This document shows, one piece after another, positions 1 through 64,000 of a stretch of 64,000 nucleotides of DNA. The position numbers and the translations under genes were made by a program. The stretch's first letter is position 1. Each line of letters begins with the position of its first letter. A model generated the notes under the pieces. It had not been told where the DNA came from. It saw only the letters and a list, made by a program, of their open reading frames with translations, and ran no database searches. The stretch comes from Mariniblastus fucicola. Its GTDB lineage: Bacteria; Planctomycetota; Planctomycetia; Pirellulales; Pirellulaceae. The stretch is from assembly GCF_008087665.1 (NCBI RefSeq), contig NZ_CP042912.1, positions 6,324,001 through 6,388,000 of the forward strand, written 5' to 3'.

Positions 1-233
1 CATGCGATCACGTCGGCAAACTCCGTTTTTAGATTGGATTCGACCTTGGCCAGTTTCGTTTTTGAGTTTTCGTCGGCGGGGTCGGCCTGGCGCAGCTGCT
101 CTACCTGACGCAGATCCGACGCCAGCTCGCCAAGCTCTTCTGCCAGCCACATGTACGTTCCGGAAACGCCTCGCGCGACGTCTTTCTCGTAGTACATCGT
201 GCGGATCAGATTTTGAAAGTCTCGCAAGTCCAT
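1..233 (-). CDS. MazG-like nucleotide pyrophosphohydrolase, partial (C-terminus outside window)
   Basis: The minus strand from the ATG at 231-233 reads open to the window edge (77 codons). It starts MDLRDFQNLIRTMYYEKDVA and contains WLAEELGELASDLR, the helical EExxE-type metal-binding pattern of MazG/dUTPase-like all-alpha NTP pyrophosphohydrolases, which hydrolyse NTPs to NMP and pyrophosphate. It starts only 6 nt after the Rieske stop, so it is likely the last visible member of that operon. The downstream half, including the expected ExxD pair, is not in the window, so neither activity nor completeness can be judged. No strong ribosome binding site is seen, which fits translational coupling. 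Confidence 0.7.
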   Translation of the reverse strand, partial: MDLRDFQNLIRTMYYEKDVARGVSGTYMWLAEELGELASDLRQVEQLRQADPADENSKTKLAKVESNLKTEFADVIA

Positions 234-239
234 GGCTGC

Positions 240-581
240 TCAGTGAGTCAGGTCGTCTTCGGATTTCGGCGTCGGTTCTGTGGTAACTTCGATGCGATCT
301 TCAACCACTCGGACCTCGAACCTGTCCGTTTTAAGCCTTCGATTATCGCACCAAGAGCCGTCTCGAATATCGAATCGCCAGGCGTGCCACGGACAGGCCA
401 CGGTCGAATCTTCCAGGTGCCCATCGGCCAGTGACGCGCCCATATGGGGACACATGTCGTCAATCGCGAAAAACGTCCCGTCGTCATTGAAGATCGCAAT
501 CACGCGCTCGCCAACTTCAAACGCTTTGCCCTTGCCGACGGGAATGTCGTCGACATGAGCTACCGAAACAAACTCAGCCAT
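240..581 (-). CDS. Rieske [2Fe-2S] ferredoxin-type protein (NirD-like)
   Basis: A small single-domain protein of 113 residues, with both cluster-binding boxes clearly present: CPHMG and, 16 residues on, CPWH. Two Cys and two His would hold a 2Fe-2S cluster. There is no signal peptide or membrane segment, so it should be a cytoplasmic electron-transfer protein or the small subunit of an oxygenase or nitrite-reductase-like system. The ATG at 581 is preferred over the GTG one codon earlier; it begins 3 nt after the stop of the preceding gene. The neighbours (exported DUF6263-like protein, metallo-hydrolase, MazG) do not identify the redox partner. The family call is firm, the substrate unknown. 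Confidence 0.85.
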   Translation of the reverse strand: MAEFVSVAHVDDIPVGKGKAFEVGERVIAIFNDDGTFFAIDDMCPHMGASLADGHLEDSTVACPWHAWRFDIRDGSWCDNRRLKTDRFEVRVVEDRIEVTTEPTPKSEDDLTH

Positions 582-584
582 CAC

Positions 585-1589
585 TTACTTTCTGGTCACC
601 GTCATCCGGTTCGTTACGTTGGTGGTCGTTTTCACTTTGTCCTCGCGATACGCAACCAGCGTTTTGATTTCGCTGGCGATCGAACTGGAAGTCAACGTTC
701 CGGTTTCGCGATCGAACTTGATCTGACCTCCGCCTGTAAAGCCAGTCAACTCCAAAGGACTGGTCAGCTCGCTACCTGCCGGTGTATCCGTGAAGGGAGC
801 TTGCGTCAGTGAAACCGCGACCTCAATAGTGGCTTCGGTGTCTGTCATCGATTTTAAAGTTGATTTGATGGTTCGATCAAACGTAAACGTTCGTCGATCG
901 TTGGCGGTCATCTTGATTGCCGTTTCGTCGCTCCAGGATTCGCCCTGCTCAACGGATTCGCCCGGCAACGTAAATGCCGAGTCCGAGACGAGCTTTCCCA
1001 TTGCTGCACCAGAAAAAACACGCCGAAGCGCCGAAGTTTCTGGTAACTGCCCTACGACTGTCGCAACGTCAGGGCCCGGAGTGACGGAAACGATTTCTCC
1101 AGCCGACGTCATGACGACCACGAATTTCAGCCCAACTAGCGTCTCGAGTTCCTTGATGGCGTCGCGTGAAAAACCGCGGAGTCGTTCTTCGCTGGCGGTG
1201 TCTACGTCCACCAGCTTTTTGATTCCCGCCCCGGGAGTTCCGGTTTTGATGCGAATTCGATCGATGGTTTGCTCGATCGTGGCCGTGCCATCGTCAGCCA
1301 CCTTGGTCACGTTCCAGCCAACGCCCAGAATCAGTTCGCTTTCCAAAGTCCGGTCGCGAGCATCAATGCGAGTTTGTACTTTTTGCGATTGCTCAAATTG
1401 AACCGTGAACGAATCGCCCGTGGAAAATTTCCACGCGAGAGTCGCTTTTTCCTGTGCCTGAACGCTGGTTGCAAAACTCAGCACCGCCAACATCAGCAGG
1501 ATTTGGAATCTGTTGAAGCTGAGCTCCAGAGCACGAAACTTGAATCGCTCATGCGTTGTGGACGAGATTGTTCTCATGGTATTTTTCAT
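585..1589 (-). CDS. exported protein of unknown function, DUF6263-like
   Basis: About 334 residues. The start at 1589 is chosen because its ATG overlaps the TGA of the upstream metallo-hydrolase gene (ATGA), giving MKNTMRTISST. A longer upstream extension would lie inside the neighbour. An N-region of about 30 residues is followed by a hydrophobic stretch ending LSFATSVQA, a likely signal peptide. The mature part is rich in beta-type sequence (LAWKFSTGDSFTVQFEQSQ) and resembles the DUF6263 family often seen in Planctomycetes; that assignment is from memory of the pattern. No catalytic motif is visible. It is probably periplasmic and co-transcribed with the hydrolase and Rieske genes. Confidence 0.65.
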   Translation of the reverse strand: MKNTMRTISSTTHERFKFRALELSFNRFQILLMLAVLSFATSVQAQEKATLAWKFSTGDSFTVQFEQSQKVQTRIDARDRTLESELILGVGWNVTKVADDGTATIEQTIDRIRIKTGTPGAGIKKLVDVDTASEERLRGFSRDAIKELETLVGLKFVVVMTSAGEIVSVTPGPDVATVVGQLPETSALRRVFSGAAMGKLVSDSAFTLPGESVEQGESWSDETAIKMTANDRRTFTFDRTIKSTLKSMTDTEATIEVAVSLTQAPFTDTPAGSELTSPLELTGFTGGGQIKFDRETGTLTSSSIASEIKTLVAYREDKVKTTTNVTNRMTVTRK

Positions 1590-2275
1590 TGGACCGAATA
1601 ACTTTCGCCGACTGCCAACACGATCGGCTTCGCTTTCGTGCGGGACTGAACCAGTTTCGACCACGCCTCGGCATCCTGCTCGATGGGAGGCCACGTATTG
1701 TAGTGCGATGGCAGGACAGCTTTCGGTTTGAGCAAATCCACAGCCGTCACACTGTCCTCTGGCCCCATCGTGAACAAATCACCAATTGGAAGCACCGCTG
1801 CGTCCAGGCCAACAGCGCCGATCAATTGCATGTCCGAAAACAGTGCTGTGTCACAGGCAAAGTACAGTTTTGTATCGCCGACTTTTAAGAGAAACCCGGC
1901 CGCAACACCGCCGTAGCTTCCGTCGGGCAATCCTGAACTGTGGATCGCCGGAACCATCTTCACTTTCCCGAACGGCAGATCGACTGCGCCGCCGATGTTC
2001 ATACCGTTGGCGTTCTCCACGCCGTGATTGGCCGACAGCCAATTCGCAATTTCATAAACCGCGTAGACCGGCGCGCCAGTTCGGTTCGCGATACTGGCCG
2101 CGTCAGCGATGTGATCAAAGTGACCGTGCGAGACGAGAATGAAATCGGCTTCCGCCTCCGCCGCCTTGATGGGCGCCGTTGGCGAATCGTCGAAAAACGG
2201 GTCGAGCAAAATCTTGTGCTCGCCCGTTGAGATCATCCACGTCGCGTGGCCATACCAGGTTAGTTCAACAGCCAT
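1586..2275 (-). CDS. metal-dependent hydrolase, UPF0173 (metallo-beta-lactamase fold)
   Basis: A 229-residue cytoplasmic protein with the metallo-beta-lactamase signature SHGHFDH. It also has an N-terminal WYGHATWMI strand typical of UPF0173/YtkL-like hydrolases, later histidines in VPAIHSSG and LPSHYNTW, and an acidic FACDTALF segment, so the full two-metal site appears intact. The biological substrate of the family is not established. The ATG at 2275 is preferred over a TTG immediately before it. It starts 9 nt after the DUF1080 gene stop and overlaps the next gene by 4 nt, so the three are almost certainly one transcript. Length matches the family. Confidence 0.85.
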   Translation of the reverse strand: MAVELTWYGHATWMISTGEHKILLDPFFDDSPTAPIKAAEAEADFILVSHGHFDHIADAASIANRTGAPVYAVYEIANWLSANHGVENANGMNIGGAVDLPFGKVKMVPAIHSSGLPDGSYGGVAAGFLLKVGDTKLYFACDTALFSDMQLIGAVGLDAAVLPIGDLFTMGPEDSVTAVDLLKPKAVLPSHYNTWPPIEQDAEAWSKLVQSRTKAKPIVLAVGESYSVQ

Positions 2276-2284
2276 CAACTCAAC

Positions 2285-3586
2285 CTATTTCACCAGTTCC
2301 AGTTCACCAACGCCTGACAAGTTTTCCCAGGTATTGTTGGTCGCGTCGTTCCACTTGGTGATCGAACCGCGAAAGCCAGTGCCCGGATCGTTATTGACCT
2401 GGACGTCAAAACCAATTTTCTTGCCAGCCTCTGTCTTCAGATTGATGCATGCTTCTACGATATATCCGTCATCCGTTTTGGAAACCTTCGACGTGTAGCT
2501 CTTGGCGTCCGTTGAAGCACCGACCGTTTCGTCGCCAGCAGCGTTGGTTCGATATTGGGCATCGTCGTCATCGTAAGGACCGGTTTTCGAAAGGTTCTCA
2601 TCGACGAAAAACTCAACCGAATCCTGAGCCCATTCGTCAAACGAAGCCGTGGCCACCTTTTCGTCTGTGACTTCTGCAAGGCAGTAGAGATGTCCGTTGT
2701 CCCACAAGCAACGAACAGTCGCCGTTGGCAATTTCTGGCCTTCGTCGAGCGTGTTCTCGAGCTTCACATCGCGGTTGACTTTCAGGACGGGTACATTTTT
2801 CCAGACATCATCGACCTTGCCATCGACAACCGGTGTGCCATGTGACGCCTTGCCGACTCGCAAGCCTTCCTTGACGTTGGCTTTGTCGTCGCCCATCTGA
2901 TCAGCGCTTTCCTCTTCGCCATCATCCGCAGCAAGTTCCTTGATGTAGATATTTTTCCACTGCACGCTGAACGGCCCTTTGTTTTTGGGAATGCCGTGAA
3001 CCTGAAGCCCCAGGAAACCCTTCGTCGGCTCAACGTCCGGCATCTCCGCGTCCTCAACCGATTCGCCATTGATCCACGTTCGGACGCGCTTGCCTTGAGC
3101 CACGACTTTGTAGCTGTTCCAGCCGTCGTTTTTGTAGTGCTTGTGCTCGGTTCGTTCCTGGCTGATCCAACCGCGACCGGTACCTTCGGAGTAGATAAAT
3201 CCGGATACCAATGCCGGACCGGCAATTTCAACCTGCGGCCCGTGCACGCGTCCTTTCTTGTAGTCAGCTTTGCTAACCGAGCGGATTTGAACACCAGAAT
3301 TCAGATCGGGATCGCACTTGACGTCGAACTGCAATTCAAAATCGCCGTACTCTTTCTTGCTGCACAGAAACGAGTTCGGGCTTCCGGTAGCGGTCGTGCC
3401 TTTGATCGTTCCGTCGACAACTTCATAGGCTGCCGTTCCGTTTTTCTGTTCCCAGCCGTCAAGCGATTCGCCGTCGAACAAAGAAGTAAAACCTTCGGGC
3501 GTTTGCGCGAAAGTAGCATCAGAACAAGGCGCAGCTGCCATGATCGCAACGATCGCGATCACCAGAGTGGTCAATTGGTGTTTCAT
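2285..3586 (-). CDS. secreted DUF1080 (3-keto-disaccharide hydrolase-like) protein with C-terminal CBM9/DOMON-like domain
   Basis: The ATG at 3586 is preceded by an AAGAGAAG-type ribosome site and opens a signal peptide (MKHQLTTLVIAIVAIMAAAP). Residues about 35-230 hold the DUF1080 concanavalin-like sandwich with its hallmark FTSLFDGESLDGWE, a LNSGVQIRS segment and a C-terminal KNIYIKEL. Some members cleave 3-keto-glycosides. Residues about 250-433 resemble a CBM9/DOMON sandwich (VDGKVDDVWKNVPVL ... LYCLAEVTDEKV ... DSVEFFVDEN), suggesting binding to carbohydrate outside the cell. It follows pgi by 48 nt and starts the run of minus-strand genes. The two-domain fusion is a common Planctomycete layout. 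The exact substrate is unknown. Confidence 0.8.
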   Translation of the reverse strand: MKHQLTTLVIAIVAIMAAAPCSDATFAQTPEGFTSLFDGESLDGWEQKNGTAAYEVVDGTIKGTTATGSPNSFLCSKKEYGDFELQFDVKCDPDLNSGVQIRSVSKADYKKGRVHGPQVEIAGPALVSGFIYSEGTGRGWISQERTEHKHYKNDGWNSYKVVAQGKRVRTWINGESVEDAEMPDVEPTKGFLGLQVHGIPKNKGPFSVQWKNIYIKELAADDGEEESADQMGDDKANVKEGLRVGKASHGTPVVDGKVDDVWKNVPVLKVNRDVKLENTLDEGQKLPTATVRCLWDNGHLYCLAEVTDEKVATASFDEWAQDSVEFFVDENLSKTGPYDDDDAQYRTNAAGDETVGASTDAKSYTSKVSKTDDGYIVEACINLKTEAGKKIGFDVQVNNDPGTGFRGSITKWNDATNNTWENLSGVGELELVK

Positions 3587-3634
3587 GGGTCTTCTCTTGA
3601 AAGAAAGGGTCAATGCGGACCCATTGTAAGCAAA

Positions 3635-5047
3635 CTACGCTTCGCGAAGCAGCTTGTTCATGTATTTCTTGTACCCTTCGACGCCAGGCTGACCGTAGGG
3701 ATTAATGTCAATCAAGCGTCCCTCAACGACCGTCGCCAGCATCAGCATCTGGAACAACTGGCCCACGGCGGCTTCGTTGACGGCGGGCAGGTTGATGTTC
3801 GTGGTGGGACGTTTGTCTTCGGCGTAAGCCAGATTCGTCCCACGAATCGCAGCCGACATGACTTCCGGGAGCGTCTTGTCCGCCAATTCATTGAGCTGGT
3901 CTTCGTTGTTTTCGCTTTGCCCGATCGCCAACGCATCCTGTCGCCACGAATCAACGATTACGTTGTTCATCACCTTGTCGCGGGCTCCTTCCTGATGCTG
4001 TTGGGCTCGTGAGTGCAAGTCTCGAGAGTTGACCACTGTCAGCGGCAAAGCACCTCGCTCGTTCTTGCCAAGACTCTCCGCCAGCAACTGGTCGTACCAC
4101 AGCCCGACGCTCTCCAGCGACTTGCTCCACACCGACATGACTCGCGTCAGCACACTCTGCTCGACTTCCAACAGATGGTTCACGCCGACGTAGTCCAGCA
4201 CAACGTTCTCTCCAACGGGTGCACTACGGAAGTGCGTGTTCATCGCCGCGGCAGCTTCCAACAACGTGACGACATCGATACCCATGATCGCCGCGGGCAA
4301 CAAACCGACGGCCGAAAGAATGCTGAACCGACCGCCGACACCGTCGGGAACGAGGTAACGATCCGTGATTCCAATCGCGTCGGACAGGCTGGCCAGTTTT
4401 CCGCTTTCGCCGGTTACCGGCACGATGTACTCGGGCAAACGGTCGCCAACTTTTTCCTTGAGCGCCGCTTTGAACTGTCGGAACGCCGCCGCTGTTTCCA
4501 GCGTGCCGCCGCTTTTGCTGATCACGACGATCGCCCAACTGCCTTCGGGACCGTCGCCTTTGGAGTCCATTTCCAAAAACTGCAGCAGCGATTGTGACCA
4601 GTCGTTATCAACGTTGTTGCCTTCGAAATATATCCTCGGCCGGCCACCACGTTCTTCGCGCGGAAGTTCGTTGTAGTACGGATGGCAGCAGGATTCCATT
4701 AGCGCGCGGGCTCCCATGTAAGATCCGCCAATCCCCAACACGACGACTTTGTCGACCATGTCGCGAAGCCGGGCGGCCGTTTTCAGGATCCGGCCAAGCT
4801 CGCTATTCTCGCGATCGCTTTGGTACTCGTCGAGAATCCGTTCGGGCATGTCAAAGAACGCGGCATCGAGCGGCTGTTTGTCTTCCGGGATGTCGCCGCT
4901 GGCGTATTGCTGCATGTCATCCTTGAGGACGACTTCGCGAGCGGCGTCAAGTTTTGGTTTCAATTCGTCCAGCTGACTTTGGGAGATACCATGCTCCGGA
5001 ATCAGGGATGCGCTGTAATCGAAGGTGATGGGTTTGATTTTCGCCAT
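3635..5047 (-). CDS. pgi: glucose-6-phosphate isomerase
   Basis: A 470-residue protein that interconverts glucose-6-phosphate and fructose-6-phosphate in cytoplasmic glycolysis and gluconeogenesis. Clear family markers include VVVLGIGGSYMGARAL (sugar-phosphate-binding SIS fold), VISKSGGTLET, DGVGGRFSILSAVGLLP (PGI signature 1 region), the DLHSRAQQHQEG block, and the C-terminal YGQPGVEGYKKYM corresponding to signature 2 with its catalytic lysine. Length is close to the short bacterial (Bacillus-type) class of about 450 residues rather than the 550-residue E. coli type. The gene is divergent from the phosphoglycerate mutase gene across about 235 nt, so two glycolytic genes share a promoter region. 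Confidence 0.96.
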   Translation of the reverse strand: MAKIKPITFDYSASLIPEHGISQSQLDELKPKLDAAREVVLKDDMQQYASGDIPEDKQPLDAAFFDMPERILDEYQSDRENSELGRILKTAARLRDMVDKVVVLGIGGSYMGARALMESCCHPYYNELPREERGGRPRIYFEGNNVDNDWSQSLLQFLEMDSKGDGPEGSWAIVVISKSGGTLETAAAFRQFKAALKEKVGDRLPEYIVPVTGESGKLASLSDAIGITDRYLVPDGVGGRFSILSAVGLLPAAIMGIDVVTLLEAAAAMNTHFRSAPVGENVVLDYVGVNHLLEVEQSVLTRVMSVWSKSLESVGLWYDQLLAESLGKNERGALPLTVVNSRDLHSRAQQHQEGARDKVMNNVIVDSWRQDALAIGQSENNEDQLNELADKTLPEVMSAAIRGTNLAYAEDKRPTTNINLPAVNEAAVGQLFQMLMLATVVEGRLIDINPYGQPGVEGYKKYMNKLLREA

Positions 5048-5282
5048 GAAATTGCCATTAAAAAGTCGACTGCCTGAACGAACCCCGATTGTCTCAAAAA
5101 ATATTCCACTGCATAGCGTGGCGCTTCGATTTCAGTAAACTCGTGCAATCGGCGGCGTAGGCTTTCCACTGGTGTTTGCGTCGAACATTCACGCATTCGC
5201 ACGCCGAAAGCCAGTGCCACCACGGCAACCAGCGAACCGACAATTCATCAGCTTCACCGTTTCGAAACCTACAGACTCCACC

Positions 5283-6932
5283 ATGCAACCACTCAAACGC
5301 CTTGAATCATTTTCCGGCCCGGAAGGCCCCGTCGTCCTTTGCATTATGGATGGTGTCGGCATCGGGAAGGGCGACGCTGGCGATATGGTCGCCAAAGCTA
5401 CCAAGCCAAATCTTGACTGGCTGAAAGAGAACAGCCTGTTTGCGACGCTCAAGGCTCACGGTCGCGCCGTCGGGATGCCTGACGATGGCGACATGGGTAA
5501 TAGCGAAGTTGGCCACAACGCAATTGGCTCGGGGCGCGTTTTCGATCAGGGAGCATTGCTGGTCAAGAACGCTGTCGAATCAGGCGACGTTTTCGACGGC
5601 GACGTTTGGAAAGATCTTACGGGCTCGCTGTCAGCCGACAACAGTTTGCACTTCATCGGTCTGCTTTCCGACGGCAACGTTCACTCGCACATCAACATTC
5701 TGTTTGCCCTGATCCGTCAGGCTCAAAAACAGGGCATCAAAAAAGTCCGCGTTCACACGTTGCTTGATGGCCGCGACGTGCCGCCGACGTCTGCTCTGGA
5801 ATACATCTCATCATTGGAAGCAGTCCTGACCGAAATCAATGACTTGGGCGAATTCGACTATTGCATCGCCTCAGGTGGCGGACGACTTTACATCACGATG
5901 GATCGCTACGATGCGGACTGGCCGATGATCGAGCGTGGTTGGCAAACGCATGTCCGAGGCGAAGGGCGAAAGTTCGCAACCGCGAAGGAAGCAGTGGAAA
6001 CACTTCGCGCCGAAACGCCTGGCGTAATCGACCAGGATCTCAAAGAGTTCGTCATCGAGCGCGACGGAACGCCTGTTGGCCCGATTGTCGACGGTGACAG
6101 CGTGATCCTGTTCAACTTTCGTGGCGACCGGGCGATTGAAATTTCCAAAGCTTTCGATGATCCGAATCTCGATCGCTTCGACCGCGGTCCGATTCCAGCC
6201 ATCAAGTTCGCCGGCATCATGCAGTACGAAGCTGAACAGCAGATCCCCAAATCCTATCTCGTTTCCCCGCCTGCGATCGACGACGTGATGGGCGAGTACC
6301 TCGCCGTCAGCGGCGTACGTCAACTTGCGGTCAGTGAAACGCAGAAGTACGGTCACGTAACATATTTCTTCAACGGAAACCGCAGCGGAAAGTTCGCCGA
6401 GAATCTGGAAGACTACGTCGAGATCACTTCGGATCTGGTTCCCTACGAGCAGCGTCCGTGGATGAAGGGCGCCGAGATCACCGAAGTCATTCTGGATTCA
6501 ATCGAGAAAGACAAACACGATTTCATTCGAGTCAACTATCCCAACGGCGACATGGTCGGCCACACCGGCGATTTGCTGGCTGTCGAAATCTCGGTCGAGA
6601 CCGTGGACTTGTGCCTCGGCCGTTTGATCGAAGCCATCAAGGCCAAAAACGGAATCATGATCGTCACCGCGGACCACGGCAACGCGGACGAGATGTACGA
6701 AGTCGACAAGGAAGGCAACCTGAAACTGGACTCTGACGGGAACCCGAAATCCAAAACCAGCCATACGCTCAATCCGGTGCCATGCTACATCTACGATGCC
6801 TCGGGAAAGGCCGGTTTCAAACTGGCAGAACTTTCCGACGCTGGTATCAGCAGCCTGGCCGCAACATCGATCATGTGCCTGGGCTTCGAACCGCCCGCGG
6901 ACTACGATCCGTCATTGGTTGAGTTAAAATAA
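5283..6932 (+). CDS. gpmI: 2,3-bisphosphoglycerate-independent phosphoglycerate mutase
   Basis: 549 residues from the ATG at 5283. It opens with GPVVLCIMDGVGIGKGD, the first metal-binding aspartate motif of the alkaline-phosphatase superfamily. The catalytic serine sits in DMGNSEVGHNAIGSG, a substrate-binding arm in LLSDGNVHSHINIL, and metal ligands in VTADHGNADEM. It interconverts 3- and 2-phosphoglycerate. The enzyme is some 35-40 residues longer than typical bacterial GpmI. Segments such as KYGHVTYFFNGNRSGKF and a longer C-terminal metal loop (EMYEVDKEGNLKLDSDGNPK) look like the plant/trypanosomatid branch. An upstream in-frame extension to 5172 lacks support and is not used. Confidence 0.95.
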   Translation: MQPLKRLESFSGPEGPVVLCIMDGVGIGKGDAGDMVAKATKPNLDWLKENSLFATLKAHGRAVGMPDDGDMGNSEVGHNAIGSGRVFDQGALLVKNAVESGDVFDGDVWKDLTGSLSADNSLHFIGLLSDGNVHSHINILFALIRQAQKQGIKKVRVHTLLDGRDVPPTSALEYISSLEAVLTEINDLGEFDYCIASGGGRLYITMDRYDADWPMIERGWQTHVRGEGRKFATAKEAVETLRAETPGVIDQDLKEFVIERDGTPVGPIVDGDSVILFNFRGDRAIEISKAFDDPNLDRFDRGPIPAIKFAGIMQYEAEQQIPKSYLVSPPAIDDVMGEYLAVSGVRQLAVSETQKYGHVTYFFNGNRSGKFAENLEDYVEITSDLVPYEQRPWMKGAEITEVILDSIEKDKHDFIRVNYPNGDMVGHTGDLLAVEISVETVDLCLGRLIEAIKAKNGIMIVTADHGNADEMYEVDKEGNLKLDSDGNPKSKTSHTLNPVPCYIYDASGKAGFKLAELSDAGISSLAATSIMCLGFEPPADYDPSLVELK

Positions 6933-7115
6933 CCGAAACCATCGACCGACTGGAGTTCCGGAAACGCGGCACGTCATCCTTGTGATCGTGGCCCTTGTGT
7001 TTCTTTGTACGTTTGCGTCCGCCCCGGCAATGAGGCAAACGCCGGGCAGGTCAAAGCGGCAAACGAAGAAGTCGCCACAACGCGACACAAATTTTCAGAG
7101 GACCTCGAAACCGAT

Positions 7116-8285
7116 TTAGCTACGATCGGAACCGAGCCGCGCGAGCAAGTTGGTCAACCTTTCAATCATCTCTGGTTCGTGCAAAGCCGACAACGTGATT
7201 CGCAGACGCGACGTTCCTTTCGGGACCGTTGGCGGACGGATCGCGATCACCAGAAAGCCCGCGTCTGCCAGTGTCCGGGAAGCATCCGTCGCGTCGGTTG
7301 GCGATTCGAACAGAATCGACTGAATCGGTGTCTGGGACGGCAACAGTTCAATGTTCCGTTCGGCAGACAGATCGCGAAACAGCTCGACATTCCTGGCCAG
7401 TTTCTCGCGCCGCCACGTTTGGCGTTGCATCATGCGGACGGCCTCGCGTGACGCTTCGACGATCGCAGGCGGAAGCGCGGTCGTGTAGATGAAAGGTCGT
7501 GCTTCCTGAATCAAATGGTCGACCAGAATCGCATCGCCAGCAACGAAGGCTCCGAACGAACCGGCTGCCTTGGACAACGTCCCGATCATCAAGTTCTGTC
7601 CCGCTGGGCGAATTCCGGCTTGGCTGAGAGTGCCTGCACCGTTATCGCCCAGCACGCCAAAACCATGAGCGTCATCAACCAGCAACAAGCGGTCCTCTCG
7701 ATCACAGAGCTCGGCCAACTGTTTCACGTCTGCCACATTGCCGTTCATACTGAACACACCATCGGTCGCCACCATGACCTGAGGCTGGCTGGCACAGTTC
7801 GCCAGTTGTCTGGCGTGATCAACGTCGAGGTGCCGATAACGAGCTGTGTCCGCGCGACAAAGCAAACCGGCGTCGATCAACGAGGCGTGGTTGAGTTTGT
7901 CTTGCAGCAACAGGTCGTGGCGGCTCAAGAATGCATTCGGGACAGCCAGATTGGCCATGTACCCTGTCGAAAAAACGATCGCTTTTTCGGCGTCGACAAA
8001 CTCTGCAATTTCGTGCTGTAAAAGCTCGTGAGGCGTTTGATGTCCGCACACCAAATGCGAGGCACCCGCACCGACGCCCCATTGCTGAATGCCTTCCCTG
8101 GCCACTGTTTTCAGTTCGTCCGAACTGGCCAGTCCGAGGTAGTCATTGCTGGAAAAGTTAATCAGCTCGCGGCCGCCGCGTTTAAGAACCACGCCTTGCC
8201 CCGAGGCAACAGTTTGCAGTTCGCGCAGCAGTCCCGATTCGTGGCGTTGCTGTTTCTGGTTGGAGATCGATTCGCGGAATGACAT
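7116..8285 (-). CDS. bioF: 8-amino-7-oxononanoate synthase (KAPA synthase)
   Basis: A PLP enzyme of the alpha-oxoamine synthase family (389 residues, normal length) that condenses pimeloyl-ACP/CoA with L-alanine in the first ring-building step of biotin synthesis. Visible motifs: INFSSNDYLGL near the N-terminus, FSTGYMANLAV, the DDAHGFGVLG aspartate that contacts the pyridine nitrogen, and the Schiff-base lysine near residue 239 in IGTLSKAAGSFGAF. Glycine C-acetyltransferase (kbl) is the main alternative. The presence of bioC- and bioH-like genes 1-3 kb away argues for bioF. It is on the opposite strand from those genes, so it is not in one operon with them. Confidence 0.9.
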   Translation of the reverse strand: MSFRESISNQKQQRHESGLLRELQTVASGQGVVLKRGGRELINFSSNDYLGLASSDELKTVAREGIQQWGVGAGASHLVCGHQTPHELLQHEIAEFVDAEKAIVFSTGYMANLAVPNAFLSRHDLLLQDKLNHASLIDAGLLCRADTARYRHLDVDHARQLANCASQPQVMVATDGVFSMNGNVADVKQLAELCDREDRLLLVDDAHGFGVLGDNGAGTLSQAGIRPAGQNLMIGTLSKAAGSFGAFVAGDAILVDHLIQEARPFIYTTALPPAIVEASREAVRMMQRQTWRREKLARNVELFRDLSAERNIELLPSQTPIQSILFESPTDATDASRTLADAGFLVIAIRPPTVPKGTSRLRITLSALHEPEMIERLTNLLARLGSDRS

Positions 8286-8414
8286 GCAATGATTTTACAG
8301 CAAACTGGCCTTCGACAGAGTGGCCATAGATCAACAGGAGATACACTGCGACCGCGTGAAGAAATGCAACCCTAATGCCGCTGCACCTCGAAGGCCTTTG
8401 CCGCTGACGCATCG

Positions 8415-9065
8415 CTAACGGGACGTCACGTCAGCACCTGAAAGCCGCCGCACGATGTTGGACAGGATACGCTGCTCCAGCGAAATATCGCGGCCCATCG
8501 AGATCCAACCGTCGTTCTGTTTGGAGCTCCAATGGTCGTCCTCAAATCCAACGTCCAATGCGTTGTCGTGGCGAAGATACTTGCCGCTGACGCCGCCGCG
8601 AATCGGAGTCGGATTGTCTTCGAGTTCTTTGAAGACTTTGACATCTATCAGATAGCTGTCGCCGGAAGGGATGATGCGAACTTTCGCCTGACGCCGCACC
8701 GTTTGAAGTGAGGCATGAAGTTTTTCAAAACCACGCGTCGAATCGTGATGCCAGGGCTCAAGGACGGTTGAACCGATCCGTGGCCAGGTCTCGATCCAGC
8801 CTTCGCTGGCAACGCTGTCAACGACGCGAATTTGTTCTTCGCGGGCGATGCGAAAGTAGTCATCGACCTCGTCACTGATTTCATCCATCACCAGGGATCG
8901 ATCCAGCATCGGCACCTGCACCGGATTCTGAATTTCCTGACTGACCAACTGAGCCTGCTGCTGCGATTCCATTCTTGAGAACGCGCGACAGCCCGTCAGG
9001 CTAGACGCCATCAGCAGCGCAGCGATTGCGGCGATTTTTTTCAGTTTGTGTTCTGCTTGCATCAT
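8415..9065 (-). CDS. lipoprotein of unknown function
   Basis: 216 residues beginning with a lipoprotein signal: positively charged MMQAEHKLKK, a short hydrophobic core, and the lipobox LTGC at about residue 26. The lipid-modified protein would be anchored in a membrane and face the periplasm. The rest is hydrophilic, with no family I recognise; it contains a DGWISMGRDISLEQRILSNI stretch near the C-terminus and a possible beta-rich middle (VRIIPSGDSYLIDVKVFKEL). Two adjacent ATG codons can serve as start. It lies about 130 nt upstream of bioF on the same strand, but nothing ties it functionally to biotin. Confidence 0.6.
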   Translation of the reverse strand: MMQAEHKLKKIAAIAALLMASSLTGCRAFSRMESQQQAQLVSQEIQNPVQVPMLDRSLVMDEISDEVDDYFRIAREEQIRVVDSVASEGWIETWPRIGSTVLEPWHHDSTRGFEKLHASLQTVRRQAKVRIIPSGDSYLIDVKVFKELEDNPTPIRGGVSGKYLRHDNALDVGFEDDHWSSKQNDGWISMGRDISLEQRILSNIVRRLSGADVTSR

Positions 9066-9142
9066 CGTCGCGGAGTTTGAAGGAATCCGCGGGCTTGGGC
9101 AAGATCAGAAGAACCCCGTAAAACCCGGGTGCTACGGCACTT

Positions 9143-9393
9143 TCACCGCCGCGACCGTTCACGCAACACCGTGATGAAGCTGACTTTCTTCGGCAGACCG
9201 CTGCGCAGCTTTTCCCATTTCTTGCCACCGCTGCAGCGCGGAATCACGCAGATCGTTTCCCGATCGTCAGGAGGGACACAGATCTGGAAAGCCACGGCAG
9301 CGCGCCAAGAACAGATTCAACGTCGGCCAATAGTTCGGACTGGCCATCGCATTCGTAACGCAACATGCTCGGGATGACGATGGTGACTTTCAT
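9143..9393 (-). pseudogene. decayed MoaD/ThiS-like (ubiquitin-fold) gene relic
   Basis: From the ATG at 9393 the minus strand reads MKVTIVIPSMLRYECDGQSE and LLADVESVLGAL, the beginning expected of a small ubiquitin-like sulphur-carrier protein. The frame then stops early at 9244. In another frame, from about 9300 to 9143, it reads ETICVIPRCSGG followed by KKWEKLRSGLPKK. This recalls the family C-terminus (DEISIIPAVSGG). The middle 30-40 residues appear deleted and the frame is broken. This is read by eye from weak similarity; non-coding chance resemblance is possible. No molybdopterin or thiamin genes are nearby. Confidence 0.35.
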
Positions 9394-9465
9394 GGCCGCT
9401 CTCAACGGAAATTCTGCTCTTGAATTTTGGCAGAGCAAGATCGCATTTAGGATAAACTGTGCGGC

Positions 9466-10215
9466 ATGACTTCTCCACCAAAGATTGCCTTGCTTCACGG
9501 ATGGGCCACCGATCCGGCGATCTGGAATTCGACACGCGAATCCCTCGAAATCCGCGGATTCAACGTCACGGTTTACACGATGCCAGGCTACGGGTTACGA
9601 AAAAACGACAGCGGTGCAAAGACGCTGGAACAACTCGTTGACGACGCAATCGACCGCTTGGCGGGGCACGACATCTGGATCGGATGGTCGCTGGGAGCGA
9701 TGATTTCGCTGGAGGCCGCTGCGAGAATTCCAGCTGCAATGCGGACGGTGGTCGCAGTCTGTGGAACGGCGAAATTCTGCTGCGATCAGGAAAAAACGGA
9801 CTCGCTGGATCGGCTAAACGAGGCCATCAGGTCGCATCCGGAAAAAGCGGTGAAGCGTTTTTTGCGTTCGATGCCCAAAGTCGAGAATCGCCGTTTGGTT
9901 GCTCGATCTGCACCTTCGCCGAACAAAGACGATCCTGTCGCTGGCAGTGAAACGCTGCTCTCAGGCCTGGAAATTCTGAAACGGGCTGACCTGACGAGCG
10001 AAGTGAATAAGATATCCGTTCCTGTTGGATTGATCAGCGGCGAAGACGACCCCATCATCCCCGCAACATCCGGTCGGGCGTTGCATCAACGGATCCCCAA
10101 CAGCACGTTTACGGCCCTGCCCTGTGGACATGTTCCATTCCTGGAATGTGGGCCTTTGTTCCTGGAGCATATTGTTGAATTCACCCAAACGGTTGCCGAA
10201 TCGGCAGCAAGTTGA
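9466..10215 (+). CDS. bioH: alpha/beta hydrolase, BioH-like pimeloyl-ACP methyl ester esterase
   Basis: 249 residues with an alpha/beta-hydrolase layout: oxyanion-type LLHGWATDPAIW at the N-terminus, nucleophile elbow GWSLGAM (BioH typically has GWSLGG), acid residue in ISGEDDPIIPA and catalytic His in LPCGHVPFLE. In biotin synthesis BioH removes the methyl ester from pimeloyl-ACP once the chain is complete. The immediately overlapping bioC gene, whose product adds that methyl group, strongly supports the role. The ATG at 9466 is the natural start. BioH, BioG and BioV-type esterases are interchangeable, so the exact subfamily is less certain than the step. Confidence 0.75.
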   Translation: MTSPPKIALLHGWATDPAIWNSTRESLEIRGFNVTVYTMPGYGLRKNDSGAKTLEQLVDDAIDRLAGHDIWIGWSLGAMISLEAAARIPAAMRTVVAVCGTAKFCCDQEKTDSLDRLNEAIRSHPEKAVKRFLRSMPKVENRRLVARSAPSPNKDDPVAGSETLLSGLEILKRADLTSEVNKISVPVGLISGEDDPIIPATSGRALHQRIPNSTFTALPCGHVPFLECGPLFLEHIVEFTQTVAESAAS

Positions 10216-11002
10216 AAATCAGTTTGACCGCGCGGCGTCTTCTTACGATCGCGTCGCGGGTTTGCAGCGCCGCATGGGTGAGACGCTGTTGGAACGGCTG
10301 CGCGCGTTGAACATTAAACCAGAAAGCCCAATCATCGATCTTGGTTGCGGCACGGGCGAATTGCTGCGGCAACTGCACGATGATGGATTCTCGAAACTCA
10401 CGGGTTTGGATCTGTCGTCGCAAATGATCGCCATCGCGAAAAAGAAATCTTCTGCTGCAAACTTCGTGCGAGCCGACATTGAATCGATTCCGTGTCGAGA
10501 TGCCAGTTTCGATGTCGTCGTTTCCAATGCCGCGGTCCAATGGTGCGATCCGGATCTGGCGGCGACAGAAATTCATCGCGTCGTCAAACCCGGCGGACGC
10601 CTGCTGCTGAACTCATTCATCGCCGGCACGCTCGGGCAGTGGCATCAGGCATTTGAGGCCAACGGCTTTGAGTCGCGGGTCCACTTGCTGGCCGATTCTG
10701 AGCGAGTAACCTCGGCATTCGCCGACGCGGGATTCGAATTGATCGAAGTGCAGCAGTTCAGGGAAACGTCGACATTTGACTCGATCAAGTCCATGTTCGC
10801 ATCGATCAAACAGCTTGGCGCAACGAACGCCATGGAATCGCGTTCTCGTCCAATGTCGCGACGAGAATACGAATCGCTCAAACAGCACTTTCAGGTTCAG
10901 CTTGACGCCGGCAAGCCGCTGGGACTGGATTTTCTGTGGGTCCAGATCGAAGCCAAATCACCTACTGCTCCGCGACAGAACTCTGACGCGAAGCAACGCT
11001 GA
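10175..11002 (+). CDS. bioC: malonyl-ACP O-methyltransferase
   Basis: A SAM-dependent methyltransferase (about 275 residues) that would methylate malonyl-ACP to start pimelate synthesis for biotin. The N-terminal QQVENQFDRAASSYD is the BioC-type lead; IIDLGCGTGELLRQL is motif I for SAM; FDVVVSNAAVQWCDPD is the characteristic BioC post-II segment; VVKPGGRLLLNSF follows. The start is uncertain: the TTG at 10175 is chosen because GGAG lies 7 nt upstream. An ATG at 10124 and a TTG at 10193 are also open. All overlap the end of bioH, implying translational coupling. No bioA, bioB or bioD is in the window. Confidence 0.82.
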   Translation: MNSPKRLPNRQQVENQFDRAASSYDRVAGLQRRMGETLLERLRALNIKPESPIIDLGCGTGELLRQLHDDGFSKLTGLDLSSQMIAIAKKKSSAANFVRADIESIPCRDASFDVVVSNAAVQWCDPDLAATEIHRVVKPGGRLLLNSFIAGTLGQWHQAFEANGFESRVHLLADSERVTSAFADAGFELIEVQQFRETSTFDSIKSMFASIKQLGATNAMESRSRPMSRREYESLKQHFQVQLDAGKPLGLDFLWVQIEAKSPTAPRQNSDAKQR

Positions 11003-11003
11003 A

Positions 11004-13343
11004 CTACTTGCTTTTCGGTTCCAGAAATCTTACCGAACGCCAACGACCTCGCGAAAACGCAAACGCGTCGCCTTCGGGAATTTTCCCATTGGACGCAGTG
11101 TTGAATTCGACGCGAACCGTATCGCCGGTCTTTATCGCCACGCCGTTAAAGCGATGTTGGGCAACTTGATAGTCCTTTTCCGTTTCCGGATTGGTGGCCT
11201 CGCCGATTTTCTTTCCCGCGACAAGTACGCGGTAACTGCTCTCGCCGTCGGTTTCCGTCAAAGCATTCAAAACCAGATCGTACGTGCCGGACTTGCCTTT
11301 GAATTTTGTCTCAGCGGCAGCAAATTTATCCTGATGCTTTGCCGCGTTGATCGCCATCGCCTTGCGGCCATCATCCTTGTATCCGGGTACGAATCCGTCC
11401 CCGACGACGAACTCAAAATCTCGCATCGCCTTGAGCATCATCGTGTCCGCAGGCCTCGCTTTGGCTACTTCGCCAAACTTGCTGAAACTCTTGCCATCGG
11501 CTGCCGGTTTCACGATCGCCACCCAATCCTTGTCCGCATCGGCAGGCGGTTGCCCGAGCGAATATTTGCCTCCGCCCTTCACCGCTTCGACAGAGCCGAT
11601 CTGTACATCGCCACCCTGGCGTGGATTAAACCAGTGCACTTCAAAAACGCCATCGGCTTTGGCTAGATCGATCGCCACTTCTGATGCGCGTTTTGCGAAC
11701 ACAAGATAGAACTTTCCTTCTTCCGCCAAACAATAGCCGTCTTTGCTGAGCAGAAGTTTGTCAGCGTTGGTCATGTTCCAAAACGGAATCTTCTGATCGC
11801 GAAAGAACTCCAACGCGATACTGCTCTGCTTCCACATGTTCTCGCGGGCGCGAAAGTCCTGGCAAGTCAGATCGCTGTGGGCGTGCTTGTAGCCAAAATA
11901 CCATTCAACGCCGGCGCCGCCCGCCATGATGTTTCCCCAAAGAGCATTCTTTCGCGGGTTGTCGTGCGTCGGATCATCCGCGTCCGGAATCAGCGAGTGC
12001 TGAGCATCGCCAGGCTCATCGCAGGCGACGACCCAAGGCTTGCCGGCGGCAACCGAACGACGCAGATAGTTGAGCGTGCTCCCGTGAACGTGTTTGAAAT
12101 CTTCCTGGCTGGTTTGCAATGAAAACCCCGTCAGCGGTGAAGCATCGCCAAGCAAATCGTAGTGCTTGTTGCCGTTGTGGATCACGATGTGGTGATGATA
12201 CGGATCGTGTTGAGCGAAGTAGTTCGCCCAGGCAACTTTCTGTTCGGTACTGACTTCATTCACATAGCCGACTTCTTCGCCAAGGTTCCAGTTCATCGCC
12301 AGGTGATGTCCGAAACGGGCAATCAGTTCGCGATAATACAATGCTCGCTGCGGACCCATTTGACCGTTGTCCAGCAGGTTGACGTTTTCGCATTCGAGCG
12401 TTTTGAAGTGCAGATACATCCCCAGTTTGTCGCCGTGAGAGAAAACAATTTCCCACTGATCCATCTTCGAGCAATCGATGCGAGAACGTTCGTCATAAGT
12501 CGTGTACGGGAATACGTTGCGGTCGTCGCCCTCGATGTTCAGTGTCAAGAACGAGAACACATTGAGCCCCTGAGCCGCCAGATAATTCACAGCTCCGATC
12601 AGACCTTTGCCTTTGCCGTCCTTCCAGGTCGGATCGCCATTTTTCCAGTCCTGCACATGCGGCTGCCAGGTTTTGACCAGGTTGTCTTTGTGGCCGTCCG
12701 AATGAAACGTTCCGTCGAATTCGCCGTAAGCCAACAGGTTCTCTGGAGCGTCGACGCCGGCTTTGAGGAAGAACTCTCCATTGCCCGCGAACTTCAAATG
12801 GTGCTTGCCGACATAGTCCAATCGACCTTTGCCGCGAAAGTCACGTCCGGATTTGTCGGTCGGAGCAATCTCCAGCTTTCCCGTCAAACCATCGATTGGT
12901 GCGACTGGCTCTCCCGCATCGGCTTCGTCTGAAACCGCAACGCCCTGCCCTTTGCGAAAGGAAACGCTGTAAGTCCACGATCCTGTTTGGTCAGGCGCGA
13001 GGTGGACTCGCCATTTGTTTCCCGAAGTTGCCGACGTATTCGCCGCGTCGCCATCGGCCGCGAAGTAGCCCGGCACCAGGTAAGTCGTGCCGGAAGCTTC
13101 ATGAGAAAACGTGACGTTGAGCCGATAGTCTGTGAAGGGATTCGGTTCGCCGTCTTCGGAGGCTTCGGGGCCATCGAAGGTCAACGTGACTTTATGCCAT
13201 TGCTTTAGCTCGCCAGAAACGGTGGCTGAATCTGACGCGTTCTGCGCCAGCCCGACTGCGCTGCAACTCAGCATTACAATGCTGGTGACAAATGCAGCAA
13301 TTGCGGCGGGTGAAGAGTACGTAAGCTTCTGTATGCGTGTCAC
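11004..13343 (-). CDS. secreted DUF5060-type glycoside-hydrolase-like protein
   Basis: About 779 residues from a GTG at 13343 with GAGG 6 nt upstream; this gives a signal peptide (MTRIQKLTYSSPAAIAAFV ... VGLAQ). Residues about 35-150 resemble DUF5060 (LKQWHKVTLTFDGP ... PGYFAADGDAA ... DQTGSWTYSVSF). A TIM-barrel-like middle has paired acids in NWNLGEEVGY and VACDEPGD that could be catalytic. The C-terminal part (EVHWFNPRQGG) resembles the putative collagen-binding beta domain that often ends these proteins. It is probably exported and acts on a complex polysaccharide; the substrate is not readable. It is convergent with bioC, with only 1 nt between stops. Confidence 0.7.
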   Translation of the reverse strand: MTRIQKLTYSSPAAIAAFVTSIVMLSCSAVGLAQNASDSATVSGELKQWHKVTLTFDGPEASEDGEPNPFTDYRLNVTFSHEASGTTYLVPGYFAADGDAANTSATSGNKWRVHLAPDQTGSWTYSVSFRKGQGVAVSDEADAGEPVAPIDGLTGKLEIAPTDKSGRDFRGKGRLDYVGKHHLKFAGNGEFFLKAGVDAPENLLAYGEFDGTFHSDGHKDNLVKTWQPHVQDWKNGDPTWKDGKGKGLIGAVNYLAAQGLNVFSFLTLNIEGDDRNVFPYTTYDERSRIDCSKMDQWEIVFSHGDKLGMYLHFKTLECENVNLLDNGQMGPQRALYYRELIARFGHHLAMNWNLGEEVGYVNEVSTEQKVAWANYFAQHDPYHHHIVIHNGNKHYDLLGDASPLTGFSLQTSQEDFKHVHGSTLNYLRRSVAAGKPWVVACDEPGDAQHSLIPDADDPTHDNPRKNALWGNIMAGGAGVEWYFGYKHAHSDLTCQDFRARENMWKQSSIALEFFRDQKIPFWNMTNADKLLLSKDGYCLAEEGKFYLVFAKRASEVAIDLAKADGVFEVHWFNPRQGGDVQIGSVEAVKGGGKYSLGQPPADADKDWVAIVKPAADGKSFSKFGEVAKARPADTMMLKAMRDFEFVVGDGFVPGYKDDGRKAMAINAAKHQDKFAAAETKFKGKSGTYDLVLNALTETDGESSYRVLVAGKKIGEATNPETEKDYQVAQHRFNGVAIKTGDTVRVEFNTASNGKIPEGDAFAFSRGRWRSVRFLEPKSK

Positions 13344-13562
13344 AGTTGGCCTCAATGGTGGTTGGTGAAAGCGAGTTCGCCAATCAGTTTAGCCAAAATC
13401 GATCCAGCAGTTGGTCTCATTCAAACAGGCTGATGCATTTACCTGCCTATGACAATTTCAGGTCCACATCGTGCCGGCACCGCTGGTAGGTGGCTCATGC
13501 CCCGAATCCAGGCACTGGAATCGTCTGATCAGGGAAAGTGGTATCGGTTGCAGAATCCAAAT

Positions 13563-13597
13563 AAAAAAAGCTCAGCAAGTCTGGAAACTTGCTGAGC
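13563..13597 (-). terminator. intrinsic terminator after the EF-hand gene
   Basis: A perfect 11-bp stem (GCTCAGCAAGT with ACTTGCTGAGC, 13570-13580 and 13587-13597) with a 6-nt loop, followed on the minus strand by seven Us (13563-13569). It sits about 30 nt beyond the stop of the EF-hand gene. The rest of the 13344-13626 gap shows no further gene. Confidence 0.9.
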
Positions 13598-13626
13598 CAA
13601 CATTTGCTGCGATGCGCAAATTTTGA

Positions 13627-14517
13627 TTAGCGTCCGCGTCCGGGAGGGCCACCTCGACCGCCGGGGCCACCACCAGGAGGGCCTCCGCCGCCAGGACCGC
13701 CTTCGCCACGCTGTGGCATGCTTTCAGCAAACGCAGTCATCTCTTCACGGCTAAGTTTTCCGTCGCCATCTTTGTCGAACTCGAATGCGTGCTCAACGAT
13801 TTGTTCAGGTCCTACTTGACCGCCACGCTCTCCTCGAGCGCCACCGCGGGCACCACGCTCGCCTCGGCCACCGCGTTCGCCACGACCACGGCCGCCGGAT
13901 TCTGCGTCTCCGCCCCGACGACGATTGCGACCGCCTGCTGCAGGTTCGTCTCCGCCACGCTTGAGTTCATCAAGCTCTGACTGATCAAGAACTTCGTCTT
14001 TGTTTTTGTCCAGGTTCTCCATCACACGTTGCATGCGAGCTGGCAATTCGTCTTTCTCGATTTTGCCGTCCTCATTTTTGTCGAACGCCATCAATCGGCT
14101 GGCAAAGTCACTGGCTTGCTGACCGCTATCCGCCCCGCCGCCTGGTCCGCCCGGTCCGCCCGACCCGCCTCGTCCGGGACCGCCACCGGGAGGTCCTCCA
14201 TGACCGCCTGGGCCCTCGTTACCAGCACCTCCGGGAGGCCCCATTTGCCCGAGGTCTTCTTCGTTCAAGATTCCGTCGTTGTTTTTGTCGAGCGCTTTGA
14301 GAACTTTGGTTGCGTTGGCAATTTCTTCAGCCGAGATCGTATGATTCTGATCGACATCCAGTGCTGCGAGGATTGGATGTCCACCGCCACCGGGATGTCC
14401 TTCGCCCGGTCCGCCTGGTCCACCGCCGGGAGGTCCGCCTTGTGGTGGTTGCGCGAATGCGGTCGTCGCGGTGAATGCGATTGCAGCGACCGCAACGAAT
14501 GCTTCTTTCATGTTCAT
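13627..14517 (-). CDS. secreted EF-hand calcium-binding protein with Gly/Pro-rich linkers
   Basis: About 296 residues from the ATG at 14517, which has AAGGAC upstream, and a clear signal peptide (MNMKEAFVAVAAIAFTATTA, then FA). Five EF-hand loops can be read: DVDQNHTISAEE, DKNNDGILNEED, DKNEDGKIEKDE, DKNKDEVLDQSE and DKDGDGKLSREE, each with oxygen ligands at the expected spacing. They are joined by low-complexity GPGG/GGRGERG linkers and the protein ends in a Gly/Pro/Arg-rich tail. Such proteins are abundant in Planctomycetes; likely an extracytoplasmic calcium-binding or matrix protein. It has its own terminator and no operon partner. Sequence composition makes further similarity inference unreliable. 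Confidence 0.85.
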   Translation of the reverse strand: MNMKEAFVAVAAIAFTATTAFAQPPQGGPPGGGPGGPGEGHPGGGGHPILAALDVDQNHTISAEEIANATKVLKALDKNNDGILNEEDLGQMGPPGGAGNEGPGGHGGPPGGGPGRGGSGGPGGPGGGADSGQQASDFASRLMAFDKNEDGKIEKDELPARMQRVMENLDKNKDEVLDQSELDELKRGGDEPAAGGRNRRRGGDAESGGRGRGERGGRGERGARGGARGERGGQVGPEQIVEHAFEFDKDGDGKLSREEMTAFAESMPQRGEGGPGGGGPPGGGPGGRGGPPGRGR

Positions 14518-14586
14518 GGGCTGGTCCTTATTCAAGTTTGGTATTTGTTTTGTGAAGTTAAAAGTTGAGCGATATTCACGAGGCGT

Positions 14587-15630
14587 TCAATTTCCTCGCA
14601 TTCGTTTCCGTGCCGCAACAGATTCCGGATCTGTCTCTGGAATCTCCGACTCCCAATCGATTCCAAGCTTGATACCCAGATTGACATGAGAGTTGTGGTC
14701 TTTCGTGACACGCTTGCAATTCATGATCGCGTCGTTCAAAGCAGTTTTCAGATCCTTGTTCGAAACCGAGGAATCGAACTGAGCCAGAACTTTTCCGGAC
14801 AAGCCAAACTGCCCGGGTTCGACGATCAAAATTGAATGAGCTTTCGCGGCGTCACCTTCAATTCCTGTCAGCGTGACCATATCTTCGGCCCTGGTAGCTT
14901 TCGCATACGTGAATTGGCCGATGATTGAGTCATCGTTCCAGGCGAGCGGCACGAGTTTTTGTTCCAGTGCTGCAGCCTGTTCTTCGTCTTCGGAAGCCAG
15001 CACGACGATTGGGATAACGTCGGCGGCTGAAATATTCAAACCGATCTCAACGGATTCTGCGAATGGAAGTTGAGTGTTGTTTTGCGTCGATTCAGGATCG
15101 ACCTGGTACTGTTCGGCAATCTTGTCCATGCCCGCAGCCATCTGCCTGGCGTTTCGATACTCAAAGAATGGGCCTCGTCCTGCACGTGTCAGTTTCTTCT
15201 TGCCGTTGGGCGAAAGAATGGCAAACGTTGTGTTCTTCATCAGCCCGCTTCTATCGAGGTAAATCGACTTCATGAATTCGGCTTCTGCCTGGCTTTCGTA
15301 AGTCGCCAATCGGATGCAGACGAAGTTACGTGACGCTTTGACGACTTGTTCGTTGAACAGGAAACTCCTGTCAGTACCCTGCTTGCCCGGTCACCAAATG
15401 CCCGACACACCCAGGCACTGCGGCGCGGCGGAAGTAAACAGGATGGGACGATTGCTTCGTTCTGCTTCTGCAAGGCCGCTTTCAAGCGTGGCATACCAGG
15501 CAATGCGTGGGGCATCGGGTTCCTGGTTCTGACCGGGTGCCGGCGAAGCAAACGCGAACGCGACCGACGCGACAACTGCCGTCAGAATTCCGGCTTGCGT
15601 CAAACCCGTGAAGATGTAGCGATATTTCAT
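14587..15630 (-). CDS. exported thioredoxin-like protein with in-frame UGA (candidate selenoprotein)
   Basis: From the ATG at 15630 (GGGAG 5 nt upstream) the gene reads a signal peptide (MKYRYIFTGLTQAGILTAVV ...). It then enters a thioredoxin-like first strand and active-site region ending CLGVSGIW, then codon 80 is TGA (15391-15393). The same frame continues PGKQGTDRSFLFNEQVV and stays open to 14587 with normal coding character. The UGA follows a Trp, where thioredoxins have the first Cys of W-C-x-x-C, which is what a selenocysteine would replace. A SECIS-like hairpin lies 17 nt downstream. Alternatives are a simple nonsense mutation or two separate genes. The C-terminal 200 residues match no family I recognise. 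Confidence 0.7.
15354..15373 (-). promoter_or_regulatory. candidate bacterial SECIS hairpin
   Basis: On the minus strand, 17 nt after the in-frame UGA, the RNA can fold TGACAGGA-GTT-TCCTGTTCA: six uninterrupted pairs, then a one-base bulge and two more pairs. The 3-nt loop begins with G. The loop starts 25 nt after the UGA. Known bacterial SECIS elements have a stem of at least 4 bp, a short loop with G in its first two positions, and about 16-37 nt between UGA and loop, so the fit is good. Chance hairpins of this size are not rare. Confidence 0.5.
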
Positions 15631-15811
15631 AGTGACTCCCGCCTGACTGGATGACTCTCTTTGTTCTGCGAAGCAATCGGAGTGTCCACTCATTAAAAGC
15701 AAATTTTGGGAAATGGCTTGTGAATGCAAAGCTAACTTAACTTTGCCGTGCGCCGACTCGGGTTTTCAGGGCTATGATGTGGTATCCAACGCACTCAACA
15801 GACAGTGAATC

Positions 15812-16438
15812 TTGAATACACCCAATCATCCCGACGACGAAGATATTCTCTACCTGCGTGAAGGCGGACCGCAGGCCGTTGCCGATCTCTATTCGAAATA
15901 CCGTCCGCAACTGGAACGGATGGTGGAGTTCCGGATGGACCGCCGGTTGCTGGGGCGAGTGGACGCTGCGGATGTTTTGCAGGATTCATATATGGAGATC
16001 GCACGCCGGGTCGAATCGTTCCTCGAAGATCCGGCGGTTTCGTTTTTTGTCTGGGCTCGACAGATCACGTGGCAAACTTTGATGATGTCGCATCGCTCGC
16101 ATCTTGGAGTGCAGAAACGCGATGCTCGTCAGGAAGTTCGGCTGCATGGCGGCGGCTACAGCCAGGGAACGTCGGTTTCGTTAGCTTCACGACTGGTCGG
16201 TGACGTCACGTCGCCAAGCCAGGGAGCGATTCGGGATGAGCAGACTCAGCAGTTGCGTGAGGCGCTCGACTCGATGGATTCGGTAGATCGGGAGGTGTTG
16301 GCATTGAGACATTTTGAACAGCTTTCGAACAAGGAAGTCGCCGAGGTATTGAACCTTGGGAAAACGGCAGCAAGCAACCGATATGTGCGAGCATTGGAAC
16401 GGTTAAAAAAGATTATGGACGAGACGCTGGGGACATAG
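15812..16438 (+). CDS. ECF-type RNA polymerase sigma factor (Planctomycete ECF)
   Basis: 208 residues. The region-2 part reads YLREGGPQAVADLYSKYRP and VDAADVLQDSYMEIARR, the typical core-binding/-10 segment, and the sigma-4 region reads LALRHFEQLSNKEVAEVLNLG followed by TAASNRYVRALERLK, a helix-turn-helix for -35 recognition. A TTG at 15812 is taken as start because no ATG fits. No anti-sigma factor follows; instead a Ser/Thr kinase gene begins 110 nt downstream. This is a very common Planctomycete pairing in which the kinase may control the sigma factor by phosphorylation (inference). Divergent from the candidate selenoprotein gene across about 180 nt. Confidence 0.88.
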   Translation: MNTPNHPDDEDILYLREGGPQAVADLYSKYRPQLERMVEFRMDRRLLGRVDAADVLQDSYMEIARRVESFLEDPAVSFFVWARQITWQTLMMSHRSHLGVQKRDARQEVRLHGGGYSQGTSVSLASRLVGDVTSPSQGAIRDEQTQQLREALDSMDSVDREVLALRHFEQLSNKEVAEVLNLGKTAASNRYVRALERLKKIMDETLGT

Positions 16439-16548
16439 GAATCCGGCGACGCAAAAGATCATTTCGAAACATCCGCAACTTCCCTCCATTCAGGAACAGA
16501 TGAAAACAGGCTCAATGCTGAAGCCGCTTTTTGTGCCCCGCAAGCATC

Positions 16549-19377
16549 ATGAACATCGACACGGACACTGATATTCACGAACCAGATCGCAACCCGATGG
16601 ACGTGCTCGCGGAGCAGTTCACTCAGGAATGTCGTGAAGGTTTGCGCCCGTCGGTCGAAGACTACGCGAGGAAGCATCCCGAGTTGGCGGAGAAAATTCG
16701 CAATCTTTTCCCTTCGATCCAGGCCATCGAACAACTTGGATCGCATGCGGCGTCGGAGAAACGTTTTGCGAAAGCGAACGCTGTTTTTGACCGCAACGAA
16801 ATCGAACAGATCGGCGACTATCGGATCGTTCGCGAGATTGGTCGCGGAGGCATGGGCATCGTTTACGAAGCCATCCAGCAGTCGCTCGGCCGGCATGTCG
16901 CGATCAAGCTGTTGCTGCAAACTTCAACCGCGCCAAAACACTTGCAGCGTTTCGAACGTGAAGCACGTACTGCGGCGAACTTGCACCATACCAACATCGT
17001 GCCCGTTTTCGGCGTCGGCAGCCAGGACGGGTTTCATTACTACGTGATGCAACTAATCGAAGGCGTTGGACTTGATCGGGTCATCGAAGACTTGCGAGCT
17101 TACAATCGAAACTCGAAAAACGGATCGCCCCAACCGGCTCATTTGAAACACGCTTCGGGTTTCGAAAACGTGGCGAGGATCGGTCGAAACGTTGCCGACG
17201 CATTGCAGTACGCTCACGATCAGGGCACGCTCCATCGCGATATCAAGCCAGCGAATTTGCTGTTGGATTCCGAAGGCGCCGTTTGGGTGGCGGATTTCGG
17301 GCTGGCGAAAGCCATGGAAGACAGCAACGTTAGCCGTACGGGCGAAGTTATCGGAACGTTGCGTTTTATGGCTCCCGAGCAGTTTGCTGGCAATCCGGAT
17401 CCGCGGAGCGACGTCTACAGCTTGGGCCTGACGATCTATGAGCTGTTGACGTTAAAGCCAGCCTGGGACGAAAACAGCCGCTCACATTTGCTTTCCGGCG
17501 CTCATTCGAAACAGACGCAAATCGTGTCGCCGATCAAACTTGATTCGCGAATTCCGCGCGATCTGGAAACGATCGTGATGAAAGCCTGTGCGCGCGAACC
17601 GAATGATCGCTATCGGACTGCTGGCGATTTGGCTCATGATCTGGACAACTTTCTCGAAGGCCGGCCCATCAATGCGCGGCCTCCGTATTCGTTCGAAGTT
17701 TTTGCCAAGTGGTGTCGCCGAAACCCGGCAATCGCTTCGCTTTCGGGACTGACGGCGATGCTGCTAACTTTGGTCGCGGTTTTGACATCGATCGGGTACT
17801 TTCGAGCCAACACGGCGCTTAAACGCGAGCTGGAAGAAAAAGCCCGCACGGTGATTGCGAAACGCAAAGCCGAACAAACGCTGGGCATTTCCCTGCAGGC
17901 GCTTGATCGTGTTTACAAACGATTTGTGCCGGACCAAATCTCGGCGACGACCGATGCGACGCTCGAAGGAGTCGACGGCGAACAGTTGACCGTTTCGTCC
18001 CAGGCGATGCTGTCCCGGGAAACCGCAGCGTTGCTTGAGGACGTGCTCAGCTTTTATGATCAGTTCGCCAAACAGGACAGTGAGAGCTTGCTGCTCAAAC
18101 GCGAAGCCGCAAAAGCCAACCGGCGAGTTGGCGACATCCATCGTAAGCTTGGCGACTACGAAAAGTCCGTGCTGGCTTACGATACCGCGGTCGACATGTA
18201 TGAGGAGATTGGCGATTCAAATTTGGAGATTGCCAGAATTCAAACGGCGATCGGGGACGTGTTTCACGAGTCGAGAGAGCGGGATCTTTCGGAGGCTTCA
18301 TATATTCATGCGAAGCGATTGCTGGAGGAACTCCATCAGGCGAACCCTGACGCTGCGAATGCGAAGTACGAGCTGGCCCGAACGCTGTATCGACTTTCGC
18401 GAAAACGCCCTGAGGACTCGGGACGCCGCGGCCCACAACCGCCGCGACAATCGGACGATCGCCAAGGTCCGCCACGAGACGGTGAACGTCGCGAAGATCG
18501 TCCGCCGCCTTCCTCGCCAGGCATGGGGCTCGATGGCCCGCCGCCACGCGGAAACCGGAACTCACCTGAATTGAACCGGGCAATCCGTTTGCTGGAAGAG
18601 TTGCGATCGCAATACCCGCAGAATCCTGACTATCAGTTTCTGTTGGCTGTTTGTCATCGTGATCGCAACGGAGGTCCCGGCGAAGTTGATCAGCCGTCAA
18701 TTGACTTGCTGGAGGAACTTTGCGAGCGCTACCCGCAAATGCCGGACTACCGTTTCGAACTGGCGGAAACGCTTAGCCTCGCGCCGCATCATGGCCTGGA
18801 GCAATCTGAAGCGGAAGAATCAATTCGACAGCTGCGTGAGTCGCTGGAAATTCTGGAACGTCTCGTCGCCAGCCACCCGAACATTCCCCAGTACATGAAA
18901 ACGAAGGCTCACGCACATCACAAACTTGGCACGATGTTACGGGAGTCACCGAAAGTCCGACTGTCGGGTGGCGATGAGCAATTGGCAGAAGCATTGAAGA
19001 ATCTTCGCGACGCGGTCGCGGCTCAGTTGGCGATTCACGAACAGTTTCCTGACTCTGCGCCCGATCTACTTTGGTTGGCCCGGATGCGGGAGAATCTGGC
19101 CGAGGGTTTGCTGCAAAACAACGAACCGGAACAGGCGTTGGAAGTTATCAAACAGTCGATCGCCGAGTCTGCCCCGTTGGCGTATGAAGATTCGGAAATT
19201 GACGAACCAGGCAATCGCCCGGCAGCTTTGCATACGATGGTGATCCAGTATGAAGCGTTGTTCGAGATCCTCAATGCTCTGGGGCGTGGCGAAGAAGCCG
19301 ATCAGGCGATGTTCGATGCCGATATCTTTCGCGCTCAATTGCCGCAACCACCCCGTCGCCGGGAAAACGGTCCTTGA
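16549..19377 (+). CDS. membrane Ser/Thr protein kinase with C-terminal TPR-like region
   Basis: 942 residues from the ATG at 16549; a TTG 18 nt earlier is open but unnecessary. Residues about 87-370 form an intact Hanks-type kinase: glycine loop REIGRGGMGIVYEA, lysine in HVAIKLLL, HRDIKPANLLL, DFGLAKA and APEQF. A single membrane helix follows at about 394-418 (LSGLTAMLLTLVAVLTSIGYF region), then helical repeats of TPR type carrying several PDYQ/PDYRF-like units. A Pro/Arg-rich low-complexity linker lies at about 620-670. The kinase would be cytoplasmic and the repeat region on the other side of the membrane, as a sensor or scaffold. Likely expressed with the ECF sigma gene just upstream. Confidence 0.9.
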   Translation: MNIDTDTDIHEPDRNPMDVLAEQFTQECREGLRPSVEDYARKHPELAEKIRNLFPSIQAIEQLGSHAASEKRFAKANAVFDRNEIEQIGDYRIVREIGRGGMGIVYEAIQQSLGRHVAIKLLLQTSTAPKHLQRFEREARTAANLHHTNIVPVFGVGSQDGFHYYVMQLIEGVGLDRVIEDLRAYNRNSKNGSPQPAHLKHASGFENVARIGRNVADALQYAHDQGTLHRDIKPANLLLDSEGAVWVADFGLAKAMEDSNVSRTGEVIGTLRFMAPEQFAGNPDPRSDVYSLGLTIYELLTLKPAWDENSRSHLLSGAHSKQTQIVSPIKLDSRIPRDLETIVMKACAREPNDRYRTAGDLAHDLDNFLEGRPINARPPYSFEVFAKWCRRNPAIASLSGLTAMLLTLVAVLTSIGYFRANTALKRELEEKARTVIAKRKAEQTLGISLQALDRVYKRFVPDQISATTDATLEGVDGEQLTVSSQAMLSRETAALLEDVLSFYDQFAKQDSESLLLKREAAKANRRVGDIHRKLGDYEKSVLAYDTAVDMYEEIGDSNLEIARIQTAIGDVFHESRERDLSEASYIHAKRLLEELHQANPDAANAKYELARTLYRLSRKRPEDSGRRGPQPPRQSDDRQGPPRDGERREDRPPPSSPGMGLDGPPPRGNRNSPELNRAIRLLEELRSQYPQNPDYQFLLAVCHRDRNGGPGEVDQPSIDLLEELCERYPQMPDYRFELAETLSLAPHHGLEQSEAEESIRQLRESLEILERLVASHPNIPQYMKTKAHAHHKLGTMLRESPKVRLSGGDEQLAEALKNLRDAVAAQLAIHEQFPDSAPDLLWLARMRENLAEGLLQNNEPEQALEVIKQSIAESAPLAYEDSEIDEPGNRPAALHTMVIQYEALFEILNALGRGEEADQAMFDADIFRAQLPQPPRRRENGP

Positions 19378-19438
19378 TGCATCGCATGGACAAACGCCAA
19401 GCGTTGGTGTGATTTGCGCAAGCAGGTTTGCGGAAGTT

Positions 19439-21043
19439 CTATTCTTTCTCGACCGATCCCCAATCGAAGACTTCGCCGCCTTCGAAAGTGAGCATCGCTT
19501 TGAAGACCTCGTCGGTGATCGATTCGGAAAACTCGTGGACCGAACCGTCGAGGACACCGAAAATCCGTGGCGAATCGCCCTGAATGATCGTCGCGGTCGG
19601 ATTCGCCATATCGATCTCCCAGTCAGCCGGCTTGGTCCACGGAACTGCGGCCTCGGGCGTCGAAAGCAGCACGGCGATGGTGTTGCTGGAACCATCCTTT
19701 ATCTGACGGAAGGTCTTGCCTTCGGCCAAGTCAAACGCACAGCCTTCGCCAACAGGTAGCACGATCCGAGTTTTGCCAGCGGCTTGAAGTTCGTCGTCTT
19801 CCGGGAACTGAGACGCGTAGGTGATCGGCATAGTCTCGAGCAGTTTGATGTTGTGCGGGCTGTCCCAGGGCTCGTCCAGTTTGAACTGTTTGTAAAGATT
19901 GTTTTGTTCGAGGAAAGGCAGAATCTGAACGCGCCAACTGAGCAGCGGTTTGCCGTCTTTGTCCGTAATCGCGCGAGCCGGCAGATGTTTGTAAGCACTT
20001 TCGAAATTGAGCATCGCCAGCAGAATTTGCCGCACATTGTTTGTCGTTTGCGCGATGCGGGCCGATCGGCGAACGGGCTCAATCGCGGTCGCAATCGCCT
20101 TGGGATCCTGCAGAACGGGTTCCAGATCGAAGACAACGTTGGAACCTTCGATTTTGCTTTCTACTTTGCGCAGGATAGGAGCCATGACTTTGGCCCACGA
20201 TTCCAATCGCGGATTGAAACGCTGCAGAGTTTCACTTTCAGTTTCGTTCATTTGTTCGACCAACGATTTGTAGGACCGAGCCATAATGTTCGCGGCTTCG
20301 GCGTCGGCGGTTTGTACAGCCAACTTTCCGGCCAACTGACCCTTTAGCGTTAGCGAAAGTGAAACGTGTTCGACTCGGTCGGCGATCAGCTTGCCATCGA
20401 TTTGCTGAAAGGGCTTTTCCAGTTGCGGGAAAAGTTCCCGAATAACTCTGCGAGAATCCGCATCGCCACAAAGAATGATTCCGGCGTTGGAGGTGTCAGA
20501 TTGCTTCCACGCGGATGCGAAATCTTCTCGTGGAACCGTTGGCGAATCTGAGAAGAGCTTCACCGCGGCCTGTTGCCCGACGATGACAAGGTCGCCCTTG
20601 GTCGTCACCTGAATTTCCTCATCGCCCATCAGCGAAGCCAGCATTTTGACGCGTCGTTCCAGTTTTTCCAGCGAGGCATCTTTCTTGAGCGAGAACGCGA
20701 CGACCGGAGCCTGCAAGTTCTCGATGTCCGCCTGCCGAACCAGACAGTAAATCCGTTTTGCTCCGGCGCTGGTCAATTGCTCGACGAAGGATTGAGCCAT
20801 CGTTGCGCCCATGCTTGCCTGTTCCGCTTTGACGCCTTCGAGCAGCTTCGATTCGATCGCCCGTTCCATCAAATCGCCGAACTGGACTTCGTTCAAATCA
20901 GCATAGGCGATGCCAATCAGGTCTTCGGTCGCGAAGCTGGCGGTTTCCGATGCATCGTCTTGTGCGCTTGCGAATGTGGTTTGTAAAACGCAAGCGATCA
21001 GCACGGCGAGCGCTGCGAGGTGGGTTTGCTTGTTTGTTTTCAT
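19439..21043 (-). CDS. exported DUF1559-domain protein
   Basis: About 534 residues from MKTNKQTHLAALAVLIACVL, a signal peptide. Upstream in-frame codons to 21157 are translated dispersed-repeat DNA and are not used. Residues about 340-500 carry the DUF1559 pattern (LLSWRVQILPFLEQNNLY, then DEPWDSPHN, and a GSSNTIAVL segment), a family hugely expanded in Planctomycetes. Here it lacks the usual N-terminal prepilin-like helix and is joined to a large N-terminal domain (AYADLNEVQFGDLMERAI ...) that I do not recognise. Probably periplasmic. It is convergent with the kinase gene; its promoter region is packed with short repeats. Confidence 0.75.
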   Translation of the reverse strand: MKTNKQTHLAALAVLIACVLQTTFASAQDDASETASFATEDLIGIAYADLNEVQFGDLMERAIESKLLEGVKAEQASMGATMAQSFVEQLTSAGAKRIYCLVRQADIENLQAPVVAFSLKKDASLEKLERRVKMLASLMGDEEIQVTTKGDLVIVGQQAAVKLFSDSPTVPREDFASAWKQSDTSNAGIILCGDADSRRVIRELFPQLEKPFQQIDGKLIADRVEHVSLSLTLKGQLAGKLAVQTADAEAANIMARSYKSLVEQMNETESETLQRFNPRLESWAKVMAPILRKVESKIEGSNVVFDLEPVLQDPKAIATAIEPVRRSARIAQTTNNVRQILLAMLNFESAYKHLPARAITDKDGKPLLSWRVQILPFLEQNNLYKQFKLDEPWDSPHNIKLLETMPITYASQFPEDDELQAAGKTRIVLPVGEGCAFDLAEGKTFRQIKDGSSNTIAVLLSTPEAAVPWTKPADWEIDMANPTATIIQGDSPRIFGVLDGSVHEFSESITDEVFKAMLTFEGGEVFDWGSVEKE

Positions 21044-21083
21044 GAGTCGCCCTGTTGATTGGTTGTGTTGGAATTGCATTTCA

Positions 21084-21154
21084 GGTGGCATAGGCTTCCA
21101 GCCTGTGATTGTGTGAGTTCCGCCAAGGTGGCATAGGCTTCCAGCCTGTGATTG
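21084..21154 (+). repeat. two copies of a dispersed hairpin repeat
   Basis: Two 28-bp copies (21084-21111 and 21127-21154) of GGTGGCATAGGCTTCCAGCC plus TGTGATTG, spaced 43 bp apart. The core AGGCT-TCC-AGCCT is a small self-complementary hairpin. Related copies lie at 21263 and 27571-27640. Confidence 0.9.
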
Positions 21155-21262
21155 CATTGAATAACTGTGATGAAAGTCGTATGACGGTTTTGATGTTACG
21201 CTGTTTTGGATGGTGAGTTGTTTTTAATGCAGAGTTGTCTCGCACGTCCCCAGCGCGTCCAA

Positions 21263-21283
21263 AGGCTGGAAGCCTATGCCACC
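21263..21283 (-). repeat. dispersed hairpin repeat, opposite orientation
   Basis: AGGCTGGAAGCCTATGCCAC plus C, the reverse complement of the 21084 copies, just past the stop of the next minus-strand gene. Together with the copy at 21127 it could form a larger stem spanning the intergenic gap. Confidence 0.85.
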
Positions 21284-21292
21284 CCTTGCCCG

Positions 21293-22804
21293 CTAACGCA
21301 AGCGGATCACGTACCGCTTCCAGTAAAGATTCAATCCGTCACGCGGCAAATCCAACACTGCCGCGCCGTCCTTGAGTCTGTAGCGGAATGGCTTTCCTGT
21401 CGCAGGATTGTCGGGGACAGGAACGATGTTGATTTCGTCTAGCGAGCTCGGCAGCACTCCCGTTTCTGCCACATGCATTCGCAGCGCTTCGATGGCTCGT
21501 AGTGCACAGATGTTGCGATCGACCCGGAGTTGAGCCCGTCGAACCTGAATTGCTGCCGGAAGGATCATGCTCGCGAAAATGGCTCCCGGGCTATTCCGTT
21601 TTTCCTCACCGATGAGGAAGTCCTCGACGCGATCAAGACGATTCGCCGACTGCGGATAGGGCAAATAGATTTCTTTTTCCGCGAAGTCACTGATCCTGGT
21701 GAGCTCGCGTGCAGCGTCTTTCATCAGCACTTCGCTAACCGACATCGCCTCCACGTTGTCTTTCGTTTCGCCGCCGGCGATGAGCCGCTTTTTGGCGCTG
21801 CGATAGGAAGCCAGGCCCAAGGCCGTCGCCATCATGGCATCCTGCGGCACTGGCTTTCTTTCAGCGACGCCAGAAGGGCCATTCTGAACTTGCGCGAAAA
21901 GCATTCCATCCGCAAACCGTCCGGATATTTTATTAAGCAGAGAATTCCACTCCTGATCGGTGTGTTCCTGTTGGGCTTCAGCCAGTTCGGGAATGAGCCT
22001 TTCGCCCCACTGCATCTCCAGTCGCATCGCCCGCCGCAAATCGATGATCGGGCGAGGCAACTCTGTCAGCGCCCAGTACATGTTCGGGCTACCTTCGGCC
22101 GCGATAAGTTGCTCCATGCCATGGTTCGTGATGCCAACTTCAGCGATGCCGATCAGCCCCGCGACCAACGCTGGTGTCTGAGCCACATTCTGCGCCAACT
22201 GATAGTTCATTCGCATCAGGGCAACTGCGTCGGCGAATCTTCCTTCGATGATCGCAGCGCGGGTTTGCAATCCCAGCACACGTGACATCGACCGGGTCTC
22301 CTGTTCGAAACTGAGCGAAAAACCGATGGCGCGCTCGCCCTGCAGGTCTTCCATCCCCAGATCAAAATCGCAATCCCGTTGCATCGTCGCGCGTGCAAGG
22401 TACTCTCGGACATAGTCATCGAATTCAGCCGAAGCCTCAAGGATTTTCTCCGGTGCGACGTCTTTGAATTGCTGCGAGTCGTACCATGAATGGGATTCCA
22501 GGCCAAACTTGTCCGAAATCCTCTTGAGTGGACTGCGCAAACCGCCTTCGGCAAGTGACCGCATGTAAGTCGACGCCGCGTTGCCCGAAATTGTCTGATG
22601 CGGAAGGACCGTCAAGCGATACTTGAACGCGGGACTTGGCGAGGCCGCAGGCGAGACCGTCAGTTCGATGGTCTCCGTGGGTCCATCGTCAGCCAGAGCA
22701 CCGATAATCGACTGGGCTTGTGAGTTCGAGACGGCAAAGGATAGGCTGATCGAGAGGCTGATCATCAGAGCCGGCAGCGTTCGCATGACTCGTTTTGTTT
22801 GCAT
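21293..22804 (-). CDS. exported protein of unknown function, third gene of an ECF operon
   Basis: 503 residues from the ATG at 22804 (AGGA upstream), opening with MQTKRVMRTLPALMISLSIS, a signal peptide. No catalytic motif is recognisable. A helical middle (ALMRMNYQLAQNVAQ, LVAGLIGIAEVG) and a C-terminal segment LPSSLDEINIVPVPDNPATG then KPFRYRLKDG are distantly similar to the 24271-26133 protein, suggesting a paralogous family of periplasmic proteins. The tail resembles the C-terminus found in many Planctomycete exported proteins. It starts 10 nt after the stop of the putative anti-sigma gene, so sigma, membrane protein and this protein form one operon. It may be the regulated output or part of signal reception. 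Confidence 0.65.
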   Translation of the reverse strand: MQTKRVMRTLPALMISLSISLSFAVSNSQAQSIIGALADDGPTETIELTVSPAASPSPAFKYRLTVLPHQTISGNAASTYMRSLAEGGLRSPLKRISDKFGLESHSWYDSQQFKDVAPEKILEASAEFDDYVREYLARATMQRDCDFDLGMEDLQGERAIGFSLSFEQETRSMSRVLGLQTRAAIIEGRFADAVALMRMNYQLAQNVAQTPALVAGLIGIAEVGITNHGMEQLIAAEGSPNMYWALTELPRPIIDLRRAMRLEMQWGERLIPELAEAQQEHTDQEWNSLLNKISGRFADGMLFAQVQNGPSGVAERKPVPQDAMMATALGLASYRSAKKRLIAGGETKDNVEAMSVSEVLMKDAARELTRISDFAEKEIYLPYPQSANRLDRVEDFLIGEEKRNSPGAIFASMILPAAIQVRRAQLRVDRNICALRAIEALRMHVAETGVLPSSLDEINIVPVPDNPATGKPFRYRLKDGAAVLDLPRDGLNLYWKRYVIRLR

Positions 22805-22814
22805 CGCATTTTCC

Positions 22815-23462
22815 TTACAAGAGATCATCAACAAGCTCCTCCGCGTTTAAAAAGCTGCCTGTTTTCAGCCGTACAGCGTCGCGTTGCCCATCGCTGGACT
22901 CGAAATGAACCGGCGTCATATGCCACTGAGATTCCCGCGAATATTGTTCGATTCGCTGGTGATAACTTTCCTTCGGTCGAAAGCCAAGCAGTCCGAGCAA
23001 CGACGCTGGCTTGAGAGCTTTCAGTCGCTGAGTTGGTTCTTCCGTTGGCTGCATCGCCGCAAGAACTGGTTGCTCCGTTCGATCAATCGAAGGCTCTGAT
23101 ACCGTCGTGATCGATGGTGAGTCCAAAGCGGAATCGAGTGCGACTTCCAACGCGGGATTTTCGTTCCGTAAAAGCATCATCCCAAGAATCATCGACGCGA
23201 CCGCAAAGACCGTCGTCATCGCTGGCCACAACAATGAAGTTCGCGACGCCACTACGCCAATCGGTTCAGAAGCCGCCGCAGGTTTCGGCAAACAGTTAGC
23301 CTCTGCGAGCGCGGCCTGCCAACCGGCCTGATACATCAGCACGTCTCGGTTGACGCGTGAAGCAGGAAGCTCCGCCGATTCCAGCATGGCTTCGACGGTT
23401 CGGCCTTCGTGAGAAAGTCCGTCCAGCGGATGGTCTATTGGGATTTCGTTTTCGTCAGACAT
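22815..23462 (-). CDS. single-pass membrane protein, putative anti-sigma factor
   Basis: 215 residues, with a charged cytoplasmic N-terminus of about 75 residues (HPLDGLSHEGRTVEAMLESA ...) and one hydrophobic helix around 78-97 (LLWPAMTTVFAVASMILGMM). A periplasmic part of about 115 residues has no recognised domain. It overlaps the upstream ECF sigma gene by 28 nt, the arrangement expected of a sigma/anti-sigma pair. The family-typical zinc motif (HxxxCxxC) is absent, so the role is inferred from position and topology only. Confidence 0.6.
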   Translation of the reverse strand: MSDENEIPIDHPLDGLSHEGRTVEAMLESAELPASRVNRDVLMYQAGWQAALAEANCLPKPAAASEPIGVVASRTSLLWPAMTTVFAVASMILGMMLLRNENPALEVALDSALDSPSITTVSEPSIDRTEQPVLAAMQPTEEPTQRLKALKPASLLGLLGFRPKESYHQRIEQYSRESQWHMTPVHFESSDGQRDAVRLKTGSFLNAEELVDDLL

Positions 23463-23965
23463 GTCGATTCCAAAATGGAACGAAGTTGTTCAATTGCTTG
23501 TACGTATTTTCGCTGCGCGGAACTGGATGACGTTTCCGTCAGTTCCGCAATCTGTTGCCACGTGAGTCCACTCCAGATCCTTAGCACGACGGTTTCGCGA
23601 CTGTCGGCTGGGAGCAATTCCAGTGAACTCAGAAGCTGTTGCTCTTCATCGCGACGGGTTGCCATTTGACTCGGATCAAATTCTGCAGCAACCTTTGACG
23701 CGATCTCAAACGAACGCTGCCTTTCGTGATCCGTCCTGCGTTTGGCCGATCGGGCTGCGTTGATCGCCCGATTGCGAACGGCTCGATAAAGCCAGGCGAC
23801 ATTGCAATCCGGTGGAGGTTTTCGCGCGGCTAAACCAACGAAGGCTTCCTGCACACAGTCTTCGGGGCTGCGGCACCACTGCGAGGCATAAATCTCCAGC
23901 GCTCGAGCATGCTGGTCCAGCAAACTGGCGAGTTGCTCAGGAGGAATTTGGCCTGTTGGTGACAT
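23435..23965 (-). CDS. ECF-family RNA polymerase sigma factor
   Basis: 176 residues. Region 2 is seen in SPEDCVQEAFVGLAARKPPP and VAWLYRAVRNRAINAARSAK; region 4 in LLPADSRETVVLRIWSGLTW then QQIAELTETSSSSAQRKYVQ, a helix-turn-helix. It is unlike the 15812 sigma factor and closer to the classical short ECF group. It overlaps the next gene (putative anti-sigma) and heads the operon to 21293. Its own promoter must lie in the 23966-24270 gap, which holds otherwise only the inverted repeat at 24164. Confidence 0.88.
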   Translation of the reverse strand: MSPTGQIPPEQLASLLDQHARALEIYASQWCRSPEDCVQEAFVGLAARKPPPDCNVAWLYRAVRNRAINAARSAKRRTDHERQRSFEIASKVAAEFDPSQMATRRDEEQQLLSSLELLPADSRETVVLRIWSGLTWQQIAELTETSSSSAQRKYVQAIEQLRSILESTCLTKTKSQ

Positions 23966-24163
23966 TCAGCCCGTCGTAAAGGTGCCGATCGGTTCGTTTG
24001 CAATTAGTCACCGCTCGGCAGGGGGCTGCCCAGAATTCTGGAAAGAAATTGGGAACAATGGCGTTCCAGAAGAATACGTCGCGGGAAATGCACGCATATT
24101 GTAGTCAGAAGTCCACATGCATCGCGCGACATCCCATCGCCATCGTAGCCAAGCAAAAGAAAT

Positions 24164-24242
24164 CGTTTAACGGCAAGCCGTAGGCGACTGCGTCTATAGA
24201 TCAATCATGCAAACGCAGTCGCCTGCGGCTTGCCGTTAAACG
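24164..24242. repeat. 30-bp inverted repeat of a dispersed element
   Basis: Two 30-nt arms, 24164-24193 and 24213-24242, starting CGTTTAACGGCAAGCC and ending GGCGACTGCGT. They are complementary except for one T/C difference that leaves a G-U pair, with a 19-nt loop. Single copies of the same unit occur at 26605 and 26662. It lies beyond the 3' end of the 24271 gene and could act as a terminator-like hairpin, but it has no U-tract. Confidence 0.92.
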
Positions 24243-24270
24243 AGGGATCAAAGACAGATTCTCGAAAGCA

Positions 24271-26133
24271 TCAATAGTCAGCCTGAGGCCAAACAACCCA
24301 ATCGCCGTCTCCGTTCTGATCGAGCCAGGGAGTGTTTGAATCGGTATCGACGCCACCATCATCATCGCCATCGTGACCCAGAGAATAGACAACCGGAGCG
24401 TCGTCTTTGATGACGAAGTTCAATGGTTTTCCATTGAGCCGATCGATCGGCGTCTGCTCAAGCCATTTCCCTTTCAACTGCTCCAGTTTGTCAGGCCACT
24501 CGCCTTCGGCGCGTCGATATTGATGGCAAGCAATTGCCAATAGCACGGCATCCTGGTAGGCGATTTTGATCTCACGAGCATCCTTCAGTCGCCCCAACTG
24601 ACCAATCAGCCCCGAAAGCATACCCGAGCCATCTTTCTCTTCCAGCCTTTCCTCCAGTGTAAAATCGCGATCCTCCCACATTGGTCGATGAACGCGTTGC
24701 TCAAGTTCATCAAATGATTCTTCGACCAACGTAACTGTTTCCATTCGCGTCGGAGCGGAAAACAAATTAACTGGTGCAGTCATGGATCGCACATAGGAAT
24801 TTTCGTGCCACGGTTCTTCTTCGGCAGGGTACAAGCCGGTCATTTTCGAACACATGTATTGGATCTCAGCGCCGACTGCTGTCAGCCGTCCGTCTCCATT
24901 GCCATCGTCCGAATAAATTCGCTGAATCATGTCCATGGCCATGTCCTCCTCGAATTCGTATTTCGCGGTTGCAGTGAGATCAACTTCCGCGACAGACTTT
25001 TTCAATTCGTGAAGCTGTTCGTCGGAAAAGAAATCTGGATGCTCTATCAAGACTTCCTCAACGACAGCAAAACCCATTGCGTGCACGGCGAATCCAACGA
25101 ACGAGCAAACCGCTATCGGAGCGTCGGCTGATTGCCGGGCAAGCCCATGGATCGCTTTGATGTTTTCCAATGCGCGACTGCGATCACCCTGCTCAATGGC
25201 AAGCCGCGTATCAACTTGCAGGACGCGGGCTGCTTCACGAAACTGCTGAACGTGTGGCAGCAAAATGTTGATCACGGATTGATTCATCAAACGATTGGCT
25301 TCGTCGCTGATCGGACCCACCGCCAATGATTCTTCCCAGTCCATTCCTTGTTCCCGGAGATTCTCTCGGTCCAGATTGGGGTAGAGTGCCTGGAGGTCAT
25401 CATCCGAATACTTCGTTAAATCGGAGTGCAATGGCGTGCCAAGATGAGGCAGCTTTGATGCCGATCGCCATGTATCGAGTAGCTCCTTCATCGACTCCAG
25501 CTTTGCGACTGCTTCGGGCCAATTCTTGTCCGATGGCTTGATCAGCCTTACGTTGCTGTTCTCCAAATCGACATACAGTTCCTTGAAATTCTCGCCTCCG
25601 CCTTCTGACAAACCGTACTTGATCCACAGATCGCGATAGATCGGCCACGCCTGTTGGTCCGCTGGACTGGAAGTGACCGCCTCATTCAATTTCGCGCTGT
25701 AATCCACCGTGGGATTTGGTTTGGCCGAATGAAAGAACAGCTGCAACAACAAATAGCTCAAGAACGAACCACCGAAAACAATAACCGAACCGCGAAAAGC
25801 TTTAACTGACATCGGACGACTCCGTAATTTACTGCTGCGAAAAAGAGAAACCGCGACCTCGGTCGTGCCGAAATCGCGAACAAGTTCGTCAAAAGTTTGG
25901 CCACGCTCGTGACCGTCCTGGAAGTGATGAATTAGCTCGGTCGCGATCTCCGATTTCTCGAAACGAAGCAACCCGGTTTGCTCCACAACATCGCTAATCC
26001 GCGTTTGTACTTGCTCAGGCAAACCGGAATCCGCAATCGCAGATTTCCAGTCACCGGCAGAAAGAAACTGCAAACACAGCCGATCCAAAAACCGGTCTCG
26101 AAACAGATTCGTTGGCGAGTGGGCTTCGCTCAT
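24271..26133 (-). CDS. PadR-partner membrane protein (HAAS-like N-terminus) with exported unknown domain
   Basis: About 620 residues, starting MSEAHSPTNLFRDRFLDRLC at the ATG that overlaps the padR stop (ATGA). The first 100 residues are alpha-helical and read EIATELIHHFQDGHERGQTF followed by a DFGTTEVAVSLFR segment. This resembles the HAAS/DUF1700-type helical domain usually encoded beside PadR regulators. One membrane helix follows at about 108-130 (GSVIVFGGSFLSYLLLQLFF). The large remainder would be periplasmic, has no recognised fold, and ends in a GHDGDDDGGVDTDS-rich acidic tail. It is weakly similar to the 21293-22804 protein. Regulation by PadR is inferred from the operon. Confidence 0.65.
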   Translation of the reverse strand: MSEAHSPTNLFRDRFLDRLCLQFLSAGDWKSAIADSGLPEQVQTRISDVVEQTGLLRFEKSEIATELIHHFQDGHERGQTFDELVRDFGTTEVAVSLFRSSKLRSRPMSVKAFRGSVIVFGGSFLSYLLLQLFFHSAKPNPTVDYSAKLNEAVTSSPADQQAWPIYRDLWIKYGLSEGGGENFKELYVDLENSNVRLIKPSDKNWPEAVAKLESMKELLDTWRSASKLPHLGTPLHSDLTKYSDDDLQALYPNLDRENLREQGMDWEESLAVGPISDEANRLMNQSVINILLPHVQQFREAARVLQVDTRLAIEQGDRSRALENIKAIHGLARQSADAPIAVCSFVGFAVHAMGFAVVEEVLIEHPDFFSDEQLHELKKSVAEVDLTATAKYEFEEDMAMDMIQRIYSDDGNGDGRLTAVGAEIQYMCSKMTGLYPAEEEPWHENSYVRSMTAPVNLFSAPTRMETVTLVEESFDELEQRVHRPMWEDRDFTLEERLEEKDGSGMLSGLIGQLGRLKDAREIKIAYQDAVLLAIACHQYRRAEGEWPDKLEQLKGKWLEQTPIDRLNGKPLNFVIKDDAPVVYSLGHDGDDDGGVDTDSNTPWLDQNGDGDWVVWPQADY

Positions 26134-26498
26134 GGGGTCGCTCCGGCAGGCAAAGCAGAACCTCCATCGCCACGGGTCAAACCGAGAGCTCGCATTCCCT
26201 GCGTGATCGCTTTCCACTGCTCGCGATCCGTCTCCAGCTTCTTCTTTCCTTTGACCGTCAAACGGTAGTAGCGACGTTTTCGGCCGTTATCGGCTTTCTT
26301 TTCACGCGACGTCACCAACCCTTTCGATTCGAGGTTGTAGAGCATCGGATAGAGCGTCGACTGCCCCAGCTCAAAGACGCCTTTGGAACGTTTCGCGAGC
26401 GATTCAACGATTTCATAGCCGTACATCTCGCCGGAAGAAAGCAACTGCATCACCGCAGTCGGCCCTGCCCCACGCATCATTTCCCGTTCCAGCTTCAT
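26130..26498 (-). CDS. PadR-family transcriptional regulator
   Basis: A 122-residue DNA-binding repressor with the PadR winged-helix pattern: MKLEREMMRGAGPTAVMQLL, SSGEMYGYEIVESLAKRSKG, FELGQSTLYPMLYNLESKGL and the wing with KRRYYRLTVKGKKKLE. The ligand is unknown. It overlaps the next gene by 4 nt. The promoter lies in 26499-26604, upstream of which two copies of a dispersed repeat occur. PadR members commonly repress their own operon; no operator palindrome can be assigned by eye here. Confidence 0.93.
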   Translation of the reverse strand: MKLEREMMRGAGPTAVMQLLSSGEMYGYEIVESLAKRSKGVFELGQSTLYPMLYNLESKGLVTSREKKADNGRKRRYYRLTVKGKKKLETDREQWKAITQGMRALGLTRGDGGSALPAGATP

Positions 26499-26604
26499 GG
26501 TTTTCTACCCGGCGTTAAACTATGCGAACCACGCTATGCAATACATAGTATCGACAACGAAGCTTCGGGGCAAGAGAAAAATTGCTTTTGAGGTGCGATC
26601 AAAT

Positions 26605-26691
26605 CGTTTAACGGCAAGCCGCAGGCGACTGCGTTTCGCAGGTTTCAGGTCAGAATCGAATCGTTTAACGGCAAGCCACAGGCGACTGCGT
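26605..26691 (+). repeat. tandem pair of the GTTTAACGGCAAGCC dispersed repeat
   Basis: Two direct copies, 26605-26634 and 26662-26691, of the 30-nt unit that forms the inverted repeat at 24164. They are 57 bp apart and differ by one base (GCCGCAGG versus GCCACAGG). Adjacent bases (TTTCG) are also shared. They fill the gap between padR and the SRAP pseudogene, which otherwise shows no gene. Confidence 0.9.
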
Positions 26692-26792
26692 TTCGTAAAC
26701 GTCGCTATCGCCGGCGTATAAAAGGCGGATCTGTCACCGCAACGTTCAGCAGCGGCCAGGTTTTTGCAAAAAGAATCACGCGAGAAGCGGCA

Positions 26793-27433
26793 TTAAAGCG
26801 TAGCCTCTGAAATCTCGAAATCTTCCCAGTCGCGTGGGGCCAGGAACGACTTCAGTTTTTCTTTGTCGGCGAATTCGCAGTCCAACCAGTACGGAAGCTG
26901 ATCCGATTCCAGCTTCACCGGCATGCGATCATGCAAGTCAGCCATGAAGTCGTTGGCTGCCGTTGTGATGATGGTGCAGGTTTCGACACGAGGCCCGTCT
27001 TTTGGCCCTTCCGGATCGCGCCAACTTTCCCACAACCCGCCACCAGCCAGGGCTCGCGATCTTCGCGGGCAATCAGGTACGGCTGCTTTTTCTTTTGGCC
27101 TTTGACCGGTTTCCACTCGTAGAATCCGTCGCAGACGATTGCGCAGCGTTTTGATTTTGCGGCATTTCGAAACGCGGGCTTTTCAAAAACCGTTTCGCTG
27201 CGGGCGTTGATCATGCGGTTGCCAATCTTCAGCTCTTTGGCCCAAAACGGCACCAAACCCCAACGCAGCATCACGGCTTCCTGCCGGCCATCGGGTTGCC
27301 GAACGGCCAGCACGTTTTGAGTCGGACAAATGTTGTGTCTCGGTTCTTGTGGCGGGATGTCGGACGCGGCAAGGCTATCGAAAAGCGTCGCCAGTTGGTG
27401 GGCAGGTGTTTGAAGTGTGAATCGTCCGCACAT
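26793..27433 (-). pseudogene. SRAP (YedK/HMCES) abasic-site DNA-protein crosslink protein, frameshifted
   Basis: The N-terminal part reads MCGRFTLQTPAHQLATLF with the catalytic Cys2, then RHNICPTQNVLAVRQ, GLVPFWAKE, NARSETVFEKPAF and CDGFYEWKP, all SRAP hallmarks. After EPWLVAG the frame goes wrong. The correct continuation (LWESWRDPEG ... TIITTAANDFMADLHDRMPV) is found in the next frame to 26793. One base appears to be missing in the GGG run near 27033-27041. SRAP proteins bind abasic sites in single-stranded DNA; the broken frame would remove the essential His in HDRMPV. It may be a real mutation or a sequencing error in a homopolymer. Confidence 0.88.
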
Positions 27434-27570
27434 GATGTTGGCGTAGTAGGAGGATGAAACTGGAGTGGCTTCTTTTATCAAGCGAATTTAATCGTGCAAC
27501 TGTCGGATTGCCGAGGCGGCGACTGCTCAACCGAATTACGGCTATTGAAGTGGACAACTGCAACGCGTTC

Positions 27571-27640
27571 ACAGGCTGGAAGCCCATGCCACCTGTAGAA
27601 CGGTTGACTGCGCGATCACAGGCTGGAAGCCTATGCCACC
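27571..27640 (-). repeat. two copies of the GGCTGGAAGCC dispersed repeat
   Basis: Copies at 27571-27593 (ACAGGCTGGAAGCCCATGCC ...) and 27615-27640 (ATCACAGGCTGGAAGCCTAT ...), 43-44 bp apart, the same spacing as the pair at 21084-21154 but in the reverse orientation. They fill the 27434-27697 gap, where no gene is seen. Confidence 0.9.
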
Positions 27641-27697
27641 TTTTGTTGCAAAGGTCTACACTATTGTAAACGCAAACCCCTTCCGAAAAGTATCAAG

Positions 27698-28156
27698 ATG
27701 CCGCTATCGAAATCAGAACTTGAACAAGTCGCCAAGCCCACTCAGACGCTGCAGATCATTGGCGGTGCGATGATTATGGGCGTCAGCGTCGCGGGTGTGA
27801 TGCTCAGCGCGGTGGCGGGTTTCGCAAAACTCGATACTGAATTGAGCATGCTCGTTGCGATGGCTGCGATGACCGGCGCGGTGATGTACTCGATCGCCTT
27901 CGGTGCATTCAAAATGCTCTCATCGCAGACCGATTCGAAGAGCGACGACTTGATGTCGAATTTCAAAGTGCTGCAGACCGCGTGGATCGTCCGGTTTGCG
28001 ATCATCGAAGGCGCGTGCTTTCTGAATTTGATGGTGACGCTTGTCGAACACAGCTTGATTACGCTGTTCGTGGCGGTGTTCGGCGTGCTGCTAATGGTGA
28101 TCGGATTTCCGCGAACGATGAAAGTTGAAGAGCTGCTTGAAGAGCGGATGAAGTAG
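27698..28156 (+). CDS. small four-helix integral membrane protein, unknown function
   Basis: 152 residues with four predicted membrane helices: TLQIIGGAMIMGVSVAGVML, LSMLVAMAAMTGAVMYSIAF, VRFAIIEGACFLNLMVTLVE and LITLFVAVFGVLLMVIGFP. It has a short polar loop in the middle and a charged C-terminus. I do not recognise a family; the pattern recalls many small bacterial inner-membrane proteins. It is convergent with the feo genes with only 15 nt between stops and is not part of them. Coding character is good and the ATG is the only reasonable start. Confidence 0.7.
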   Translation: MPLSKSELEQVAKPTQTLQIIGGAMIMGVSVAGVMLSAVAGFAKLDTELSMLVAMAAMTGAVMYSIAFGAFKMLSSQTDSKSDDLMSNFKVLQTAWIVRFAIIEGACFLNLMVTLVEHSLITLFVAVFGVLLMVIGFPRTMKVEELLEERMK

Positions 28157-28171
28157 TTCGTGGCGCGGCGG

Positions 28172-28360
28172 TTACTCGTCGCCGATCTGCACCAGGGGAA
28201 CCTGCTTTACGCTGTACTCCGGATGGCTGGCCGGGCAGGAAGAGCATGTACTGCCGCCGCAGCCACTGTCGGGTCGCGTCGTGATCCGATAGAGCCGGCT
28301 CAGCACGAACATCAATGCTCCCGCGACGGCGATCAGGGCGACGATCGTTTGCCAGTCCAT
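28172..28360 (-). CDS. FeoB-associated Cys-rich membrane protein
   Basis: 62 residues: one membrane helix (MDWQTIVALIAVAGALMFVL) followed by a short cytoplasmic tail with the cysteine cluster CGGSTCSSC. This is the form of the small FeoB-associated proteins, FeoC substitutes in many non-enterobacterial feo operons. It lies 16 nt beyond the feoB stop on the same strand. The cysteines may bind metal or sense redox state, which is inference. The gene is easy to miss because of its size, but context and composition are convincing. Confidence 0.85.
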   Translation of the reverse strand: MDWQTIVALIAVAGALMFVLSRLYRITTRPDSGCGGSTCSSCPASHPEYSVKQVPLVQIGDE

Positions 28361-28376
28361 TCTTCTCTCCTTTCGA

Positions 28377-30611
28377 TCAGGAAATCATTCGGCTGAAAAT
28401 CTGGTAAACCGCGAAGGCTCCAATATACGCCAGCACCGTCATGTAGACGAATGAAAAAGTTGGCCAGAACCACGAGTTGGTTTCCCGCTTGATGACCGCA
28501 AGCGTCGACACGCACTGGGCGCACAACGCGAAAAATACCATCAACGAAAGCGCCACCGGCAGCGTAAACAGCGGTCGGTCGGAGCCTTCCCATTTAGCAG
28601 CTGCCAGTTGTTCTCGCAGCGAGTCCGATTCTTCGTCGACTTCCGAGCCGAGCCCGAAGATGACTCCCATCGTGGACACGACGACCTCGCGAGCCGGGAA
28701 GGAGGCGATCGCGGCGCTGCCGATTCGCCAATCCCAACCCAGCGGCTTAACGACTGGTTCGATCAGCTTTCCGCTGCGGCCCAGATAACTCTGACGCAAA
28801 TGGAAAGCCGAAATATTGTTCTGGGCAACAGCCAGTTCGCTTTCGATGGACGGGCGTTCGGCAGCATCATCGGCCAACGTTTCCAGCTGCGGTTCCAGTC
28901 GCTGCACGACGGCGAAATCGTTCGTCAGCTCAGCCGGCGGATTGCTCTCATTGAGACGCGGAAAATACGCAGCGGCCCAAACCAGAATCGTGACCGCGAC
29001 GATGATTGTCCCCGCGTCGCGAATAAACGACCATCCTCCATCGAACATCCTCTGTCCAACGTTGCGAAGGCTGGGAACTTTGTAGGACGGCATCTCCAGC
29101 ACGAAAGACGTCGGCGGCGATTTGACGAACGTCCGTCGAAGAATCCAGGCAACGATCACGGCCACCACGATCCCGACCATGTACATCGCGAACATCGTCA
29201 GGCCTCGCAATCCCAGCAAGCCACCGAGGTAACTTTGGGCGGGCACAAACGTGGCGATCAACAGCACGTAAACCGGCAGCCGCGCACTGCAGCTCATCAA
29301 CGGCGCGATCAGAATCGTGACCAGTCGCTCGCGATCGTTTTTGATCACACGAGTCGCCATGATTCCAGGAATCGCGCAGGCGAACGAAGACAACAGCGGA
29401 AACAGCGTCACTCCGCTCAGTCCGATCTTTGACAGGTAGCGGTCCATCAGGAACGCGGCTCGCGCGAGATAACCCGAATCTTCCAGCAGCGCCAAAATCA
29501 AAAACAACAGCAGAATCTGCGGCAGAAAGATCAGCACGCTGCCGACGCCATTGATCAGCCCATCGACAAGCAAACTGTTAAGCGTGCCTGCGGGCACAAC
29601 TCCGTTGACGATCGAAGCCAGCGTTCCGTTGAACCAGTCGATCATGTCCGAAGCCGGATCGGCGATCCAGAACACCAGCTGAAACAGCATGACCGAAACG
29701 AGCAGAGCCACGCCCAATCCCCAGATCGGATGCGTCAACCAGGCATCGAGCCGGTCGGTGATGCTCGACGCGCGAACCGGACCGGTTTGCTTGATGAATT
29801 CGTCGCTGTGTCGGGTGATCCAGGAGTAACGGGCGCTGGATTCACTTTCGAAAACCGGTTCTTTACCGGATTCCATTTTCTGTTTTTCGGACTCTACGCT
29901 TTCGAGCGTCGTCGGGCCGACTTCGGATTTGAGCTGGTCCGCCATAAAACCATCGGTGTCGAACAGCATTCGCGTGACAGCAAAGCGTTTTAGTGCACAA
30001 TCGTCCGGGCAGGTCGATTCCAGTTGCTCGATGCGATCCTTCAAGCTGGCTTCGAACGGATCGTGCGGGAAGTCAGGATTCTTGTTCCGCGAATCTGCAA
30101 TCGCCCGTTTCAGCGCGTCGAAGCCCTCCCTCCGTTTGGCTTGTACGGGAACCACGGGCACGCCCAGGAGTTGCTGAAGTTTCTCGCAATCGATCTCCAC
30201 GCCGTTGCGTTTGGCGACATCGACCATGTTGACCGCCACAACGGTCGGCTGATTCAGCTCCAACACCTGGCTGACAAGAAACAGATTCCGCTGCATGTTG
30301 CTGGCGTCGATCACGCACAGGATCACATCGGGCTTTCCGGCCGCCGGAGGCTTTCCAAGCAGAATTTTGACGGCCAGCATTTCCTCTGGCGAAGTCGGAG
30401 CCAGGCTGTAGGTGCCGGGAAGATCGACAAGTTCGAAGTCTTCGTCGTCGATCGAGATCAGACCGCTGCGTTTTTCAACGGTGACGCCGGGATAGTTGCC
30501 AACATGCTGGCGGACGCCGGTGAGCCCGTTGAACAGCGTCGACTTTCCTGCGTTGGGATTCCCAAGGACGACAACCGTGCAGCCGGGAGCGGCTTTGACG
30601 GGATTGGCCAT
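28377..30611 (-). CDS. feoB: ferrous iron transporter FeoB
   Basis: A 744-residue inner-membrane Fe(II) transporter. An N-terminal GTPase domain has G1 GNPNAGKST, G3 DLPGTYSL and G4 NMVD; a helical guanine-dissociation-inhibitor-like region follows. The membrane part starts near residue 280 (WGLGVALLVSVMLFQLVFW) and carries the Gate-type segments with conserved cysteine motifs (SSFACAIPGIMATRVI; PLMSCSARLPVYVLLI). A tail of helices ends at the C-terminus. It starts 10 nt after feoA and is followed by the Cys-rich helper. Iron-dependent control (Fur) is usual, but no clear Fur box is recognisable upstream of feoA. Confidence 0.96.
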   Translation of the reverse strand: MANPVKAAPGCTVVVLGNPNAGKSTLFNGLTGVRQHVGNYPGVTVEKRSGLISIDDEDFELVDLPGTYSLAPTSPEEMLAVKILLGKPPAAGKPDVILCVIDASNMQRNLFLVSQVLELNQPTVVAVNMVDVAKRNGVEIDCEKLQQLLGVPVVPVQAKRREGFDALKRAIADSRNKNPDFPHDPFEASLKDRIEQLESTCPDDCALKRFAVTRMLFDTDGFMADQLKSEVGPTTLESVESEKQKMESGKEPVFESESSARYSWITRHSDEFIKQTGPVRASSITDRLDAWLTHPIWGLGVALLVSVMLFQLVFWIADPASDMIDWFNGTLASIVNGVVPAGTLNSLLVDGLINGVGSVLIFLPQILLLFLILALLEDSGYLARAAFLMDRYLSKIGLSGVTLFPLLSSFACAIPGIMATRVIKNDRERLVTILIAPLMSCSARLPVYVLLIATFVPAQSYLGGLLGLRGLTMFAMYMVGIVVAVIVAWILRRTFVKSPPTSFVLEMPSYKVPSLRNVGQRMFDGGWSFIRDAGTIIVAVTILVWAAAYFPRLNESNPPAELTNDFAVVQRLEPQLETLADDAAERPSIESELAVAQNNISAFHLRQSYLGRSGKLIEPVVKPLGWDWRIGSAAIASFPAREVVVSTMGVIFGLGSEVDEESDSLREQLAAAKWEGSDRPLFTLPVALSLMVFFALCAQCVSTLAVIKRETNSWFWPTFSFVYMTVLAYIGAFAVYQIFSRMIS

Positions 30612-30621
30612 TTGAACAGGC

Positions 30622-30861
30622 TCAGATAGTTTTTACTAGAATTTCGAGACTGTCCGACATACGCAAACAGAATCGATTTCCGTTGCAGAACTGAACGATG
30701 CAGGTAATGCCACCACGAGTCACCGAAATGACTTCGCCAGTTCGCAATCCAAGTGCCGCGACACGGGCAATCTCACGCGGGTCGCCAGAAATGGACATGA
30801 CCTTCGCGATCTGGCCTGATTGCAGTTCACGTAGCTGAATGTACTGTTGGACGACATTCAT
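30622..30861 (-). CDS. feoA: ferrous iron transport protein FeoA
   Basis: 79 residues with the SH3-like FeoA fold: LRELQSGQIAKVMSISGD, ARVAALGLRTGEVISVTRGG and CLRMSDSLEILVKTI. It interacts with FeoB and promotes uptake of ferrous iron. It is the first gene of feoA-feoB-Cys-rich protein. The ATG at 30861 is the only good start. The gap to the divergent gene at 31126 (264 nt) holds both promoters; I see no convincing operator there. Confidence 0.93.
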   Translation of the reverse strand: MNVVQQYIQLRELQSGQIAKVMSISGDPREIARVAALGLRTGEVISVTRGGITCIVQFCNGNRFCLRMSDSLEILVKTI

Positions 30862-31125
30862 GGATTGGTTCGCTATCTCGGTTTGGTTCTCGAAGCTTCC
30901 AATTGTACCCTACTGTCCGATCGGCCGCCAAGTCGCTTTCTTTGAGGAATGCGACCGTGTGACGCAGTCGGACTCGCCTCGGAGGGATCCGCCACGTGCA
31001 GTATCGGCTCGGATACGCCTTGAACTACTTAGATTGCGCGGGCTAGCGAAAACATACCTGGAAAACACGCTTGGGCGCGGCGGATTCGGATTGCTAGACT
31101 CCGCTGCCCCAAAATCGAGGATGTC

Positions 31126-34100
31126 ATGCCAAGAACGGATTCTGTCAGCTGCGCACTTTTTTTCGCCCTTGCGGTTCTGGCGCTGACCAAAACCACCGCG
31201 ATTGCCGCGATTGCCGCTCAAGACGGCCTTGCGCAGGAACCGCGACCCGAAAGCTGGAAAGCTGACGCGTCTCTCACCGATGTCATTTTTGTTGATCGCC
31301 AACACGGCTGGGCCGTCGGATCCCAAGGTGTGCTACTTCGCACAGAAGACGGTGGCAAGACTTGGGGCGAAGGCAGTTTGACTTCCAGGACTCGCAAGAC
31401 TGCCGAAATTCCGCTGACCGAAAAGTTCCAGCGAATCCGAGCCAATCAACAGCACGGCGCAGCGGACACTTCGACTTCTTCGCCCTTTTCATGCCGCTTT
31501 GAAACCGTCTGTTTCACTGACGCAAAAAATGGGTGGGCCGCTGGCGGCTACGACCTGCCCTACATGGATCATTCCCGTGCCGTGATCGCACGAACCAACG
31601 ATGGAGGCAAATCCTGGCAAAGCCTGCCGCATTTGATGCTGGGGCGAATCCAGAAAATCGAGTTCCGTGGTATGCAACGACTTTCGGGCTGGGCGGTCGG
31701 AGCCAACGATCCTGGAACCGATTCCTCGCTGTCGTTCACCGCGGACGCTGGCAACCTGTGGAACAGCCAAAAGTCAAAACGAATGCCAGATCTGATCGAC
31801 GCCGAAACGACGGGCAACCAGTTCGTGGGCCTCGACAGCGATGGCCAACCGGTGAGCTTCGACACGGCAAAGCTGGAACATTCCGTGATCACCGAAGACG
31901 GAAACTTCGTCCTTGACGACGTCGCGATGGTGGACGCAAAAACTGGCTGGGCCGTGGGCCACAACGGAGCCGTTCTTCAAACCAAAAACGGCGGGTTGAG
32001 CTGGTCCAAGCCTTCACAGGATCTGGACCCGCTCCAGGGCTTTGATTTTCGCTGCGTCGCGACTCAAAAGACACGTATTTGGTTTGCCGGCAATCCTGGC
32101 AACACGATCTTTTCGATCGACCAACAGACAGGTGAATGGGATGCTCACAGATTGCCTGGCGGAACAGCAGTCAATTCGATCTACTTCCTTGACGAAACGT
32201 TTGGTTGGGCGGTTGGCGATCTGGGAAAAATCTGGGCCACGCAGGACGGCGGAAATAACTGGACGCTGCAACGAAGTGGTTCGCAACGAGGCAAGTCTTC
32301 GGTTGGCGTGTTGGCGTTTTGCAACAGCGTTGACGAATTGCCGCTGGAGTTTTTGGCAAAGCAGGCGGGCGAAGACGGAAAACTGGTTGGAGTCGCAATG
32401 CCTCGCAGCGAGAACTTTGACACGATTCGCATGGCTGCAGAACGTCTTGGAGCTGCCGTCGTTTCGCCGTTGAGCATCGATTCGGAATCAGACCTGATTC
32501 GCAAACTTGTGCGAACCATTCGAATTTGGCGTCCTACGGTGATTGCCGGGCACTCAAGTCAGTTTCTCGAGAGAGCCGTTCGGCTCGCCGCGGACGACCA
32601 GGCGTTCCCCGAACAATTGGCGACCGGGCTCAACCCGTGGCAAACCCGGTTCCTGATGGTTGCCGATCCAAACGGGCCGCTGGAGTATGAGAACAGTGTG
32701 TTTTTGACGCGTGTTGGCTCGCTGCTGGAAGACTTCGTTTTGCCCAGCCGCATGATCTGCCGCTTGCCGATCAGTGCGAAAAACAGGACGGCATTTTTCG
32801 CCTGGAAATTCGTTGGCCACGGAGCCGACGCGCGGCGAGTGCAGCTGGATTCCAGCCCGTTTTCACAAACCAGTGTCGCCAAACGAAAGCAGAACGCGAC
32901 GCCGCTGGGCAGCTTGGCTTCGGTTGGCAAAATCAGCGGCAAGCGGGGACAGATGACGGCACTTCTACAGCGACGCATCGACTCGGTTCTGGATGTGGAA
33001 TCCTGCAAGAAAGCCATCTCAAATCTGACGTTTCCACTCAACGCCGACCCCAACGGTCAACACCTCGCAGGCATCTGGCTGGTACAACTTGCCGATCAGT
33101 ACTTTGCCGCCGGTCGACCTCAGCTGGCCGCGTGGACGCTCGAAAATCTGACAAGAAACTATCCGAATCATTGCATGGCGCCGCTGGCTCACTCGACGTT
33201 GGCGAAGTACTACTCAAGTAGCGAATTGAATCGTTTGGCAATTTCCGATTGGCAACGGCTCCGTCAGAACATCGGCCAGGCTAACCGGCTTCCTGCGGGA
33301 ACAAAGACCATGCCGCAAGGCGTTGCGATCCAACAGAAACGGCTGGGCGTAAACCGCACGGAGTATCGTTGGGACAAAGTTGACCTCGCGTCGGCACTCG
33401 AAGAGGCGGCTGCGATGCCGTTGGATATCGACGTGGAGGACGAGCTCAAAGACTTCGACCCCGCGACCGTTGACCTTTCGCTCGATGTTGCCGAACCGGA
33501 AGTTGATCCGACGACCCAACAGCAGAATCTGGCTCCGATGAACCGCGCCGAAATCGATGCTTTTCTCAAAGAGCGAAATCGTCTCGCAGCCAGTCAGTTT
33601 TCGCGGCTTGGAGCTCGTGACCGCGGCCTGGTGAAGCGAGCTGATCTTCAATATTTGCAGGCGCACATCGTCAAACAGCTTTCCGGAATCGAAGACGCGA
33701 ATCCGTACTATCGCAACGTGCTCAAAGCCAAACCGCACCCGAAGTTTTCGCCTGCGGCCAGCGATGAACTGCGTTCGGACAACGAATCGCTTTCAACAGC
33801 AGTGATCGCGACGGCCGAGCGACCGCATCTCGACGGGCTTCCCGACGATCCGGTTTGGCAGGAAGTCATGAAAGCAAATCAAACGATCAAGCTGGAGAAA
33901 CCCGAAGGAGCTTTGATGAACGACATCGTCATGCTGGCGCGTGACGCCGAGTACGTTTACCTGTACGCAAGGTGTTACAAAGCAGACCAGTGCACTTACA
34001 CCTCAAGCACTGGCGATATGCGGCAGCGCGACGCGGACCTGACGAATCAGGATCGAATCGAAATCAGCCTGGACGTCGACCGGGATCTTGCAAGCTCGTG

Positions 34101-34371
34101 TTTGCTCAAAATTGACTGGCGTGGCCGAGTTCACGAATCCTGCAGCGGCGCGAATTCCTGGAACCCAAAAATGTTTGTGGCCAACCATCAGGACGAACGC
34201 GTTTGGTCGATCGAATGTGCAATTCGGATCGAAGACCTCACGGAAAGCATTGAAGCGGGCGAAATCTGGCGCTTCGATGTCCAGCGTGCTCACCGGGACG
34301 CGAACGCAAGCGTCGCAAGCATTTGGGGCCCCGATCAACGTCCCAACGGCTCCCTTTTGATGTTCCGTTAG
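31126..34371 (+). CDS. large secreted Ycf48-like propeller / PIG-L-like / CBM9-like fusion protein
   Basis: 1081 residues with an N-terminal signal-like helix. Residues about 45-380 contain at least four GWAVG or WAVG repeats with KTW/SW partners, as in Ycf48/BNR beta-propellers. Residues about 393-560 resemble a PIG-L/LmbE deacetylase (GVLAFCNSVDELPLEFLAKQ; RMAAERLGAAVV; RTIRIWRPTVIAGH), but the metal motif AHPDDE is replaced by FCNSVDE, so this part is probably not catalytic. A helical region follows. From about 901 a CBM9/DOMON-like sandwich is seen (LDGLPDDPVWQEVM ... RIEISLDVDRD). Likely an extracellular or periplasmic binding protein. Domain calls are by eye. Confidence 0.65.
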   Translation: MPRTDSVSCALFFALAVLALTKTTAIAAIAAQDGLAQEPRPESWKADASLTDVIFVDRQHGWAVGSQGVLLRTEDGGKTWGEGSLTSRTRKTAEIPLTEKFQRIRANQQHGAADTSTSSPFSCRFETVCFTDAKNGWAAGGYDLPYMDHSRAVIARTNDGGKSWQSLPHLMLGRIQKIEFRGMQRLSGWAVGANDPGTDSSLSFTADAGNLWNSQKSKRMPDLIDAETTGNQFVGLDSDGQPVSFDTAKLEHSVITEDGNFVLDDVAMVDAKTGWAVGHNGAVLQTKNGGLSWSKPSQDLDPLQGFDFRCVATQKTRIWFAGNPGNTIFSIDQQTGEWDAHRLPGGTAVNSIYFLDETFGWAVGDLGKIWATQDGGNNWTLQRSGSQRGKSSVGVLAFCNSVDELPLEFLAKQAGEDGKLVGVAMPRSENFDTIRMAAERLGAAVVSPLSIDSESDLIRKLVRTIRIWRPTVIAGHSSQFLERAVRLAADDQAFPEQLATGLNPWQTRFLMVADPNGPLEYENSVFLTRVGSLLEDFVLPSRMICRLPISAKNRTAFFAWKFVGHGADARRVQLDSSPFSQTSVAKRKQNATPLGSLASVGKISGKRGQMTALLQRRIDSVLDVESCKKAISNLTFPLNADPNGQHLAGIWLVQLADQYFAAGRPQLAAWTLENLTRNYPNHCMAPLAHSTLAKYYSSSELNRLAISDWQRLRQNIGQANRLPAGTKTMPQGVAIQQKRLGVNRTEYRWDKVDLASALEEAAAMPLDIDVEDELKDFDPATVDLSLDVAEPEVDPTTQQQNLAPMNRAEIDAFLKERNRLAASQFSRLGARDRGLVKRADLQYLQAHIVKQLSGIEDANPYYRNVLKAKPHPKFSPAASDELRSDNESLSTAVIATAERPHLDGLPDDPVWQEVMKANQTIKLEKPEGALMNDIVMLARDAEYVYLYARCYKADQCTYTSSTGDMRQRDADLTNQDRIEISLDVDRDLASSCLLKIDWRGRVHESCSGANSWNPKMFVANHQDERVWSIECAIRIEDLTESIEAGEIWRFDVQRAHRDANASVASIWGPDQRPNGSLLMFR

Positions 34372-34570
34372 CCAGCCGATCACAAACTCTGCGGAATCTA
34401 CCGGTATGGCGGCTTCAATCCTGATGAAATTTGGCGTCCGGTTTAGCGTCGGCGCTGAATCAGCCGAACTACAATGAGGGTGATGCTGCAGCGGCTATCG
34501 CGAATCCATGCTCAAGGAAACGTAGACATCTCAGGCATCGTTGCGGGACCAGGTTACTCCAGGAAATCTC

Positions 34571-36331
34571 ATGAATCCTCCATCTGACTCCAGCTCTCCG
34601 GGCGCGGATTCGGATCCGGGATTCGACTTCGTCGCTCCACCGTCTGGAAAGAAGCCACAACCGACCGCAAAGTCCGGCTTGCCGACGCCCAAACCAACGC
34701 TCGGCACGGTTTCGCCAAAACAGGCTGCTCCTCAACCGAAAAAACGGCCTGCCAGAACTCCAGCTCGCGCTGCGACAGACGCTGCCCAAGAGGCTCGCAA
34801 ATCCGCTACGCTTGCAATCGGTCCAATTGATACCGACCGGGAGATTTCTCGAACCGTCGGTGAGAAATTACATCAAAACCGATCACAGCTTTCCTCCGTC
34901 GTCACCAGCACGATCCTGCACACCGTTGTATTTTTGGTGCTGGCGTTGTGGGGTTTGCCTCGCGAACACGAGGCGCCAGAAATTGGGCTTAACGCCATCC
35001 TCGACATGAGCGAAGTCGAAGAATCGGTTGAGCCGTCGCCGATCAAGTTTGACATGCCCGATGTCGCCGAATCACCGATCGAGGATGCCGCGGAAGACAC
35101 CAGCACCAATATCGAAGAGATGGCGTCCAGCGAAGTGCCGACGATCGTTGATTCGATCCCCAAAGTTGAAACGGTTGCCGACGCGATCGATCCGGCTCAG
35201 GTTGCGCCGTTGAAAACATTGCCGACTGGAGGAGGCCTGCAGGGGCGTGACGCAGAATCGCGAGCCAAACTCGCCGCCCAAAACGGTGGCAGCGCAGGCA
35301 GCGAAGCCGCGGTTGAACTGGGGCTCAAATGGATCGTCAACCATCAGCTAACCGACGGAAGCTGGCGTTTTCGGCACCATCGATCCGAGTGCGATGGGCG
35401 ATGCGGCAATGAAGGTTCCATCGATTCACCCACGGCCGCCACTGGACTGGCTTTGATGTCGCTTTTGGGTGCTGGCTACACGCACCAGGCTGGTCCGTAC
35501 CAGAGTCAGGTCAAAATGGGGCTGGATTACTTGAACCGCGAAATTCGCTATCTGCCCTACGGCGGTTCGCTCGGCGGAAGCGGCCCTCAGCCCATGTACG
35601 CTCACGCGATTGCCACGATCGCGTTGGCCGAGGCTTGGGCGATGACCGGCGACGTCGAATATCGCAAAGCGGTCACCGAAGCGTACCGTTACACCGTCGT
35701 CTCGCAGCATCGCCGCGGAGGCTGGCGATACACCCCGCAATCGCCTGGCGACATGTCGGTCACGGGCTGGCAAGTGATGGCCATCAAGGCCTGTCAGAGT
35801 GCTGGCGTCAAAGCGGACAAAGAGACGATGCTCAAGGCCAAAGAATTTGTGGACTCGCTGGCTTTTGCCGACGGCGTACAGTACGGCTATCGGATGATTG
35901 GCGACGGGGATCTGGAACCTTCCAACCCGAAACGCAAGCCATCCTGCACGGCGATCGGAAATTTGATGCAGATGTACTTTGGCAGAGAGCTTGAGCATCC
36001 GCATCTCAGAGGTGCCTGCCAGCTGTTGGCGGATGCTGGCAGTTCTGACACGGATATTTACTACAACTATTATGCCACTTTAGTACTACATCAGGCCCGA
36101 GCGCCGCAGTGGAAACGGTGGAACCAAACTGTCCGGGACCACCTGGAAAAGACTCAGCGGAAACACGGACACGAAGCCGGAAGCTGGTTTTTTCCGGACC
36201 TTCATGGCAACGTTGGTGGGCGACTCTACACCACGGCTATGGCCGTAATGACACTCGAAGTCTACTATCGCTTCATGCCGCTTTATCAGACGGATCGCGG
36301 CATCGAGGTTCAGGCAAAAAAAGCCAATTGA
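34571..36331 (+). CDS. membrane-anchored prenyltransferase/squalene-oxidase-repeat protein
   Basis: 586 residues from the ATG at 34571, with AGGAAA upstream. A disordered Pro/Ser/Ala-rich N-terminus of about 100 residues precedes one membrane helix (SSVVTSTILHTVVFLVLALW), an acidic linker, and an alpha/alpha-toroid. The toroid has QW-like repeats, such as LKWIVNHQLTDGSWRF, GLALMSLLGAG, RRGGWRYTPQSPGDMSVTGW and a last repeat near GSWFFP. In Planctomycetes such proteins are common and usually not true triterpene cyclases; the DxDD acid motif is not seen, so a structural or binding role is likelier. It stands alone between the propeller gene and the HisA-like gene. Confidence 0.75.
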   Translation: MNPPSDSSSPGADSDPGFDFVAPPSGKKPQPTAKSGLPTPKPTLGTVSPKQAAPQPKKRPARTPARAATDAAQEARKSATLAIGPIDTDREISRTVGEKLHQNRSQLSSVVTSTILHTVVFLVLALWGLPREHEAPEIGLNAILDMSEVEESVEPSPIKFDMPDVAESPIEDAAEDTSTNIEEMASSEVPTIVDSIPKVETVADAIDPAQVAPLKTLPTGGGLQGRDAESRAKLAAQNGGSAGSEAAVELGLKWIVNHQLTDGSWRFRHHRSECDGRCGNEGSIDSPTAATGLALMSLLGAGYTHQAGPYQSQVKMGLDYLNREIRYLPYGGSLGGSGPQPMYAHAIATIALAEAWAMTGDVEYRKAVTEAYRYTVVSQHRRGGWRYTPQSPGDMSVTGWQVMAIKACQSAGVKADKETMLKAKEFVDSLAFADGVQYGYRMIGDGDLEPSNPKRKPSCTAIGNLMQMYFGRELEHPHLRGACQLLADAGSSDTDIYYNYYATLVLHQARAPQWKRWNQTVRDHLEKTQRKHGHEAGSWFFPDLHGNVGGRLYTTAMAVMTLEVYYRFMPLYQTDRGIEVQAKKAN

Positions 36332-36511
36332 GCCGCTACAGGTTGGTCGACCCTCCTGCGTATTTTCCCACCGAGACTCCCCCACCAAGATCGATAGCAT
36401 TTCTTCCGCCACGATTCTCCGGCGGTGCTTGCTGTGGCGTTTCATCACGACACCCGCGACAGACAATTCCTACCTATGACTATGTCGCACATCAATCTAT
36501 TAGAGGAACCC

Positions 36512-37327
36512 ATGAGACGTTATGTCAGCCCCGTGATTCCCGTCCTGGACCTGATGATTGGACAGGTAGTTTGGGCAAAAGGAGGGCATCGCGGCTGTTA
36601 TGCTCCTGTGCACAGTCCGCTGACACACAGTGCCCGTCCGGTAGATGTTGCCAAAGCGATTTTCAATCAGACCGGTTGCGACTGCCTGTACCTGGCCAAT
36701 ATCGACAGCTTTGCCGGAGCGACGCCGATCTCTTCGGTTTATCAGGAACTTGTCGAGGCAGGTTTCTCGTTGTGGATCGACGCGGATTGGATGGGTTCGC
36801 TGCATTGCGACAAGCGCACGGACCAGATTTTGACTCTGGCCCAACAGCCCAACGTGCGGCTGATCTTTTCCAGCGAAACGATGTCTTCGCTGGATGAGTT
36901 TTCCATCATTTCCGGCTTGGCCCAAAGCGGCGTTGAACCGATCTTCAGCCTCGACATGCGGAAAGGCAAAGTGATCTCCAAGTCCGACCAGCTTTCGTCG
37001 GTGCAGCCCCTGGATCTGGTTGCAAAAGCCTGGCAGGCGGGTGTGAGAGACATAATTTTGCTGGATCTGGAGTCTGTTGGGACTTTCGATGGCGTTTCAA
37101 CAGAGAGCGTGATTCGCGAAGTCCACGAACGTTTCCCGGAAGCGAAGCTTATTTCTGGCGGCGGCGTCCGTGAGCAGGCGGATGCTCAGCAACTGCTAAC
37201 CGCGGGCTGTCAGCATGTTCTGGTGGCGTCGGCAATCTTTGACTGTCGGTTCACGCCTGACGACGTCGCGAATCTGACTCCGTTCCGACCGTGTGCGATG
37301 ACGGCGTCGGCGATGAAAGCCAAATAG
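36512..37327 (+). CDS. HisA-like TIM-barrel protein (COG1411-type)
   Basis: 271 residues from the ATG at 36512, which follows AGAGGAA. The sequence has the half-barrel logic of ProFAR isomerases: VIPVLDLMIGQVVWAKGG at strand 1 (HisA starts with a similar IPAIDL...G), YLANIDSFAG, LWIDADW, FSLDMRKGK, DIILLDLESVGTFDG and the C-terminal phosphate site LISGGGVRE. It differs clearly from HisA itself and resembles the COG1411 group. That group includes proteins from organisms with tetrahydromethanopterin-linked C1 metabolism, and Planctomycetes have that pathway. No partner C1 gene is nearby. Fold secure, function open. Confidence 0.6.
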   Translation: MRRYVSPVIPVLDLMIGQVVWAKGGHRGCYAPVHSPLTHSARPVDVAKAIFNQTGCDCLYLANIDSFAGATPISSVYQELVEAGFSLWIDADWMGSLHCDKRTDQILTLAQQPNVRLIFSSETMSSLDEFSIISGLAQSGVEPIFSLDMRKGKVISKSDQLSSVQPLDLVAKAWQAGVRDIILLDLESVGTFDGVSTESVIREVHERFPEAKLISGGGVREQADAQQLLTAGCQHVLVASAIFDCRFTPDDVANLTPFRPCAMTASAMKAK

Positions 37328-37573
37328 CTGAATTGTTGCATCGTCAGCTGACGCGTGCGATTTGACGTACGGTCCGGCCCCGCCGCAACGATTCTGATAG
37401 CACTCTCTTCGATAGCAATCCAATCTGCATTGCAGTAGTCGCAAGTAAACTTTACAAACCCGTTGCAAAATTTGCGTGGTTCAGCAGTTCGGAATCTTGC
37501 CTGTTCGCAAGCCTTCGAATTTGCATTCGGTAAAACCCGAGACGGCGTAAGTTTTCGGACAACGCCCATGAAG

Positions 37574-37589
37574 TTGGCACACTCCATGC
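37574..37589 (+). promoter_or_regulatory. possible sigma-54-type promoter before the OmpH/Skp gene
   Basis: TTGGCACACTCCATGC has the GG-N10-GC spacing and TGGCAC block of sigma-54 promoters but ATGC instead of TTGC at -12. It lies 84 nt before the GTG start. Otherwise the 345-nt gap 37328-37672 shows no gene. A weak call. Confidence 0.2.
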
Positions 37590-37672
37590 GTTGTCACGAT
37601 CCAGACCAAAACCACGCTGAACATGGAATGTTTGGCCACGATTCAAGATCATCCAGTCAGGGAGTAAGACAA

Positions 37673-38260
37673 GTGAAATCGCTCATTTCATCTATCGCGT
37701 TGGCAGTGCTTGCCGTTAGCTCATTCGCATCAGCCGCTGTCGCACAAGACGGTGGAATCGTCGCTGTGCTGGATGTTGCCAAAGTCTTTAAAGTGAATCA
37801 GAGTTTTGATTCCGAGATGAAGAAAATCAAACAGGACGCTGAAGATCTGAAAGCTCAAATTCAGCAAGAGCAGGAAGCCATCAAGGCTGAAGCCATGCAG
37901 ATCAGCCAGTACGAAGCTGGTTCGCCAGATCGAAACAAAATGGAAGCCGCAGTCGAGCAAAAGCAGGCTTCTCTTCGCACACGGGCACGCCAGGCAGAAG
38001 CTGACTTGCTCAACCAGGAAGCTGGCATCTACTACAACACGTACATGAAAATGCAACAGGTTGTCGGGGACCTTGCCGCCAAGCACGGAATCTCGATGGT
38101 CGTCCGATTCGACGGTGGATCGGTTGATCCTGACAAACGTCCGGAAGTCATCAAGGCAGTGAATCGTACGGTTGTATTTCACCGTGACATCGATCTGACC
38201 AACATGGTGATCAACGGAATGGGGCCACGCATTGCGGAAACAGCAACGAACGTGAAGTAA
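37673..38260 (+). CDS. OmpH/Skp-family periplasmic chaperone
   Basis: 195 residues. A GTG at 37673 is chosen as start: GGGAG lies about 10 nt upstream and the product opens with a clean signal peptide (MKSLISSIALAVLAVSSFAS). Upstream in-frame ATGs give no signal sequence. The mature protein starts with a beta strand (GGIVAVLDVAKVFK), continues as a long charged coiled coil from about residue 45 to 130 with a heptad pattern (EMKKIKQDAEDLKAQIQQEQ), and ends in strand-rich sequence. This matches the Skp jellyfish architecture that escorts outer-membrane proteins across the periplasm. A strong terminator follows, so it is a single-gene unit. Confidence 0.82.
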   Translation: MKSLISSIALAVLAVSSFASAAVAQDGGIVAVLDVAKVFKVNQSFDSEMKKIKQDAEDLKAQIQQEQEAIKAEAMQISQYEAGSPDRNKMEAAVEQKQASLRTRARQAEADLLNQEAGIYYNTYMKMQQVVGDLAAKHGISMVVRFDGGSVDPDKRPEVIKAVNRTVVFHRDIDLTNMVINGMGPRIAETATNVK

Positions 38261-38289
38261 ACTCCGCGCAAGATACAAAGATGGGATTG

Positions 38290-38317
38290 GCCGGCGCAGT
38301 TTGTGTCGGCTTTTTTT
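38290..38317 (+). terminator. intrinsic terminator after the OmpH/Skp gene
   Basis: GCCGGCGC-AGTTT-GTGTCGGC forms an 8-bp stem with two G-U pairs, followed immediately by seven Ts (38311-38317). It is 30 nt past the stop codon. Confidence 0.9.
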
Positions 38318-38372
38318 GTAGAGTTCTGACACCGTGGGGCATGGGATGGATTCTCATCCGACGGAGACCACC

Positions 38373-39662
38373 ATGAACATCATTCTTTTCGAAGACTCAG
38401 CCGCAAGGCAACTCGCGCCCATCTCGCTGACCCGTCCTGCGTGGGCGATCCGCTGCGCCAGCTTTCGGCTGGTCGACTGGATCGAACCGATGGCTTCAAG
38501 CATCCAGTCCGTCGTGCGACCGCACTTGCAGACGTTGCAGCTAAACGACTGGCCAGAGTTTGCGTCCAAGCCGCAACCCTCCAACCAACCAGTGCTGGTC
38601 GTCAATGCAAGGCTTGCACCAACGGTTGCAAACTCAAAGCAACTAAAGGCATTCGTGGCCGACAATTACAAGGCGGCTTCCGAGCAAATCATTCTGGTCC
38701 GCAGTGGCTGGGCACTGGCCGCGGCGCTGGTGCCTGGCAGAGTCGCTGGCTCGTTAAATGTCGCTGTTGAGACAGATCGCGTTTCCGAGCTGGAACAGTT
38801 GGCTAAAGACAATGCCTATCCGGTCGTAAACGCGGACGTTGCGCTCGAGGTGCTGAACTATCCGCACGACGTCATCGGCTTTCACATGAATGGATGTCGC
38901 GATGCAGTTGAACATCGGATCAAAAACGGGGACTACGTTGAAGTTCGCCCGGATGTCTTCGTCGCCAACTCGGAACAAAAAACGGACGTTCCACCAGACT
39001 CAGTATTTGACACCAGCGACGGACCGGTTGTTTTTGAAAGCAACATTCGAATCGGACCGTTTTGCTTCTTCCGCGGACCGGTCTACGTTGGCGCCAACGG
39101 AAAGATCAGCGAACACAGCTCGATCAAGGATTCCGTTGCGATTGCAAACAACTGCAAAATCGGTGGCGAAGCCGAAGGCTTGCAAATGGAGCCGTGGTCA
39201 AACAAACAACATTTTGGATTTCTTGGGCACAGCTACATCGGCAGCTGGATCAATCTGGGCGCTGGAACCTGCAACAGCGATTTGAAAAACACTTACGGCA
39301 CCGTCAACATGGTCTACGGTGATCGCAAGGTTTCAACGGGCATGCAGTTCGTTGGCTGTGTGATGGGCGACTACTGCCGAACCGCGATCAACGCCAGCAT
39401 CTACACTGGCAAGGTGATCGGCGTCGGCAGCTCCGTTTACGGTTTGACGCCACACAATGTGCCTAGCTTCGTAAACTGCGCCCAACACCTGAAACAGTAC
39501 GGAGTTCTTCCTGCGGACGTCGTAGCGAAAACGCAAAAGCGAATGTTTGGTCGACGAAACATCACACAGCGCCCTTGCGATGTTCAACTTCTTCATGACG
39601 TATTCAACATGACGCAGAGCGAAAGAGATCCTTCCTGGTCAACGGATCCAATTCCGTTTTGA
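38373..39662 (+). CDS. GlmU-like nucleotidyltransferase/left-handed beta-helix protein
   Basis: 429 residues from the ATG at 38373, with GGAG upstream. The N-terminal half (MNIILFEDSAARQLAPISLT, RPAWAIRCA) belongs to the putative sugar-nucleotidyltransferase group whose members start like ILFED and lack the usual LAAGxGTRM loop. The C-terminal half shows hexapeptide-type repeats of a left-handed beta helix (IGPFCFFRGPVYVGANGKIS, VAIANNCKIGGE, IGSWINLGAGTCNSDLKNTY), as in the acetyltransferase part of GlmU. It may make or modify an activated sugar for the cell envelope. True GlmU activity is unlikely because the uridylyl motif is missing. Confidence 0.75.
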   Translation: MNIILFEDSAARQLAPISLTRPAWAIRCASFRLVDWIEPMASSIQSVVRPHLQTLQLNDWPEFASKPQPSNQPVLVVNARLAPTVANSKQLKAFVADNYKAASEQIILVRSGWALAAALVPGRVAGSLNVAVETDRVSELEQLAKDNAYPVVNADVALEVLNYPHDVIGFHMNGCRDAVEHRIKNGDYVEVRPDVFVANSEQKTDVPPDSVFDTSDGPVVFESNIRIGPFCFFRGPVYVGANGKISEHSSIKDSVAIANNCKIGGEAEGLQMEPWSNKQHFGFLGHSYIGSWINLGAGTCNSDLKNTYGTVNMVYGDRKVSTGMQFVGCVMGDYCRTAINASIYTGKVIGVGSSVYGLTPHNVPSFVNCAQHLKQYGVLPADVVAKTQKRMFGRRNITQRPCDVQLLHDVFNMTQSERDPSWSTDPIPF

Positions 39663-39838
39663 GGTCCAAACCTCTGACCAATTGATAAAGAGCCAATTCG
39701 ATCCAGCCCTTCAGGTGGTACGAGCAGCGTTTTTAACCACTGTGAACGGCCTGTCGCATGAAACGACAGCTTGGGAGGCTCAACACGAGGGAAACACTTG
39801 AACTTTCTTTCCCCTGTGCGAAGATTGAGCCCTCCATG
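39661..39838 (+). ncRNA. structured leader RNA upstream of metF
   Basis: Four consecutive hairpins can be drawn in the roughly 200-nt gap. H0: GAGGT-CCAA-ACCTC (39661-39674). H1: CAGGTGGT with ACCACTG (39712-39742, one bulge). H2: CTGTCG-CATGAAA-CGACAG (39751-39769). H3: a two-tier stem of GGAGGCTCAA with TTGAGCCCTCC (39774-39835), enclosing AGGGAAA with TTTCCCCT. metF starts 30 nt later. It does not match SAM-I, SAM-II, SAH or THF riboswitch cores that I know. It may be a riboswitch, an attenuator, or simply 3' structure of the upstream gene. Confidence 0.4.
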
Positions 39839-39864
39839 ATCCTTACGGAACGCTTTAGAAACTG

Positions 39865-40743
39865 ATGATCCCCAGCACCCTATATCAATCTGACAAACTG
39901 ACTCTGTCCTTCGAACTCTTTCCTCCCAAAACGGAAAAGGGCGAAGCAAACCTGTATCGGCACGTCGAAACACTGATGGAGTATCAACCTGATTTCATCA
40001 CGTGCACCTACGGCGCCGGTGGATCAACGCAAACCAAAACGCTTGACATTATCTGCAACGTCAAAGAACGATTCGACATTCCAGTCGCCTCGCACCTGAC
40101 GCTCGTTGGCAGTACCGCGGACCAACTTCGTGAATACTTGGCGACTGCCAAAGCACGTGGCGTCGATCATATCGTGGCACTTCGTGGCGATCCGCCGGAA
40201 GGAAGCAACGAGTTCGAGCAAACCGATGGCGGCTATCGATACGCCAACGAACTGGTCGAACTGCTACATAGCGAGTTCAATGACTTTGGTGTTTTCGTCG
40301 CCGGGTATCCGGAAAAACACCGTGAAGCACCGAACATGGAAACGGACCTGGACAACCTGAAGCGGAAAGTCGATGCGGGCGCTGATGCGATCATCACTCA
40401 GCTGTTCTACTGCAACGACGACTTCTTCCGTTTCCGTGACGAATGTAGTTCGCGTGGAATCAACGTTCCTGTCGTGCCAGGCTTGCTACCCGTTACCGAT
40501 CTGGGTCAGATTCAGCGAATCTCTTCTCTATGTGGTGCGAAACTGCCGAAGGATTTCGTTGACGCACTTGGCAACACTGACGACCAGTTCCAGGTCGGCA
40601 TCGACCAGGCGGTTGCGCAAATCGAAGCACTCAAGTCGGGCGGTATTGAGGGACTGCATCTGTACGTTCTGAACAAATCCAAAGCCACCGTCGAAATCAT
40701 GAAACGCATGGACGGATTGAACTGTCCCGCCCAAGCCCAATAA
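39865..40743 (+). CDS. metF: 5,10-methylenetetrahydrofolate reductase
   Basis: A 292-residue FAD-dependent TIM-barrel enzyme that reduces methylene-THF to methyl-THF, the methyl donor for methionine. Family motifs: LSFELFPPKTEKGEANLY with the catalytic Glu, FITCTYGAGGSTQTKT, SHLTLVGSTADQL, HIVALRGDPPEG, GYPEKHREAPN, ADAIITQLFYCND and VPGLLPVTDLGQI. Length and order match bacterial MetF. A TPR-protein gene begins 8 nt after its stop, so they are co-transcribed. The structured leader before it suggests control at the RNA level, for example by a methyl-cycle metabolite (inference only). Confidence 0.96.
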   Translation: MIPSTLYQSDKLTLSFELFPPKTEKGEANLYRHVETLMEYQPDFITCTYGAGGSTQTKTLDIICNVKERFDIPVASHLTLVGSTADQLREYLATAKARGVDHIVALRGDPPEGSNEFEQTDGGYRYANELVELLHSEFNDFGVFVAGYPEKHREAPNMETDLDNLKRKVDAGADAIITQLFYCNDDFFRFRDECSSRGINVPVVPGLLPVTDLGQIQRISSLCGAKLPKDFVDALGNTDDQFQVGIDQAVAQIEALKSGGIEGLHLYVLNKSKATVEIMKRMDGLNCPAQAQ

Positions 40744-40751
40744 AGCACGCC

Positions 40752-42188
40752 ATGAAACTGCTTCAAGTCACTGTCATCCTGTTCGTCGCCGCTGTCTCAA
40801 GTGGAATTTCCTGGGGCCAGATCGGTGATCAGGCTACTCAGGAACCGGCGCAAGCCAATCGTTTCGAGAATTCGGTCGACCAGAGCGCGCGTGCTCAACG
40901 AGCGCTGGAGAACATCGAAAAAGCGATTGCTGTTTTGATCCCCGGAGGAATCGAACCCGGTTCGCCGCGACAGAAAAATTTCGCTGCCGTCATCGAATCG
41001 TTCGCCAAAGGGCAGGCACGGGACGCGATGGACGCGCTTGAAAAAATGGCAACCGAAGATGCGAATCTTCCGCCGGCTGAAGTTGTGATGGCCGGATTGA
41101 CGTTCGCCGTCGGAGACAACAAATCAGGCATGGTTCTTCTCGAAAGCGGTGCAATCAAGCATGCCGATTACCCCGGCGTGTACCTCAGTTTTGCACAGAT
41201 CGCGATCAACGCGGGTCGGCTTACCGATGCATCGCTGCATGCCGACAAGACGGCGCGGCTGATCGAAACAGGCAACTTGTCACCAGAGCGCAAAAGTCAC
41301 TTTTTGAAACAGTACTTCGAAATTGCGACCAGCATTCATCTGCGACGCAAGCAGGATGAGAAAGCCCAGGAGATGTTGGCTCAGTTGCAAAACGTTGCTC
41401 CCAATCTGCCGTTCTACCTTCGCAGCAAAGCCGAACTCGCATTTCGGGCCGGGCAAAACGATCAGGCGTTGCAGTTTCTTAAACAGTACGCGACCGCAAC
41501 TGAGAGCAAGCGACTACCTGAGTTGACGCTGGTCGACTGGACAAAGAACTCCGGCAAGGATGAGGCCGCGAAAGAGCTTTTGCTCAACACGATTCAACAA
41601 CATCCTTCTGACGCCACCGCTCACATGATGGCGGCTCAGATGCACATGGCCGGCGAAGATTTTCCGAACGCATTGATGTCGTTGAAAAAGTTTGAAGATC
41701 TCAACGGAGAAGAAACCCAGCAGTCCCTGGACATGAAGGGGCGCATCGCGTTCGCCGGACTGTCATATGAACTTGCTGCCGAGCATTTTCGAAAGCTGAG
41801 CCAATTGACGCCCAACGATCCCAGCAGTGCCAACATTCTGGCGTTGTGCCTGATCGAAAGCGACGATCCGGAACTGCAAAAACAGGCGATGCAAATCTCA
41901 CAGCGCGTCGCCAGCCGGATGTCCGGCAACACACTGGCACTCGCCTCGCTGGCATACATTTATCTCAAGAATGGCGAGAAAGAAAAATCGCAACAGCTGA
42001 TGCAACGAGTCGCCGTTTCCCGTCAGGCCACTCCGGAAGTTTCATATTTCCTTGCGAACTGGCTGGTTGAAAACGGTCAGGCTGAACAGGCTGCGAACAT
42101 CCTACAGCAGGCTCTCGACTCGAAAGGACTGTTCCTCTATCGTTCCGCGTCCCGGAAAATGTTGAGCCGTCTAAACGCCGACGAGTAG
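40752..42188 (+). CDS. secreted TPR-repeat protein
   Basis: 478 residues opening with a signal peptide (MKLLQVTVILFVAAVSSGIS). The remainder is alpha-helical tetratricopeptide-like sequence from about residue 45 to the end. Units include GRLTDASLHADKTARLIETG, AGQNDQALQFLKQYATATES, AGEDFPNALMSLKKFEDLNG and NGEKEKSQQLMQRVAVSRQA, with the small-residue spacing of TPRs. Such proteins serve as periplasmic scaffolds. The 8-nt gap to metF implies one transcript, but no link to methionine metabolism is apparent. It could be a chance operon partner. Confidence 0.75.
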   Translation: MKLLQVTVILFVAAVSSGISWGQIGDQATQEPAQANRFENSVDQSARAQRALENIEKAIAVLIPGGIEPGSPRQKNFAAVIESFAKGQARDAMDALEKMATEDANLPPAEVVMAGLTFAVGDNKSGMVLLESGAIKHADYPGVYLSFAQIAINAGRLTDASLHADKTARLIETGNLSPERKSHFLKQYFEIATSIHLRRKQDEKAQEMLAQLQNVAPNLPFYLRSKAELAFRAGQNDQALQFLKQYATATESKRLPELTLVDWTKNSGKDEAAKELLLNTIQQHPSDATAHMMAAQMHMAGEDFPNALMSLKKFEDLNGEETQQSLDMKGRIAFAGLSYELAAEHFRKLSQLTPNDPSSANILALCLIESDDPELQKQAMQISQRVASRMSGNTLALASLAYIYLKNGEKEKSQQLMQRVAVSRQATPEVSYFLANWLVENGQAEQAANILQQALDSKGLFLYRSASRKMLSRLNADE

Positions 42189-42247
42189 AAACAGCTTTCC
42201 ATTGCGAATGACGTCGAGGCTTTCGCGATCTTCAGAAAAGGTAAGAT

Positions 42248-44425
42248 TTAGGCACTTGGTTGCTTCTTGGCCCGTTTTTTCGAAGTCCTTGGACGAGTTT
42301 CCAGAAGCGGGCCATTGACCTTGATGTGCAGAGGCTTGCTGGAGACCTCCTTGCCATTGATCGTTGCAATGGCTCGTAACGTGGTTGGACCACGCCCAAG
42401 TTCTTTGGCCTCGATATCGACGACTCCTCCCGAGTTCTCCACGGTCGCAATCACTTTTTCATGCTGACAAATTCGAATGCTGGTCGCACCGGTTGCCGCA
42501 AATGTCAACGTGATCGAATCGTCAACGCCGCAGGCAGGTCGCCCAGTCGTCAGCGTGCAGCTCTGATCGTTGTTGTTGACAATGATTGGAATAATCGAAC
42601 GGCTGTTCGTTTGGATCTGATTGGCCGCCACGAAGACGATACGAATTTCGTGATAGCCGTCAGTCAACGGACGCGTGTCAAACTCCAGCGGCTTGAGCGA
42701 CGGATCCCGTTTCCGCAGTCTGCCGTCGATATAGAGCTCCATTCCGGCAACCCGAACTGGCGAGTTCTCTTTGTTGAAGCTCAAGCGTTTCACATGAGAT
42801 ATGGTTTCCATCGGCGCGATGCCATCGACTTCAACTACGGGCGGCTTCGCAAACGGTTGGCAAAGTGCATCGCCAACAATCAACGTTTGAAACGGACCGT
42901 AGAGTGACTGATAGAAAGCTTCTGCGAGAGAACATCCGCGTGCGTAATGAACGTGAATCATCGGACTGGGAAACTTTTGCGTAATCGTATACGGCTCGGT
43001 AACCGTCCCGCTTGAACCGGCGGCTCCGTATCGCAAAAACTCGTTCAATGCTGTTTGATTGCCAACGTTTCCAAGCCGGCCACCGAAGCTGGTCAGGTTC
43101 TCGCAAATGGCGCCTGGCACGATACTGCTGCCGCACTCGCTCCAGTCGAAGCTGGGAGTTCCCGCCGTAAAACCGAGAACCGAAGGCCGGTTCTTGGGCA
43201 TCTTTGTCTTGATAATTTCAGCTTGATGCCCCATTGCCTGCAGCTCATTGATCGCCTGTTGGAATTTGGCTTTTCTGGTTCGAGTACGAACATCCTTCGT
43301 GCTGGCGAAAAAAAACGTGCCCTTCGGATTCGTAAAATCGGCTGCGACCGAACGTTGTATCTGTCGGACGGCTTCTGCTTCTGAATTGCCGTCGTTGCGA
43401 GTCACCGCAAGGACTGTCGAAAGAAAATATCGCTCGCCCTGCCCTGCCGTTTGATTGAGCATTCCGTTGGGAGCCCATTGATAAAGCTGACGAAAGCCGC
43501 GGGACGCAATTTCAGTACGCCCGTCATTGGTCATGCGATTCACGATCCCGCGAAAGACCGTGTCGTTGACTTGCGAAAAATCCGGATCCGCGAGCGTACC
43601 CGTTTGATTGCTCCAGCCCATCGCAATGGCTCGTGTCATCCAACGCGTCGCTGCGGTTTCATCGCCCTGTTTTGCCGCAAACTTGGACAACCAATACAGT
43701 ACTGCTGTTTGGCCCGGGTTGTTTTTCGCCATCGCGGAAAGCGAAGTGATTGCAGACTCGAACAACGGGTCCGACGGCTCTTTTGCGAATGCCGCCACCG
43801 CGCGTTCGAACTCCTTCTGCGCCGTTCCGATAAATGGCCCCTTGAGCATCAACGCCGTAGGAATGCGATAGTACTGATTCACCCGAAGGTCGAGCACGTC
43901 TGCTTTGTTGTGAAGACATTGACCGGCGAGGTAGGTCAGCGAAGAAATCGAAGCCTGAGGGTTGTAAAGTTTCTTCTGCACTTTCTGCCCACGAACTTTT
44001 GCTCTCGCGATGAACACATCCAGCAACTCTGGAATTCGAATCGTCGTTGGAAAGTCAGCTGAGTAGACGATGTAGTCAATGCTGCCGACCAGCTTTCGGT
44101 CTTCGATCGCACGGAGCACCGGTCGCAAAATTTTGGATTCGAAGATCGCGAAAGTGGTCGCTTCCTTGAAAGGGATGTCTTTCAAATAGACAACGTTGCG
44201 ATCAGGAATTCCGCGCAGCGAGATGTAGTGGTTCGCGATCAATCTCGACGAATCAGATTCGTCGTTGACGACAACCAATACGTTCTCTGGCCCGCCGCCT
44301 GCAAATGCCGTCGCCGGAATCAACATCAGCAACAGGCTCGTAAGCAACACCAGCAACCGGCTTGAAAATCCGGAAAAACAGAAAGCAACCCGGAGACACC
44401 GAGTTTGGTTCAACGTATCAATCAT
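42248..44425 (-). CDS. exported TIGR03790-like protein
   Basis: 725 residues with an N-terminal signal helix (FSSRLLVLLTSLLLMLIPAT). The first third reads ENVLVVVNDESDSSRLIANH and YISLRGIPDRNVVYLKDIPF, then IDYIVYSADFPTTIRIPELL. This strongly resembles the TIGR03790 family (secreted, of unknown function, found in Acidobacteria, Planctomycetes and PEP-CTERM bacteria). A helical TPR-like part lies in the middle. The C-terminal region has Ig-like strands (NENSPVRVAGMELYIDGRLR-type) and a basic tail KKRAKKQ. Role unknown; an exported surface protein is likely. Divergent from the phosphate operon. Confidence 0.65.
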   Translation of the reverse strand: MIDTLNQTRCLRVAFCFSGFSSRLLVLLTSLLLMLIPATAFAGGGPENVLVVVNDESDSSRLIANHYISLRGIPDRNVVYLKDIPFKEATTFAIFESKILRPVLRAIEDRKLVGSIDYIVYSADFPTTIRIPELLDVFIARAKVRGQKVQKKLYNPQASISSLTYLAGQCLHNKADVLDLRVNQYYRIPTALMLKGPFIGTAQKEFERAVAAFAKEPSDPLFESAITSLSAMAKNNPGQTAVLYWLSKFAAKQGDETAATRWMTRAIAMGWSNQTGTLADPDFSQVNDTVFRGIVNRMTNDGRTEIASRGFRQLYQWAPNGMLNQTAGQGERYFLSTVLAVTRNDGNSEAEAVRQIQRSVAADFTNPKGTFFFASTKDVRTRTRKAKFQQAINELQAMGHQAEIIKTKMPKNRPSVLGFTAGTPSFDWSECGSSIVPGAICENLTSFGGRLGNVGNQTALNEFLRYGAAGSSGTVTEPYTITQKFPSPMIHVHYARGCSLAEAFYQSLYGPFQTLIVGDALCQPFAKPPVVEVDGIAPMETISHVKRLSFNKENSPVRVAGMELYIDGRLRKRDPSLKPLEFDTRPLTDGYHEIRIVFVAANQIQTNSRSIIPIIVNNNDQSCTLTTGRPACGVDDSITLTFAATGATSIRICQHEKVIATVENSGGVVDIEAKELGRGPTTLRAIATINGKEVSSKPLHIKVNGPLLETRPRTSKKRAKKQPSA

Positions 44426-44648
44426 GGAAACTTTGCGAGAGAATTCGGACGATTAGCGAACAAACACCACCTAAAAAGTTACCCGATCAGCGTCAAGATT
44501 TGCCAACCATTTGTACATGCTCCGACAAAGAGCTTTGATTCTGACGCAGGTTGAAAGGAACGGAAAAACCTTGACGATCAAAGGTAGAAAATGGCAACTA
44601 ACGGGCGATATTTACTCCCAAGGCCCCAAATTCAGAATTTTAAGGTTT

Positions 44649-44670
44649 CTTAACTAATCCTTAATAATAC
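44649..44670 (+). promoter_or_regulatory. Pho-box-like direct repeat before pstS
   Basis: Two adjacent 11-nt units, CTTAACTAATC and CTTAATAATAC, form an AT-rich direct repeat with one-helical-turn period. This is the geometry of PhoB/PhoP binding sites (TTAACA-type repeats every 11 nt). It lies about 105 nt upstream of the pstS ATG. The rest of the 44426-44773 gap shows no gene. Confidence 0.5.
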
Positions 44671-44773
44671 TCAGGTACCCTCTCCGCGAACCGGGTGGCA
44701 GAAGTGCCAGAACCGGTCAAACGCCCAACCAATGAGTCGCCCCATTTTGCACAATTTTTCATCCGGGAATGCA

Positions 44774-45787
44774 ATGAAAAGCGTATCTGTCTCGATTCCA
44801 GTTTTGATTTTGGCTTTGCTTCCTATGACAGGCCAAGCTCAAAATCTCTCAGGAAACATCAACATTCAGGGTTCGAGTACTGTTCAACCGATTTCGAACA
44901 AAGCCAAAGAACTGTTCAATGGCGTCCACCCCAAGGTCAACATTAGTGTTGGCGGGGAAGGCACCGGCAACGGCTTCAAGGCACTTGCCTCGGGCGAGTG
45001 TGACATCTCTGGCGCTTCGCGTCCGATCAAGAGCACAGAGCTTGCAAAAGTCAACGCTGCGGGAATCAAGTTCGTTGAAGTCCCTGTCGCCTACGATGGT
45101 TTGACGATCGTGGTCAATCCAAAGAACGACTTTATCAAGTCCCTGACTGTCGATCAGTTGAAGAAGATTTTCCGCGAAGACTTTGCTGCCAAGACCTGGA
45201 AGGACGTCGATCCTTCATGGCCTTCCGAGAAAATTTCACTCTACATCCCCGGTTCTGCTTCAGGAACGTTTGACTACTTCAAGGAAGTCATCGGCAAAAA
45301 AGATGGCAAGACGCTTCGCTCTGACGAACAGGTTCAGGACAGCGAAGACGACAAGATGCTTGTCACCGGCGTCAAAGGCGAGAAGTACGCGATGGGATTC
45401 TTTGGTTACTCCTACTACGACGCGAACCGTAACGGTCTGCGTGCGGTTCCGATCGTCAATCCAAAATCGGGAAAGGCTGTTACGCCATCGATTGAAACAA
45501 TCAAGTCCGGAGAATACGCTCCGTTCAGCCGTCCGCTGTTCGTCTACGTGAACACCAAGTCCTACGAAAAACTGGAAGTCGAAGAATACGTTTTGTACAT
45601 GTTTGATAATCTTCCAAAAATCGTTGAAGCTGCTGGTTATGTTCCACTGCCAGAAGCCGTTGTTGCTGCAGCCCAGGACAACGTCGACGCGAGCAACACA
45701 GGAACTCACTTCGTCGATGAAAAAGGCGAAAAGCGTTCAGGCGCTTTGGAATCCGTATTCGTTCCGGAAAACCGCGCTGGCCAGTAA
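44774..45787 (+). CDS. pstS: phosphate ABC transporter, substrate-binding protein
   Basis: 337 residues from the ATG at 44774 (GGGAA upstream), which gives a compact signal peptide (MKSVSVSIPVLILALLPMTG, QA). Phosphate-binding motifs are present: IQGSSTVQPIS near the N-terminus, GEGTGNGFKALASGECDISG, ASRPIKSTE and the PGSASGTFDYFKEVI loop. It is the periplasmic receptor of the Pst system. It is the first gene of pstS-pstC-pstA-pstB-phoU-phoB, preceded by a Pho-box-like repeat. A hairpin terminator follows it, expected to make this abundant protein more highly expressed than the permeases. An alternative start at 44732 would add residues before the signal and is less likely. Confidence 0.95.
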   Translation: MKSVSVSIPVLILALLPMTGQAQNLSGNINIQGSSTVQPISNKAKELFNGVHPKVNISVGGEGTGNGFKALASGECDISGASRPIKSTELAKVNAAGIKFVEVPVAYDGLTIVVNPKNDFIKSLTVDQLKKIFREDFAAKTWKDVDPSWPSEKISLYIPGSASGTFDYFKEVIGKKDGKTLRSDEQVQDSEDDKMLVTGVKGEKYAMGFFGYSYYDANRNGLRAVPIVNPKSGKAVTPSIETIKSGEYAPFSRPLFVYVNTKSYEKLEVEEYVLYMFDNLPKIVEAAGYVPLPEAVVAAAQDNVDASNTGTHFVDEKGEKRSGALESVFVPENRAGQ

Positions 45788-45803
45788 GTAAACCAACCAG
45801 GAT

Positions 45804-45885
45804 AGCCATCGATGCTTTTGTCTCGTTCCGAAACCCGGATTGAGAACGGATCGAAATTGACTCGATCTGGCGGCGATGGCTTTTT
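45804..45885 (+). terminator. branched hairpin/attenuator between pstS and pstC
   Basis: AGCCATCG (45804-45811) pairs with CGATGGCT (45874-45881), which runs into TTTTT (45881-45885). Internal hairpin GATCGA...TCGATC lies inside. The position suggests partial termination after pstS. Confidence 0.7.
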
Positions 45886-45913
45886 GCTCTGAAACACTCA
45901 CTTGAAAATCCTA

Positions 45914-46882
45914 ATGAGTTCTTCCGCGGCATCTGAAAATGGAGGGCCGGACTACGTCCGTCCTAACTTCCCGGTCAAGTCATCGGCTCGCAGTCATCGC
46001 AACCAGGCCATCATGGTTACGCTGTTGACTTGTTGTGCGCTGGTGACGCTCGGGACAACGATTGGCATCATTTACATGCTGATCAAGGAATCGATGGGTT
46101 TCTTTGCCAGCGAAGACATCGACCTGTGGACGTTCCTCACCGGCACTACCTGGTCCGTCGGGCGAACGCAGGGCAAGTTTGAGTACGGCGTTTGGCCATT
46201 GCTTTCTGGCACGCTTCGAATCACCGTGATCGCGATGGCTTTGGCGCTTCCGCTGGGGCTGGTAACTGCGATTTACCTTTCCGAGTACGCACCTAAAGGC
46301 GTTCGCGCGATTTTGAAACCGACATTGGAGATCCTTGCAGGTATCCCGACGGTCGTGCTGGGATTCTTCGCGGTCAAATTCATCACGCCAAATATCCTTT
46401 CTCATCTGGGCGATTTCAAAACGTTCAATGCGGCGGCTGCCGGGATCGCGGTCGGTATTCTCTGCATACCGCTGGTCGCGTCGCTGGCCGAAGACGCCCT
46501 TCGCGCGGTGCCTCGGACATTGCGTGAAGGCGCTTATGGGCTTGGCAGCACGAAACTTGAAACGACGCTCAAGGTGATCGTCCCCGCTGCACTTTCCGGG
46601 ATCATTTCTGCCTTCCTATTGGCCGTTGCCAGAGCGATCGGAGAAACGATGGTGGTCGCCCTGGCTGCCGGATCATCGCCCACGTTTACGGCGGATCCTC
46701 GCGTGCCCTCACAAACCATGACGGGTTTCATTGTTCACACTTTCAAGAGTGAGTCCGTGGTTCCTGGAACGCCGGGCTACTATTCGATCTACGCCGTCGC
46801 GGCGCTGCTGTTCCTGATCACGTTCGGGATCACGCTGGTTGGCCAAATTGTTCGTGCGCGATATCGGGAGGTCTATAACTGA
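45914..46882 (+). CDS. pstC: phosphate ABC transporter permease PstC
   Basis: 322 residues from the ATG at 45914; an upstream TTG gives four more residues and is not preferred. Six membrane helices are expected, the first at about 35-60 (VTLLTCCALVTLGTTIGIIY). The typical PstC order is seen: GVWPLLSGTLRITVIAMALA, LPLGLVTAIYLSEYAP, the EILAGIPTVVLGFFA segment, and the cytoplasmic EAA loop in LREGAYGLGSTKLETTLKVI. It forms the transport channel with PstA. Its stop overlaps the pstA start by one base (TGATG), so translation is coupled. Confidence 0.95.
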   Translation: MSSSAASENGGPDYVRPNFPVKSSARSHRNQAIMVTLLTCCALVTLGTTIGIIYMLIKESMGFFASEDIDLWTFLTGTTWSVGRTQGKFEYGVWPLLSGTLRITVIAMALALPLGLVTAIYLSEYAPKGVRAILKPTLEILAGIPTVVLGFFAVKFITPNILSHLGDFKTFNAAAAGIAVGILCIPLVASLAEDALRAVPRTLREGAYGLGSTKLETTLKVIVPAALSGIISAFLLAVARAIGETMVVALAAGSSPTFTADPRVPSQTMTGFIVHTFKSESVVPGTPGYYSIYAVAALLFLITFGITLVGQIVRARYREVYN

Positions 46883-48081
46883 TGTCGACGAACTTTTATT
46901 CAAGCCCAAAGAACGAGTCTGGCCGGAAACAGAAATCAAACCTGTTTGCTGTCGCCTGTTTGTTGATTTCCAGCTTGGCGGTCGTGATCCTGGTGACGCT
47001 GCTGGCGACGATTCTGATCAGCGGCAGCAGTTGGTTGAGCTGGGAGTTCCTCACTGGCGTTCACAAGGAAGACAACCCGGAAGGCAGCGGCATCGGCCAG
47101 GCGGTGACCGGATCTGCATTGATTTGCTTGCTGTGTGCTGCCGTCGCAATTCCGATCGGCATCGGGACCGCGATCTTCCTGGAGGAGTTCCAGCCTCGCA
47201 ACAAGTTCCTTCGCTGGCTGCACGGTCTGGTTCAACTTAACATCAGCAACCTCGCCGGCGTGCCGTCAATCGTTTACGGAATCCTTGGCCTGACGACGTT
47301 TGTCTATCTGTTCAACCTGATGCCCAGCATTCAGGTCAACAAACCGATTCCCTGGGAGATCGGTGGCATTCACTTTTACCAAACCAAAACTCTCGGCCGG
47401 ACGTTCGTAAAGTTCCCTGCTGGTGACCGGGAAGAAACAACGATCAAACTGACTCAGAATGAAATGTGCATCGATGGGGATGGCAATGAATTCGAGCTGA
47501 AGCTGGTCGACAAACGTTCCGATGCACCGAAAGACCCTGAACTGCGGAAAGGTTTCGCGCTTCGCGGACGCAGTGCTTCGAGGCTGACAGAGCGATCTCC
47601 GTGGTATTTCCATTTGCCGCTGGGCAGGAGTCTGCTTTCGGCGGCGCTGACGCTGGCGTTGGTGATTCTGCCGATCGTGATCATTTCGTCGCAGGAAGCC
47701 ATCCGGGCGGTGCCTCGATCGATTCGCGAAGCCGCTTTTGGGATGGGTGCCACTCGCTGGCAAGTCGTCCGAAAGACCGTGCTTCCCGCGGCAACCCCGG
47801 GAATTATGACCGGAGCAATCCTCTCCATGAGCCGTGCTATCGGAGAAGCTGCACCGGTATTGGCGGTCATGGGCGGCGTGCTCGGAACCACCCGAGGAAT
47901 CCAGTCTTTAATGGACCAAACACCCGTTTTGCCGGTTACCATTTACCAGTGGGCAGGAGACGAAAACGCGGGTTTCGAAAACGCGTCTTCGGCTGCGATC
48001 ATCGTTTTGCTGGTCGTCCTGCTAATCATGAATTCCGTCGCGATTCTGATTCGTAATCGCTACGAAAAGAAGCTTGCTTGA
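46882..48081 (+). CDS. pstA: phosphate ABC transporter permease PstA, with extra internal segment
   Basis: 399 residues, about 100 more than usual. Recognisable parts: [51 protein letters not shown] and the EAA-loop region [20 protein letters not shown], ending [20 protein letters not shown]. Between about residues 149 and 243, after the third helix, lies a hydrophilic block ([20 protein letters not shown] ... [17 protein letters not shown]) that should face the periplasm. The permease parts around it look intact, so this is an insertion rather than damage. It pairs with PstC in the membrane. The pstB start follows closely. Confidence 0.93.
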
Positions 48082-48112
48082 TACTCCATTTGCTCCTTTT
48101 GAATTGACTCAG

Positions 48113-48979
48113 ATGAAAGACGAAACCGACATGGAAAACGTCTCCGCAACAAAAAAAGTAGCTGCCAAGCCCGTGCTTGCCCGCACCACCACTCGGCAGG
48201 TTTCGTCGAACGCGAGCAAGGATCAAGTGGCGGAAATTTGCCTGAAGGATTTCAACGCACACTATGGCGAGTTCCATGCGATCAAGAACATCAACCTCGA
48301 CATTATGGCTCGCCAGGTAACGGCGTTCATCGGCCCCAGCGGTTGTGGCAAAAGTACGCTGTTGAAATGGATCAATCGCATGAACGATATCGTCCCCTCG
48401 GCGTGGGCTGAAGGTTCGATTCGGATGGGTGATCTGGAAGTCCTGAGCAAACAGACCGATGTCGTTTCGCTTCGTCGCCGCGTCGGCATGGTGTTCCAGA
48501 AACCGAATCCGTTCCCAAAGTCAATTTTCGACAACGTGGCCTTCGGTCCCAAGTTGCACTTCAAGATCGGCAAGCAGGACCTCGCAGCGTTGGTCGAGTG
48601 GTCGTTGCGAAAGGCTGCTGTTTGGGACGAAGTCAAGGATCGCTTGCACCAGTCAGCACTCGGACTCTCCGGCGGTCAGCAGCAGCGACTTTGCATCGCT
48701 CGTGCGATCGCGACCGGCCCAGAAGTTTTGCTGATGGACGAACCGTGCAGTGCTCTTGATCCGGCATCGACGGCGAGAGTTGAAGATCTGGTTTATGAAT
48801 TGCGGGAACAGTACACCATCGTGATGGTTACTCACAACATGCAACAGGCGTCTCGCTGTAGCGACCGAACGGCTTTCTTTTTTGAAGGCGAAATCGTTGA
48901 AGAAGGTGAAACCGAACAACTGTTCACTCGCCCGAAGCATCAGAAAACAGAAGACTACGTAAGCGGTAAATTTGGGTAA
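48113..48979 (+). CDS. pstB: phosphate ABC transporter ATP-binding protein
   Basis: 288 residues from the ATG at 48113; a TTG at 48074 overlapping pstA and an ATG at 48131 are also possible. The ATPase motifs are complete: Walker [15 protein letters not shown]-loop [12 protein letters not shown] (characteristic of PstB), signature LSGGQQQRL, Walker [14 protein letters not shown] and switch His in MVTHNMQQA. It powers phosphate uptake through PstCA. An N-terminal extension of about 40 residues precedes the usual first strand [16 protein letters not shown]. Confidence 0.95.
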
Positions 48980-49022
48980 CCAATGGGACGATGTCCCTGG
49001 CCATGACAGAACGTACGGATAA

Positions 49023-49715
49023 ATGTCAAAGCACCTACAGCGCGAACTAGAGCAACTTAACAGAAAGCTGATGTCACTATTTGGTGACGTCGAGCGGATG
49101 ATCAATCTGGCCAAAGACGCTCTGTGCAATCAGAAAATGGAGCTGGTGGATATCATCATTGCCTCCGATTTTCAGGTCGACGAACGGGAGGTCGAGATTG
49201 AGGAAGACTGCCTCAAGATTCTCGCGCTTCACCAGTGCGTCGCGGCAGATCTCAGGCGACTGACCACCGTGCTCAAGATCAATTCCGATCTGGAACGCAT
49301 CGCCGATTTGGCTTGCAATATTGCTTCCAGAGCCAGAGACGTTCACGCGTATCCGTATTTTCCGATCCCGGATTACTTGCCAGAAATGGTCACCAAAGCC
49401 TGCCTGATGGTGAGAATGTCGCTCGATTCGTTCGTGGACTCGGACATCGAACTGGCCAAGGACGTGATCAAGTTGGATGCGTCGGTTGACGAGTATCACC
49501 TGTCTGTCATCTCTGAGCTTCGCGACCTGATGAAGCAGGATTCTGGCATCGTTGAGCCCGCGCTTCACTGCTTCACTGCGGCACGCCAAGTCGAGCGAAT
49601 TGCGGACCTCGCCGAGAATATTGCGGAAGACATGATTTACTACATTGATGGCGAAATCGTTCGTCACCATCACGAAAAAATTGATCAAATTTCAGAATTC
49701 GACAAAGAGAACTGA
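49023..49715 (+). CDS. phoU: phosphate transport regulator PhoU
   Basis: 230 residues forming two three-helix bundles. Each repeat carries the metal-associated E/D-rich pattern, here VDEREVEIEEDCLKILALHQ, LRRLTTVLKINSDLERIADL in the first half and DASVDEYHLSVISELRDLMK, HCFTAARQVERIADLAENIA in the second. PhoU links the Pst transporter to control of the Pho response. It follows pstB by 43 nt and is 2 nt from the response-regulator gene. Length is normal. Confidence 0.94.
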   Translation: MSKHLQRELEQLNRKLMSLFGDVERMINLAKDALCNQKMELVDIIIASDFQVDEREVEIEEDCLKILALHQCVAADLRRLTTVLKINSDLERIADLACNIASRARDVHAYPYFPIPDYLPEMVTKACLMVRMSLDSFVDSDIELAKDVIKLDASVDEYHLSVISELRDLMKQDSGIVEPALHCFTAARQVERIADLAENIAEDMIYYIDGEIVRHHHEKIDQISEFDKEN

Positions 49716-49717
49716 AC

Positions 49718-50407
49718 ATGGCAGGCAAAAACATTTTGGTGGTTGAGGACGATCGGGCACTCGCTGGTGTGCTGGAGTACAACCTCAGCAGCGAAGGTTT
49801 CAGCGTGACCTGTGCGATGGACGGACAGGATGCTTTGAATCAGGCTCGCTCCAAATCTCCGGACCTCGTGTTGCTCGATGTGATGATCCCGGTGATGGAT
49901 GGAGTCCAGGTTTGCCGCCAGCTAAGAAGCGAAGCTTCGACCATGAACACGCCGATCATCATGCTCACGGCCAAGGGCGAAGAAACCGATCAGGTGGTTG
50001 GCTTTTCCGTCGGAGCCGATGACTACGTTACCAAACCGTTCAGCGTTCGCGTGCTTCTCGAACGGGTCAAGGCTCTACTTCGTCGCAACGAACGGATGGG
50101 AGATGGCAACGACATGATTTGTGTCGGAGGCATCGCGATCGATCGAGTCAAACATCGCGCGTTGCTTGACGGTCGGGTCCTCGATCTGACTCCCAGTGAG
50201 TTCCGATTACTCGACACGCTGATTCGCCAACCCGGACGAGCCTTCGATCGTTCCGAGCTGATCGATTCGGCTCTTGGTACCGATGCGATTGTCCTTGAAC
50301 GCACAATCGACGTGCACATTCGTTCGCTCCGAAAAAAGCTGGATCAGTCTGCCGACCGCATCGAAACGGTTCGCGGAATTGGTTACCGGTTTTGCGAAAG
50401 CCAGTAG
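49718..50407 (+). CDS. phoB: phosphate-regulon response regulator, PhoB-like
   Basis: 229 residues of the OmpR/PhoB family. The receiver domain has the acidic pair in ILVVEDD, phospho-acceptor Asp54 in LVLLDVMIPVMDG and the Lys in DYVTKPF. The winged-helix domain reads LDLTPSEFRLLDTLIRQPGR, IDVHIRSLRKKLD and ETVRGIGYRF. It should activate the operon upstream through the Pho-box-like repeat when phosphate is scarce. No sensor kinase gene (phoR) follows; the next genes are unrelated, so its kinase must be elsewhere. Other OmpR-type regulators look alike, but the operon context supports PhoB. Confidence 0.9.
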   Translation: MAGKNILVVEDDRALAGVLEYNLSSEGFSVTCAMDGQDALNQARSKSPDLVLLDVMIPVMDGVQVCRQLRSEASTMNTPIIMLTAKGEETDQVVGFSVGADDYVTKPFSVRVLLERVKALLRRNERMGDGNDMICVGGIAIDRVKHRALLDGRVLDLTPSEFRLLDTLIRQPGRAFDRSELIDSALGTDAIVLERTIDVHIRSLRKKLDQSADRIETVRGIGYRFCESQ

Positions 50408-50510
50408 CTCGGCGATGAAGGATTCTGCGTAGCGATTTCCGCAGTTCGTCGTATCGCGATCGACTGGACTGGAAATGGCGACGCATACTAGCCAGCCGGT
50501 CGATGGCGAC

Positions 50511-50633
50511 AACATGGTTTTCATCCAAGCCCCCTTCGACACACCGTCGAGGTTTGGCAGCGGTCTATGGCCTTGGTACAATCTGTGGCATTTCAAACTT
50601 CGCCTGCTTCGATTAGGGCGATGACGTAGAAAC
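50511..50633 (+). repeat. cassette-associated inverted repeat, site 1
   Basis: The first of three related elements. It begins AACATGGTTTTCATCCAAGC and ends GATTAGGGCGATGACGTAGA followed by AAC. It shares GCTTCGATTA, TTGGTACAAT and end sequences with site 2. The outer ends are partly complementary. It lies between phoB and the first small gene, which starts 23 nt downstream. Confidence 0.7.
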
Positions 50634-50655
50634 TTTTGCCCCATGCCACCAGTAA

Positions 50656-51249
50656 ATGGCAAATCCGTACCAGTCTCCGACAATGACAACACAACACGCC
50701 CGGACAGCGCCATCCTGGTACGTACTTTTCTACCAACTCTACGGGCCTGCGTGGTGGATCGGCACTGGGCTCATCGCCGGCAGCTGGTTCAACATCGCTT
50801 CACCGACTGTTGGTTGGATTGGCTTCGGCCTCGCTTGTGCTGCATCACTCGGTGCGTACGTCCTTCCATCTCTCGCTGGCGTTAAACCCGAAGACTTTGT
50901 CGTCCTCGATTCACGAATGCTGAACTCCAAAGGCGAGGCATACTCCGACGCCTTGGAGCGATTTTCCAACGGCGCAACACTCATGTACGACGGTGTCGCA
51001 TTTGGTTTCCGCCCAGACAACGAAATCGCATGCGGTGTTGTGGCACAATCGTCCGACATCAATGAAACCGAGGCTCGCGAAATTGCCGATCACGCCGAAA
51101 CAGTGTTTGACACTCTAACTGCATCGTCACCCGAGTTTGCTTCGGCTGTGGCTGGACAAACTTTCCGCATCTCAATCAAGTCCGGCATGGACGCAAATGC
51201 CACGGAACTATTCCGCGTCGTTGATCGCAGCATCGAATCACGAAGCTGA
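50656..51249 (+). CDS. small membrane protein beginning MANPYQSP, unknown function
   Basis: 197 residues. It starts MANPYQSP; many Planctomycete membrane proteins begin with an NPYxSP-like motif, which fits native coding. Two membrane helices follow at about 30-70 (PAWWIGTGLIAGSWFNIASP; WIGFGLACAASLGAYVLPSL), then a soluble C-terminal part of about 120 residues without recognised domain. The gene fills the space between two repeats of one family: it starts 23 nt after site 1 and ends 11 nt before site 2. That is the packing expected of a mobile gene cassette. Confidence 0.65.
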   Translation: MANPYQSPTMTTQHARTAPSWYVLFYQLYGPAWWIGTGLIAGSWFNIASPTVGWIGFGLACAASLGAYVLPSLAGVKPEDFVVLDSRMLNSKGEAYSDALERFSNGATLMYDGVAFGFRPDNEIACGVVAQSSDINETEAREIADHAETVFDTLTASSPEFASAVAGQTFRISIKSGMDANATELFRVVDRSIESRS

Positions 51250-51259
51250 CGAGCTGTGT

Positions 51260-51400
51260 AACATGGTTTTTACGCCAAGCCAGCGACAAATCCAGCTCAT
51301 TGGCAACGTGCCATGGTCTTTGGTACAATTCCAGGCAGTCCATGCATCGCTCGTTTTGTTCAGGGCATCGCTTCGATTAAAGCGGTGTCGTTAAAACCAT
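51260..51400 (+). repeat. cassette-associated inverted repeat, site 2
   Basis: 141 bp. The left end AACATGGTTTTTACG and right end GTCGTTAAAACCAT are near-complementary (ATGGTTTTTACG against CGTTAAAACCAT, one mismatch). The interior shares TTGGCAACGTGC with site 3 and TTTGGTACAATT and GCTTCGATTA with site 1. The GTTAAAAC at its end is close to, but does not match, the attC core GTTRRRY. Confidence 0.75.
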
Positions 51401-51431
51401 CTGTTGTGTGCCACAGGAAATCGGTGCTCCC

Positions 51432-51782
51432 GTGAAATACGCTGGCCCAATTGACATTGACTCGCTTGTCGACCTTGACTCACTCGCCGAGCGCGGCGCC
51501 TCGCACTGGACTTTTCTCGCATTCCCAGCGTCTAACGTGACGGACGACGGAGTCCCTGCCGACTTCGATGCCCAGCAGTATATTGCTGCGGTTCAATCCG
51601 CTGGCGTACCGGTCGGCATTTGGCTGAATTCACCCGTCGATGGCACTGCCTACGCCGCAGTTGCGCATGACGCTATTTCCCAGCTTATTGCTGCGACCAA
51701 AAACTTAGCGCACTTACCCGAAGCTTTCGCGGCAGACATATCCGAACGTTTGTTTCGTGAAGCCAGTGGAGGTGGCAAATAA
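51432..51782 (+). CDS. small orphan protein in cassette-like setting
   Basis: 116 residues from a GTG at 51432; a GTG at 51408 is also open. The product is acidic and soluble: KYAGPIDIDSLVDLDSLAER, FLAFPASNVTDDGVPADFDA, YIAAVQSAGVPVGIWLNSPV and a C-terminal GGGK. No family is recognised. Its TAA stop (51780-51782) shares two bases with the AAC that opens repeat site 3, a placement seen in integron cassettes where the recombination site begins at or just after the stop codon. Whether it is expressed without its own promoter is unknown. Confidence 0.5.
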   Translation: MKYAGPIDIDSLVDLDSLAERGASHWTFLAFPASNVTDDGVPADFDAQQYIAAVQSAGVPVGIWLNSPVDGTAYAAVAHDAISQLIAATKNLAHLPEAFAADISERLFREASGGGK

Positions 51783-51888
51783 CATGGTTTTTACGCAAGT
51801 CTCTTTGGCAACGTGCTTCCCTATACCAAACTATTTATCGTTGCGACTCCTATTGCCTTCGGAGAGAAGCAGTGTCGCAGAAACCTTC
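51781..51888 (+). repeat. cassette-associated inverted repeat, site 3
   Basis: About 108 bp. It begins AACATGGTTTTTACGCAAGT, identical to site 2 over the first 16 bases, and ends AGTGTCGCAGAAACC. The ends are complementary (GGTTTTTACGC against GTGTCGCAGAAACC with mismatches). Interior TTGGCAACGTGC is shared with site 2. The convergent gene at 51940 follows. Confidence 0.7.
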
Positions 51889-51939
51889 CACGGGGCGACT
51901 CAGACTAAACACATGGCCATTGCTGAATTCGCAAAACAC

Positions 51940-53025
51940 TTATCGAGTATCGCGTTCTTCTGCGTCATCAATTCCCTCTTTGATAATCTCTTTCGCGTCA
52001 GAAGCGTCGTTGCCTTCAGGTCGCGGCGTCACGCCCTCGGCGTCTTCGAAAGCCAGCTGGGTGAGGATCGCAAAATGGTCAGAGCCGCTCATGCGTTTAC
52101 GCGACAGCGAGCCGAGCGTGAATCCTTCTGAAAGGAAAACGTGATCAATGGGACAGCGAAACGGAGGATAGTTCGCCATGTAAGTGCTGATCAACCCTCG
52201 GCCGATGCGTGGGTCCAGCAAGCCACTGGTACGCTTGAACAGGCGCGTTGTGTGAGACCATGCGACGTCATTGAAGTCTCCGGCGAGGATCCAGGCCTCG
52301 TCGTTTCGCTGGGCAATTTCCCTCGCTATCAGAATCAGTTCCGCGTCGCGAACCCTGCTGTCTCTGCGAGTTTCACCGGTGGAGTCGAGCAGGCCCGGAG
52401 GCGTCGGATGAATTCCGATAAAGTTAACCTGTTCGCCGGACTCAAATTCCAGTTCAATCCACAAGCTTGCTCGACGATCAGAAACGAGGTGTCGAGTTTG
52501 TGCCGACTTGATTGGAATCTTGCTCCAGAACGCCAAGCCCAGCCCTTCACCTCGAACTTCCTCGTGCGTGTAGGGATAGTCCGTGCCCAAAGCCTCCAAC
52601 CGCTGCTTCCAGCCTTCGTCGTATTCGACCAGCAAAAGGATGTCAGCGTTCTCTTCTGCCAGTTCAGCACTTACGTTTTGCGGGCTTGGATTCTCGTAAT
52701 CCAGATTTGAAACCATCACCTTGAAGGTATCGGCGTTTGGCTGCGAATCGGCAACTTCAGTGGGCCACAGTGGGCCGAAAGGAGCCGTGTGCGACAGTTG
52801 CCAAGCGATCGCTGCGATCAGGACACCACTGTAAATTAGATGCTCTGTACGGAGTCCGGACGTCCACATGACGGCAGCGATCGTGATCAGCGGAACAGCC
52901 ATCAGCACCGCGATCTGTAGCCGCGGAAAATCCCACCAGCGCACGTACCACTTCCCGGTGGACAGCAGCGGAAGCAGCGTAATCAGAAGCAGCAAAAATC
53001 CAGTGATACGAATGAACCAGTTCAT
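51940..53025 (-). CDS. membrane-anchored endonuclease/exonuclease/phosphatase family protein
   Basis: 361 residues. Three hydrophobic segments occupy about residues 1-90 (MNWFIRITGFLLLLITLLPL; LQIAVLMAVPLITIAAVMWT; LIYSGVLIAAIAWQLS). The rest is an EEP-fold domain with VMVSNLDYENPS, LLLVEYDEGWK (metal-binding Glu), FIGIHPTPP, the ILAGDFNDV motif, CPIDHVFLS and GSDHFAILTQL, so the catalytic set is complete. Substrates of such membrane EEP proteins range from nucleic acid to phospholipid head groups; this cannot be decided here. The C-terminal tail is acidic and low-complexity. It is convergent with the cassette-like array. Confidence 0.85.
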   Translation of the reverse strand: MNWFIRITGFLLLLITLLPLLSTGKWYVRWWDFPRLQIAVLMAVPLITIAAVMWTSGLRTEHLIYSGVLIAAIAWQLSHTAPFGPLWPTEVADSQPNADTFKVMVSNLDYENPSPQNVSAELAEENADILLLVEYDEGWKQRLEALGTDYPYTHEEVRGEGLGLAFWSKIPIKSAQTRHLVSDRRASLWIELEFESGEQVNFIGIHPTPPGLLDSTGETRRDSRVRDAELILIAREIAQRNDEAWILAGDFNDVAWSHTTRLFKRTSGLLDPRIGRGLISTYMANYPPFRCPIDHVFLSEGFTLGSLSRKRMSGSDHFAILTQLAFEDAEGVTPRPEGNDASDAKEIIKEGIDDAEERDTR

Positions 53026-53278
53026 CTTTTCAAATCCACAAAGAGCGAGTCGTCGATTTCGCTAACGCAAAGGCAGTGCCAGTTGATCACAAATCACTCA
53101 CTGTCGAAAAATCCAACGTTTGCTGGCCGCAACACCGCCAGACTGGCTTGAACGCGACCATAGAAATCGGAATTCGGCAGAGTTTCCCTGCTTTCCGCGG
53201 ATGGCGGTCGGAGCCTCAAACCGTTGGCACAACAAATGCCTTAATGGAATGCAACCAATCAATAGAAAGCGACTTCCC

Positions 53279-55015
53279 ATGATAAGCAATCCATTTCAAC
53301 ACCTTAACCGGCATCGTCAGATGATTGGGCTGTTGTACAAATACGGAACCAGCGATTTGATTCAAAAGTCAGGCTTGGTCGAGTCATTTGCCGACACAAC
53401 ACACGATCGCCGTAGCGGTGCAGCCTCTCACGACTGGCACCGGACGGACGAACGAGACACCGGCGACGACCGGAGCGCGGTCGAGAAAGCGGCCTCGAAA
53501 GGCGTCGGCCCTCATGATCTGGTCGCCGATCTTGAAGCGATGGGTCCGGCTTTCATCAAGCTTGGCCAGCTGCTTTCGACCCGTCCGGATTTTCTTCCCG
53601 GAGCGTACATCGAGGCCCTGACTAAACTTCAGGACGACGCGGAGCCGATCGAAGCAAGTGAGATTTTCCGCGTCATCGAAGAAGAGCTGGGTCAGCAACC
53701 GGAGTATTTGTTTGACAGCTTCGAAATCGAGCCATTGGCGACGGCGTCGCTCGGGCAAGTTCATTGCGCCACGATGCATGACGGTCGCAAGGTAGTCATC
53801 AAAGTTCAACGTCCTGGAATCGCAGGGCAGTTGGCTCGCGACATCGAGGCGATGGAAGAGCTTGCGTCGGTTTGCGAAAATTTTGAATTCGGCCGCCGCT
53901 ATCAGCTAAAGCATCTTGTCGAATCGCTCAAACAATCGCTAGCGATGGAAATCGACTATGAGCACGAAGTTGCCAATGCCCGCGATATCGCGACCAATCT
54001 GGCCGGATTCAAAAGTATCACAATTCCCAAACCGGTTGGCGAACTTTCGACGAAACGCGTCATCACGATGGAGTTCGTGCAATGCGAGAAGATCACAGAT
54101 TTGACGTCGGACCGAATTGACGAGTCCCGGTCGTGCGAATTGGCCAACGATCTGTTCAAGTCGTTTCTCTTTCAGGTTCTTGTCCACGGAGCGTTCCATG
54201 CGGACCCTCACCCCGGCAACGTCGGGCTGACGCGTGACGACGGGATCGTTTTGATGGATCACGGTTTGGTCGTGAAGTTCACACCGCGACTTCAGTCAGA
54301 TTTGATCAAGCTACTTATGGCGATCAGCGATGGAAAAGGTTCTGTCGCAGCGGAGATTGCTGAGGCGAGCGGTGTCCCCGGAGACAACTTTGATTCGAGA
54401 AAGTTCCAGTCAGAGATTGAGAAAATCGTTGCCGCCAACGTGAACCGTAGCGTCGACAAAATGGATTCAGGAACTGCTTTGATGGAAATTCAGACCGTTG
54501 CCGGTCAGCACGATCTGTTTCTGCCACAAGAAGTCATCATGTTGGGCCGAGCGTTGATGCACCTTGAAAGGGTCGTCTCTTCGCTCGATCCAAAATTCGA
54601 TCCGAATGAAGCCATTCGGACACATGCGATGGACATCATGCGACAGCACTCCGGCAAGGAGCTGAGCTTGGCAACGCTGTATCAAGCGTTGTTGGAATCA
54701 ACCGAGTTCGCACAAAAGCTTCCCGCGCGGGCGAACAAGCTGGCCGAGTTGGTCGCCAACAACGGGATTGAAGTAAAGGTCAACGCCTTTGACGAAGGCA
54801 AGTTTATCAGCGGCCTGAACAAAGTCGCCAACCGAATTTCAACGGGTCTGATCATTTCCGCAATGATTGTTGCTGCGGCATTGATGATGCGGATCGATGT
54901 CGGCTGGAAAATCGGGGGCTACCCAGCAATCGCTTTATTGTTTTTGACCCTCGCCGGACTCGCCGGATCCATTCTGGTTTGGCGAGTGATTGTCAGTGAC
55001 AGATTCGAACAATAA
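53279..55015 (+). CDS. UbiB/ABC1-family atypical kinase
   Basis: 578 residues from the ATG at 53279; earlier in-frame starts are poorly supported. The family features are clear: the KxGQ motif in MGPAFIKLGQLLSTRPDFLP, EPLATASLGQVHCATMHDG (Ala-rich loop), VVIKVQRPGI, the HADPHPGNV metal/catalytic region and the VLMDHGLVVKFT DFG equivalent. Two C-terminal membrane helices (ISTGLIISAMIVAAALMMRI; YPAIALLFLTLAGLAGSILV) anchor it. Family members support ubiquinone or other isoprenoid-lipid metabolism; no quinone gene is adjacent. The MscS gene follows by 15 nt, so the two are co-transcribed. Confidence 0.9.
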   Translation: MISNPFQHLNRHRQMIGLLYKYGTSDLIQKSGLVESFADTTHDRRSGAASHDWHRTDERDTGDDRSAVEKAASKGVGPHDLVADLEAMGPAFIKLGQLLSTRPDFLPGAYIEALTKLQDDAEPIEASEIFRVIEEELGQQPEYLFDSFEIEPLATASLGQVHCATMHDGRKVVIKVQRPGIAGQLARDIEAMEELASVCENFEFGRRYQLKHLVESLKQSLAMEIDYEHEVANARDIATNLAGFKSITIPKPVGELSTKRVITMEFVQCEKITDLTSDRIDESRSCELANDLFKSFLFQVLVHGAFHADPHPGNVGLTRDDGIVLMDHGLVVKFTPRLQSDLIKLLMAISDGKGSVAAEIAEASGVPGDNFDSRKFQSEIEKIVAANVNRSVDKMDSGTALMEIQTVAGQHDLFLPQEVIMLGRALMHLERVVSSLDPKFDPNEAIRTHAMDIMRQHSGKELSLATLYQALLESTEFAQKLPARANKLAELVANNGIEVKVNAFDEGKFISGLNKVANRISTGLIISAMIVAAALMMRIDVGWKIGGYPAIALLFLTLAGLAGSILVWRVIVSDRFEQ

Positions 55016-55030
55016 AAGGAGCCAGCGACG

Positions 55031-56494
55031 ATGAAGCTATTTTACAGATCCAGCCTGCCGGTTTTCATTTTGCTTACCATGTTTGCGTTCCAGCATTCGT
55101 TTGGGCAACAGGAAACTCCCGACACAGACAACGAATCGAACACGGAGGAAGTTGCCGACGAAGCTCCTGAAGCTCCGCAAAAAGTCGAGGTCAACCCCGC
55201 GGCCCGGGACGAGGAGATTCAGGCTCGCCTGAACGAAATCCTTGCTGCAACGAAGCGTTTTGACGACGCGAACGCGAGCGTTGAGAACGGAGTTGTCTTC
55301 CTGTCAGGCATCGCCAAACAGGACGAATTCAAGGACTGGGCGACGGACCTTGCTACCAATACGCAGGACGTTGCAGCGGTTGTAAACCGGATGACGGTCG
55401 AGCAAAAATCCGTTTGGGATTTCAGCAGTGCGTTCGCGGAGCTACGCGACTTTCGCAACGGTGCCATTCAGGCGATCCCGCTGGTCGTGTTTGGTGTTGT
55501 AATCCTCGCGTTGACGTGGATGCTGGCGAAACTGGCGAGCTACGTTGGTAATCGGGCTCTGGGAAAACGGATCCCCAATTCGCTTTTGAGATGGGTCGCC
55601 ACGCGAGCGATGATGTTGCCGATCTTGATCTTTGGCATTTACCTCGTACTACGTGTCTCAGGACTGACCCAGTTAGCGTTGACGGTTCTTGGTGGTACGG
55701 GCCTGATCGGTTTGATTATCGGTATCGCGTTTCAGGACATCGCGGAAAACTTCCTTGCGAGCGTTCTGATCAGCGTGCAAAAACCGTTTCGAATTGGCGA
55801 TGCCGTGCACATCGAAGATTTTGAGGGCGTCGTGCAACGAGTCACCACGCGAGGCACGACGTTGCTAACGTTCGAAGGAAACCACGTTCAGATTCCCAAT
55901 TCGAAAGTCTACAAAGCAACGATTGAAAACTACACGGCCAATCCACTGCGGCGAATTCATTTCGATGTCGGTATCGGATACGACGACCCGGCAAGCAAGG
56001 CTCAGGAAATTGTGCTTGGCGTTTTGAAACAACACTCTGCAACCTTGATGGATCCAACTCCGCGAGTTTTGATCGAAAGTTTGGGAGCGTCTACCGTGAA
56101 CCTTCGTTCCTTCTTTTGGATCGATGGAGCAAAGAATAATTGGCTGAGCGTTCGATCGTCGTGCATGCGAATTGCGAAACAGGCGCTGCTGCAGGACGGC
56201 ATTTCATTGCCGGACGAAGCTCGTGAAGTCATCTTCCCGAACGGCGTTCCTGTTGTGATGCAGCAACCGCCTCACAGCGAGAATACGGAATCCAATGGAC
56301 AGCAATCCTCGCCTCAGCCGGGATCAATCGAGCATGAGATGGATCGAAAGTCTGCTGCAATTCGCAATCAGGCAAACGAAGAAGCTGGAAGCGAGGCAGA
56401 AGGCCATATGAAATCAGACATGGAAGATCTCAAGCAACAGGCGAAACAGTCGTGGCTTCCCGGAGAGGGCGAAGAAGTCCTCGTCGGTGAATGA
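55031..56494 (+). CDS. mechanosensitive channel (MscS) with N-terminal BON-like domain
   Basis: 487 residues with a strong GGAG ribosome site. A signal peptide is followed by an acidic linker and, at about residues 60-120, a BON-like domain (DEEIQARLNEILAATKRFDD ... NGVVFLSGIAKQDEFKDWAT). Three membrane helices follow from about 150; the third, pore-lining one carries GGTGLIGLIIGIAFQDIAEN, then FLASVLISVQKPFRIGDAVH, the MscS hallmark. The beta domain has GNHVQIPNSKVYKATIENYT. It should open under osmotic downshock. The C-terminal tail of about 80 residues is polar. Fusion to a periplasmic BON domain suggests attachment to lipid or envelope (inference). Confidence 0.9.
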   Translation: MKLFYRSSLPVFILLTMFAFQHSFGQQETPDTDNESNTEEVADEAPEAPQKVEVNPAARDEEIQARLNEILAATKRFDDANASVENGVVFLSGIAKQDEFKDWATDLATNTQDVAAVVNRMTVEQKSVWDFSSAFAELRDFRNGAIQAIPLVVFGVVILALTWMLAKLASYVGNRALGKRIPNSLLRWVATRAMMLPILIFGIYLVLRVSGLTQLALTVLGGTGLIGLIIGIAFQDIAENFLASVLISVQKPFRIGDAVHIEDFEGVVQRVTTRGTTLLTFEGNHVQIPNSKVYKATIENYTANPLRRIHFDVGIGYDDPASKAQEIVLGVLKQHSATLMDPTPRVLIESLGASTVNLRSFFWIDGAKNNWLSVRSSCMRIAKQALLQDGISLPDEAREVIFPNGVPVVMQQPPHSENTESNGQQSSPQPGSIEHEMDRKSAAIRNQANEEAGSEAEGHMKSDMEDLKQQAKQSWLPGEGEEVLVGE

Positions 56495-56537
56495 GCATCG
56501 ACATCACGTGTACTAAACTCTCAAACAGGAAGAAACC

Positions 56538-56837
56538 ATGGACAACCCCATCGACCAACGCTGGAAAGAATACTGCATGCAGATTTCCGAAACTGCGCGA
56601 AAGCTTTCGGAAAAATCATCGCTTGGCGACGCAATCAAATCCGCGCTAGAACAATTCATGGGCAATCAAGCACCCGCGAATGAGGAGGATTATGAATCAA
56701 AAGTTCGTGAAGGCGATCAGCTAATTGACGGCTGGAACACCGCCTACAAGCAATCAGAAAATCACGGCTCAATTGCCAGTCCGACTCAGTGTATGGCCGA
56801 GCAAGCGGAACTGGCTCGCGACAATATCGAAAGCTGA
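56538..56837 (+). CDS. small hypothetical helical protein
   Basis: 99 residues, acidic and helical: MDNPIDQRWKEYCMQISETA, KKSSLGD-type linkers, and a C-terminal MAEQAELARDNIES. AGGAAG lies 7 nt before the ATG, so it is probably translated. No signal peptide or membrane helix is present and no family is recognised. It lies 43 nt after the MscS gene and may share its transcript. Confidence 0.6.
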   Translation: MDNPIDQRWKEYCMQISETARKLSEKSSLGDAIKSALEQFMGNQAPANEEDYESKVREGDQLIDGWNTAYKQSENHGSIASPTQCMAEQAELARDNIES

Positions 56838-56908
56838 GCCAGCGTTGGGGCTTGGAACCACCCTGCCCCGTTGCCATTCGATCCATTTACTTTTAACTCG
56901 AGAGCACA

Positions 56909-57076
56909 ATGACTAATAAAGACGACGACGACAAATCACCCGGATTGCCTTCACCTTCTCCGACACCCGCGCCTTCGAAACCGGGCGATCTTCCGGGCAG
57001 CCGGCCGCAACCTCACGATCCGCCGCCGATGAACCCGAAGCCAAAACCGCCGACTCCCGACAGCCCAAGTTTCTGA
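56909..57076 (+). CDS. short proline-rich open frame (55 residues)
   Basis: ATG at 56909 gives MTNKDDDDKSPGLPSPSPTP and continues in the same proline/lysine-rich style to DSPSF and TGA at 57076. About one residue in three is Pro. There is a modest GAGAG-like ribosome site. The strong terminator at 57150 downstream suggests that a transcript passes through it. It is too short to judge by coding statistics. Confidence 0.4.
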   Translation: MTNKDDDDKSPGLPSPSPTPAPSKPGDLPGSRPQPHDPPPMNPKPKPPTPDSPSF

Positions 57077-57149
57077 ATCGGTGGCCAGAGCTAGCGACTA
57101 ATAGCGTCGCAAAACTGGTCATGCTTTGACCACGACGCGCACTCTAATG

Positions 57150-57191
57150 ACCGTTCCACGACCATCACTTCGTCGTGGAACGGTTCTGTTT
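57150..57191 (+). terminator. intrinsic terminator before csrA
   Basis: A perfect 13-bp stem, ACCGTTCCACGAC with GTCGTGGAACGGT, and a 9-nt loop, followed by TCTGTTTT. It ends the UbiB-MscS-small-ORF transcript and isolates csrA. Confidence 0.88.
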
Positions 57192-57383
57192 TGCTAGCAC
57201 CCCAGTCCTTTTCATCAACAACGATGGGTGTTTTCATTTATTTCTTCGAGTAGACGCGAGCTTTCAGGAAATTTTGCCGGATTGGCTCAAGTTTGGCTTG
57301 CGAGTTGCTTTAGAGCGAATTGAGTTTTACGAGTGTTTCGCTCGTCAACAAGAATCATCAACAAGATACAAGGAAGTAGTTCT

Positions 57384-57638
57384 ATGTTAGTTCTTTCTCG
57401 CCACGTCGACGAATCAATCGTCATTCCTGAACTCGGCATCACGATCGAAGTCACCCGCATCAAAGGAAAGACGGTTCGCCTGGGAATCAAGGCACCGGAA
57501 TCGATTCGAATTCTTCGCGGAGAACTGGAATCCGTTGTCAACGAGTTCGAAGAGCCAGCAGCACCGCGTTCAAACCGGTCGATTGCTGCTCCGGCAACGA
57601 TGGGTTCCGCTACGCAATCGTTCGCGTCTGTTCGATAG
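57384..57638 (+). CDS. csrA: carbon storage regulator CsrA
   Basis: 84 residues from the ATG at 57384, with AAGGAAG upstream. The core MLVLSRHVDESIVIPELGIT and VTRIKGKTVRLGIKAPESIR is the CsrA beta-barrel with its RNA-binding N- and C-terminal strands (LSRH; IRILRGEL). It binds GGA-containing leaders and blocks or stabilises mRNAs. The 25-residue tail after the fold (PAAPRSNRSIAAPATMG) is longer than in E. coli and looks disordered. It has its own transcription unit between a terminator and a convergent gene. Confidence 0.95.
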   Translation: MLVLSRHVDESIVIPELGITIEVTRIKGKTVRLGIKAPESIRILRGELESVVNEFEEPAAPRSNRSIAAPATMGSATQSFASVR

Positions 57639-57748
57639 CGTTGCGGGCCGAATTCGGCTGATACATTTCACGTCGCGTATTCGCAACTGCGATCTGGCGG
57701 GAAGCTACCCGGGTTGTTCAAACCACCCACGGCATTGCATGCTCACGA

Positions 57749-58189
57749 TCAAAGCCCACGCACCCATTGCAGGATTTGATCCACGTTCAAGGCACCCGAT
57801 TGCCGCGCGATTTCCTTGCCGTCCCGAAATGCGATCATGCACGGAATACCGGTGATGTTGAAACCGCCAGCGGTCGCGGAAGCGGCTTCGGTATCAAGTT
57901 TAGCTAGTACGGTGTGTGGCGAAAGCTGTTTGGCCGCATCGGCGAACTGCGGAGCCATCATTCGACAGGGGCCGCACCATTGGGCCCAAAAATCAACCAC
58001 GACAGGCACCGTCGTCCGCGAAACGAACTTTTGAAAGTTCGCATCGGTCAGCTCGACCGGATGGTCCGGGATCAGAATCTGTTTGCACTTGCCGCATTTG
58101 GGGCCATCGGCGACACGTCCGATCGGCACGCGATTCACGGCAGCACAGTTGCCGCATACATAGCTGAGAATGTCTTTCGAATCAGGCAT
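57749..58189 (-). CDS. trxC: thioredoxin 2 (zinc-ribbon thioredoxin)
   Basis: A 146-residue thioredoxin with an N-terminal zinc-binding module: CGNC at residues 12-15 and CGKC at 32-35. The classical fold follows with the active site FWAQWCGPCRMMAPQF (Cys72/Cys75), the cis-proline in ITGIPCMIAF and the C-terminal GALNVDQILQWV. It reduces protein disulphides in the cytoplasm. Unlike the candidate selenoprotein in this window, both active-site cysteines are ordinary codons. It is convergent with csrA. Confidence 0.94.
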   Translation of the reverse strand: MPDSKDILSYVCGNCAAVNRVPIGRVADGPKCGKCKQILIPDHPVELTDANFQKFVSRTTVPVVVDFWAQWCGPCRMMAPQFADAAKQLSPHTVLAKLDTEAASATAGGFNITGIPCMIAFRDGKEIARQSGALNVDQILQWVRGL

Positions 58190-58401
58190 TGATTCCTCTT
58201 TCAGGCGTTCAAACGATTATCATCGAGTCCGATCTGAACCCTCGTCTATTTTAGCCAACTCAAGACGATAAAACGATGGCTTGTGATGTTCCTCAAGTCG
58301 GCGTTTGATCCCGCGCACCAGTTGCATATCGCCATCTCAGGTCGTCAATCTCCCTCTTCCGAATCTGCTATTCTGAGTATTTCGTTTTGTGGAATACCTC
58401 G

Positions 58402-58971
58402 ATGCAGCGTTTACACCAGATCGCATTCATCATATCCCTGCTCGCGTTGAGCTGGCTTGGGATGATGGCGATCCACGAGTTCGGACATGTCATCGGTGCG
58501 CTCACCAGCGGCGGAAGCGTAGAGCGCGTCGTGCTCCATCCGCTCACGATTTCGCGGACAGATGTTTCCCCAAATCCAAATCCGCTCTGGGTCGTTTGGC
58601 TCGGCCCGGTCCTTGGGTGCGCGATTCCCGTGATCGGCTGGCGACTGGTTCCGCGGCAGTTGCACGTGGCCAATAAGATCGCGATGTTCTTCGCCGGATT
58701 CTGTCTGTTGGCCAACGGCGCATACATTGCGATCGGCTCGTTCGAGCGAATTGGCGATTGCCAAACCATGCTTCAGCACGGTTCACCCAACTGGACTCTG
58801 GTCGCGTTCGGCGCCATCACGGCGATTGCCGGGATCAGCATCTGGCATCAGCTGGGCTCGATCCGGGAATTCCTTTCTGACCCATCACTTGTGAATGGAA
58901 AAACTGCCTATCTAACATTGCTGGCGGCGGCCGTGCTGGCCGCGGTGGAGTTCACATTCTCGCCAACGTGA
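58402..58971 (+). CDS. membrane protein with HEFGH motif (M50-like, small)
   Basis: 189 residues from the ATG at 58402. The first helix ends MMAIHEFGHVIGALTSGG, a zinc-protease HExxH in a membrane helix as in site-2 proteases (M50). Further hydrophobic stretches include LWVVWLGPVLGCAIPVIGW, IAMFFAGFCLLANGAYIAIG, TLVAFGAITAIAGISIW and TAYLTLLAAAVLAAVE. The second M50 motif, (N/D)xxPxxxxDG with a metal Asp, is not obvious; GDCQTML is the nearest. It could be a degenerate or distant M50 protein. Nothing about its substrate can be read. Confidence 0.65.
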   Translation: MQRLHQIAFIISLLALSWLGMMAIHEFGHVIGALTSGGSVERVVLHPLTISRTDVSPNPNPLWVVWLGPVLGCAIPVIGWRLVPRQLHVANKIAMFFAGFCLLANGAYIAIGSFERIGDCQTMLQHGSPNWTLVAFGAITAIAGISIWHQLGSIREFLSDPSLVNGKTAYLTLLAAAVLAAVEFTFSPT

Positions 58972-58975
58972 TGCT

Positions 58976-59239
58976 CTACTCCATTTCCTTACCGAGTCGT
59001 TCAGCCAGTTTGGCGACCAGTTGCGGATCATCTTTTTCACGCAACGCATCGATCGTCTCCTGCTTGACTTCCAACTTCAGCAAGTGCTTTTCCAGACGTT
59101 CCCACTGGGTCGTTCGCTTTTTGCCTTCGGACAGGAAAAGTTCCGTCACCAGTTCCTGAACGCGTTGAAGCGCGATGTTCTCACGATTCTCGTAGTAGTT
59201 CTTGATGATGTTCTGCTGGTATTTGGAGCGTTCGGTCAC
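58976..59239 (-). CDS. small conserved-looking helical protein, unknown function
   Basis: 87 residues, highly charged and helical: MTERSKYQQNIIKNYYENRE, LQRVQELVTELFLSEGKKRT, LEKHLLKLEVKQETIDALRE and a KLAERLGKEME end. No signal peptide. This type of short charged protein is widespread in Planctomycetes, but I cannot name it. It is convergent with the HEFGH gene (4 nt between stops). The 59240-59449 gap upstream holds only promoters. Confidence 0.7.
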   Translation of the reverse strand: MTERSKYQQNIIKNYYENRENIALQRVQELVTELFLSEGKKRTTQWERLEKHLLKLEVKQETIDALREKDDPQLVAKLAERLGKEME

Positions 59240-59449
59240 GATCTGGGTCTCTCGAAATCCGGGACTGGTTAGGGTGTCGATTTATCAGTTTTCGACTGCG
59301 CATTCGTCAATTTTGAAACTTAGCAGTAAAAAACGGATATCCTGATTTTGCAAACGAGGAATCGGGCGATTCGACGAACACGACAGTAGATTAGAATTAT
59401 CAGGTCGCCAACCCGCTTGTTGGCAGTTTCATGAGTTTCCCGTCAAGCA

Positions 59450-62239
59450 ATGCCAAATCAAAGATCCATCACGTGTGCCCAATGTGGCAACTCGACATCG
59501 ACTGTAGGCGCGATGCCAAAATTCTGCAGTCATTGCGGTTCTCAATTCGATTCGGTCACTGATGGCGTTGGTACTTCTGGAGTGACCAGCGGCGGCACGC
59601 CAGACCAGACGATCGGCTCTCCCAATCAAAGCTCTCAGAACCTGTCGCTGGAAAACACCCACGACTCCTCATTCGTGATTCGACCTGCCGAATTTGCGGG
59701 CAAGCTGAAACCTGGATCGCGAATCGGACCTTTCAAGCTTGGATGTCAGCTTGGCGCCGGCGGCATGGGCACCGTCTACGAAGCTCACGATACCGACAGC
59801 GATTGCCCGGTCGCGCTCAAGATCCTTTCAAAGCAGGTTCGCACCACCGAAGAGGGCGTCGAACGCTTCCGACGCGAGAGTCAGGTTGCGGCATCGATCA
59901 ACCATCCGGGCAGCACGTTCGTCTATCGTTCCGGTCAGTATGGTGATCAGTTCTTCATCGCGATGGAGTTAATGAACGGTGGAACACTCAAAGACATCGT
60001 TGAGGAGGAAGGCCCGCTGGAGGTTTCTCGAGCGGTGGATTTTATGATTCAGGCAATCGACGGCCTGGCGGTTGCTCATGAGGCCGGGATCGTGCATCGC
60101 GACTTCAAACCTTCGAACTGTTTTCTGGATGACGACGGCGGGGCGAAAGTCGGTGACTTTGGGTTGGCCAAGAACTTTTTCGGCGACGTTGCGCTGACGC
60201 AAACAGGCGCCTTTGTTGGCACACCGCAATTCGCGGCACCGGAACAGCTTCGCGCGGGTCATGTGGATGCACGAACGGACATTTATGCAGTTGGTGGGAC
60301 GCTGTTCTACCTTTTGACAGGCCGTGCTCCATTCGTCGGCGACGCGGCGCAAGTCATTTCCGGTATCGCCGCAGTACCGGCACCAAATGTAAAAACGATT
60401 GCGCCGCACGTTCCGGAGAAACTTGCTTCGCTGCTGGCGTCGATGCTGGAGAAAGATCCTGAGCGTCGCCCCGGCAGCGTGCAGGAAATTCGAGCGGCCC
60501 TGTTGCCGTTTTCGTCGCTCGGCGCGGTCGCTCCGGACAATGGATTACGCATGGCGGCGTTTTTCATCGACATGTTTATCTTTGGGTTCGTCGGGATTGT
60601 TCTGTCGCTGACGATATCACCGCTGGCTATGATCCTTGGAGCATTCGAAGCCAACCTGATCACAGCGGTCGTAAACTTCATTGCCGTCGTCGGTTGGTTC
60701 GCAGTTCAGGAATATGTTCTTGGCACGACGATCGGAAAGTGGCTGTTTCGCATGCGAGTCATCAACGATCAGAACGATACGCCAAAGCTATGGCAAGCTC
60801 TCGTCCGCCCTCTCTTCATCCCAGGCTCTCGCGCGATGATGGCTTTCTTGCCTGTGTTCTTCCTCGAGTCACCCGAAGGAGGCCAGACGATGTCCGCTCA
60901 GGATGTGGTCAAGATCGGGCTGGTTGAACTGTTCTCGTTTCTGGCCTGGATCCCATCGCTGCTGTTCATGCTGACGGGCAGAATCAGCAACGGCTATCGC
61001 GGAATCCACGACCTCGTCACCGGGACACGCGTGGTACGGATCTCCAACTCGCTTGAGACCGCTCAAACTTCCAATCAACCTGTTACCGCGCCGCTGGAAG
61101 TCGATCCGACTTCGTTTCCAGCCGACGTGATCGAGCCGTTTCGAATTCTTGGGCAGCTGGGGATAAACGCGAGGACTGGCGAACGGATCCTGATCGGAGA
61201 AGATCCCCAGCTGGACCGTAAAGTCTGGATTTACGAAACGACAGAAGCCAACCCTCCGCTTTCTCGTGCCGGGATTCGACCGACGCGACAGCGAATTATC
61301 GCGTCGCGAGTGGACACGTCATCCGATCCGCAACGCCGATACTTTGTTGCCGAAAGCATCGAAGGAATGCCGTGGCTACAATTGCTCGAGTCCGGCGAAG
61401 TTGTGCAATGGACGACGCTTCGGCCTTTGCTCCGCGAACTGGCATCCGAGCTGGATCACTCTGCCAACGAGGACTCGTTGCCGGATCACTTTGGCCCGGA
61501 AAACGTCTGGCTGGACCGCAGCGGGCAACTGAAGTTCGTCGAGATCGCCACCGGAGAGGAGACTTCAACGATGAACGCTCGCGAAGTTTTCGAGCTCTTC
61601 TTCGAGAAGATCGTTGCGAACCACCCGGTGCCGGAACATGTGATTGAGCTAAACCAGAAGTGGCGCAAATCGACCAACATTTCGATGTCGGAGATCGATC
61701 ACAAACTGGAAGAACTCGTCGATCGCCCGTCCGGTTGGTCGTGGATTGATCGCATCGGTGCGACTTGTGTTTCTCTGGCGATCGAGTTGTCGATCCTGTT
61801 CCTGTTGGGTCAAGCCTGGTTGTCGCTGTGTAAAACACAGTTCAATCTGGGCATCGGTATAATCTGCGGTTTGTTTTTCGTAATGATGCTGGCCGGCTCG
61901 ATCGTAACGGGATACTTTTTCGAAAGCCCCACATTCTGGTTTCTTGGGATTACAGCCCGCAACCGCAACAAGCAACACAAGCCGTCGCGAATCCGCCTGG
62001 CGGTGCGAATGGCGTTGAGTTGGCTGCTCCCGATTCTGATGGCGACGACTTTTGTTGGGCTACAGGCTGCTGCATTGAGTATCGATCCGGAAGGTCCACC
62101 GCCGTTTGGATTTCTAATCGTCGTTCTGGCATTTCCAGCCGTCGTTATCGCGATGCTAATCGTGACGCTGTTCAATCTGGCCAGCCCAAGTCGGGGAGTC
62201 GCCGACTTTCTCAGTGGCACTTTGTTGATGAGGAAATAA
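59450..62239 (+). CDS. zinc-ribbon Ser/Thr kinase-RDD-pseudokinase-RDD membrane protein
   Basis: 929 residues. Two CxxC pairs at the N-terminus (CAQCGN; CSHCGS) form a zinc ribbon. Residues about 90-360 are an active kinase: LGAGGMGTVYEAHDT, CPVALKILSK, HRDFKPSNCFLDDDG, DFGLAK and AAPEQL. Residues about 365-530 are an RDD membrane domain ending GYRGIHDLVTGTRVVRI. A second kinase-like part at about 556-745 (FRILGQLGINARTGERILIG; FGPENVWLDRSGQLKF) lacks the catalytic Lys, HRD and DFG residues. From about 760 a second RDD-like membrane part ends SRGVADFLSGTLLMRK. The next gene overlaps by one base. Confidence 0.85.
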   Translation: MPNQRSITCAQCGNSTSTVGAMPKFCSHCGSQFDSVTDGVGTSGVTSGGTPDQTIGSPNQSSQNLSLENTHDSSFVIRPAEFAGKLKPGSRIGPFKLGCQLGAGGMGTVYEAHDTDSDCPVALKILSKQVRTTEEGVERFRRESQVAASINHPGSTFVYRSGQYGDQFFIAMELMNGGTLKDIVEEEGPLEVSRAVDFMIQAIDGLAVAHEAGIVHRDFKPSNCFLDDDGGAKVGDFGLAKNFFGDVALTQTGAFVGTPQFAAPEQLRAGHVDARTDIYAVGGTLFYLLTGRAPFVGDAAQVISGIAAVPAPNVKTIAPHVPEKLASLLASMLEKDPERRPGSVQEIRAALLPFSSLGAVAPDNGLRMAAFFIDMFIFGFVGIVLSLTISPLAMILGAFEANLITAVVNFIAVVGWFAVQEYVLGTTIGKWLFRMRVINDQNDTPKLWQALVRPLFIPGSRAMMAFLPVFFLESPEGGQTMSAQDVVKIGLVELFSFLAWIPSLLFMLTGRISNGYRGIHDLVTGTRVVRISNSLETAQTSNQPVTAPLEVDPTSFPADVIEPFRILGQLGINARTGERILIGEDPQLDRKVWIYETTEANPPLSRAGIRPTRQRIIASRVDTSSDPQRRYFVAESIEGMPWLQLLESGEVVQWTTLRPLLRELASELDHSANEDSLPDHFGPENVWLDRSGQLKFVEIATGEETSTMNAREVFELFFEKIVANHPVPEHVIELNQKWRKSTNISMSEIDHKLEELVDRPSGWSWIDRIGATCVSLAIELSILFLLGQAWLSLCKTQFNLGIGIICGLFFVMMLAGSIVTGYFFESPTFWFLGITARNRNKQHKPSRIRLAVRMALSWLLPILMATTFVGLQAAALSIDPEGPPPFGFLIVVLAFPAVVIAMLIVTLFNLASPSRGVADFLSGTLLMRK

Positions 62240-63099
62240 TGAATTGCCCAAACTGTCAGTCGTATTTGCTTGTCGAAGTTTTCGGGAACTCGAACCCGAT
62301 TCGATGTGCAGCCTGCGGCAACGTCTCGATTCCTCCCAACAAAGCCGCGACGCAGGTGAACCGGTTTGCGTGGCGTAGTTTCTGGCTTGGGCTGAGCTCG
62401 ATCGTGTTGCTTTTTCTGACGGGAATTCCGGCGATCTGGTACGGGGTTCGAAGTCTGCTGCAGATGCGGTTTGCCCGTGCTCAAAAGAGCGATCGAAAGG
62501 CAGCCGTTGCCGGTGTCGCGCTGGGTGTAATCTTTGGCATCATCGGTACCGGGTTTGTCACGATTGTCGGCGGCGTCATCATCTTGATGATGATGATGAT
62601 CGAAGACACAAAAGATCCGGCGCGGATTGAGGAAATTCTGGCCACCATTGGATCGATCGATTTGCCGGAAGACTTTGAACCCGTCGAAGCCAACCGATTA
62701 CAGAACCAGTTCCGCCGCATCGATTGGCGCGATGGTTCGTCAGCCGAAGATGCTCTGGGACGCATCCGGCTGGTTGAAGCGATTCGCGAAACCCAGATAG
62801 GAGGCGTTCAGATCAGTCGCCCGAAAGTTTCATTCAAGCTTCATCCTGACATCGATGTCGATCACGATTCCACAGCGACCGAGACGCTTTCCTGGCATTT
62901 CGCGGGCCAGGAACGAGACGTTTTGCGAACAACGGAGCCAGCGAAAGACGGTCCGTTTCAGGTGGTTCGCTATTTTGCGTCAACGGACGATGAAGAGGAA
63001 AAGGAGACGTTTGTCCTGGTGATGAGTGTTCGCAAAGACGGCAAGTACTCGGACGAAGACGTACGGAAACTCTTCGAGTCATTCAAGCCAAAACGATGA
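62239..63099 (+). CDS. zinc-ribbon membrane protein of unknown function
   Basis: 286 residues; the ATG overlaps the kinase stop (TAATG). An N-terminal zinc ribbon (MNCPNCQSYLLVE and IRCAACGNVSIPP, four Cys) echoes that of the kinase. Two membrane regions follow (FWLGLSSIVLLFLTGIPAIW; AGVALGVIFGIIGTGFVTIV), with the common small-protein DUF4190-like pattern. A C-terminal domain of about 150 residues (LPEDFEPVEANRLQNQFRRI ... KETFVLVMSVRKDGKYSDED) is probably extracytoplasmic and unrecognised. Tight coupling suggests that it is a partner or substrate of the kinase, which is inference. Confidence 0.7.
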   Translation: MNCPNCQSYLLVEVFGNSNPIRCAACGNVSIPPNKAATQVNRFAWRSFWLGLSSIVLLFLTGIPAIWYGVRSLLQMRFARAQKSDRKAAVAGVALGVIFGIIGTGFVTIVGGVIILMMMMIEDTKDPARIEEILATIGSIDLPEDFEPVEANRLQNQFRRIDWRDGSSAEDALGRIRLVEAIRETQIGGVQISRPKVSFKLHPDIDVDHDSTATETLSWHFAGQERDVLRTTEPAKDGPFQVVRYFASTDDEEEKETFVLVMSVRKDGKYSDEDVRKLFESFKPKR

Positions 63100-63150
63100 T
63101 CGGGCGGCGGGACGAGCAAGCTTTGACTTCGTTACTGCTTCAACCCTGCC

Positions 63151-63810
63151 CTATTTTCGACCGAAGTCTGCCGGAATTTCTCCCCAAAGCTTCGTCTCCC
63201 ATTTCAGGATCGGATTTTCGACAGGGTTCTCCTTGAGCCACTTCTCGGCTCGTTTGATCAGCTGAAAAAGCTGTTTGTTCGCAACGGTCTGAGTCAGTTT
63301 CGTCTTGCACTTTCCGCCTTTGACCCAGCTCATACCGATCCGCGAATCAGAGTAAATGACTCGGTCGGTGTGGCCTCCATGTTTCAAAAGCGCCAACGCA
63401 TGCACGATCGCCAGGAACTCGCCAATGTTGACCGTGCCATCCGGAAACGGTCCCTGATGAAACAGGCAGACGTTGCTTTCGATTTCGACGCCCTGATACT
63501 CAAGCGGGCCGGGGTTTCCCTTGCAGGCCGCGTCGACAGCCAACGCAGTCAAATCGACGCCCATCTCTCGCAGCTCTTCCAACGTTCGCTTGGGCGTTTT
63601 CGTTTTGGCTGTTTTGCTACCGTCGGACTTGCCCCAATGGTCGTCGACCGATTCGGTGTAGGCTTTTTCAGCGGCAGCCAACGAGGGAAACGATTTGAAT
63701 TTGGCTCCAGAGAATCCTGCGATTTGTTTCTGACATTCTGACCAGGATTGATAGACTCCCGGAGTGTTTCCTTCCCAGACAACGTAGAACTTCGGTTTCT
63801 TTTTGGCCAT
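63151..63810 (-). CDS. rnhA: ribonuclease HI with N-terminal viroplasmin/RNase H-hybrid-binding domain
   Basis: 219 residues from the ATG at 63810, opening MAKKKPKFYVVWEGNTPGVY and QSWSECQKQIAGFSGAKFKS, a hybrid-binding (caulimovirus viroplasmin-like) domain as in many RNase HI proteins. After a Lys/Thr linker, the nuclease domain has VDAACKGNPGPLEYQG (first catalytic Asp), NIGEFLAIVHAL (Glu) and YSDSRIGMSW (Asp), with the final acid expected near the C-terminus not clearly conserved. It cleaves RNA in RNA-DNA hybrids. An upstream in-frame extension to 63933 is not supported. The KGNPG form matches the bacterial group with this domain pair. Confidence 0.88.
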   Translation of the reverse strand: MAKKKPKFYVVWEGNTPGVYQSWSECQKQIAGFSGAKFKSFPSLAAAEKAYTESVDDHWGKSDGSKTAKTKTPKRTLEELREMGVDLTALAVDAACKGNPGPLEYQGVEIESNVCLFHQGPFPDGTVNIGEFLAIVHALALLKHGGHTDRVIYSDSRIGMSWVKGGKCKTKLTQTVANKQLFQLIKRAEKWLKENPVENPILKWETKLWGEIPADFGRK

Positions 63811-63961
63811 GAAATGTTTGTTTGAATTGCAGGAGTTTCGCAAATCATAACCCGAAGCGTGAACAGGTGCAGCAGCCGATTGCTGATGCACCTTTCGATC
63901 GTTCTCACGAGATTTCGACGCTCTCACGCACACTTCCGGGCAGAATCACCCGGCAACGATT

Positions 63962-64000
63962 TACCCTTCGCCAGCGTTGATCACCGGTTGGGCGTGTCGA
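63962..64000 (-). CDS. possible C-terminal end of a minus-strand gene, partial
   Basis: The minus strand reads RHAQPVINAGEG then TAA at 63962-63964. It is only 12 codons and could be chance; it is listed because the stretch 63811-64000 contains nothing else. Confidence 0.15.

Follow-up and report, generated by a model that had tools for sequence, protein, structure and literature searches.

The closest described systems to the locus considered here are thioredoxin-like selenoproteins and thiol-disulfide proteins of the thioredoxin fold. The nearest known family is that of the Trx7/PDZ selenoproteins (NF041199), in which a Thioredoxin_7-type N-terminal domain carries selenocysteine (Sec) and which, by its family name, also bears PDZ domains. 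Sec is likewise found in the thioredoxin-like VPGUxxT selenoproteins (NF041382 and NF041383). The DsbH/DsbD-gamma/AGR-type domains (2ju5, 3f9u, 2fwe, 9i3f) have a similar fold, and tandem thioredoxin folds are known from the protein disulfide isomerases (PDI) and ERp44. For the bacterial SECIS element, a 2026 review gives a rule of a 3-9 nt loop with G in loop position 1 or 2, a stem of 4-16 bp, a distance of 16-37 nt from the UGA and an energy of at most -7.5 kcal/mol (PMC13188914).

The gene described here lies on the minus strand (14587..15630) of the window, by which is meant the whole 64-kb stretch of DNA that was analysed. It is read as a selenoprotein gene whose product has 347 residues, codon 80 giving Sec. 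The frame runs from 15630 to 14587 through 79 codons, a TGA at 15393-15391 and 267 sense codons to a final TGA stop at 14589-14587, and a sequence resembling a ribosome-binding site (GGGAG) is found 5 nt upstream of the ATG at 15630. Residues 1 to ~30 (15541..15630, minus strand) form a probable signal peptide as judged by eye. The single in-frame TGA at codon 80 (15391-15393) with the frame continuing beyond it, as reported in the preliminary description, is confirmed in the sequence, and so is the long continuation in the same frame, except that the 268 codons counted there include the stop. The length of a read-through frame was dropped as evidence for a selenoprotein, since an open frame alone is weak proof in a window with 15 comparable frames that hold one TGA (preceded by at least 70 open codons and followed by at least 150, the selenoprotein gene included). 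Three of the 15 have at least 267 codons after the TGA, among them the selenoprotein frame and its own downstream continuation. The reading preferred here, which we hold with high confidence, is that of an exported selenoprotein with SECIS-guided Sec at residue 80 and two thioredoxin folds, belonging to a family found in no catalogue searched and engaged in thiol/selenol redox chemistry. Comparison with related sequences makes Sec at codon 80 itself highly probable.

The assignment of the in-frame UGA (15391..15393, minus strand) as Sec is supported by the retention of TGA in relatives. Among 294 genomes of the phylum, 46 gave matches, and 43 of these matches, in 39 genomes (own genome included), both reach the site and have the in-frame TGA. 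In alignment A1, made of the window gene and 29 of the other matches with TGA, the codon occupies one column in 30/30 rows. When GTDB species genomes were scanned with a profile based on an alignment, 143 relatives were found, where a single-sequence scan of the genome contigs had found none. The best 80 of the 143 were examined and all 80 have TGA at codon 80; their record titles name Planctomycetota, Verrucomicrobiota, Obscuribacterales/Melainabacteria, Eremiobacterota and Armatimonadota. Counting the 30 rows of A1 with the 80 named GTDB loci (the best 80 of 143), TGA is thus present at 110/110 loci, window included, or 90 distinct ones after 20 exact duplicates (180 bases compared) had been merged, and the alignment of relatives shows a protein conserved on both sides of the UGA.

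Within the window's order the gene is rare and patchily spread, since only 6 of 196 genomes gave a match. These comprise TGA forms in the own genome, G402 (two copies), G398 and G406, a Cys form in G441, and a weak partial match only in G306, so that the order search adds four TGA forms (L135, L137, L138, L140) and one Cys form (L136). The preliminary description had pointed to homologues with either Cys or TGA at codon 80, and both occur, the Cys being that of L136, the sole full-length relative without a stop. The resulting tally is 94 distinct Sec forms (the 90 and the four from the order) against one Cys form, the GTDB part being the best 80 of 143. The forms L137, L138 and L140 make up a divergent subfamily with VFUPGYT in place of WUPGK. 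On a verrucomicrobial contig (L100) the gene is present in two tandem copies (~558-1499 and 1686-2585), and one homologue (G052 C33:18983-19923) is split into two overlapping matches, a frameshift being probable. Six weak site-covering relatives from the phylum search (L156-L161, E 9e-7 to 9e-4) have neither Cys nor Sec at the site. These remote planctomycete thioredoxin-like proteins keep the strand of C105 and contain no stop, but lack both C72 and U80; they are apparently redox-dead by their sequences, so that a non-redox branch appears to exist.

An AlphaFold2 model built on 70 aligned sequences (pLDDT 96, pTM 0.93; the folding alignment drops 2 incomplete and 9 closely similar sequences from the 80 loci) predicts a protein of two tandem thioredoxin folds. 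The predicted N-terminal domain (residues 41-179; 15094..15510, minus strand) holds C72, U80 and C105 and is Thioredoxin_7/DsbH/DsbD-gamma-like, with Z 11.5 to 3f9u and Z 11.0 to DsbH (2ju5). The C-terminal part had been described as unlike any recognised family. In the model and the alignment it is instead a probable second thioredoxin fold (residues 186-303; 14722..15075, minus strand) without a CxxC active site, with Z 9.5 to a designed thioredoxin over 98 residues (rmsd 2.6). A profile search of PDB sequences gave three weak matches and nothing useful.

C72, U80 and C105 are present in 70/70 alignment rows, as is W79, and P81 in 69/70, giving a family motif of the type AAPxC-x7-U-P-G-[KY]. 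The Sec had been placed after Trp at the first Cys of a W-C-x-x-C motif. The Trp is indeed kept, but the motif is not of the W-C-x-x-C type with U for the first Cys, because Lys or Tyr takes the place of the second Cys and the conserved partner Cys is found 8 residues ahead of U. Neither a CxxC nor a UxxC active site is present, the alignments showing U80-P-G-K/Y. In the predicted model U80 is the last residue ahead of the active-site helix, and between the strand and this helix a short hairpin is inserted that holds C72, while the usual cis-Pro position reads N-T in a manual alignment.

These features suggest a mechanism in which SelB, guided by the hairpin just past the UGA, would insert selenocysteine at residue 80. 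U80, which opens the active-site helix in the place of the attacking Cys of thioredoxins, would act as nucleophile, and the invariant C72 in the inserted hairpin may serve as the resolving thiol, so that a C72-U80 selenenylsulfide would form and be reduced by some extracytoplasmic thiol system. By analogy with PDI-like a-b pairs, the second thioredoxin domain may help in substrate binding. Conservation and predicted secondary structure make a C72-U80 redox couple the reading we lean towards, and for the exported protein a role as thiol/selenol oxidoreductase or peroxidase is the likeliest. A less probable role, which nevertheless keeps some weight, is that of a metal or metalloid chaperone or detoxifier in which Sec is a ligand together with C72, and perhaps C105, and not part of a redox couple. 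Three invariant Cys/Sec positions and the missing second Cys of the CxxC would suit such a protein, as would the N-T at the cis-Pro position. Loss of the cis-Pro favours metal binding in the thioredoxin fold. Against this role, the fold is closest to those of thiol-disulfide proteins, though a fold shows no function.

All four of selA, selB, selC and selD, the genes named in the preliminary description, are present in the own genome, which is a single contig. The tRNA-Sec (70.1 bits; ARAGORN anticodon tca), selA (555 bits) and selB (356 bits) all score over their cut-offs. The same is true of selD (265 bits), which is fused to an oxidoreductase domain and also matches the 'fusion_not_SelD' model, below the cut-off of that model. 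In one relative (L109, 5905-7791) selB directly precedes the selenoprotein gene, both on one strand, and L120 is alike by similarity. Across the phylum, with presence per genome read by eye from the table of matching genomes, a strict threshold gave tRNA-Sec in 37/39 genomes with a TGA form (own included) vs 158/255 of the remaining genomes (Fisher p 1.5e-5, related sequences being treated as independent). The TGA-bearing genomes short of tRNA-Sec are drafts, one with a 49-bit match only (G280) and one with none over the cut-off (G030).

The single Cys form is informative in this respect. It has TGT at the Sec site in one continuous frame, and its genome (G441) has no tRNA-Sec above the cut-off (best 40.3 bits), in contrast to the TGA-bearing G398, G402 and G406 with 70-72 bits; the NF041199 protein of G441 is likewise a Cys form. 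In a tree of 74 proteins, from which L137 was left out, L136 is nested among Sec forms (support 98/81 and 99/94) on a long branch of 1.23. This placement is compatible with Cys derived from Sec, to be taken with the caution that applies to long branches. Decoding of the UGA as an amino acid other than Sec, by readthrough or reassignment, would not account for the Cys in the only full-length stop-free relative, whose genome has no tRNA-Sec above the cut-off, or for the co-occurrence of tRNA-Sec with TGA forms, and the gene's own terminal stop is also TGA; we consider such decoding very improbable.

Downstream of the UGA, the window has a SECIS-like hairpin (GACAGGA-GUU-UCCUGUU; 15356..15372, minus strand) of 7 bp with a 3-nt loop whose first base is G, supported by the conservation of pairing and of codons. 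It begins 18 nt past the UGA, with the loop G 25 nt past it, and its form among relatives is GACAGGA-GUU-UCCUGU[CU]. The G-first 3-nt loop at 25 nt had been noted before and proves to be not only present in the window but conserved among relatives. The window hairpin agrees with the SECIS rule of the review, its energy of -7.5 kcal/mol being borderline (PMC13188914). Codon usage in the hairpin departs from that elsewhere in the same genes, with AGT for Ser +9 (79/79 vs 9.8%), AGG for Arg +8 (59/64 vs 6.2%) and CTG for Leu +11 (72/80 vs 32%), a bias that reveals selection on the RNA. The mean number of pairs formed in the 90 sequences is 6.66/7, compared to 3.99 (maximum 4.28, 300 trials) in shuffles in which the same proteins were rewritten with background synonymous codons. 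The loop G is present in 85/90 sequences and absent from the expected place in 5/90, with a mean of 34 and a maximum of 45 in the shuffles. Pairing reaches 95% at the true partners vs 31-57% with slid partners, and all six inner pairs are formed in 62/90 sequences. Compared across these sequences, the hairpin emerges as conserved and SECIS-like, and both it and the retained TGA go far past what chance would give.

At least 5 of the 7 pairs lie inside the lowest-energy fold in 80/90 sequences and fewer than 5 in 10/90, the window being among these ten. Its RNA has a different pairing as the lowest-energy fold (-12.4 kcal/mol, z -1.06, with 37/200 shuffles equally good), and single-sequence RNA folding was dropped as evidence for this reason. 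In the divergent subfamily (L137, L138, L140) a hairpin is found at the same place in other codons, with 5-6/7 consensus pairs and a G-first loop. In the Cys form 3/7 consensus pairs remain, and its 5-bp hairpin has no loop G (-2.9 kcal/mol).

This nucleotide constraint at SECIS distance also bears on the possibility of two proteins, in which the UGA would be a true stop and a shorter product would start downstream, for example at TTG 15309, from where a 240-aa ORF does exist. Such a split would fall inside the predicted thioredoxin fold, between strand and active-site helix, and between the flanking W79 (70/70 rows) and P81 (69/70), and the Cys relative is one unbroken frame, all of which leaves this explanation with very little probability. 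A pseudogene or sequencing error, by which a sense codon was mutated or misread to TGA, would suit a frame with a single TGA in a window where such frames are common (15), but is effectively discounted by a TGA kept at 110/110 loci in several phyla with both flanks conserved.

The neighbours that were annotated give no clear pathway. An EF-hand, Gly-rich, secreted-looking protein is encoded next to it (13627..14535, minus strand), and a similar neighbour occurs in L052, L054 and L055, which is an association only. Neighbour clusters in 81 loci, some of them short-flanked, include this EF-hand type (4), a second EF-hand type (9), a sulfatase-like type (16) and DUF3500 (9). The EF-hand and DUF3500 labels come from scans of 1-2 members and the sulfatase label was given by eye. 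The second EF-hand cluster is that of nine verrucomicrobial loci (L100, L104, L109, L112, L118, L120, L127, L130, L131), eight of which have DUF3500 nearby and eight a sulfatase-like gene. Sulfatases are numerous in these phyla, and the sulfatase-like cluster may therefore be background.

The preferred reading of a selenoprotein carries several implications. With 94 distinct Sec forms and one Cys form (GTDB part best 80 of 143), the family lends itself well to testing why Sec is retained. A tentative explanation, possible but short of probable, is that the family is fixed for Sec across several phyla, its chemistry needing selenium and the gene therefore surviving almost only in Sec-decoding genomes. 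Replacement by Cys would then demand that the whole protein be rewritten, as seen in the long-branched form of G441, and the selenenylsulfide would be of the C-x7-U type, carried on the inserted hairpin beside an inactive thioredoxin domain. Wherever the UGA is taken as a stop, the genes have probably been recorded as truncated or split, and annotations of planctomycetes and other phyla thus probably miss an exported redox protein. With its nucleotides conserved in several phyla, the hairpin further provides a large natural data set on SECIS recognition by SelB.

With regard to known families, the window protein scores 21.3 bits against Pfam Thioredoxin_7 (PF13899), for which the gathering score is 27, and 28/30 members of A1 match that family at E 0.01. 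No model of NCBIfam release 20 matches the window protein. The Trx7/PDZ model NF041199, with a curated cut-off of 300 bits, matches 16/30 members of A1 weakly (best E 2.4e-5) and does not match the window protein at E 0.01 or 0.1; PDZ is not among the three families matched by any of the 30 members at E 0.01. Filing under NF041199 was rejected on these grounds, together with the C-x7-U arrangement in place of CxxU. Among the places listed for the own genome, only one gene (L141, C1:3324384-3325532) is above the NF041199 cut-off (433.8 bits), a second selenoprotein gene with an in-frame TGA in FRCERUADC. Another NF041199 protein (L142, G044 C255:25973-27142) has two in-frame TGAs three codons apart, in FRUEPUKDC. 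Table 1 of the 2026 review lists 119 families, Trx7/PDZ among them, and no entry that could be equated with the window family (PMC13188914). The listings of the literature searched show no description of the family, although it may already be listed among the planctomycete selenoprotein candidates in the supplementary material of PMC4807772. The suggestion of a new selenoprotein family is supported by the lack of an NCBIfam model for the window protein and of an equated entry in the 119-family catalogue.

The likeness to NF041199 was followed in five of its members (L141, L142, L147, L150, L153). Both families have an FVC[VI]R strand with its Cys, and the Asp found 7 residues past the Sec/Cys in the window family is also found in 4/5 of these members, L147 having Tyr. 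On the helix side U pairs with U in a manual reading, the gap having been put elsewhere by MAFFT. The sampled members of NF041199 have [CU]-x2-[UC]-x2-[CG], whereas the window family has C-x7-U with Lys/Tyr at the second position and an inserted hairpin, and a predicted second thioredoxin fold where NF041199 has its PDZ domains. The VPGUxxT families are more distant, with another Sec motif by their name and weak matches in 1/30 and 4/30 members of A1 (NF041382 and NF041383, respectively), the best E being only 0.0017. Compared to the DsbH/DsbD-gamma/AGR-type domains, the predicted N-terminal fold is alike (Z 9.8-11.5 over 115-122 residues), but identity is 9-19%, CxxC is absent, Sec stands for the attacking Cys and an extra thioredoxin fold follows. 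The PDIs and ERp44 share the tandem folds and give the best Foldseek E-values (from 4.6e-5), but as whole chains they superimpose poorly (TM by query length 0.24-0.29, rmsd ~16-22), so that the mutual arrangement of the domains is not common to them and the window protein. The family is thus a new one of a known kind, and what sets it apart is that, among the forms examined, it is almost purely Sec.
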